A stretch of DNA of 28,530 nucleotides from a virus: IMG/VR virus record IMGVR_UViG_3300028735_000027, positions 1 to 28,530 of that record; one strand, written 5' to 3'. The notes under the pieces are model-generated. The model was given only the letters and a program-made list of their open reading frames with translations. It did no database searches and was not told where the DNA came from. This document shows positions 1 through 28,530 of the stretch, piece by piece; positions within the stretch are counted from its first letter, which is position 1; each line of letters starts with the position of its first letter. The translations under genes were made by a program, and so were the position numbers.

Positions 1-417
1 ATCGTTCTGCCGAATACAAATTTCAGGTATGTGGGCATGGTGTTTAACGACGCCTCCAGCAATATTGTTAGATTCTGCAAAACCGGCAACTTGGTGCAGT
101 GGAATGCCCCGATAGATATCGTCTCCGGCGCTATCAACGGCTTTGCGCTGCAGGATTTGGCCTTGAATACGCCAGTCACGGCCAGGCGCCTCTGGGGCCT
201 GGCGGCCGCTTTAAACGGTTACGACCTCAAGATGGCAATTTCCTACGACGGCATCAACGCCGCCCATATCTATCATGCTGGCCCGCCGTCGACAAATTTT
301 AAAGGCGTCCGGGGCTCAATACCCTTCGTCTGCAATTTACTGGATGGTAACGCTATTTATATCGACAATGAAAACACGGCCAACCAGGTAGTCAAGGCTA
401 TTGGCTGGGAAGAATAA
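1..417 (+). CDS. Phage tail/fibre-like protein, C-terminal part (5' partial)
   Basis: The reading frame is open from the first base of the window, so the true start lies to the left; the first in-window start (GTG at 31) is unlikely to be real. The visible 138 residues are rich in Asn, Gly and Ala with short beta-prone stretches, and end in GWEE before a TAA. There is no recognisable catalytic motif. Its position just before the lysis genes, and the fact that tail genes should follow the tape measure at the other end of the window, suggest a tail fibre or tail-tip structural protein. The same frame stays open for 23 codons beyond the TAA (see next entry). Function is inferred from position only. 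Confidence 0.6.
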   Translation: MVLPNTNFRYVGMVFNDASSNIVRFCKTGNLVQWNAPIDIVSGAINGFALQDLALNTPVTARRLWGLAAALNGYDLKMAISYDGINAAHIYHAGPPSTNFKGVRGSIPFVCNLLDGNAIYIDNENTANQVVKAIGWEE

Positions 418-489
418 GATGCGGGGACTTTAACTGTGTCGATTAGGTATAAAGGGAGCGCCTGGGTCGACAATGGCTGTCATGATTAG
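418..489 (+). other. In-frame extension after the tail-protein stop
   Basis: After the TAA at 415-417 the same frame reads 23 codons (DAGTLTVSIRYKGSAWVDNG, then CHD) to a TAG at 487-489. The peptide resembles the end of a beta-rich tail protein more than random translation. It may be the ancestral C-terminus cut off by a nonsense change, or a stop-codon readthrough product. No separate start codon or ribosome site serves it. The rest of the gap to 581 shows no gene. Confidence 0.3.
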
Positions 490-581
490 CAAATTTTATG
501 CCACTATCCAAAGCTTAAAATATTTCTCATACTGAGGGTTAAATAAAAGGTGTTTTTGCAACATCTGGTGGAGGGCGGCTT

Positions 582-866
582 ATGACCTGCGATATTCTCA
601 GCGTGGCACAACTGATCTCTATCATCATTGGAGCGATGGGGACGCCGGGCTTGACATATTTCCTCATGAAACGCATGAGCCGAGATACCATTGCCCATAT
701 AAAGGATAGTTGTGCTTTGTGTCGCAGCCACCTGGAGGAAAAAATCAATACTATTGATCACAGGATCATCGAAATAGCAAATCGGCAAATAGTTCTCCGG
801 GAGAAACTGCCGGTGGACTATGTGCGTCGTGAGGAGTTTTTGCGGCACGTCAACGGCAATAAATGA
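582..866 (+). CDS. Small membrane protein with coiled-coil tail, lysis cassette
   Basis: A 94-residue protein. Residues about 6-28 form one hydrophobic segment, followed by a charged, probably helical region with a CALC cysteine pair and heptad-like spacing (HLEEKINTIDHRIIEIANRQ), consistent with a short coiled coil. A GGAGG lies about 7 bases before the ATG. It opens a tight cluster leading to the endolysin and holin, so a role as an accessory holin, pinholin or spanin-like protein is plausible. I recognise no named family. The stop codon is 11 bases before the likely start of the next gene. Confidence 0.65.
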   Translation: MTCDILSVAQLISIIIGAMGTPGLTYFLMKRMSRDTIAHIKDSCALCRSHLEEKINTIDHRIIEIANRQIVLREKLPVDYVRREEFLRHVNGNK

Positions 867-877
867 GGTGGCAGGTT

Positions 878-1069
878 ATGGCAGAGCGTCCACTGATGGT
901 AATCAAGACATTGCCACACGATAAGCTGGTAATAGAGGTCAAGTTTGAGGGCGAAACGGCCCCGGGGCCGGTCATGGTGCCCCGCTGCGACCTCTTGTAT
1001 GCCATGCTTTGCGATGAGGGAGTTTCCATTTCAATCCCAGGCAAACTTGGAGGGGAAGGCGATGTTTAG
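878..1069 (+). CDS. Small hypothetical protein in lysis cassette
   Basis: A 63-residue protein (MAERPLMVIKTLPHDKLVIE...) with no membrane segment and no recognised domain; the pattern of alternating hydrophobic residues suggests a small beta fold. I chose the ATG at 878 because GAGGTGG sits six bases upstream; an ATG at 863 overlapping the previous stop is also possible. The 3' end overlaps the endolysin start by 8 bases, so the two are probably translationally coupled. The function is unknown. Confidence 0.6.
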   Translation: MAERPLMVIKTLPHDKLVIEVKFEGETAPGPVMVPRCDLLYAMLCDEGVSISIPGKLGGEGDV

Positions 1070-2216
1070 GGTAAAGGCTTCGGCATTAAACATCCGCAGG
1101 GGGCCGGGGACCCAGTATCCGGTCGCCGGTCAGCTTCCAAAAGGGGCTTTGATCAAGCCGGTAGACATGGCAGGGTGGCTGCCAGTGGCAGCCGATGGTT
1201 ATGTGGGCTGGGTAGCACAGCAATACCTGGAGGAGGTGCCGGAGCCGCCCCAGACCACACCGGTCCAGACCTCCTATGACTTCAGCACCAAGGAGGGAAC
1301 TATCGCCGCCATTCGGGCGGAATGCCAGAAGCAGGGGCTGGGGTTGCCGGAGCAGATCGCCTATGTCCTGGCCACGGTGGAGTGGGAGACGGGCGGCACC
1401 TTCCAGCCGGTCCGGGAGGCCTACTGGAAAAGCGAAGAGTGGCGGCGGCAGAACCTGCGCTACTACCCCTATTATGGCCGGGGGTATGTGCAGCTGACCT
1501 GGGAGGCCAATTACCGCAAGTATGCCAAGATCATGGGGCTGGACCTGGTGGGCAACCCGGATCTGGCCCTGCAGCCCGAAGTAGCCCTGTTCATTCTGGT
1601 CCACGGCTTTAAAACCGGCGCCTTTACGGGCAAAAAGCTGGAGGATTATATTAATGTCAACGAGGCCGACTTTATTCAGGCCAGACAGTGCATTAACGGC
1701 CTTGACCACGCCAAAGAGATTGCTGCCCTGGCTAAAAAATACCTCCACACCACAGAGGAGGCATCGGAGACAGAGATTACCGAATGGCCTTGGCTCAAAA
1801 TTGCCCAACAGGAACTTGGGGTGAAAGAAAAATCAGGCAGTGGAACCAACCCGCGCATTGTGGAGTATCTGAAAAGCACAAGCCTGGGCCGTCCGGACAA
1901 CGAGAAAGACGAGACCCCCTGGTGCTCCGCATTCGTCAATTGGGTGTTAAAACAGGTCGGTGTAGAGCCACGCACAAACTCGGCATGGGCCAGGTCATGG
2001 TTAAATTGGGGAGTGCCAACGGATGAACCCATCCCCGGCACCATTGCAGTTTTTTCCCGTGGACCAAACGCCGGTCACGTGGGATTTTATCTTGACGAAG
2101 ATGAGGACCGGGTCAAGGTGCTTGGGGGCAACCAGGGAGATGCAGTTAGCATAGCATGGTATCCCAAAACATCTTTGCTCGGTTACCGGGAGCCTGCGGG
2201 CTGGCAGGAGGCTTGA
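1062..2216 (+). CDS. Three-domain phage endolysin (SH3b, GH19-like, CHAP-like)
   Basis: A 384-residue lysis enzyme that would degrade peptidoglycan at the end of infection. Residues 1-58 are a bacterial SH3 domain (ALNIRRGPGTQYPVAG, then GYVGWV). Residues about 75-230 match the chitinase-like GH19 muramidase fold, with a catalytic-type Glu in VEWETGG (about residue 108) and the family signature YYGRGYVQLTWEANY at 137-151. Residues 243-380 match the CHAP-like TIGR02594 family, with Cys288 in TPWCSAFVNW and His339 in AGHVGFY as the likely peptidase pair. It therefore may cut both glycan and peptide. The frame is open from 945, but the ATG at 1062 has an AGGGGAAGG site and begins exactly at the SH3 domain. 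No signal peptide is seen, so export would depend on the holin. Confidence 0.93.
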   Translation: MFRVKASALNIRRGPGTQYPVAGQLPKGALIKPVDMAGWLPVAADGYVGWVAQQYLEEVPEPPQTTPVQTSYDFSTKEGTIAAIRAECQKQGLGLPEQIAYVLATVEWETGGTFQPVREAYWKSEEWRRQNLRYYPYYGRGYVQLTWEANYRKYAKIMGLDLVGNPDLALQPEVALFILVHGFKTGAFTGKKLEDYINVNEADFIQARQCINGLDHAKEIAALAKKYLHTTEEASETEITEWPWLKIAQQELGVKEKSGSGTNPRIVEYLKSTSLGRPDNEKDETPWCSAFVNWVLKQVGVEPRTNSAWARSWLNWGVPTDEPIPGTIAVFSRGPNAGHVGFYLDEDEDRVKVLGGNQGDAVSIAWYPKTSLLGYREPAGWQEA

Positions 2217-2218
2217 CC

Positions 2219-2527
2219 ATGCAGCATAACTGGCTGAAAGAGAATGTCGGACCGATCCTGGCCCTCATCACCGTGGTGGGCACCTTCGCCCTCTTTGCCT
2301 TAGCATTTTTCCTCAAGGTGGACGGTGCCAATGAGAAGGTCTTGTTCATGGTCATTGGGGCCCTTTCATCCATCGCCACGACGGTGGTTGGGTATTATTT
2401 TGGAAGCTCCGCCGGGAGCGCCCGTAAGACAGAACTACTGAAAGGCGATCGCCAAGAACAAGGCGAACAAGACGATCTTGTACAAGACAATGCCCCCAAG
2501 CCGGGGGCAATTTTGTCTGGCAGATAG
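2219..2527 (+). CDS. Holin-like two-pass membrane protein
   Basis: A 102-residue protein with two hydrophobic segments (about residues 12-34 and 43-62) and a charged, Gln/Asp-rich cytoplasmic tail. The second segment ends in GYYFGSSAGSARKTELL, a motif I associate with small phage holins that follow endolysins. It would form the inner-membrane lesion that releases the endolysin. The ATG at 2219 lies 2 bases after the endolysin stop, with AGGAGG inside the endolysin's last codons; an upstream in-frame start at 2156 is less likely. A terminator hairpin overlaps its last codons. Confidence 0.85.
   Translation: MQHNWLKENVGPILALITVVGTFALFALAFFLKVDGANEKVLFMVIGALSSIATTVVGYYFGSSAGSARKTELLKGDRQEQGEQDDLVQDNAPKPGAILSGR
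2491..2517 (+). terminator. Rho-independent terminator at the end of the lysis operon
   Basis: TGCCCCC (2491-2497) pairs with GGGGGCA (2503-2509) around a 5-base loop and is followed by ATTTTGTCT. It overlaps the 3' end of the holin gene and lies just before the attP region, so it probably ends late transcription before the attachment site. Confidence 0.75.
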
Positions 2528-2533
2528 CTGCTT

Positions 2534-2551
2534 GGGGCCTCTAAGGGGCCT
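2534..2551 (+). repeat. Left arm: two GGGGCCT repeats
   Basis: GGGGCCT occurs at 2534-2540 and 2545-2551, start-to-start 11 bp. These bases can also be drawn as a weak hairpin followed by TTTTT, so a second terminator is possible. Sharing the motif and spacing with the right arm favours integrase binding sites. Confidence 0.6.
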
Positions 2552-2602
2552 GTTTTTCTTACTCCTCTTTTTATTCTATTGCTTGATATCATTGATAAAT
2601 TT

Positions 2603-2633
2603 TGGTGGAGGCGGCGGGAGTCGAACCCGCGTC
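2603..2633 (-). other. 3' end of tmRNA gene (ssrA) forming the attachment core
   Basis: Read on the minus strand, 2633-2603 gives the last 31 bases of a bacterial tmRNA: GACGCGGGTTCGACTCCCGC (T-arm with stem GCGGG/CCCGC and loop TTCGACT), then the acceptor strand CGCCTCC, A and the encoded CCA. The rest of a tmRNA is absent; upstream there is a T-rich stretch and then the integrase. It is therefore the copy carried by the phage to restore host ssrA after integration, not a functional RNA gene. Confidence 0.85.
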
Positions 2634-2686
2634 TATGGTTTTTTTTTGATTTTATTTCCATATATTGCGTATTCCGATTTTTTGCG

Positions 2687-2720
2687 GGGGCCTAACTGGG
2701 GCCTGACCGTCGGGGCCTAA
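2687..2720 (+). repeat. Right arm: three GGGGCCT(A/G)A repeats
   Basis: The 9-base motif occurs at 2687-2695, 2698-2706 and 2712-2720, with spacings of 11 and 14 bp. The last copy overlaps the integrase stop codon (TAG, 2719-2717 on the minus strand). These are probable arm-type binding sites for the adjacent integrase. Confidence 0.65.
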
Positions 2721-3886
2721 TCTTCCTCTTCCCAGTATTTCAGGCTGTCAGAAACCAGCTGGGCGTATCGTTTGGTAGATTTCCGGTCGCGGTGGCCGAA
2801 CAGCGCCTGAAGCACCTCCTCTCTGACGCCAGAGTTTAGCAGCTGGCAGCCGAGAGAGTGTTTGGTTCCCTGGTAGAGGCTGATCTTGATGCCAGCACGG
2901 GCAGCTGCTCGCATCCAGGTCTTGTAAATCTGGTTGCCGGTTAGTGGTTGGCCTGATACGGTAAACACGAAGCCGGCAATTGACCGTGGCAGGCCGGAGA
3001 GCGCCTCCATGACAGCTGGATGTAGTGGCAAGACCCGCACATCCCGCTCTTTTGTGTAGGGCCGATAGGTCTCCTGGTCCATGGCCGCCTTGATAGTTAC
3101 TGTCCGTTGTTTCCAGTTAATGTCCTCCCAGCGCAGCGCTCGGGCCTCGCCCGGCCGGGCGCCGGTGAGCATCAGGAAAACATACAGGGCCCGGCGCACC
3201 GGACAGGCGACGTGCGCCAATATGACTTCTTGCTCTTCTCTGGTAATCCACTTGATTTCTGGCTCGTTGAGATGTATTTGTGGAAAGTTTGGCATCTGCT
3301 GGATATCCTGGCGGCGGCGGGCATCTGCCAGGATTTTGTGAAGTATGCCCAGGATGTTGCTGACGGTCTTGGGGGCCAGGGTCGGCGGCAGGGTGAGGAG
3401 GAAGTCTTCTATCCTGCCGCCGGTTATTTCCCTGATGTTAGTGTAGCGGAAATATTGATTGAGGCGGTTGAGCCAGGTGCGGCAGGACCGCAGGTAGGAG
3501 CGGGAGAGTTGCCCCCGCGCCTGCTCCTGCTGCTTCCTGGCCATCCAGACTTCAGCATAATTGCCAAACTGCAACTGCCGCAGGTCCCGCTTGACGTAAT
3601 TTTTAGGGTCGAAAATGCCACGATCTATCTCGAAGCGGACATGGTTCAAGAGACGGGAGGCCCGCTCAAAGGAGTCCAGGGGATACCCGTCCTGATCGGA
3701 GTAAAGCTTGATCTTCTGGCCTTTCCAAGGGAGGTCCAGGTAATAACGGCGCGGCACGGTCCGGCAGGATGGGCAGCACAGCGGCTCCCCGATAAATTTG
3801 CCCCCACAGCGGGGGCACTTCTCTTTGGTGCGGACGTACCCAGACATGCATAATTCTTTAATTGGGTGCGTCCGCCCTGTCAACAT
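2717..3886 (-). CDS. int: Tyrosine-family phage integrase with N-terminal zinc ribbon
   Basis: A site-specific recombinase for integration into and excision from ssrA. Residues about 24-41 form a zinc ribbon (CPRCGGKF, then CCPSC); an arm/core-binding helical region covers about 100-190, and the catalytic domain runs from about 215 to the end. Catalytic residues visible are Arg244 (TGARPGEARALRW), Lys279 (TKERDVRVLPL), His365 (LFGHRD) and the nucleophile Tyr374 (STKRYAQL). The usual HxxR box is replaced by QGTKHS, with Lys342 where the second Arg normally sits. The ATG at 3886 is 3 bases after the upstream stop; the ATG at 3847 (MSGYVRTKEKC) is an alternative that starts right at the ribbon. 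Neither has a strong ribosome site. It is the last gene of the leftward operon and abuts attP. Confidence 0.93.
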   Translation of the reverse strand: MLTGRTHPIKELCMSGYVRTKEKCPRCGGKFIGEPLCCPSCRTVPRRYYLDLPWKGQKIKLYSDQDGYPLDSFERASRLLNHVRFEIDRGIFDPKNYVKRDLRQLQFGNYAEVWMARKQQEQARGQLSRSYLRSCRTWLNRLNQYFRYTNIREITGGRIEDFLLTLPPTLAPKTVSNILGILHKILADARRRQDIQQMPNFPQIHLNEPEIKWITREEQEVILAHVACPVRRALYVFLMLTGARPGEARALRWEDINWKQRTVTIKAAMDQETYRPYTKERDVRVLPLHPAVMEALSGLPRSIAGFVFTVSGQPLTGNQIYKTWMRAAARAGIKISLYQGTKHSLGCQLLNSGVREEVLQALFGHRDRKSTKRYAQLVSDSLKYWEEED

Positions 3887-3889
3887 AAA

Positions 3890-4108
3890 TCAGCTACTGC
3901 CTTTGCTGCTGTCGCGGGACAGCTTTCTGATGCGTCGCGCGATTGCCGTTTTGACCGTTTTTTGCAGGTCAGGCACTGCTAAGGCTTGCTGCAACTGTTC
4001 CAGATTAAATTCCCTGACTCTGGCCAGACGCGAGGCGACGTCAAAAGTATAGGTTGGTTCGCCATGCAATCCAGGTATCCGGTTGACAAATGGGTTCTGA
4101 TCATTCAT
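3890..4108 (-). CDS. Small hypothetical protein upstream of integrase
   Basis: A 72-residue basic protein (MNDQNPFVNRIPGLHGEPTY...) with a helical, Arg/Lys-rich second half (ARRIRKLSRD). I recognise no family. A GAGGGTCAG precedes the ATG, which overlaps the end of the upstream gene by 8 bases. Its place directly before int, and its basic helical character, make an excisionase-type partner conceivable, but no winged-helix motif is evident. Confidence 0.6.
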   Translation of the reverse strand: MNDQNPFVNRIPGLHGEPTYTFDVASRLARVREFNLEQLQQALAVPDLQKTVKTAIARRIRKLSRDSSKGSS

Positions 4109-4406
4109 CTCTGACCCTCACCAACATGAGGGCATACTTTGAGCTGGGGTTGATCATTACAGTTGCTGGCCAGTAGTCAGCCGGCAATTTTATTATTAAC
4201 GTTCTGTCCTGGCCAACGGACCCGTCAACCTCTTCCCGAATCGTCAAGCTGATAGTATTTTTCTTTTCGGCAACCTCAATGATGCCGGCCGCTATGATCA
4301 GGCTGTTTACACAGCCGTCGTCGTAATCAATCAGATCGTTTTGTATGATAAAATCATTTTCAGTGACTGGTGGTTCTGGAAAGCCGTACGCCTCTGGGGT
4401 TTTCAT
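4101..4406 (-). CDS. Hypothetical protein, leftward operon
   Basis: A 101-residue protein starting MKTPEAYGFPEPPVTENDF. I chose the ATG at 4406 because AAGGAGC lies 5 bases upstream and the ATGA overlaps the stop of the preceding small gene; the frame is open further upstream to 4505 but that part duplicates another coding frame. The second half has alternating hydrophobic residues (TLIIKLPADYWPATVMI) suggesting a beta fold. No function is recognised. Confidence 0.6.
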   Translation of the reverse strand: MKTPEAYGFPEPPVTENDFIIQNDLIDYDDGCVNSLIIAAGIIEVAEKKNTISLTIREEVDGSVGQDRTLIIKLPADYWPATVMINPSSKYALMLVRVRDE

Positions 4407-4510
4407 ACTTGCTCCTTGTTTTTTCTTGGTTTGGCTTCGCCCCTGGCCCTGGCTTGGTATTCCAGGCACAGGGCCGCCCGCATGGTGATCTTGTAGGTTG
4501 GGCAATACAT
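4403..4510 (-). CDS. Tiny 35-residue protein, doubly coupled
   Basis: A short frame MYCPTYKITMRAALCLEYQA followed by RARGEAKPRKNKEQV. Its ATG shares one base with the stop of the lipoprotein gene (TGATG), and its TGA overlaps the next ATG (ATGA). This double stop-start coupling is the main evidence that it is translated. A pair of cysteines 12 apart and a basic tail recall tiny putative nucleic-acid-binding proteins of phages, but I cannot name a family. Confidence 0.55.
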   Translation of the reverse strand: MYCPTYKITMRAALCLEYQARARGEAKPRKNKEQV

Positions 4511-4821
4511 CAGTATGTGATTACTCTCTGGAGTTTGTTTCTGACAAAAACGGCATATTGTTTTTTGCCGAATTGGCCGACGCTGGAATAATCCCAGACT
4601 TCTATTCGGCCTTCAGGCCCCTCAGACACGGCCTTTGACCACGGGCGGCCCCAGGCAGCCTCGACCTGATCATAGGTCATGCCAAGCTGAACATTGCCGG
4701 ATCGCACAGCAGATTTGACCTCATCTGTCCACCAGGGCTGCGGCTGACGGCTGGCAAGACCGCCAGGCATGCCTACGCAGCCACAAAGTACAACAATCAT
4801 CAAACAGGCTACAGTTTTCAT
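4510..4821 (-). CDS. BamE/SmpA-like lipoprotein
   Basis: A 103-residue protein with a lipoprotein signal: basic start, hydrophobic core and a lipobox at VVLCGC (Cys about residue 15). The mature part contains VQLGMTYDQVEAAWGRP and a later beta-rich segment (IEVWDYSS...YAVFVRNKLQRV), the pattern of the SmpA/OmlA/BamE-like fold. A strong AGGAGG sits 5 bases before the ATG. It would be anchored in the cell envelope, probably the outer membrane. Lipoprotein genes near the integrase of temperate phages are often expressed in lysogens and can change the surface or block superinfection; that role here is inferred. Confidence 0.8.
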   Translation of the reverse strand: MKTVACLMIVVLCGCVGMPGGLASRQPQPWWTDEVKSAVRSGNVQLGMTYDQVEAAWGRPWSKAVSEGPEGRIEVWDYSSVGQFGKKQYAVFVRNKLQRVITY

Positions 4822-4994
4822 GTCATCCTCCTATGGCTCGCTCACAATATTTGTGCCCACCTGTTGATATTTGCCGGTTGCCGTGATTACCGGCGAAAAT
4901 TCTTATCTGCCGCCCACCAGCTTAACGCAGCCTCCATGGCAACGCATCACGGCTATCCCGGACCGGCAGCCGGGGAAAAGGAGGGGCGGCAAAA

Positions 4995-5963
4995 TTAATA
5001 CACCGCCAAGTCAGCGGCGATCTTTGCTAAAATTTCATTTGGCATACCGTCCAGGAACTCAAGTCCAAAAGCTTCCAGCACGTCGGCTTCAGTCATGCCT
5101 TTCTGTGCGGCAAGAGCCAATATTCCCTCTTTGGTGGGATTTTTTTCTTCCTTGCCGCTGCCATTGTCAGGTTTGTGGTTTCTGGCAGCCCATTTAACAA
5201 AGGAGGCGGTGAACTTATCCCAGTGCTTGGCCGCCTCAGCACGGACCGCTTCCGGCTCGCATTTCTTGTGCTGGCAGATCGCCTCAATATATTGCGGCAC
5301 AAGGTGTTTTTGCGACTCTTCCCACGCTTCAACCAGCTGATCAAAACTGGTGGCCTCCGGCTCCGCCTGGACCTCCGGCAGGCCAGTGATCTCCGGCACA
5401 GGCGGGGTCGTCGGAAGATCAACGATCTGATCTTCCAGCTCTTCCACGGTGGGGAGGCCCATTGCCAATTGCGGGCAGACGGTCTTTACAAAATAGGCAC
5501 CGGCCCGGTAACGATACATTAGCTCCGGCAGGGTCATCCATTTGCTGACCTGAGTCCCCTTCGGCTTGTCCCAGCCCTCGGCTTTCACCATTTCAGCAGT
5601 AATGGTGGGGCCGTAAATCCTGACGCCGTTTTTCTCGCTGTAGGCCGTGCAGGCCACGATACGGCCCGCCGCATCCCGCTTGATGTCGTACTGGATGTTC
5701 CAGCCGGCGCGGTTGGCCAGGGCAATGAGAAACTTGCCCTCAAATCCGGGGCGGCCATGAACGATATAAATGCTCTGCATGACCATGAGCGGGCTGAGGT
5801 TTTGGCGGGCGGCCAGTTCGAGGGCAATGAAAACGTTGGCCGGCTTCTTTTGGAAGTGAGCCGGAATGAGATCGCTTTCACTGAAAAACTTGGCGATCTC
5901 CATTGTGTCCTTGAATGTTTGGCCGATAAAGTTAGGCGTTGCAATCTGCGGGAGCTCTTCCAT
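4995..5963 (-). CDS. recT: RecT-like single-strand annealing protein
   Basis: A 322-residue protein. The N-terminal two thirds match RecT-family recombinases: FSESDLIPAHFQKKPANVF, LELAARQNLSPLMVMQ, IYIVHGRPGFEGKFLIALAN, and a conserved later block MYRYRAGAYFVKTVCPQLAMG. The C-terminal third is Glu/Pro-rich and variable. RecT proteins anneal complementary single strands during phage replication and recombination. The gene follows a coiled-coil protein and a PD-(D/E)XK nuclease in one leftward operon, the classic annealase/exonuclease arrangement. The start codon is 11 bases after the preceding stop, with GGAGAGA upstream. Confidence 0.88.
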   Translation of the reverse strand: MEELPQIATPNFIGQTFKDTMEIAKFFSESDLIPAHFQKKPANVFIALELAARQNLSPLMVMQSIYIVHGRPGFEGKFLIALANRAGWNIQYDIKRDAAGRIVACTAYSEKNGVRIYGPTITAEMVKAEGWDKPKGTQVSKWMTLPELMYRYRAGAYFVKTVCPQLAMGLPTVEELEDQIVDLPTTPPVPEITGLPEVQAEPEATSFDQLVEAWEESQKHLVPQYIEAICQHKKCEPEAVRAEAAKHWDKFTASFVKWAARNHKPDNGSGKEEKNPTKEGILALAAQKGMTEADVLEAFGLEFLDGMPNEILAKIAADLAVY

Positions 5964-5973
5964 TATCTCTCTC

Positions 5974-6684
5974 CTATGCCCTGATCACAGTTTTCGTTTC
6001 TTCAAAAATCCGGACGCCGGGGATTTCCCTGATGCCCCGTTTGACGGCGGCCCGGATTTCCTTTTCGTTGATCATGAGGTATTCCCTGGGCACCGCCATG
6101 GGATCAACGATCTCAAAGGTCCACTCCCGCCTCTGCGAGGCCGACCCGGCCTCAGTCCGGATGGGACCAGGAGCATCCGGAAGTACCGGGGCCACCACCA
6201 CCGGCGACTGCACCCCGGCTTCCTTGGCTTGCTTCTCAATTTCGGCCTGCAGGCGGGCCGCCTCCTGACGGGCTGCCTCCTGGGCCTTGGCCAGTTCCAG
6301 GCGGACACGGGTTTCATGTTCGTTGATCTTCTTTTTGAGGATAGCCTCTATCTGGGCCAACGGCCCGGCACAGTCCTTGGCCAGGCGGTTGACGGCGGCC
6401 ACGAATTCGTTGTGCGGGGCGACGATCTCTTTCCGGGCCGCCTCAATCTCCCGCGCCTTTTTCTTAGCCTTGGCCGCCAGGGCCACGGCTTCCTTGGCAG
6501 TATCGTCGTCGTGTACCACCATAGCCTTGGCCTCGGCCACCATGGCCAGGGCCACGGCCTGGAACGCCGCCAAGCGGTCCCGGACCGGGAGCAGGGAAAA
6601 GGCGTCTCCGGGTTGCAAAACCGGCGGCGAAGCCTGTTCGACCGGCGTCTCCAGATCAAAGTCAAATAAGTCCATCATCTTCAT
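5974..6684 (-). CDS. Coiled-coil protein of the recombination module
   Basis: A 236-residue protein, largely helical. Residues about 55-160 are Ala/Lys/Glu-rich coiled coil (AKAKKKAREIEAARKEI, KKKINEHETRVRLELAKAQE), followed by a Pro-rich linker and a C-terminal block (VPREYLMINEKEIRAAVKRG, then REIPGVRIFEE) that I recall from uncharacterised phage proteins next to RecT. Its ATG overlaps the nuclease stop (ATGA). It may organise or load the annealase/nuclease complex; this is inferred from position. Confidence 0.7.
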   Translation of the reverse strand: MKMMDLFDFDLETPVEQASPPVLQPGDAFSLLPVRDRLAAFQAVALAMVAEAKAMVVHDDDTAKEAVALAAKAKKKAREIEAARKEIVAPHNEFVAAVNRLAKDCAGPLAQIEAILKKKINEHETRVRLELAKAQEAARQEAARLQAEIEKQAKEAGVQSPVVVAPVLPDAPGPIRTEAGSASQRREWTFEIVDPMAVPREYLMINEKEIRAAVKRGIREIPGVRIFEETKTVIRA

Positions 6685-7208
6685 CCTTTTGCGTTGAAGT
6701 ATTTGAATACAGAAAGGGCATTCAAGAAAATCGCCAACTCCCTCTTCCAGTTGGTGATTTCATTGACAATGGCCCTGCTGCCATCGGCCTTTAGCCGGAC
6801 CGTCAGGCACCGCTGCGCCCCGGTCAAAGAAGCATAAGCGGCTAGTTGGACGGCCCAGGCTTTGCTAAAATTGGCGCCGGTTTTGATGTCCACCACAACA
6901 ATCACTTGGCTGAACTTTAGACGACATACCAGGTCAGGATGCCCCCGGAAGCCAAGGGCGCTGTCAACATACTCCTGCTCCACCGCCAGCACGGCGGCAA
7001 CGGAAGCATTGAACCATTGCTGAAAACTGTTGAGATATCCGAGATCGTCAGGAGTCAGGTCTGACTCATAGATGGGCAGATCAAGAGCTATCGCCGCACA
7101 GGCGGCGTGAACTCTGGTGCCCCTCTCGGCGGCCCTGGCCAGGACATCCTGGGAGATGCCTGAGAAGTCCTGCCAGGGGCGCAGTATCTGGGTTACGGTA
7201 GGGAGCAT
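6681..7208 (-). CDS. PD-(D/E)XK family phage nuclease
   Basis: A 175-residue Cas4/RecB-like exonuclease. Motif residues are visible: His34 in RGTRVHAA, Asp92 in GHPDLV, Asp107-x-Lys109 in VVVDIKTG, and QLAAY at 121-125. This is the order expected of the RecB-type nuclease fold. The ATG at 7208 (MLPTVTQILRPW) has GAGG 6 bases upstream; the frame is open upstream to 7304 but that part overlaps the preceding gene. It would resect double-stranded ends for the RecT annealase two genes downstream. Confidence 0.85.
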   Translation of the reverse strand: MLPTVTQILRPWQDFSGISQDVLARAAERGTRVHAACAAIALDLPIYESDLTPDDLGYLNSFQQWFNASVAAVLAVEQEYVDSALGFRGHPDLVCRLKFSQVIVVVDIKTGANFSKAWAVQLAAYASLTGAQRCLTVRLKADGSRAIVNEITNWKRELAIFLNALSVFKYFNAKG

Positions 7209-7402
7209 GTCAGCCTCATGATTGCCGTAAAGGCAATGATGCCGATGACCGACAGGATAGCCACAATTGCGGTTGAAGCGGCACCTGGAGGGCCGTCCAG
7301 CCAAGACAAGGTTTTACAAACCAGCTTCGGCCTGGGGGCATCGATGTCGGCCTGGGTAAGAGGCCGCACGACTATCTGGGGGCGGCTAAGTGATCTTTTC
7401 AT
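7193..7402 (-). CDS. Small single-pass membrane protein
   Basis: A 69-residue protein: a charged N-terminal half (MKRSLSRPQIVVRPLTQADI) and a C-terminal hydrophobic segment at about 45-65 (STAIVAILSVIGIIAFTAIM). The ATG at 7402 has GGGAG 7 bases upstream and overlaps the previous gene by 17 bases; its end overlaps the nuclease start by 16. It is probably tail-anchored in the inner membrane. No family is recognised. Confidence 0.6.
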   Translation of the reverse strand: MKRSLSRPQIVVRPLTQADIDAPRPKLVCKTLSWLDGPPGAASTAIVAILSVIGIIAFTAIMRLTCSLP

Positions 7403-7838
7403 TGTTATTCTCCCTGGCCGCCAAGACCTCCAAGGCACGGTTCAGGGCGGCCACGGCCTCATTGTAGCGCTGCTGCAGGGCTTCGTGGTGTTTGCGCAGG
7501 GCGGCCAATAGCTCGTTCGCTCCATCGGCGAAATGGTAGATTCCAGCTGGGGGAGCATAGCCGTCAGAGGCGCCTTCAAGGTAGTCAAGGGCATCGATAA
7601 TGCGACTGAAGTAATCCAGGGCATCCCTGCGTAAGCCATCGGTAAAATAGGTGTCCCAGATATTCGGGCAATTATTTTTGACGCTTTTTAGGCCCTGCCG
7701 CAGATTGTGTGCGGCCTCATAGGCGCCATGGTCAAGCAGAATCTGGTTGGCATACTCTTCCTCGGTCAGCTCCTGCTGATTCCAGGGAGCGGCCGGGTCG
7801 TGGTAGTCAATGTTTTCTGGTATGTTTTGGTGTCTCAT
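7386..7838 (-). CDS. Hypothetical protein, first gene of the leftward operon
   Basis: A 150-residue acidic, mostly helical protein (MRHQNIPENIDYHDPAAPWN...), ending in a predicted coiled coil (LLAALRKHHEALQQRYNEAV). The ribosome site AAAGGAGG is very strong. It is the first gene after the leftward promoter and its leader hairpin, the place where lambda-like phages put early regulators or host-interaction proteins. I recognise no domain. Confidence 0.7.
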   Translation of the reverse strand: MRHQNIPENIDYHDPAAPWNQQELTEEEYANQILLDHGAYEAAHNLRQGLKSVKNNCPNIWDTYFTDGLRRDALDYFSRIIDALDYLEGASDGYAPPAGIYHFADGANELLAALRKHHEALQQRYNEAVAALNRALEVLAARENNNEKIT

Positions 7839-7852
7839 CTCGCCTCCTTTCT

Positions 7853-7879
7853 GCCCCCGGCTGCTTTAGGTCCGGGGGC
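7853..7879 (-). promoter_or_regulatory. Leader hairpin of the leftward operon
   Basis: A perfect 8-bp stem (7853-7860 with 7872-7879, GCCCCCGG/CCGGGGGC) with an 11-base loop lies in the roughly 110-base leader between the leftward promoter and the first ATG, ending 2 bases before the AAAGGAGG ribosome site. On the transcript it could affect translation of the first gene or act in antitermination. It lacks a T-run, so it is not a normal terminator. Confidence 0.45.
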
Positions 7880-7955
7880 GGCAAAAAGTTTATCGTCAGC
7901 TAACCGGCCCGCCTGCTGGCCTCGACTGATTCCCCTGGCCTGGCGGGTTGATAAT

Positions 7956-7984
7956 AAACTACCTTGTGTTAGTTTGTTTGTCAA
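7956..7984 (-). promoter_or_regulatory. Leftward early promoter (PL-like) with operator OL1
   Basis: On the minus strand TTGACA (7984-7979), a 17-base spacer and TAGTTT (7961-7956) form a sigma70-type promoter whose -35 is perfect and whose -10 is weak. The spacer and -10 are the 20-bp palindrome AAACTA-N8-TAGTTT (7956-7975), the same motif found at the Cro-like promoter with the same 3-base offset from the -35. A repressor bound here would block RNA polymerase. The 324 bases from 7839 to 8162 hold this promoter, a second operator, the leader hairpin and the hicA promoter, but no gene. Confidence 0.75.
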
Positions 7985-7988
7985 GAAA

Positions 7989-8008
7989 AAAATAACTGAT
8001 GGTAGTTT
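7989..8008. promoter_or_regulatory. Second left operator OL2
   Basis: AAAATA-N8-TAGTTT: the right half matches the OL1 consensus exactly and the left half 5 of 6. Its centre is 33 bp (about three helical turns) from that of OL1, so bound dimers would lie on the same face of the DNA. Confidence 0.55.
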
Positions 8009-8127
8009 TTTGGGCAAAAAAATTTCCCGGCCTGCCGGCGGGAGAATGAGGGAGGGGGGACAGGAGCGCTTGGGAGGTTTTCATGAGCAGGTCGGCTTGC
8101 AAGAAAAGCAAATATTCTATTCTGTGC

Positions 8128-8156
8128 TTGACATAAGGACATAATTGTCCTATAAT
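8128..8156 (+). promoter_or_regulatory. hicAB promoter with operator
   Basis: TTGACA (8128-8133), a 17-base spacer and TATAAT (8151-8156) make a full consensus sigma70 promoter. The spacer contains the inverted repeat AGGACA-TAAT-TGTCCT (8136-8151), a likely HicB operator for autoregulation. The predicted +1 coincides with the hicA ATG at 8163, so the transcript may be leaderless. Confidence 0.8.
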
Positions 8157-8162
8157 GGAAAC

Positions 8163-8363
8163 ATGAAAACACGGGAACTGCTCAGAAAACTAAAACAATT
8201 CGGCGTGATAGTCATAGCCGGCAGAGGAAAGGGCGGCCATGTCAGGCTGGTATTTCAGGGCAGGAAGAGCGTGTTGCCGACGCATGGCGGCAAAGACATC
8301 GATCCGGTTTTCGTCAAAACTGTCTGCAAGCAATTGGGGATTAATCCTGAAAAGATTTTATAA
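8163..8363 (+). CDS. hicA: HicA family toxin (mRNA interferase)
   Basis: A 66-residue protein with the double-stranded-RNA-binding-like HicA fold: MKTRELLRKLKQFGVIVI, a GKGGHVRLVF strand with the catalytic-type His26, and THGGKDIDPVFVKTVCKQLG. HicA toxins cut mRNA when not bound by HicB. The ATG at 8163 is chosen because upstream codons would overlap the -10 box; no ribosome site is present. hicB follows 13 bases later. The pair sits between the leftward promoter and the repressor, a common site for prophage addiction cargo. Confidence 0.9.
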   Translation: MKTRELLRKLKQFGVIVIAGRGKGGHVRLVFQGRKSVLPTHGGKDIDPVFVKTVCKQLGINPEKIL

Positions 8364-8376
8364 GGATGGTGAAGCA

Positions 8377-8802
8377 ATGAAATATCCAGTGGTTTTAAGA
8401 AAGTTGGACAATGGCGATATTATGGCGACGTTCCCGGACGTGCCGGAAGCAATTACGTACGGCCATGATTTGGCGCACACCCTGGCCATGGCGGAAGATG
8501 CTTTGCTCACCGCCTTTGAATTCTATTTTGACGACCGCAAACCAGTGCCCAAACCCTCCCGGCCCGCGGCAGGACAACAGACCATTGCCTTATCGCCTTT
8601 GGTAGTGACCAAGCTGGCCATTTATCACGCCATGCTGGAGGCCGGCATATCTCAGGTGGAATTAGCCGCGCGCTTAGGCTGCGATCCCAGACAGGTGCGG
8701 CGGTTGCTCAATCTCTACCATAACTCCCGGCTGGATCAGTTGGAAAAGGCGCTAAAGGCTCTGGGGCGGCAATTGGTGGTGGAGATTAGAAAGGCGGCTT
8801 AG
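8377..8802 (+). CDS. hicB: HicB family antitoxin with helix-turn-helix
   Basis: A 141-residue antitoxin. Residues 1-60 are the HicB-like partial RNase H fold (VVLRKLDNGDIMATFPDVPE, then DALLTAFEFYF); residues about 85-140 carry a DNA-binding helix-turn-helix (ISQVELAARLGCDPRQVRRL). It would neutralise HicA and repress the hicAB promoter through the AGGACA/TGTCCT operator. The ATG at 8377 starts the HicB domain; AAGGA lies about 10 bases upstream. The frame is open upstream inside hicA, but that is a shadow. Confidence 0.9.
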   Translation: MKYPVVLRKLDNGDIMATFPDVPEAITYGHDLAHTLAMAEDALLTAFEFYFDDRKPVPKPSRPAAGQQTIALSPLVVTKLAIYHAMLEAGISQVELAARLGCDPRQVRRLLNLYHNSRLDQLEKALKALGRQLVVEIRKAA

Positions 8803-8881
8803 AGAAAAGGTTACGTCAATTCCGGTAATATCCTTGCTTTCTCCTGATTTTGGTTCAATAATCAAAAAATGCCTGATCATT

Positions 8882-9358
8882 TTATTTTTCTCCTTCGGCA
8901 GTAGTCAATGATAATTCCCCAGGATTGCCCGGCTGCAGATTTTTTTGATCAATGATGGCGGCCTTGACAGTTTCCAGGGCCGCCTTGATGAGCGCCAACT
9001 GCCCCGGATTGGCGTATTCATAATCCTTGAGAACCTCCACCATCAGATCAAACACCTCCCGGTATTCGCTTGCCTGAATTTTCCTGATCTTAGCCACCAA
9101 GAGGGGATCGAGGCTGCAGTCGGCAATGAGGGTCTCCGGCTGGTTGCCGAGGCCGGTCCATATTTTTAGGGCCATATTTAGAGTAAATCTCTCAGGATTT
9201 TGCCCCCTTCTTTTGTTAAATATGCGAACCATATTCTCTTGGCTTGTTTGACATAATTCGGCCAACTCATCGAATGTTTTAGCCTTCTTAAGGTCTTCAA
9301 GCCTTTTGAATATCTTGTCAATTATGGCCTGAGTTTTTGGATGTAAGCGGTCTGTCAT
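8882..9358 (-). CDS. Phage repressor-like helix-turn-helix protein
   Basis: A 158-residue protein from the ATG at 9358 (MTDRLHPKTQAII). Residues about 28-60 read as a helix-turn-helix (TFDELAELCQTSQENMVRIF), followed by a helical C-terminal part (YREVFDLMVEVLKDYEYANP) that may dimerise. There is no LexA/S24 peptidase domain, so it is not of the RecA-cleaved kind. It is divergent from the Cro-like gene across a 91-base region with two operators, so it is most likely the lysogeny repressor. A GTG at 9385 is an alternative start, but a promoter -10 lies downstream of it and predicts transcription from 9358. Confidence 0.75.
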   Translation of the reverse strand: MTDRLHPKTQAIIDKIFKRLEDLKKAKTFDELAELCQTSQENMVRIFNKRRGQNPERFTLNMALKIWTGLGNQPETLIADCSLDPLLVAKIRKIQASEYREVFDLMVEVLKDYEYANPGQLALIKAALETVKAAIIDQKNLQPGNPGELSLTTAEGEK

Positions 9359-9364
9359 GGGGCG

Positions 9365-9395
9365 ATGATCACAGGAAACTACCACATGGTCAATG
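9365..9395 (-). promoter_or_regulatory. Repressor promoter (PRM-like) with operator OR2
   Basis: On the minus strand TTGACC (9393-9388), a 17-base spacer and GATCAT (9370-9365) precede the repressor ATG at 9358, where +1 is predicted. The operator-like AAACTA-N8-TCAATG at 9376-9395 (left half exact, right half poor) covers the -35 and spacer, suggesting autoregulation or Cro-like repression. Confidence 0.55.
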
Positions 9396-9414
9396 ACCTT
9401 AGATTATTTTTTCC

Positions 9415-9443
9415 TTGACAAAAAAACTACCTTGTGTTAGCAA
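9415..9443 (+). promoter_or_regulatory. Rightward early promoter (PR-like) with operator OR1
   Basis: TTGACA (9415-9420), a 17-base spacer and a weak -10 TAGCAA (9438-9443) precede the Cro-like ATG at 9450, the predicted +1. The operator AAACTA-CCTTGTGT-TAGCAA (9424-9443) has the same 3-base offset from the -35 as OL1. Relative to the direction of transcription, its central 8 bp are the reverse complement of those at the leftward promoter. Confidence 0.65.
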
Positions 9444-9449
9444 AAAAAC

Positions 9450-9692
9450 ATGAAGCTAAGCGAATATCTGTTATCAACAAAGCAGAAGCCAACCCCATGG
9501 GCAGAAGAGAATAAAATCGGCTCGGTTATAGTGTTGAGGTTCCTGCAGGGCACCCGCGGCCTCTCAGCGGAGACCATGGCCCGCATCGTTGAGGCCACCG
9601 GCGGCCAGGTAACCTTTGAGGACCTGGTCGCAGAGATGCGAGAATTGCGAGAGATAAAAGGCCGGGGGCGCCGCGCCCCGGCCAGAAAATAG
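9450..9692 (+). CDS. Cro-like small helix-turn-helix regulator
   Basis: An 80-residue protein with a Cro/CI-type helix-turn-helix at about residues 10-50: MKLSEYLLSTKQKPTPWAEE, RFLQGTRGLSAETMARIVEA, TGGQVTFEDLV. A basic C-terminus (GRGRRAPARK) follows. It is transcribed away from the repressor and probably competes for the same operators to commit the phage to lytic growth. No ribosome site precedes the ATG, and the promoter geometry predicts a leaderless mRNA. Confidence 0.8.
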   Translation: MKLSEYLLSTKQKPTPWAEENKIGSVIVLRFLQGTRGLSAETMARIVEATGGQVTFEDLVAEMRELREIKGRGRRAPARK

Positions 9693-9732
9693 TCGTCAAT
9701 TGCCATGCCTCGCTCATCCCACTAACCCTAAC

Positions 9733-9757
9733 CCCCCGGGGCGACCTGCCCCGGGGG
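9733..9757. terminator. Strong hairpin between convergent genes
   Basis: A perfect 10-bp GC stem (9733-9742 with 9748-9757, CCCCCGGGGC/GCCCCGGGGG) and a 5-base loop, followed on the plus strand by CCATTTCTATT. It lies between the Cro-like gene (+) and a minus-strand zinc-ribbon gene, so it may end one or both transcripts; the T-run is weak. Confidence 0.5.
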
Positions 9758-9763
9758 CCATTT

Positions 9764-9955
9764 CTATTCGCCATGGTCGTCTTTTGGGTCTGGCCATTGG
9801 TCCTCAACATTGACTTTGATGCCGGCTAGGCATGTGCGAATAATTGCCAAGAATAGCTCTGAGGTTTTATCCTTGGGCAAATTCTGGCAAACTGAGCAAC
9901 TCCACCTAAGGCAGAGCAGGCACCGAAATGGCAGCTTGTAGATTCCCTCGCTCAT
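9764..9955 (-). CDS. Small zinc-ribbon-like protein
   Basis: A 63-residue protein (MSEGIYKLPFRCLLCLRWSC...) with two CxxC knuckles, CLLC at about 12-15 and CSVC at about 20-23, too close together for a standard ribbon but able to bind one zinc. GGAGGTGGT lies just before the ATG, which supports translation. It is the only minus-strand gene between the Cro-like and CII-like genes. The function is unknown. Confidence 0.6.
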   Translation of the reverse strand: MSEGIYKLPFRCLLCLRWSCSVCQNLPKDKTSELFLAIIRTCLAGIKVNVEDQWPDPKDDHGE

Positions 9956-10007
9956 ACCACCTCCATACCCTTACATCGGCTTCCAGCAAACAAGCCGGAG
10001 TCCAAAA

Positions 10008-10361
10008 ATGTCAGAAATATTAGACTACCAGACTTTCGTCCCCCGGCGGACTGCTTTCGTCAAGGAATGGCTCCGCCAGACCATCAGGCAGGGCAACGCC
10101 TCGGCAGAATGGATAGCCCATCAGATTGGCTTGAGCAATCCATCGCTGCTGTACAAATGGCAAGACCCTCAGGCGGTCAACAAAAACCTGCGGGTTTGCG
10201 ACCTCCCCATCATCTGCAAAGAGTCGGGGAGTTTTTATTTGCTTGACCGGCTGGAGGCGGTCCTGGGCCGGGTGGCCGTGCCCCTCTCTCCCCACGACAG
10301 CGCCGCCCTGGAGCAGGTAGCCGACCTGCTCAGGGCCCTGGCTGATATTGGATTGAGATAA
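10008..10361 (+). CDS. P22 CII-like phage regulator (CP76 family)
   Basis: A 117-residue protein resembling the Phage_CP76/CII regulatory family: a helix-turn-helix with NASAEWIAHQIGLSNPSLLY, KWQDP, then VCDLPIICKESGSFYLLDRL. In such phages CII activates repressor and integrase transcription during the lysogeny decision. GGAG lies 9 bases before the ATG. It is the first rightward gene after the switch and directly precedes the replication gene, as cII does in lambdoid phages. Confidence 0.8.
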   Translation: MSEILDYQTFVPRRTAFVKEWLRQTIRQGNASAEWIAHQIGLSNPSLLYKWQDPQAVNKNLRVCDLPIICKESGSFYLLDRLEAVLGRVAVPLSPHDSAALEQVADLLRALADIGLR

Positions 10362-10448
10362 TTCCCCCAAAGCCGAGATCAGACCGCCTGATATGCAAAT
10401 AATTGCCATAATTTTAGAAATCATGAACGATCGCTGGGAGTGGCAAGG

Positions 10449-11414
10449 ATGACTAGGCCAAAAAAACAAACCGTTGATTTTTTCCCGCACATGGTCAAGC
10501 ACGGCAAAACAATCTTCATCCTTGAGCAAAAGTATGGCAATGACGGATATGCTGCCTGGTTCAAAATCCTTGAAATGCTTGGCGATACTGAGGGCCACTA
10601 TATCGACTGTAGAAATCCCGTCACGTGGGAATATCTACAGGCGAAAACCCGGCTGTCAGAAGATGTCCTGCAAAGCATCCTTGATTTGCTGGCCAAGCTG
10701 GAGGCAATCGACCCGGAATTATGGAATTCGAGGGTAATTTGGAGCGACAATTTCATTCAAAACGTCTCTGAGGTTTATCGAAACAGAAAAGTCGTAGTTC
10801 CTCAAAAACCTCATATCTACGCCCAGGAATCCGTAAGCGATGGGATTATGACCGGTAGTTATCCTTCCGAAGTGGATAATGACGGGATTATGACCGGTAG
10901 TTATCCGCAGAGTAGAGTAGAGGAGAGTAGAGGAGAGGAGAGTAGAGGAGAGGAGAGATTTAGCGCGCCCCCAGAGCCGGACAGAACCGAATCGGAGCAG
11001 GAACCGCCCTCTGCCGACGCGCATCCGCCTACGGCTGACGCCTCGGCGGATTTGCGCGCTGCGCCTGAGCAGCCGCAGGAGGTTCTAATTTTTCGCAGTC
11101 GGCATTTTGACGTCACGCAGGATTTTTTCAACGACCTGCTTGCCGACTATCCGGCGTTGGAAAGCGATTCGCTTCTGCTTGAGATCAAAAAAGCGGCCGA
11201 CTATGCTGCAGATAACAACGGCAGGTTCAAGCGGAGGGCCAATGGCCAGCTAAAAAATCCGCGGCTGTTTCTCCGCAACTGGCTCAACCGGGTGGTGGTG
11301 CCGCCAAACCAGGCCCGGGCGCCAACGCCTGGACAGTCAAAGTCTGACCGCAACATCGCGGTGGCCCAGGCCTGGGCTGCAAAGAAAAAACGGGAGATGA
11401 GCGGCGATGACTGA
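10449..11414 (+). CDS. Replication initiator-like protein (DUF4373-type N-terminus)
   Basis: A 321-residue protein. Residues about 1-100 match the Lin1244/Lin1753-type (DUF4373) N-terminal domain of phage replication proteins: DFFPHMVKHGKTIFILEQKY, GNDGYAAWFKILEMLGD, and a winged-helix-like remainder. The middle (about 125-220) is low-complexity, with DGIMTGSYP twice and EESRG repeats. The C-terminal part (RSRHFDVTQDFFNDLLADYP, then LKNPRLFLRNWLNR) resembles DnaD/primosome-type ends. The ATG at 10449 has GGGAG at a good distance; a GTG at 10440 is possible. Its 3' end overlaps the next gene by 8 bases. The DNA repeats inside the gene may be the replication origin. Confidence 0.8.
   Translation: MTRPKKQTVDFFPHMVKHGKTIFILEQKYGNDGYAAWFKILEMLGDTEGHYIDCRNPVTWEYLQAKTRLSEDVLQSILDLLAKLEAIDPELWNSRVIWSDNFIQNVSEVYRNRKVVVPQKPHIYAQESVSDGIMTGSYPSEVDNDGIMTGSYPQSRVEESRGEESRGEERFSAPPEPDRTESEQEPPSADAHPPTADASADLRAAPEQPQEVLIFRSRHFDVTQDFFNDLLADYPALESDSLLLEIKKAADYAADNNGRFKRRANGQLKNPRLFLRNWLNRVVVPPNQARAPTPGQSKSDRNIAVAQAWAAKKKREMSGDD
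10842..10906 (+). repeat. Two 23-bp direct repeats (possible iterons)
   Basis: An identical 23-base unit lies at 10842-10864 and 10884-10906, 42 bp apart start to start. Each unit has dyad character: GGAT, an ACCGGT centre and ATCC. A partial relative (GGATAATGAC) lies between them. Identity extends to third codon positions, so it is not explained by the protein repeat alone. Confidence 0.7.
10909..10953 (+). repeat. Three tandem 15-bp purine-rich repeats
   Basis: AGAGTAGAGGAGAGG is repeated exactly at 10924-10938 and 10939-10953, and with one mismatch at 10909-10923. It encodes EESRG-type peptide repeats. A strongly purine-biased strand directly after the iteron-like repeats could ease unwinding or primosome loading. 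Confidence 0.75.
11019..11057 (+). repeat. Large imperfect hairpin inside the initiator gene
   Basis: GCGCATCCGCC (11019-11029) pairs with GGCGGAT (11045-11051) and GCGC (11054-11057) with a 2-base bulge and a 15-base loop. Together with the upstream repeats it fits a structured replication origin, though GC-rich coding sequence can give such stems by chance. Confidence 0.4.
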
Positions 11415-12081
11415 TCGTGACATTGAAAAATTCGCCGTCGTGATGGCGGCCCTCTCGGAATGCTTCGACAAAGAGATCTCCGAGAAAAAGCTGGAGGTTT
11501 ACTTTGCGGCTTTGCAAGAGCTGACCATCGAGCAGGTGGCAGCGGCAGCAAAGTGGCTCATGCGTTACCGGACCATCACCGGGACCTTCCCGGTCATTGC
11601 CGAGTTCTACCAGGCGCTGGAGCAGGTCGAGGGGCAAGGTGGCGTGGAAGACCGGGCTGAGCTGGCCTGGCGCAAGCTGGTGTGGGCCATCGAAAACCAC
11701 GGGTATTACGCCTCGGTGTGCTTCGATGACCAGGTCATTCACGCGGTGGTGGATGCCCTGGGCGGCTGGCTGAAAATCTCGGGAGACGATCCAGACTGGC
11801 GGGAAAGCGAACTCAAGTGGCGCCAGAAGGACTTCGTGGCGCTCTACCGGGCCATGTCAAAACAAAACATCCCCGCCAAGCCATACCTGGTGGGCTTCGT
11901 AGAGGCCAGCAACGGCGGCCAGTTTGACGACTTTGTGCCGAACCTGGTCAGGATTTCCTGTTCGCCAGGGCACATGCTGGCACTGCCGACCAAGCGGCCG
12001 GAAGCACTCCCGCAAGGCCAAAACTGCGACGCTGCCTTGAGCGATATCGTGCAGAAAACCGCCAGCAGTTTGGGAAAGTGA
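11407..12081 (+). CDS. Helicase-loader-like replication protein
   Basis: A 224-residue protein with an N-terminal helical region typical of G39P/P-like loaders (AALSECFDKEISEKKLEVYF, TITGTFPVIAEFYQALEQVE) and a C-terminal DUF6475-like block (ELAWRKLVWAIENHGYYASV, DALGGWLKISGDDPDWRESE, RQKDFVALYRAM). It overlaps the initiator gene by 8 bases, the usual initiator-loader pairing. It would bring the host replicative helicase to the phage origin. The family names are from memory of motifs, not a search. Confidence 0.7.
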   Translation: MTDRDIEKFAVVMAALSECFDKEISEKKLEVYFAALQELTIEQVAAAAKWLMRYRTITGTFPVIAEFYQALEQVEGQGGVEDRAELAWRKLVWAIENHGYYASVCFDDQVIHAVVDALGGWLKISGDDPDWRESELKWRQKDFVALYRAMSKQNIPAKPYLVGFVEASNGGQFDDFVPNLVRISCSPGHMLALPTKRPEALPQGQNCDAALSDIVQKTASSLGK

Positions 12082-12103
12082 TGTTTGGCGGTACAGCCTT
12101 GCG

Positions 12104-12120
12104 TTTAAAATCGTTTTAAA
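12104..12120. repeat. AT-rich palindrome TTTAAAA-TCG-TTTTAAA
   Basis: A perfect 7-3-7 inverted repeat in the 108-base gap after the loader gene. TTAAAATCGTTT recurs at 12206-12217, and both copies are followed within about 4-10 bases by AATTTGC. It may be a regulator site or promoter element; there is no other gene in this gap. Confidence 0.4.
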
Positions 12121-12189
12121 GTGGTCAAATTTGCCCGTGGTGACGCGATCGCGACCGACCTAATGGGTAAATAAGGGGTGACCAAAAAA

Positions 12190-12393
12190 ATGCCAAAAAA
12201 TGGCCTTAAAATCGTTTGCGAAAAATTTGCACCCCGGGTCCTGGAAATTTTTGAAACCAGGCAGCCTGGCGTGGGTCCGTGTCGGTATCACTACGGAGGG
12301 CGGTCTTGCAGCCGCCGGGATGTCTTCCTGTGCGAGACCGGTGGGCATAAATACAGAGTTAAAAAAATAGACGTGGAGGAAAATCATGCTTGA
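12190..12393 (+). CDS. Small Cys/His-containing hypothetical protein
   Basis: A 67-residue basic protein (MPKNGLKIVCEKFAPRVLEI...) with CRYHYGGRSCSRRDVFLCET in the middle, whose cysteines and histidine could bind a metal. I chose the ATG at 12190 with AAGGGG about 11 bases upstream; a GTG at 12178 is also in frame. Its end overlaps the next start by 8 bases, which supports it being a real gene. No family is recognised. Confidence 0.5.
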   Translation: MPKNGLKIVCEKFAPRVLEIFETRQPGVGPCRYHYGGRSCSRRDVFLCETGGHKYRVKKIDVEENHA

Positions 12394-12502
12394 GTGGTTT
12401 GCCGTCGGGTTTGGTTTGGCCATAGGTTTTTCAGCTGCCATGTTACTTGTTCTGTTTGTGGTAGGCTTGATGGATTTCTTCGGCCGGGGGCCCAGACTAT
12501 GA
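12386..12502 (+). CDS. 38-residue single-pass membrane protein
   Basis: A short frame that begins MLEWFAVGFGLAIGFSAAML and ends in FFGRGPRL, nearly all one transmembrane helix (about residues 4-30). GGAGGA lies 5 bases before the ATG, the start overlaps the previous gene, and the stop overlaps the next ATG (ATGA). These couplings make it a likely real gene despite its size. The function is unknown. Confidence 0.65.
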   Translation: MLEWFAVGFGLAIGFSAAMLLVLFVVGLMDFFGRGPRL

Positions 12503-12708
12503 ACGTGGTGATCAACCGCTGGCTTGAAGAGAAAAACGACTTCGTGCATCCCCGGTGCTATTGCTGGGCACGTGGCAAAACCGGTACCGTGGTGGAGATC
12601 CATGACAACTCCGGCGTGCTCATGGCCCGCATGTGCGCGTCATGTCTGCAGCGTGCACAGTCGGCCCTCAATGAAGCGATCCTTAGGAACTTTACATGCG
12701 TAAGCTGA
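12499..12708 (+). CDS. Small zinc-finger-like protein
   Basis: A 69-residue protein (MNVVINRWLEEKNDFVHPRC...) with CYC at about 20-22 and CASC at about 46-49 flanking a beta segment (GKTGTVVEIHDNSGVLMARM), a plausible four-cysteine zinc site. The ATG at 12499 overlaps the stop of the membrane protein, and the 3' end overlaps rusA by 13 bases. It is probably an accessory nucleic-acid-binding protein of the replication operon. Confidence 0.65.
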   Translation: MNVVINRWLEEKNDFVHPRCYCWARGKTGTVVEIHDNSGVLMARMCASCLQRAQSALNEAILRNFTCVS

Positions 12709-13067
12709 TCATCACCGGACAGCCGGTCACCAAGAAAAACTCAACCGTGGTGCGCTGCTTGAATGGCAAGCCACTGGTGCTGCAATCCAGGGCATACCGG
12801 GCCTACGAAAAGAAAGCGGTCAGCGCAATCACGGCCGAGCAGGGGAAAACATTCGTCGGACCGGTCAAGGTGAGGGTGCTTTATTGGCTCAAAGACCAGC
12901 GCCGCCCGGACCTGACAAACCTGCTCCAGGCCACGGCTGACATCCTGGAAAAAGCAGGCGTGATCGCCAATGATCGGAATATCATGTCGTGGGATGGTTC
13001 GAGGATAATGGGAATAGACCGAAATAATCCAAGAACAGAGATTGAAATCCGGGAAAATGGGGCGTAG
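12696..13067 (+). CDS. rusA: RusA-like Holliday junction resolvase
   Basis: A 123-residue endonuclease of the RusA family: GQPVTKKNS near the start, and the acidic core RRPDLTNLLQATADILEKAG followed by VIANDRNI. RusA cuts four-way junctions formed during phage replication. The catalytic acidic residues expected are Asp-x-Asp plus a later Asp; here Asp72, Asp82 and Asp93 are present, but the second Asp of the DLDN motif is Thr74. AGGA lies 7 bases before the ATG. The last codons and the stop are shared with the 5' end of a tRNA-Pro gene. Confidence 0.85.
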   Translation: MRKLIITGQPVTKKNSTVVRCLNGKPLVLQSRAYRAYEKKAVSAITAEQGKTFVGPVKVRVLYWLKDQRRPDLTNLLQATADILEKAGVIANDRNIMSWDGSRIMGIDRNNPRTEIEIRENGA

Positions 13068-13134
13068 CGCAGCCTGGCAGCGCGCCTGCCTTGGGAGCAG
13101 GAGGTCGGCGGTTCAAATCCGCCCGCCCCGACCA
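13058..13134 (+). tRNA. tRNA-Pro (anticodon TGG)
   Basis: A complete 77-base cloverleaf: acceptor TGGGGCG/CGCCCCG (first pair T-G), D-arm GCGC...GCGC, anticodon stem CCTGC/GCAGG with loop CTTGGGA giving anticodon TGG, T-arm GGCGG/CCGCC with loop TTCAAAT, and an encoded CCA. It closely follows the bacterial tRNA-Pro(UGG) pattern. Its first 10 bases are the last codons and stop of rusA, so RNA processing must cut the rusA message. It is probably a phage-carried tRNA that supports late gene translation. Confidence 0.93.
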
Positions 13135-13154
13135 TTTGAGGAGCAAGGTTTGCA

Positions 13155-13355
13155 ATGGTGGCGATAGATTTATTTTACCGGCGCATACGCCTGTTCCTAA
13201 CCATTGTGTGGCGCACATGGGAACCGGGCTACAGGCTGAGCGCAAAAACATCATGGGGTGTCGCCTGCGACATCTATACCTGGGAGGACTATCGAAAGGT
13301 GTATCGCAATTTTGACATTGGCACCCTTTTGAAGATTACCAAGGGAGCATGGTGA
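13155..13355 (+). CDS. Small hypothetical protein with hydrophobic N-terminus
   Basis: A 66-residue protein (MVAIDLFYRRIRLFLTIVWR...) with an amphipathic, partly hydrophobic start and an aromatic, basic remainder. AAGG lies 6 bases before the ATG. It sits between the tRNA and another small gene ahead of the terminase. No family is recognised. Confidence 0.55.
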   Translation: MVAIDLFYRRIRLFLTIVWRTWEPGYRLSAKTSWGVACDIYTWEDYRKVYRNFDIGTLLKITKGAW

Positions 13356-13368
13356 AAGGAGCAATGTG

Positions 13369-13545
13369 ATGAAGTCGATACTTAACACGGTAAGCCGCCT
13401 CGAAAAAGGATTCGAATTGCTGTCCCGCTTAGTGCTCGCCGCCAAGCCTTTTCTTGATGGAAATCAAGTTGAGCCGGATAAGCGCGATAAGTTTGCAGCA
13501 GAAATGACTACTTGCATGGCCTTTATTGAAAAGTGTAAAAGATAG
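13369..13545 (+). CDS. 58-residue hypothetical protein before terminase
   Basis: A short helical protein beginning MKSILNTVSRLEKGFELLSR and ending in FIEKCKR. AAAGGAG is 7 bases before the ATG, it starts 13 bases after the previous stop, and it ends 2 bases before the small terminase gene, so the spacing is operon-like. The function is unknown. Confidence 0.6.
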   Translation: MKSILNTVSRLEKGFELLSRLVLAAKPFLDGNQVEPDKRDKFAAEMTTCMAFIEKCKR

Positions 13546-13547
13546 AT

Positions 13548-14126
13548 GTGCCAGGCAATAAAGTTCCAAAAGAAATCATTAAAATCGCCAAAAAGCTCTA
13601 TTTGGCAAGGGCTCAAGATGGGAAACATGCTTATACTATTGGAGAAATTGTAGAAAATATCGAACAATCTTCGAACAGGAGGTTGGCGCGATCGACGATA
13701 TGCGAGTGGGCAAAACAGTATGGTTGGGATAAAGAGTTTGCTCAGGCTGTAGCCAAGGAAAAAGCAAAAAGTCTGCTTGCGACATCTCCAGACACAGACC
13801 TGGACCAGGCACAGGATGCCATTGAAAAAGGCGTGCGCTATGTCTGCGCCCTGCAGGTAAGAGTGGCAGAGAGGGCAAATCGCTATCTGCAGAACCTAAA
13901 AACAGGTGACCGTGGGGTTCCAAGGGCAGTCGAAGCAGCGACCAAGGCAAACCTGGCGCTGATGGAGATGCTGAGTAACGCTGGCACAACAAGAGAGGGA
14001 GAGTTTGTTGTCGTCGTTGAATCAGCAACAGAGCAGCAGAGTTTACCGGATACGGGGACCGGCGGACCTGATCGGGAGCAAGCGCCTGAATCTGCAGCTG
14101 CTCCAGTACCAACGCCAACTGTTTGA
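13548..14126 (+). CDS. Terminase small subunit-like protein
   Basis: A 192-residue protein with an N-terminal helix-turn-helix (TIGEIVENIEQSSNRRLARS, TICEWAKQYGWDKEFAQAVA), a helical middle (about 85-145) and a disordered Pro/Ala-rich end. This is the architecture of phage small terminases, which recognise the packaging site and assemble as rings. It starts with GTG and has no strong ribosome site, so it may be coupled to the gene 2 bases upstream. Its last 122 bases overlap the large terminase in another frame. Confidence 0.75.
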   Translation: MPGNKVPKEIIKIAKKLYLARAQDGKHAYTIGEIVENIEQSSNRRLARSTICEWAKQYGWDKEFAQAVAKEKAKSLLATSPDTDLDQAQDAIEKGVRYVCALQVRVAERANRYLQNLKTGDRGVPRAVEAATKANLALMEMLSNAGTTREGEFVVVVESATEQQSLPDTGTGGPDREQAPESAAAPVPTPTV

Positions 14127-15276
14127 TTCTACCCGTCCGGTGCTGGCCTTTGTTGGGGGAACCGGCTCAGGCAAAACATACTTTGCTCCCAGGTGGCTGT
14201 TTTGGCAGATGGTCAACTGTCCGGGCCAGGAGTGGATCGTCTCTGCCCCGACCATCCCCATGCTCAAACGCAACCCCGTGAAATATCTGCTGCGATTTTT
14301 CAGGGAGATAGGACTGCAACACGAATACAACAAGACAGAGCAGATATTTACTCTGAAACACGGCTTGGGTGTGATTTATGGAATCTCCGCCGAAAATCCA
14401 GACCGCATGCAGGGCATCCACGCCAAAGGTATTGTGGGTGATGAGGCCGGGATGTTTCCGCGCCTCTGGTGGGACACCGCCATCCAGCGGGTTGGGTTCC
14501 ATGGAGGGAGGATACTGCTGACAACGACTCCCTACGCCGAAAATTGGTTGAAAACCGAGGTTTATGATCCATGGCTCGCCGGAGATGAGCGGATTGAGTG
14601 GGTCAACCCCAGGTCAATTGACAACCCATACTATCCCAGGGGTGAGTATGAGGATGCCAGGCGGCGCCTCCCGGAGTGGAAGTTCAAACTGCTGTACGAG
14701 GGCCAGTTTACTCGGCCAGCAGGTCTGATATATCCGGCCTACAGTCTCTGTGATCCGATAATGCCGCCCGCTGACTGGCTGCGGATACGGGGCCTGGATT
14801 TTGGCTATCACAACCCGACCGCCGTGATTGAGTTGGCGAGATCGCCTGAGGGCGTCTGGTATGCTTACCGGGAACTGAAGGCCTCGGAAATGAGCCTGCC
14901 GGATCTGGCCAAAGAGTTAGCCGCAGCCCCACAGGTAATCACTTACGCTGATCCAAGCGGCAAGCAGTTGATCGAAACGCTGCGCCGTGAGGGGATCAGG
15001 GTTGTGGCAGCAGGCAATGAAGTGCTGCCAGGGATATCTCTGGTGCATGACCTGCTGAAAACCGGCCGGCTGAAAATCTGCCGGAACCTGAAGCACACCA
15101 TTGACGAACTGAATACCTATTCGTGGGAAATTGACCGCAATGACAACTTGCTGGACCGTCCCAGAAAGGAAAATGACCACCTCATGGACGCCATACGCTA
15201 TGCTCTGTTTACCGTTGAAGGCCAGAAGAAGGCACAATATGGCGGCGCCGCCAGGGTGCTCAGGAGCAGGCCATGA
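14005..15276 (+). CDS. terL: Terminase large subunit
   Basis: A 423-residue packaging motor. The ATPase domain has Walker A GGTGSGKT (51-58), Walker B IVGDEAG with Asp146-Glu147, and the coupling motif TTTP (173-176). The RNase H-like nuclease has Asp265 (GLDFGYHNP), Asp316 (YADPSGK) and Asp391/395 (NDHLMDAIRYAL). It would pump phage DNA into the prohead through the portal and cut the concatemer. The start is uncertain: TTG at 14005 has GGAGAG upstream, but it lies well inside the small-subunit gene. No in-frame ATG precedes Walker A. Confidence 0.93.
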   Translation: MLSSLNQQQSSRVYRIRGPADLIGSKRLNLQLLQYQRQLFDSTRPVLAFVGGTGSGKTYFAPRWLFWQMVNCPGQEWIVSAPTIPMLKRNPVKYLLRFFREIGLQHEYNKTEQIFTLKHGLGVIYGISAENPDRMQGIHAKGIVGDEAGMFPRLWWDTAIQRVGFHGGRILLTTTPYAENWLKTEVYDPWLAGDERIEWVNPRSIDNPYYPRGEYEDARRRLPEWKFKLLYEGQFTRPAGLIYPAYSLCDPIMPPADWLRIRGLDFGYHNPTAVIELARSPEGVWYAYRELKASEMSLPDLAKELAAAPQVITYADPSGKQLIETLRREGIRVVAAGNEVLPGISLVHDLLKTGRLKICRNLKHTIDELNTYSWEIDRNDNLLDRPRKENDHLMDAIRYALFTVEGQKKAQYGGAARVLRSRP

Positions 15277-15464
15277 TCTGCCCCAAGTGTGGCCACACCA
15301 AGACCAGCGTCAAGGATACTCGCAGGTTTGACACGGTGGTATTCAGGATTAGATTCTGCGACGCCTGCAATTTTTATTTCAGGACAGAGGAGGTGGTGAT
15401 TATCAGTGAGGCAAACAGCGCACCTGATCAATTGGCTACTCAAGGAAGCTGGCAGCCAAGATGA
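15273..15464 (+). CDS. NrdR/Com-like zinc ribbon protein
   Basis: A 63-residue protein with a clear four-cysteine zinc ribbon: CPKCGHTKTSVKDTRRF, then RFCDACNFYFRTEE (Cys 3, 6, 29, 32). The ribbon resembles that of NrdR, and small ribbons in this position recall Mu Com, which controls translation of mom. The ATG overlaps the terminase stop (ATGA) with AGGAGC 6 bases upstream. Its end overlaps the head protein gene by 59 bases in another frame. Confidence 0.75.
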   Translation: MICPKCGHTKTSVKDTRRFDTVVFRIRFCDACNFYFRTEEVVIISEANSAPDQLATQGSWQPR

Positions 15465-16728
15465 CGGTCTGCAGCGGCTGATCGACGACCTCAAAGACGT
15501 GCTGAGCCGCACCTGGACCAGAGAGAAACGCACGGCGATAATTGAGGCGATCCGCAACCTGGAGCGCTTTGATGGACCGGTGACGGAAGCCGAGCTGCGG
15601 CGCCTGGAGTCAAATCTTAGCCAACGGCTCGGTGCAGATTTCGCCTCCCTGGTGCGGCAGCCGGTTATAGAGATAACCGAGGCGGCCTATCTGATGGGAA
15701 TGACGCGGGCCGCCGCTGATACAGGCCTGGGGCCGTTCGGCGCAGCCATCAGGTGGAACCTGCCAGACCTGGAAAGCCTGGACGTCCTGACCAAAAACAC
15801 CATGTTCTGGATCGGCGACTATTACGACAGCCATGTTCAGGACAAATTCAAAGATGTTCTGCAAGAATTTTTCCAGGGCGGTTACAGCCGGGACCAGATA
15901 GCCGAGATGTTCGAAGAGGCGTTCGCTGACCTAGGGCCAAAAACTGAAGCCTACTGGGACCTGCTGGCAGACCACACCTGCACCAAAGTGAGGGAGATCG
16001 GGCGGTTGTCAGGCTATGAGCAGGCGGGCGTGGAGTATCTGGAGATCAGGGCTTGGTTGGACGCCAGAACCACGCCGATGTGCCGACGTCTGCATGGTCG
16101 CATAATCGCGGTGCGGGAAGTGCGGCAATTCGTGAACGGCTATTTGGATGCTTGCCAAACCGGAGACAAAGAAGCGGTGAAACAAGCCTGGCCAATGTGG
16201 AATGAAAATCGGTTCCGGTCGGCCGGAATAGCAGGGATCCCGTCTGGGAAGCTTGTTGCTGCTGGAGTTGGTCTGCCGCCCTACCATTTCCGCTGCCGTA
16301 CAATCACCGTGTCGTATTTTGAAGAGCTGAATTCAAGTGGCCTTAACGTGGCTAACGCCGGTGCGCAGGTGACGTTTTGGGATGGGGAGAAGGAAGTAAA
16401 GCATAAAATTACTTGGGAGTATAAAGACAAGTTGGGGCGAAAAGCTATAGTAACCAACGGCGCAAAGCACATTTTGAGACATCCTGAAATGAATGAAGAT
16501 AAAATAAATGCTGCTCTGAAAAGCGTAACGCATGTTGGTTACAACAAAAACTATCCAGATGAATTAGTATATCTATCTGAAAATGGAGTGTTTACTGTTT
16601 TTCGTGGGAATGTAGTTTATACTCAGTTTATACCAAAAGGTAAACCTTTGAAGTTTTTTCGTGATAATGCTCTGTCAATCATAAAAATAGGTGTGGCAAA
16701 ATGGAAGTTATTCGAGCTTTTTTCATAA
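15406..16728 (+). CDS. MuF-type head protein fused to C-terminal toxin-like domain
   Basis: A 440-residue protein in two parts. Residues 1-300 are a phage head morphogenesis protein of the SPP1 gp7/Mu F family, with the signature AWLDARTTPMCRRLHGRII (218-233) and LPPYHFRCRT (290-299). Residues about 325-440 are a different domain, much richer in A+T at the DNA level, with GAKHILRHPEMNEDKINAAL and SENGVFTVFRGNVVYTQFIP. The His-rich helix followed by a beta sheet recalls BECR/RelE-like ribonucleases that follow MuF domains in polymorphic toxins. The toxin call is inference. GTG start; AGGAGGT is about 11 bases upstream. A small gene overlapping the 3' end may be its immunity gene. Confidence 0.85.
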   Translation: MRQTAHLINWLLKEAGSQDDGLQRLIDDLKDVLSRTWTREKRTAIIEAIRNLERFDGPVTEAELRRLESNLSQRLGADFASLVRQPVIEITEAAYLMGMTRAAADTGLGPFGAAIRWNLPDLESLDVLTKNTMFWIGDYYDSHVQDKFKDVLQEFFQGGYSRDQIAEMFEEAFADLGPKTEAYWDLLADHTCTKVREIGRLSGYEQAGVEYLEIRAWLDARTTPMCRRLHGRIIAVREVRQFVNGYLDACQTGDKEAVKQAWPMWNENRFRSAGIAGIPSGKLVAAGVGLPPYHFRCRTITVSYFEELNSSGLNVANAGAQVTFWDGEKEVKHKITWEYKDKLGRKAIVTNGAKHILRHPEMNEDKINAALKSVTHVGYNKNYPDELVYLSENGVFTVFRGNVVYTQFIPKGKPLKFFRDNALSIIKIGVAKWKLFELFS

Positions 16729-17057
16729 GGCCTGATATTTATTTTATAAGAGTCGATGGCTCGGATAAAATAGAAAATATTAATTGGAATAACGCCGGCA
16801 AAGAAGTTAACTATGACCATCCTTTTGCTAATTACCGAGAAAAAGATGGAAGATTCTCATATCTATATCAGCCATTGCTTGGCAGCCTTGATGAAGATTT
16901 GATGTGGTTTAAATCTAATCCACGCCCAACCCACCGGGAAGTGTTTCCTCGGGGAGAAATCATTGACGAAGACAATGGCGACAAGGTAGTGAAGGTCCTA
17001 AAAAACGTCACTCTCCTTGATATGCTGGAAGCACTAAAAGAGTTTATGGCGCCATGA
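16701..17057 (+). CDS. Candidate immunity protein for the MuF toxin
   Basis: A 118-residue acidic protein (MEVIRAFFIRPDIYFIRVDG...), AT-rich like the toxin-domain DNA and overlapping it by 28 bases, with AGGTG before its ATG. Residues 1-60 alternate beta strands; the end (LLDMLEALKEFMAP) is helical. I recognise no named immunity family. The pairing is inferred from overlap, matching composition and size. It is the last plus-strand gene before the inverted portal block, so it has no other obvious partner. Confidence 0.65.
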   Translation: MEVIRAFFIRPDIYFIRVDGSDKIENINWNNAGKEVNYDHPFANYREKDGRFSYLYQPLLGSLDEDLMWFKSNPRPTHREVFPRGEIIDEDNGDKVVKVLKNVTLLDMLEALKEFMAP

Positions 17058-17065
17058 GGTGAAAA

Positions 17066-17482
17066 TCAGATTATCTTTATTTCGATCTTCATCGGCAAAA
17101 CATCTTTAAGCCTTTGGTCTATCTGTTTTTCAATGTGCGGCAGGAGGAAATCGAATCCCCCTCTTTGCATATCTGCCATGGCCCACTGGAAAAACGGCTT
17201 CCCCTTTCTGGGGGGCTGCACGACCTTTTTGACCGGATGGGCCGCGCCTCGCCAGAACAGCGCTTTCTTCCGCTTCGGCCTGATGGTCACAGCCGGCCTG
17301 CCGTCATGCACGGCCCGCGCATAAGGAAGGTTTGAACCCACGGCGGCAGTGCCTGGGCCGATCAGTCTGGCATAGATACTCTTCCGCAGGTCACCTCGCC
17401 AGAATGGGATGATACCCTGCCTGGTGGCCAGTTCCCGCAGCCGCTCTGCTACCAGCAAGGCAATCTTGTTGAGGTCGATCAT
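17066..17482 (-). CDS. HK97 gp10-like head-tail/neck protein
   Basis: A 138-residue basic protein from the ATG at 17482 (MIDLNKIALLVAERLRELAT). The middle has the gp10-like pattern: GDLRKSIYARLIGPGTAAVG, SNLPYARAVHDGRPAVTI, and a basic RPKRKKALFW; the end is helical. Such proteins join the head completion complex to the tail. GGGAGG precedes the start, which overlaps the portal stop (ATGA). It is on the minus strand, unlike all other late genes apart from portal. It may replace the truncated virion-morphogenesis gene found at 23039. Confidence 0.75.
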   Translation of the reverse strand: MIDLNKIALLVAERLRELATRQGIIPFWRGDLRKSIYARLIGPGTAAVGSNLPYARAVHDGRPAVTIRPKRKKALFWRGAAHPVKKVVQPPRKGKPFFQWAMADMQRGGFDFLLPHIEKQIDQRLKDVLPMKIEIKII

Positions 17483-18696
17483 ACAGCCTCCCGCAATTTC
17501 TGCAGCGATCTCACCAAAGAAAGATTTGCCTTGATTGCGCCTGGTTCCTGCAATTCCTGATATCCCAGTTCTTGCCTGGCCTCGTTGATTGTCAGAATGC
17601 CGGCTCTGACGAGCTTGCTGTAATAATCGGAGTCGGTTTCCTGGGCGGTGGTGTCGATTGTGTTGAATCGCAGATATGCTTCTGGGTATCCCATATCCTG
17701 AATTACTGAGGACAGCCTCGCTGCGAAATAATTTTGCCTCGGAGTGATAACTAAATCCTGAAAAATGGACAGCTGCCCAAACACCTCTGAGGTACCGCCC
17801 AGGGAGCCGGGCTGCGACACTCCGACCAATCTGGGCGGCACCCGGTGGGCGCTGATAACCCGGTCCCGGCACAACTGGAGCAGCAAGTAAAAGGCGCCAT
17901 CCTGCAATTCGGTGCTCAGCCGCTCAAACCTGACTTTTACGTCTGGGGTCCCCACCGGCAGGAACAGGGTGCGATGGGCGTTGTCCAGGCCTTTAAAATT
18001 TGTCTGGAAAAACTCTACGATGGCCTCCTCTGCGGCTTCATCAAGCGCCCCGCCTTCCACTACTACAGCCATATCTGGCATGGCCGAATTAGAGAAAAAC
18101 TTCTGGTTATAGCTGGTGGCATAATAGTCAAGGTCAAGGATTGGCAAGCAGCCGAGCCAATCCGGCAGTCCGTAGTGTCGGTCGATGGGGCTGTAATTGG
18201 CAAAGTGGAGCACGCTGTGGGAATCTTTGCTGCCGACAACATAATGGGGATACTCCTGCCGATTAACTTCGTTTTCGTAGAGCACCCCGGCCCCATGCGG
18301 CCGAATCCAGGCCAGCAGGGCAGGAAGATGGTAAAGCTCAGTTACCTCACCTCTCTTGTTTCTGACCACCTCCAGGTAGGCATTGCCGAAAATCTCGTAG
18401 TCTAAGGCTATTTTTATCAGAACATCATGCAAGGACTGCGATGGATTGACGGCGCTTAGGCGGTCTTCCAGTTGTGCCGCAGCGGCATCCGATAAACCCA
18501 TCACCGTGTATCCCAGACCAAGGCTGCTGTTAGCTTTGACTTGCAGGCAGCCGCAATGGTATGGGTTGCGATTTGTGTACTGGGCAAGTTCGTAAAAGTC
18601 GATGGGCCAAGGCAGCCGGTCACCGGTGTCGGCGCCCTTGCCCTGCTTCGAATCCTTCAAGACCGCCTGCGGCAGGCGATAGATTACCTTGCTCAT
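17479..18696 (-). CDS. Phage portal protein (PBSX-like family)
   Basis: A 405-residue portal of the PBSX/lambda-B-like type: NPYHCGCLQVKANSSLGLGY, ALDYEIFGNAYLEVVRNKRG, VLHFANYSPIDRHYGLPDWL, AHRVPPRLVGV, GGTSEVFGQLSIFQDLVITP. It would form the dodecameric ring through which DNA enters and leaves the head. A strong AGGAGGT lies before the ATG. It is transcribed on the minus strand with the gp10-like gene, although terminase and MuF lie to the left and protease and capsid to the right on the plus strand. The 145 bases upstream hold palindromes that may control it. Confidence 0.9.
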   Translation of the reverse strand: MSKVIYRLPQAVLKDSKQGKGADTGDRLPWPIDFYELAQYTNRNPYHCGCLQVKANSSLGLGYTVMGLSDAAAAQLEDRLSAVNPSQSLHDVLIKIALDYEIFGNAYLEVVRNKRGEVTELYHLPALLAWIRPHGAGVLYENEVNRQEYPHYVVGSKDSHSVLHFANYSPIDRHYGLPDWLGCLPILDLDYYATSYNQKFFSNSAMPDMAVVVEGGALDEAAEEAIVEFFQTNFKGLDNAHRTLFLPVGTPDVKVRFERLSTELQDGAFYLLLQLCRDRVISAHRVPPRLVGVSQPGSLGGTSEVFGQLSIFQDLVITPRQNYFAARLSSVIQDMGYPEAYLRFNTIDTTAQETDSDYYSKLVRAGILTINEARQELGYQELQEPGAIKANLSLVRSLQKLREAV

Positions 18697-18756
18697 GATT
18701 AATACCTCCTGACCTTATTTTAATTGTAATAGCGCGGCATCAACCAAACTAATTTC

Positions 18757-18785
18757 CTAAATACGGCTATTTAGTATCAACTAAA
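18757..18785. promoter_or_regulatory. Nested palindromes between divergent portal and protease genes
   Basis: CTAAATA-CGGC-TATTTAG (18757-18774) and TTTAGT-ATCA-ACTAAA (18770-18785) are two perfect inverted repeats sharing the bases TTTAG. They lie in the 145-base AT-rich gap between two divergent late genes, so they could be a regulator site or dyads around late promoters. I could not assign a clear -35/-10 pair. Confidence 0.5.
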
Positions 18786-18841
18786 TTGCCAATTATTGAG
18801 CTATCGCCAAAGATAAAAGAAAACTAAGATCGAGGCCAGAA

Positions 18842-19966
18842 ATGCCAAACGAGTTAGTCAACATAGATGTTCACTTTATCAGCTTGGTGGAAAACGGGGC
18901 CAACAGGCGGCAGATTATCTGGAAATCTGCCGATGCGGAACCGACCTGGAGCAGGCAGGTGCCAATCTTGAAGACCGATGACGAACGGCACGTGGTCTAC
19001 GGCATTGTCTATGCGCCAGACGATGTTGACACCCAGGGCGACTATGCCACGGCCAAAGAGATTGAAAAAGCCGCCTACAATTTCATGGCTGCCGCCAGGA
19101 TTGATCACGTGGACACAGACCACAGTTTTGAGAATGTCCCCGCATTCGTGGCCGAGTCATGGCTGACCAAACCGCCCGATTCGTTGTTCCCTGATGAGCC
19201 GGCCGGAGCCTGGGCGGTCGGGATCAAAATTGAAGACCCAAACCTTTGGCAGGCAATCAAATCAGGTAAGTATCGGGCCTTATCCTTTGCCGGATTCTGT
19301 GAGCGCATCAACGCCAAAAAGAAATTGGCGCCAGAGGATGAGTCCTGGGATTTTCGAGCCGCCGACTACACCCTGGAGCAGTTGGCCAGGGCCTGCGCCT
19401 GGGTAAAGGGAGTTGACAACCCGCACACGGGCAAGCTGCCGGAAGACTTGACAAAGGGGGATTGCAAGCTGCCCCACCACAGGCCGGACGGTGTGGTCGT
19501 GTTGCGGGGGGTGATGGCGGCCGGTGCGGCCATCCAGGGGGCCAGAGGCGGAGTTGATATCCCTGACAGCGATCTTTCCAGGGTGAAGCGCCACCTTGAG
19601 GCACATTACCATAAGTTTGACCGCCAGGCTCCCTGGGAAGCCGAGAAAGCCGAGACCCTGTTTGAGAAATTTAAAAAATGGTGGGCTGGCGAAGCCGCCA
19701 TCAAAGAGGAGAACAATATGGAAAAAGAAGCAGTGACAAAAATGGTGGGTGAGATCCTTGCGCCGCTTATTGCCCGCCTGGAGGCTTTGGAAAACCAGGA
19801 GCGCTTAACCAAGAGCGACCTGGATGCAGCCCTCAAGCCGGTGCGCGACGGCCTGGAAGAGCTCCAGAAGGCCGGGCCAGGGAGCAAACAGGACAAGGAT
19901 CAAATCAAGCAGGAAGACTACTACCAGCTTGGCAGCGAGATTGCCAAGTATGCTAAGGGGGTGTAG
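18842..19966 (+). CDS. XkdF-like prohead protease with scaffold C-terminus
   Basis: A 374-residue protein. Residues about 1-160 match the XkdF-type serine protease: VVYGIVYAPDDVDTQGDYAT, a His-containing ARIDHVDTDHSFENVPAFVA, and a Ser in KYRALSFAGF. A second block (about 205-260: LPHHRPDGVVVLRGVMAAGA, then VDIPDSDLSRVKRHLEAHYH) follows. The last 110 residues are charged coiled coil (KEAVTKMVGEILAPLIARLE), typical of scaffolding protein. The protease would mature the prohead and the C-terminal part would guide capsid assembly. GAGG lies 7 bases before the ATG. Confidence 0.85.
   Translation: MPNELVNIDVHFISLVENGANRRQIIWKSADAEPTWSRQVPILKTDDERHVVYGIVYAPDDVDTQGDYATAKEIEKAAYNFMAAARIDHVDTDHSFENVPAFVAESWLTKPPDSLFPDEPAGAWAVGIKIEDPNLWQAIKSGKYRALSFAGFCERINAKKKLAPEDESWDFRAADYTLEQLARACAWVKGVDNPHTGKLPEDLTKGDCKLPHHRPDGVVVLRGVMAAGAAIQGARGGVDIPDSDLSRVKRHLEAHYHKFDRQAPWEAEKAETLFEKFKKWWAGEAAIKEENNMEKEAVTKMVGEILAPLIARLEALENQERLTKSDLDAALKPVRDGLEELQKAGPGSKQDKDQIKQEDYYQLGSEIAKYAKGV
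19718..19966 (+). CDS. Internal in-frame start: scaffolding protein alone
   Basis: Inside the protease gene, GAGGAG lies 6 bases before an in-frame ATG at 19718 (MEKEAVTKMVGEILAPLIAR). Translation from here gives an 82-residue coiled-coil protein identical to the scaffold part. This is the arrangement of lambda C and Nu3. The good ribosome site exactly at the linker is the evidence. Confidence 0.6.
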   Translation: MEKEAVTKMVGEILAPLIARLEALENQERLTKSDLDAALKPVRDGLEELQKAGPGSKQDKDQIKQEDYYQLGSEIAKYAKGV

Positions 19967-19968
19967 CT

Positions 19969-20415
19969 ATGGCTGACGTCTATGGCGTTGATGTTACGAC
20001 GCAGACTATCAATGACATGCGGCACCGCTTTGTTGACCCGATTTATGCTGGAGATGAGGCGGTTGTGCCCATGGCGGCCAATGCGGTGATCGCGGCAGAG
20101 CAGTTTGTCTGCGCCAATGCTTCCGGCTATGCCGTGGCCGGCGCCGATACCTCGGGGTATAAATTCCTTGGGATCGCCATGGAGGCCAAGGACAATACTG
20201 GCGGGGCCAATGGCGCCAAGCTGATCAGGATCAGGCGCAGGGGTTGTTTCTTAATGGCTGCGAGCAGCATTGCCCAGAGCAATGTTGGCAGTGTTATGGA
20301 AATTGTCAATGCCACGACTTTCGACGATACTTCGACCAATCATGTCAAGTGTGGCAAGCTGATAAAATATGTCAGTGCTACTGCGGGCTGGATTGCCATC
20401 AATGAAGGCTTCTAG
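19969..20415 (+). CDS. Capsid decoration-like protein (DUF2190-like)
   Basis: A 148-residue Ala/Gly-rich beta protein (MADVYGVDVTTQTINDMRHR..., then AANAVIAAEQFVCANASGYA). It lies between the protease/scaffold and the major capsid gene, the position of lambda D or DUF2190-type head-decoration proteins that stabilise the filled head. GGGGGTG is a few bases before the ATG, two bases after the previous stop. Confidence 0.7.
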   Translation: MADVYGVDVTTQTINDMRHRFVDPIYAGDEAVVPMAANAVIAAEQFVCANASGYAVAGADTSGYKFLGIAMEAKDNTGGANGAKLIRIRRRGCFLMAASSIAQSNVGSVMEIVNATTFDDTSTNHVKCGKLIKYVSATAGWIAINEGF

Positions 20416-20433
20416 TCATACAAGGGGGATAAA

Positions 20434-21459
20434 ATGGCCTTAACTGACTTTAACGAATTCAACTGGCGGGCGATGACCTCGGCAATCAATCAGATCGTGG
20501 CGCCGCCCATGCTGCTGCAGGATTTGATTTTCCGGACGCAAAACACCAACGCCGCTGAGACCATTGATGTCGACGTAGTGATTGGCGGCAAATATGTGGC
20601 GCCGTTCGTCAGCCCGGTTGACGGCGGGACAATCATCGAAAAACTTGGTCGTCAGGTGCGGTCGGTGAAAGCGCCGCGCATCCGGCTCAAGAAGCCATTC
20701 AGTGCCTCAGAATTGCTGACCGGCCGGGCGCCTGGTTCCGGTTTCTACGTTGATGGAGCCGGCAGCATCTCACAGTACCGCCAACAAAAGCTGGCCCAGG
20801 AGCTCCAGGACCTGAAGAACCGGATCATCGTCACCAAGGAATGGATGTGTTCTCAGGCATTGACCGGGACTCTTACTGTAACCCAGGATAATCTGTCGTT
20901 TGCTGTGAACTATAACATTCCTACTGCCAACAAGCCGACGCTGACCGGCAACAATGTCTGGGGCGGCTCCACCGCCGATATCATTGGCAATTTCATGACC
21001 TGGAGCGACCTGATCATTAATGCCGTCGGTATCGGTCCGGATATCGCCATCCTAGGGGCTACGGCCTTCCAGAAGCTGCGGGAAGATGATGGTGTCTACA
21101 AAATGCTGGACAATCGGCGCAACGAATCAGGCCAGTTCTCCTGGAAAGCCACCAGCAACTACCTGGGCAATCTCCTTGGGATTGACCTGTACCGCTACGG
21201 CACGACTTATACCGACAGAAACGGGACGAGTCAGAAGTTTGTGGCTGATAATGTGGTAATCCTGGCGGCCAGCAAGGCCAGGTTTTCCATTGAGCACGGC
21301 ATTATCCTGGACCTCGAGGCTGAAGCCCAGGTCATGTCACAGTATTTTGCCAAGTCATGGGTTGAGAAAGACCCATCGGTGGCCTGGATTCTGGCAGAGT
21401 CACGTCCGCTGCCGGTGCCATGGCAGCCGGAAGCTATTGTGTATGCCACCGTTGTGTAA
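20434..21459 (+). CDS. Major capsid protein (lambda E-like)
   Basis: A 341-residue protein with the lambda gpE-type pattern: YVAPFVSPVDGGTIIEKLGR, SVKAPRIRLKKPFSASELLT, a GRAPGSGFYVDG loop, then an alpha-rich region (KLAQELQDLKNRIIVTKEWM), EDDGVYKMLDNRRNESGQFS, and a C-terminal beta region ending ESRPLPVPWQPEAIVYATVV. It is the shell subunit of the icosahedral head, HK97 fold. GGGGG is 8 bases before the ATG. Confidence 0.92.
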   Translation: MALTDFNEFNWRAMTSAINQIVAPPMLLQDLIFRTQNTNAAETIDVDVVIGGKYVAPFVSPVDGGTIIEKLGRQVRSVKAPRIRLKKPFSASELLTGRAPGSGFYVDGAGSISQYRQQKLAQELQDLKNRIIVTKEWMCSQALTGTLTVTQDNLSFAVNYNIPTANKPTLTGNNVWGGSTADIIGNFMTWSDLIINAVGIGPDIAILGATAFQKLREDDGVYKMLDNRRNESGQFSWKATSNYLGNLLGIDLYRYGTTYTDRNGTSQKFVADNVVILAASKARFSIEHGIILDLEAEAQVMSQYFAKSWVEKDPSVAWILAESRPLPVPWQPEAIVYATVV

Positions 21460-21469
21460 CAGGTAAGTC

Positions 21470-21850
21470 ATGGCCTACTGCACCTTAGACGACCTGATGG
21501 CGATGCTCTCGGAATCTGAGATAGCACAGCTATCGGCTGAAACAGGAGAAATACCTGACGCAGAGATTGTGGCTGCGGCCATTGCCGCGGCCGATGCCTT
21601 GATTGACGGCTACTGTGAGCAGCGCTACGGGTCGATCATGCCATTCTCGCCGGTGCCGGAGATAATCAAGGCAATGTCGGTTGATATTGCCATTTACAAT
21701 CTGTTTTCGCGGCGCACCATCATGCCGGAAGTGCGCCGCTTAAAATATGAGGACGCTATCAGCTTTCTCAAAAGGATAGCCCAGGGATTGGCAAATATAT
21801 CTGGCACCTCTTCAACAGGTGCAACAACTATCAGATGGTATGCGGTCTAA
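21470..21850 (+). CDS. DUF1320-like head completion protein (Mu gp36-like)
   Basis: A 126-residue helical protein: MAYCTLDDLMAMLSESEIAQ, AAADALIDGYCEQRY, IIKAMSVDIAIYNLFSRRTI, RLKYEDAISFLKRIAQG. This is the pattern of the Mu gp36/DUF1320 family, similar to gp6-type adaptors that sit under the portal. It follows the capsid gene, as expected for head-tail connector genes. Confidence 0.82.
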   Translation: MAYCTLDDLMAMLSESEIAQLSAETGEIPDAEIVAAAIAAADALIDGYCEQRYGSIMPFSPVPEIIKAMSVDIAIYNLFSRRTIMPEVRRLKYEDAISFLKRIAQGLANISGTSSTGATTIRWYAV

Positions 21851-21859
21851 GGGACGCTG

Positions 21860-22345
21860 ATGCCAAACTACTCCTTTGCCGATTACGAAAATGCCGTCCT
21901 GCAAACCTTAGCCGACCTAAAGGCTCCAACAGGCTATTTAAAGACGCTGGCAGGTTATTCTGGGGAGTTCAATGAAGACGTTGCCTTTGAAAATTTTCTG
22001 CAAGGGTTTCCGGGCGTCTTAGTGGAGATTGCGGCAGCGGAGTACTCACAGACAGAATTACCGTTCCCCCCGGTTATCGTTAATCAGACGGTCACGGTCC
22101 AGCTTTATGTGGCCGCCCTCTCATGGCGGGACCAGGCTGCAGCCCGTAAGGGGGCCACCGGCGTAACCGGGGCCTACACCATCTTAGCAGATATCAGGAA
22201 GTATCTACTCGGCAAAACCTTGGGATTGCAGATCAGGCCGGTGGTGCCGCAGGGGGAGTTTAAGATTAACCACGAGCTGGGCAGCCGGGTGGTGCTGTAT
22301 GGCGCCAAGTATTTAATTGTGAATGACAGAATTTTGGAGCAGTAG
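21860..22345 (+). CDS. DUF1834-like tail completion protein, copy A (Mu gp37-like)
   Basis: A 161-residue protein: MPNYSFADYENAVLQTLADL, ENFLQGFPGVLVEIAAAEYS, then TILADIRKYLLGKTLGLQIR. It matches the Mu gp37/DUF1834 family of tail-terminator-like proteins. It is a clear paralogue of the gene at 23186, sharing NYSFA(D/E)YE, FPG(V/I)LVEI and LLGKTLGL(Q/E)IRP. The start lies 9 bases after the DUF1320 stop. Confidence 0.8.
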   Translation: MPNYSFADYENAVLQTLADLKAPTGYLKTLAGYSGEFNEDVAFENFLQGFPGVLVEIAAAEYSQTELPFPPVIVNQTVTVQLYVAALSWRDQAAARKGATGVTGAYTILADIRKYLLGKTLGLQIRPVVPQGEFKINHELGSRVVLYGAKYLIVNDRILEQ

Positions 22346-22347
22346 GC

Positions 22348-22721
22348 ATGAGGAAGACAAATATTGCCCTTGCGTCGGACCTCTTAAAGGTGACAAAACG
22401 ATCAATTTACAGGTGGTTAAAAAAAAACCGGATTTGTGCATCATAACCAAATATGGCACTATGGTGCTGCTTCCCAAATTAATTCATTTCTACACTGCCA
22501 CTACAATGGACATTGAGCAACTGGCAAACAACCTAATCAATGGGACAGACGAGCTAATGACGCCGAAGGAGATAGCAGCCATGTTAAAAATAACCACATC
22601 GTCTGTCCATAGAATAATCCACGAAAAAAATATTACAGCGATTAAAATTTCTGAAGGGAGAAATAGTGCGGTCAGGGTTCCGAAAAGTGAGCTTAAAAAA
22701 TTTATTGATACATTGATATAA
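22348..22721 (+). CDS. Helix-turn-helix protein interrupted by a -1 frameshift at A9
   Basis: The ATG at 22348, two bases after the previous stop and with GGAG upstream, reads MRKTNIALASDLLKVTKRSI, then YRWLKKN, and stops at 22446. The heptamer A-AAA-AAC (22422-22428) inside a run of nine A is a classic -1 slip site. Reading on in the -1 frame gives PDLCIITKYGTMVLLPKLIH and a second helix-turn-helix (MTPKEIAAMLKITTSSVHRI) to 22721. The joined product has two DNA-binding motifs and no gap in sense. It could be programmed frameshifting, transcriptional slippage, a decayed gene or an assembly error. The DNA is AT-rich. Confidence 0.65.
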
Positions 22722-22737
22722 AAATTGGAGATATATT

Positions 22738-23046
22738 ATGCCTGTTACAGAAGTTATTGGTAATAAATTTATCCAGATAAATTTTGGGGAAACTGGCGGT
22801 GATTATGTCATGTCATCGCCAGCAGTTATCAGAGAGATTCGGCTTACCGGCATTGAAATAGGAGATTACCTGACCTTCTACGAGGCGGCGGGAAACAATC
22901 CCAAAATCGCTAGGCTTGATTTTGACCGTCCGGCGACGTTTTTCCAGGGCACGGTGAAGACAAAGATTGGATTCAATTGGTCTGAGTGTTCAGTTCAGAA
23001 TCCGGCAGCGGCAATCCTATCCATCGAAGTTGAGAAATATGGTTAA
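22738..23046 (+). CDS. Hypothetical beta-rich protein in inserted module
   Basis: A 102-residue protein (MPVTEVIGNKFIQINFGETG..., then IEIGDYLTFYEAAGNNPKIA) with alternating hydrophobic residues, likely a small beta barrel. GGAG lies 9 bases before the ATG. The first half is AT-rich like its neighbour, the second half less so. Its last 8 bases overlap a stump of a virion-morphogenesis gene. The function is unknown; it could be a small structural protein. Confidence 0.65.
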   Translation: MPVTEVIGNKFIQINFGETGGDYVMSSPAVIREIRLTGIEIGDYLTFYEAAGNNPKIARLDFDRPATFFQGTVKTKIGFNWSECSVQNPAAAILSIEVEKYG

Positions 23047-23185
23047 TTTCGGCACCAGAGTGCCCTATGCGATCTTTCACCAGGAGGGCACGCGCAAGAT
23101 GCCAGCCCGGCCGTTTCTCCTGGTGCAGCGGGAGGATTGGGAGTATTTTGTCCGCCGCTGGCAGCAGTGGCTGGCCGAGGCGTAG
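23039..23185 (+). pseudogene. C-terminal stump of a virion morphogenesis protein
   Basis: Forty-eight residues, MVNFGTRVPYAIFHQEGTRK, then MPARPFLLVQREDWEYFVRR. GTxVPYAxxHQxGT and MPARPFL are hallmarks of the Mu gpG/phage virion morphogenesis (Phage_tail_S) family, which is usually 130 residues or more. The N-terminal part is missing and the upstream sequence in this frame is not recognisable. The junction lies near 23035, at the end of the inserted module. It may still be translated from the ATG at 23039, but is probably a remnant of recombination. Confidence 0.65.
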
Positions 23186-23626
23186 ATGAGCAACTATTCC
23201 TTTGCCGAGTATGAGGAGGCGGTGTTAGAGGCACTGGCTGGGATTGACGGTTTGCAGACCCTGAAGGGGTACGCCGGGGAATTGGATGAGCAGGGGGCGT
23301 TGGAGCAGTTTCGCCGGGGGTTTCCGGGGATTTTGGTGGAAATCAGCGAGGCGGAATATGAGATCCGCACCATGCCCTGTTACCAGCAGATCGTGACGGT
23401 TAATGTGATGGTTGGGGATCGGAGCTATCGGTCCCAGGATGAGGCCCGGGCCGCGGGGGTCTACAACCTGTTGGCCGCGGTGCGGGGGGTGCTCCTGGGC
23501 AAAACCCTGGGGTTGGAGATTCGGCCACTGGTGCTGCGGCGGGAGGTGAAGCTGGCCAGCAGCCCCAGCACGGTGTTGTATCTGGCGCAGTATCAGATTA
23601 TCAATGATTATGTGGTGGAGGCCTGA
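23186..23626 (+). CDS. DUF1834-like tail completion protein, copy B
   Basis: A 146-residue paralogue of the gene at 21860: MSNYSFAEYEEAVLEALAGI, RRGFPGILVEISEAEYEIRT, GVLLGKTLGLEIRPLVLRRE. It starts directly after the stop of the virion-morphogenesis stump, and its base composition is GC-rich like the tail genes that follow. Being next to the tail tube gene, it is the more likely tail terminator for this tail; copy A may have arrived with the head-side module. Confidence 0.82.
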   Translation: MSNYSFAEYEEAVLEALAGIDGLQTLKGYAGELDEQGALEQFRRGFPGILVEISEAEYEIRTMPCYQQIVTVNVMVGDRSYRSQDEARAAGVYNLLAAVRGVLLGKTLGLEIRPLVLRREVKLASSPSTVLYLAQYQIINDYVVEA

Positions 23627-23627
23627 T

Positions 23628-23774
23628 ATGGAGAAATATGAGCAGATTTATGAAGTGCGGGAGGCCCGGACCTATATCCTGCCAGGGGAGGCAGCCGGCG
23701 AGGCAGCGGCCGAGGCGCGGGCGGAGCAGGGAGAGGCGTCGGTGGACCGGGGCGGCCAGGAGGAGGGAGAATAG
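23628..23774 (+). CDS. 48-residue acidic hypothetical protein
   Basis: A short frame, MEKYEQIYEVREARTYILPG, then a Glu/Ala/Gly-rich tail. GGAGG is 6 bases before the ATG; it starts one base after the previous stop and ends directly against the next ATG. It holds the place of the small Mu gp38-type gene between gp37 and the tail tube/sheath genes, but no DUF2635 motif is evident. Confidence 0.6.
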   Translation: MEKYEQIYEVREARTYILPGEAAGEAAAEARAEQGEASVDRGGQEEGE

Positions 23775-24704
23775 ATGGGGATTTTGCTGAACCGCTGCCA
23801 GGTGGCGGCCAAGATTGAGTCGGTGGAAGGGACGGCGGAGACGCTCGTGGCGGCTGACGCCTTCCTGGTCTTTACGCCCAAAGCCGATCCGGACGTAGAC
23901 CGTTATAAGCGGGATCCGGTGCGGGAGAATCTGGGGCAGTTGGAGAGCCTACCGGGGGCCCGGAGCGCCAAGCTGTCCTTTACGGTGGAGTTGGCCGGTT
24001 CTGGAACGGCGGGGACGGCGCCGGCCTGGGGCAAGTTGATGAAGGCGTGCGGCTGCTCCGAGACGGTGGTGCCGAGCACGAGCGTCACCTATGCTCCGGC
24101 CTCGAGCAGTATTCCGTCCATGACGTTGGCCATGTATATGGACGGGGTGATCAAGAAAATCTGGGGGGCCCGGGGGACATTTCAACTGGTGTTGGAGAAG
24201 GGTAAGCCGGGCCTGATCAATTTCACTTTCACCGGGGCCGATTTCAGCGTGACGGACGGGGCGCTATTGAGCGGTGTCAGCTACACTACGGTGAAGCCGC
24301 CGGTTTTCCTGGGCGTTTCTTTCACCTATGACAGCTATGCGGCCCGGATCGCCAAACTGAGCCTGGACGCGGGCAATAACCTGACCCTGGCCGACGATAT
24401 CACAAAATCATCCGGCCATTTCTCGGCTTTGATCACGGAGCGGGATCCGCGGATCAGCTTTGATCCGGAGATGGTGACGGTGGCCACCAAAGACTTTTTC
24501 GGGCAGTTGCGGGGCGACGCGGGCAAGGCCTTGAGCCTGTCCGGTTTGGGGAGTGTGGCTGGCAACCGGGTGGCCCTGTCGGCGCCGAAGTGCCAGATTG
24601 AGGAGGTGAAGATTGCCGAACGGAGCGGCTATTTCGCCCTGGAGGTGCAGTGCGGCGCCAAGATGAGCGCTGGCGATGACGAGTGGTCTCTGGTCCTGAC
24701 CTAA
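23775..24704 (+). CDS. Major tail tube-like protein
   Basis: A 309-residue protein: NRCQVAAKIESVEGTAETLV at the start, PVRENLGQLESLPGARSAKL, FTVELAGSGTAGTAPAWGKL, MKACGCSETV, then repeated beta segments and FALEVQCGAKMSAGDDEWSL at the end. This is the layout of siphovirus tail tube proteins, which polymerise as hexameric rings around the tape measure. It lies between the tail completion genes and the chaperone pair, as expected. GGAGG precedes the start. Confidence 0.85.
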   Translation: MGILLNRCQVAAKIESVEGTAETLVAADAFLVFTPKADPDVDRYKRDPVRENLGQLESLPGARSAKLSFTVELAGSGTAGTAPAWGKLMKACGCSETVVPSTSVTYAPASSSIPSMTLAMYMDGVIKKIWGARGTFQLVLEKGKPGLINFTFTGADFSVTDGALLSGVSYTTVKPPVFLGVSFTYDSYAARIAKLSLDAGNNLTLADDITKSSGHFSALITERDPRISFDPEMVTVATKDFFGQLRGDAGKALSLSGLGSVAGNRVALSAPKCQIEEVKIAERSGYFALEVQCGAKMSAGDDEWSLVLT

Positions 24705-24714
24705 GGAGAATAAA

Positions 24715-25161
24715 ATGCAGATCAGCGAGCTGATTGAGGATATCTACCTACCGCAATGGGTAGATTGCCCTGGAGTGCCCGGGTTTGCGGTGTTCTTGCG
24801 GCTGCCCGATGCGGCCCGGGGATTTGTTTTGGCCAGCCGGGCGCTGCGGGAGGCTGAGGCGGCGGAGGACGGGCCGCCGCCGGAGATGGCCCTGTATCTG
24901 GTCCGCTATGCGGTGGCAGATTGGCGGGGGCTGACCGTCGCCGGCCTGCGGCAGTTGAGCCAGCTGCCAGTGGCCGGGGCGGCTGACCAGGAGATCCCCT
25001 ACAACGCCGACAATCTGGCGTCGCTGCTGAAGATCTCCGGCGAATTTTTTGTGTGGGTCCTGCAGTGGATAAACCAGCGGGGCAACGCCGTCAAACGGGA
25101 GGCTGAGATCACCGAAAATTTGTCCGCTACGCCGAACACTACACCGATCCCTACGCGGTAA
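24715..25161 (+). CDS. Tail assembly chaperone G-like protein
   Basis: A 148-residue protein (MQISELIEDIYLPQWVDCPG, LRLPDAARGFVLASRALREA, YNADNLASLLKISGEFFVWV). Its position between tail tube and tape measure, and the frameshift site near its end, identify it as the G part of the lambda-like G/G-T pair. These chaperones coat the tape measure and guide tube assembly. AAGGAG lies 6 bases before the ATG. Confidence 0.78.
   Translation: MQISELIEDIYLPQWVDCPGVPGFAVFLRLPDAARGFVLASRALREAEAAEDGPPPEMALYLVRYAVADWRGLTVAGLRQLSQLPVAGAADQEIPYNADNLASLLKISGEFFVWVLQWINQRGNAVKREAEITENLSATPNTTPIPTR
25116..25122 (+). other. -1 ribosomal frameshift site A-AAT-TTG
   Basis: In the G frame the codons GAA-AAT-TTG contain the canonical X-XXY-YYZ heptamer AAATTTG. 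A -1 slip here enters the frame that is open from 25107 to 25427 and clearly coding. The site is about 40 bases before the G stop, as in lambda-like tail chaperones. Confidence 0.8.
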
Positions 25162-25427
25162 CCTGCTCTCGCTGCGTGCAAGATCAAGAAGTGTTCGGCG
25201 TGGCCCCCCCTTGCGAAGCCTGTGAGGTGCCGGAGCTGTGGCCGGAGAACCAAGTAGTCTGGGAGGTGTTCAAGTTGGTGGCCAGGGCCGGTGACGGTCT
25301 CAGCTTGGATTTATTGGGGTTGTTGGACCGGCTGCAGGTAAAACAGCCCTTACTTTTCCTGCGCCGCCTGCAGGCTGTCTGGCAGGTGGCGGCGGCGAAC
25401 GCCAGGAGAGTGAAACTTGCCCCCTGA
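25122..25427 (+). CDS. T extension of the G-T tail chaperone (by -1 frameshift)
   Basis: After the slip the product continues VRYAEHYTDPYAVTCSRCVQ, PPCEACEVPELWPENQVVWE and a helical end, about 101 residues. The two CxxC pairs (CSRC, CEAC) form a likely zinc site, a feature of some T domains. The frame has a stop at 25104-25106 and no good start of its own, so it depends on frameshifting from the G gene (24715). The G-T fusion binds tail tube subunits and brings them to the tape measure. It overlaps the tape measure start by 11 bases. Confidence 0.78.
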   Translation, partial: VRYAEHYTDPYAVTCSRCVQDQEVFGVAPPCEACEVPELWPENQVVWEVFKLVARAGDGLSLDLLGLLDRLQVKQPLLFLRRLQAVWQVAAANARRVKLAP

Positions 25428-28400
25428 ACTTAAGCTGACAATTCTGGTAGACGACCAGGGTACCGTAAAGATAAATAGCCTGACGGAAGCCCTGGGGAAG
25501 CTGGAGCGGGCTGCCAAGCAGTCGAGCACCGGACTGGCGGCCGGCGGCAAGGAAGCGGCGGCGGCAGGGGTGAATTACGCCCAGCTGGGATCGTCAGTAG
25601 CGATGGCCCAGGCGAAGCTCATGGCCCTCTACGGCGCAGTCCGGGGCGCTCAGGGGCTGTTCAGCAAGGGCATGGAGGCCGTTGACTATTACGAAAAGGC
25701 GATAATCCGCATGGCGGCCAGCGCCACTGACGCGGTGAAGGGGATCACCGAAGAGGCTGACCTGGCGGCCTATTACGAACGGCAGAAAAGCCAATTCCGG
25801 GAGTTGGTCAATTACGCCCAGGAGGCCAGCGCCAAGTATTTCGCCAATGCTCGGGAGATTCTGCAGGTGGCGGAATGGGCTGTTGCCCGGGGGCATCCGG
25901 TCGGCAAGAAAGAGATCGACAATATCGGCCTGCTGGTGGATAAAATCAAGCAGTTAGTGCCCTGGATCAAGCAGGAAGGGCAGGTATTGCAGGAGCTCAA
26001 CGCCCTGTGGGAGGGCCACGCCCGGGTCACAGACACGCTGGCCAAGCTGGTGGTCGACCGGCTGAAACAGATGGGGCAGATCACGGCGACGGAGGGCAAA
26101 GAGGTCCAGGAACAGTTTCAGAAGATCCTGGCCGGCTGGAAAGAGGAAGGGTTTGGCGGCTTCTTGGAGCGGGTCATGGGACTGTTCAAGGGCGCCCAAC
26201 TGGCCAGCAAGGACGTACAAAATACCTGGGAATCGACTCTGGAGACCATGCAGACGGCAGCGGAGCGGCTGGCCAGCGTGGCCGGAAAGGAAATTTACCG
26301 GGATATTATTCAGTATTTGCAGGCGATCTCTCAAGAATATCTGACCGGCGAACAGGCGGCGGAAAAGCAGCGGGCTGTTGCTGACGCGGTTAACGTCGCC
26401 TGGCGGACGGTGAAGGCGACGCTCGCGGATCTGCGGCCGGTAATGGCTGATATCGGCACCTTCCTGGGCGAGGCCTGGAAATCCTATGCTGGAATGCCGG
26501 AAGAGGTGCGGGAAGTCGGGATGGTTGGCTTTCTGCTGGTGGGCACGAAGGGGAAGGCTCTCATAATCGCAGTGCTGGGGATGCTGGGGCGGGTTGAGAC
26601 GCTGATCGGCTCCATCCGGGCCTATGCCTCTGGGAATCTCTCCCTCGGGGATGTTCTTTTTGGCAACAAGGAGAAGCTGGACGAGGGGATCAGAAATTTT
26701 GAGGAATACCAGCGACGGTTAGAGAATTTACGGGAATTCCAGCGGATGGACCAGGAGCCCGGCTTAAAAAAATCGCCGATCCGTTTGATGGGCTGGGAGG
26801 AATCTGATAACCCTTTTGGCGCCTGGGAGGATTTGATCGAACTGACTGGCGGCGCCAAAATCACCAAACGGGGCGAGTCTCGGCCCTGGGGTTATATCGA
26901 CGAATATGTCGACCAGTTTGGCAGAGCGTACGAGGAAATCGACAGCAAGCGCCGCCGCCTAGACGAAGAATATTATGGCCAGGCCATTGGCAAGGCCAAA
27001 GCAATGTATCAGGAGGTCGGGAGTATCTATGATGGTATGCTGGTTGCGGCCCGGAAGTATTTTGCCGAATCTACCAACCTATACCGGGCCGGGGAGCAAA
27101 TCTTCGCTGATTTTACGCGGGCAGGTGAAAAACTCCTGGGAGACTTTTTCGATGTAATTATCTGGAAAACCGGTAATTTCCGGGACGCGATGCGAAACTT
27201 CCTCAAATCTTTAGGCCAAAGTCTACTGGATCAGTTGGTGATTAAGCCTATCGTCGGCCTGATCAGCTTGGGTTTAGGATCAATTTTAAATTTGGCGGTT
27301 CCTGGCCTGGGCGCAATTTACGGCGCCCAAATGTTCGGCGGTACAGCAGCGGGTGGCGGCCAGGTATCGGGTGGTGGCCCGGTATCAGGTGAAGGCGGCG
27401 CCATGATGGGAATAATGGCCGCTATGGGCCTCGGCGGTATGGCTGCCATGATGAGCGGCGAGGAAAGAGCCTCGGAGTCTTCACTGTCAACCATGACAGT
27501 GGAGACGATTCAGGTGGCTAATTTGACGGTGGAATCGTTCAGCTTGGACGGAGCTAAAGTGACCAGTGTGGCCACAACCTCGAATACCGCAGCGACTGGC
27601 AAAACGGCCGCGTTAGGCAAAACCAATGTTGACGGTGTATTTAAAAACTTGTTTTCCTTGTTGGGCTGGATTGACGCCGAAGGTTTTATTAGGAATTCTG
27701 ACGCCGAAAAAGGTTTGGCTGTCAAAAACGAGGCCCAGTGGCGGTCAGCCTTCAGAGAGGCTGGCGAGACCCTGAGCGGCAGGAGCGAAGTTTTATTAGG
27801 AGGCCTTGGCGGCTTGATCGGGGTTACCACCGGCGAATGGGATTATCTCAAGAAAAATAATGAATTGATGAAGCTAGGCACAACCTTTAAAACCTTAGGT
27901 AAAGACGGCAAAATATTATCTATCGAAGGCCTGGGGGTAACCGCCGCAATGCTGGAGCAGGTTTACGTTCAAAAGATGGAGGGCGAGCCGGACTGGTATA
28001 ACAAAGCCCCCGGGTGGATAGATTCCTCGGCGTTGAAATTTACGACGGCAATGGATAGCGCTGCGGCCAGATTTACCGCCGCGATATCTGAGGCGGGCGA
28101 TCAATTCAGCAGCGATGTCAGAGGGGTTGTAGACAGCCTGGCCAAGGTTGGCGGATTGTCCGGCGGCGGCGGCCGCAGTGGCGGAATTTTATCCAGGATC
28201 GGCTCCTGGATCGATATTTTCCATGACGGCGGTTGGCCTCGGGCGCATAACGGCCTCTGGTTGGGCCGCAATGAGATCCCGATTATCGCCGAAGAAGGGG
28301 AGAGAGTTGTAAGCCGCCGGGAGGTTGCCCGGGTTGGCGGCCGCCGCCGATTGGACGCGCTGCTGAATGGTGGCAATGATGGCGGTGATGGCGGTGCGCT

Positions 28401-28521
28401 CAAAATAGTTATCAATGTCAACGCCCTGGATAGCGACTCTGTGAGCCGCTTGGACTGGGAGCGCCTGGTGCGCAGCCGGGTCGCCCCGGTGTTGGATAAA
28501 CTCAACCGGAGGATGGTATAA
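25417..28521 (+). CDS. Tail tape measure protein
   Basis: A 1034-residue protein whose length sets tail length; at roughly 0.15 nm per residue it would give a tail near 150 nm. Long helical stretches (about 60-350), hydrophobic segments around 365-390 and 605-670, and a lambda-type C-terminal block (YRAGEQIFADFTRAGEKLLG, then FRDAMRNFLKSLGQSLLDQL) are seen. A conserved end (FHDGGWPRAHNGLWLGRNEI, ERVVSRREVARVGG) is typical of siphovirus tape measures. It starts with TTG at 25417, with AGGAG about 9 bases upstream, overlapping the G-T end. The gene is complete in the window. Confidence 0.92.
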   Translation: MPPELKLTILVDDQGTVKINSLTEALGKLERAAKQSSTGLAAGGKEAAAAGVNYAQLGSSVAMAQAKLMALYGAVRGAQGLFSKGMEAVDYYEKAIIRMAASATDAVKGITEEADLAAYYERQKSQFRELVNYAQEASAKYFANAREILQVAEWAVARGHPVGKKEIDNIGLLVDKIKQLVPWIKQEGQVLQELNALWEGHARVTDTLAKLVVDRLKQMGQITATEGKEVQEQFQKILAGWKEEGFGGFLERVMGLFKGAQLASKDVQNTWESTLETMQTAAERLASVAGKEIYRDIIQYLQAISQEYLTGEQAAEKQRAVADAVNVAWRTVKATLADLRPVMADIGTFLGEAWKSYAGMPEEVREVGMVGFLLVGTKGKALIIAVLGMLGRVETLIGSIRAYASGNLSLGDVLFGNKEKLDEGIRNFEEYQRRLENLREFQRMDQEPGLKKSPIRLMGWEESDNPFGAWEDLIELTGGAKITKRGESRPWGYIDEYVDQFGRAYEEIDSKRRRLDEEYYGQAIGKAKAMYQEVGSIYDGMLVAARKYFAESTNLYRAGEQIFADFTRAGEKLLGDFFDVIIWKTGNFRDAMRNFLKSLGQSLLDQLVIKPIVGLISLGLGSILNLAVPGLGAIYGAQMFGGTAAGGGQVSGGGPVSGEGGAMMGIMAAMGLGGMAAMMSGEERASESSLSTMTVETIQVANLTVESFSLDGAKVTSVATTSNTAATGKTAALGKTNVDGVFKNLFSLLGWIDAEGFIRNSDAEKGLAVKNEAQWRSAFREAGETLSGRSEVLLGGLGGLIGVTTGEWDYLKKNNELMKLGTTFKTLGKDGKILSIEGLGVTAAMLEQVYVQKMEGEPDWYNKAPGWIDSSALKFTTAMDSAAARFTAAISEAGDQFSSDVRGVVDSLAKVGGLSGGGGRSGGILSRIGSWIDIFHDGGWPRAHNGLWLGRNEIPIIAEEGERVVSRREVARVGGRRRLDALLNGGNDGGDGGALKIVINVNALDSDSVSRLDWERLVRSRVAPVLDKLNRRMV

Positions 28522-28522
28522 C

Positions 28523-28530
28523 TTGGCAAA
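28523..28530 (+). CDS. Possible start of the next tail gene (3' partial)
   Basis: A TTG at 28523 lies one base after the tape measure stop, with GGAGG about 10 bases upstream; only two codons (TTG GCA) are in the window. In siphoviruses a distal tail gene normally follows here. Confidence 0.3.

Follow-up and report, generated by a model that had tools for sequence, protein, structure and literature searches.

The window analysed here is a whole 28,530-nucleotide stretch of viral DNA (IMG/VR record IMGVR_UViG_3300028735_000027, positions 1 to 28,530). Towards its left end, an integrase gene lies beside a short copy of a bacterial tmRNA 3' end, and five copies of the word GGGGCCT are arranged around that copy. 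The features of the region are:

2491 to 2509, plus strand: strong hairpin, a probable terminator, at the end of a lysis-side gene (RNA fold z -3.25; terminator scan)
2534 to 2540, plus strand: putative outer left arm-type site, GGGGCCT (AGGCCCC on the integrase strand), exact match
2535 to 2551, plus strand: terminator-like hairpin of the left arm pair, with a T run after it (terminator scan)
2545 to 2551, plus strand: putative inner left arm-type site, 11 bp from the outer left site, exact match
2603 to 2633, minus strand: putative attP core, the 3' end of the ssrA (tmRNA) gene
2687 to 2693, plus strand: putative inner right (integrase-side) arm-type site, exact match
2698 to 2704, plus strand: putative middle right arm-type site, 11 bp from the inner right site, exact match
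2712 to 2718, plus strand: putative outer right arm-type site, 14 bp beyond the middle site, overlapping the integrase stop codon
2717 to 3847, minus strand: tyrosine integrase gene, 376 amino acids from the start common to its relatives (the longest frame runs to 3886)

Positions 2603-2633 read TGGTGGAGGCGGCGGGAGTCGAACCCGCGTC. Its reverse complement, the 31-mer GACGCGGGTTCGACTCCCGCCGCCTCCACCA, agrees at 31 of 31 positions with a chromosomal tmRNA 3' end from genome G018, in keeping with the earlier proposal of a 31-base ssrA core. G018 also carries an integrase that is 51% identical to the integrase of the window. No prophage form of the window phage was found. A tRNA-Pro (TGG) gene was called by ARAGORN at 13058-13134 (plus strand), far from the attP region. 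At 2531-2544, around the outer left site, CTTGGGGCCTCTAA may resemble part of the T7 late terminator.

The sequence-only reading had described five GGGGCCT copies in one orientation around the ssrA core, 11 bp apart on the left and 11 and 14 bp apart on the right, at similar distances from the core and with the last copy overlapping the integrase stop. The exact positions agree with each part of this description: all copies are on the plus strand, starting at 2534, 2545, 2687, 2698 and 2712, the gaps from the core to the nearest arm are 51 bp on the left and 53 bp on the right, and the last copy runs into the TAG stop codon (minus strand, 2717-2719). On the integrase strand, the left (distal) pair starts 51 and 62 bp from the core. 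The same reading spoke of helical spacing on both sides, which applies to the two 11-bp pairs and has to be limited to them, since 14 bp is not a whole number of helical turns. Because a single core lies between two complete arms, we infer that the contig is the uninserted form of the phage.

GGGGCCT is not generally enriched in the window, given that nine copies were seen on both strands against 8.5 expected, and five of these nine lie within 185 bp. The genome-wide count, proposed earlier as a check, thus found no dense occurrence of the motif elsewhere. A total at chance level is a point in favour of a GC-rich word having clustered by chance; however, when the 290-bp region was put through 5,000 dinucleotide shuffles, five copies of a 7-mer never arose (one shuffle gave four), and in 30 shuffles of the full window no 7-mer exceeded three copies per 190-bp stretch. 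Elsewhere in the window, no 7-mer occurs five times within 190 bp. The claim that five copies in 190 bp are beyond chance is therefore well founded, and with the same layout recurring in relatives, as described below, we regard the probability of a chance cluster as negligible.

The integrase is a tyrosine recombinase, matching PF00589 (Phage_integrase) with an E-value of 3.4e-20 and 72.9 bits against a cut-off of 27.1, and the gene also has a PHROG match to integrase. Its predicted model (pLDDT 88.5) has the Tn1549 Int as its closest solved structure (Z 21.6 over 277 residues, covering residues 91-376) and matches the core-binding and catalytic domains of lambda Int (1z19) with a Z of 20.4 over 260 residues. 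The first Arg, the late His and the Tyr nucleophile (R231, H352 and Y361) are invariant across the integrase family. Box II, at residues 325-331, reads YQGTKHS, so that the usual first His of HxxR is missing and Lys replaces Arg. The first His is likewise missing in 49 of 50 matched relatives, nearly all of which have D, E, Q or N instead, and Lys stands for Arg in eight of the 50, including L300, an element with both att copies. The first 92 residues are Cys-rich (CxxC...CxxC) and are modelled as strands (4-6, 36-41 and 44-48) and a helix (60-76). We searched this domain for the arm-binding fold, which has three strands and one helix. In a fold search of its own, the N-terminal model matched nothing significantly, known arm-binding domains included; its best match, to an AP2 DNA-binding domain, was weak (Z 3.7), and weak matches of this kind do not show the fold to be new.

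Single-protein scans of viral and genome collections found no close relatives of this integrase, and neither did a scan with a 49-amino-acid fragment. Viral contigs with related terminases contained no relative of it. A DNA search against annotated phages gave no match, and all protein matches in annotated phages were less than 30% identical. The closest relative, the viral integrase L202 (57% identical), was recovered with a bait alignment, A3, that held two made-up variant rows; this alignment was used solely to find L202 and L203, and no conclusion depends on those rows. An alignment containing L202 then led to 17 bacterial loci, from genomes with labels such as Deltaproteobacteria, Nitrospirae, Planctomycetes and Thermodesulfobacterium. 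With a profile of 15 integrases, further members turned up in two phyla (28 of 395 genomes in one and 44 of 396 in the other).

Many of these relatives carry short direct repeats where the integrase gene ends, often directly before a tRNA-like piece. Within -120 to +200 of the stop codon, an exact direct repeat of at least 8 bp at 11-bp spacing was present in 28 of 64 distinct related integrases, compared with 9 of 761 control gene ends (taken from the same genomes, with base composition unmatched) and an average of 0.25 in shuffled family regions. About half of the related integrases are without an exact 8-bp repeat, and the window itself is counted only with a 7-bp word. The next peak after 11 bp was a spacing of 13 bp, in six of the 64 integrases. 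Examples include CTAGCCCCA, present three times in L215 at spacings of 13 and 11 bp and spanning the stop codon, TGTCCCCA, present three times in L222 with the same spacings, GACTATCCCCA, present twice at the integrase end of L224, and ACCGTCACC, present twice in both L226 and L227. Three-site arrays of the 13+11 type occur in L215, L222 and L284, and the spacing of 14 and 11 bp in the window fits this pattern. As such arrays recur in relatives, the outer right site of the window, 14 bp from its neighbour, is probably real.

In L202, L205, L214, L248, L276-L278, L283, L284 and L296, the putative arm repeats lie within the last integrase codons. With repeats placed in this way in many relatives, the tail of the integrase protein appears to be partly dictated by the DNA site.

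For nine elements, a second copy of the core was located about 0.8 to 25 kb upstream of the integrase gene; these are the elements in which a distal core was found and do not represent a random sample. In all nine, the integrase-side repeat is also present no more than 100 bp from the distal core, with at most one mismatch and in the same orientation, whereas only 0.01-0.10 matches would be expected. The distal pair is exactly 11 bp apart and starts 46-61 bp from the core in seven of the nine, compared with 51 bp in the window. Putative arm sites thus flank the core on both sides in the window (two and three) and in all nine relatives with both att copies, so that comparing attP regions across related integrases, another check that had been suggested, revealed the same layout. 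In seven elements, the gene that ARAGORN calls at the distal core is intact; it is a tRNA-Asp in three, a tRNA-Ser in two, a tRNA-Asn in one and a tmRNA in one. The tmRNA case is L289, whose intact gene has the tag ANNELALAA. L250 instead has its intact gene, a tRNA-Leu, on the integrase side, and no intact gene was called by ARAGORN in L277. The cores of L229 and L289 are only about 2 kb apart, and both may be remnants. At L289 / L319, the core pair spans about 2 kb beside the intact tmRNA gene, which may be what is left of an element or an element of very small size.

The use of tRNA-Asp, tRNA-Ser, tRNA-Asn and other targets by the relatives ties the arm motif to the integrase family and not to tmRNA targeting. 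The suggestion of arm sites for an integrase family that targets tmRNA is therefore upheld by the comparison as regards the arm sites and falls as regards their being specific to tmRNA. We also examined 114 places in viral contigs with an ssrA core, most of which are probably intact tmRNA genes and not attP sites. Strong two-sided repeats were found only in the window and in L055; the other hits were weak, and the overall total of 18 compares with 11 expected from shuffles. L055 is an independent tmRNA-site viral contig, in which TAGGGGTGA occurs twice on each side of the same core, 11 bp apart (arm-like pairs at 4700-4900, minus orientation). Its integrase is a more distant, distinct, tmRNA-site enzyme without the Cys-rich stretch.

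Across dozens of relatives, the comparison shows a conserved spacing and a putative arm repeat whose sequence changes along with the N-terminal domain of the integrase. In the 29 integrases for which a repeat could be defined, the similarity of the motifs was more strongly correlated with N-terminal identity (Spearman 0.56) than with catalytic identity (0.38). In partial Mantel analyses, which were run on related sequences and correct for ancestry only in part, the N-terminal correlation was 0.44 (p 0.001) with catalytic identity controlled, and the catalytic correlation disappeared (0.065, p 0.23) with the N-terminal domain controlled. The nearest N-terminal neighbours of the window integrase in this set use CGTCCCCAA, TGTCCCCAG and CTAGCCCCA. 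L202, whose record ends at the integrase stop and so covers the integrase-side sequence only to that point, has repeats of AGCCCC at a spacing of 11 bp. All of these share CCCC, the heart of AGGCCCC. Such covariation would be expected if the N-terminal domain binds the repeats, and it suggests that this domain determines the arm sequence.

The repeats might instead be parts of terminators, with the hairpin and T run of the left pair ending the lysis operon and the right copies acting likewise at the integrase end. As GGCC is palindromic, adjacent copies are able to pair, and the left pair with its T run (2535-2551) does score in the terminator scan. However, RNA folding of the left pair was no better than that of shuffles, the hairpin just upstream of it (2491-2509) is stronger, and the right copies are without a T run in the direction of the integrase gene. 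Furthermore, repeats of the relatives such as ACCGAGAGTG, TACAGCACA and CGTCATCA are not self-complementary and cannot form hairpins, yet they keep their place, spacing and direction on both sides of the core, which argues against termination as the common function and makes this explanation very unlikely. Since the left pair does score as a terminator-like hairpin, its double use as arm sites and terminator is possible.

Another protein, for example an excision factor or a repressor of the integrase gene, could also be the reader of the repeats, as excision factors and regulators do bind the attP regions of other phages. With the rest of the protein controlled for, the repeat varies together with the N-terminal domain of the integrase itself, which makes such a reader very unlikely, and the symmetry of the sites on both sides of the core also speaks against it.

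We therefore consider that the region is very probably an intact phage attP with the tmRNA 3' end as its core, in which the repeats would be arm-type sites for the integrase. This assignment draws on the symmetrically placed repeats with their spacing, on a core that matches a tmRNA end exactly, on the same layout in integrated relatives with both att copies and on the N-terminal covariation, and it upholds the complete attP that had been proposed. On this assignment, the N-terminal domain would bind the five same-direction repeats (AGGCCCC on the integrase strand) in their two-plus-three arrangement about the core, and the core-binding and catalytic domains would act on the 31-bp tmRNA 3' end between the arms. 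Bridging of both kinds of site would bend the attP into an integration complex, which would recombine with the host ssrA, leaving ssrA intact and the integrase gene at the far end of the prophage. We infer the physical binding, the bending, the crossover position and the roles of the sites in integration and excision.

Similar arrangements are known from mycobacteriophages. The cluster K1 phages CrimD and Adephagia have a tmRNA-targeting integrase with the tmRNA 3' end as core, and their attP has a pair of putative 11-bp arm sites on each side, one pair being inverted; substitutions in the N-terminal part of the integrase were proposed as the reason for differences in arm sequence (PMC3203893). 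The K1 attP resembles the window in its core and in having arm-site pairs on both sides. However, K1 has two sites on each side, one inverted pair and the core 5' of the integrase gene, whereas the window has two and three sites, all direct, and the core 3' of the gene, and the arm sequences and integrases also differ. The attP of Pixie (K3) has two and three arm sites in direct orientation, a sixth that is inverted, and a tRNA-Lys core (PMC3203893). Pixie is thus like the window in its two-plus-three direct sites, and unlike it in the sixth inverted site, the tRNA-Lys core and an integrase of another group. Given a mycobacteriophage tmRNA attP with arm pairs and a two-plus-three array that is direct in all but one site, the arrangement in the window is of a known kind.

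The lambda integrase makes separate arm and core contacts, with arm sites on both sides of the core. The window has putative arm sites on both sides as well, and the model of its integrase matches the lambda core-binding and catalytic domains, whereas the arm sequence is unrelated and the number and arrangement of sites are different. Direct repeats near the element ends are also a feature of Tn916 and Tn1549, and the Tn1549 Int is like the window integrase in being the closest solved structure to its model. Tn916 and Tn1549, unlike the window phage, are not known to use a tmRNA 3' end as core, and the N-terminal domain of the window integrase differs from theirs in beginning with a Cys-rich stretch. 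Arm-binding domains are present in most phage and ICE integrases, and an arm-binding N-terminal domain has been described for the Tn916 subgroup (PMC8138268).

In conclusion, what this analysis adds is a family-wide spacing rule together with the covariation of repeat and N-terminal domain. The rule is that of direct repeats 11 bp apart flanking a tRNA or tmRNA 3' end, with one set at or near the integrase stop, and it yields likely arm sites in dozens of elements from several phyla. To our knowledge, few integrases have mapped arm sites. More tentatively, and with somewhat less than even confidence, we suggest that the Cys-rich N-terminal domain of this integrase family forms an arm-reading module of its own, tied to a fixed spacing of 11 bp (and 13+11), and that its residues relate to the arm sequence in a way that can be read. 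If so, arm sites would be predictable from the protein across several phyla. With paired changes in arm and N-terminal domain, how such domains read DNA becomes directly testable, and the pairing would aid the prediction of att sites and the choice of integrases as tools.
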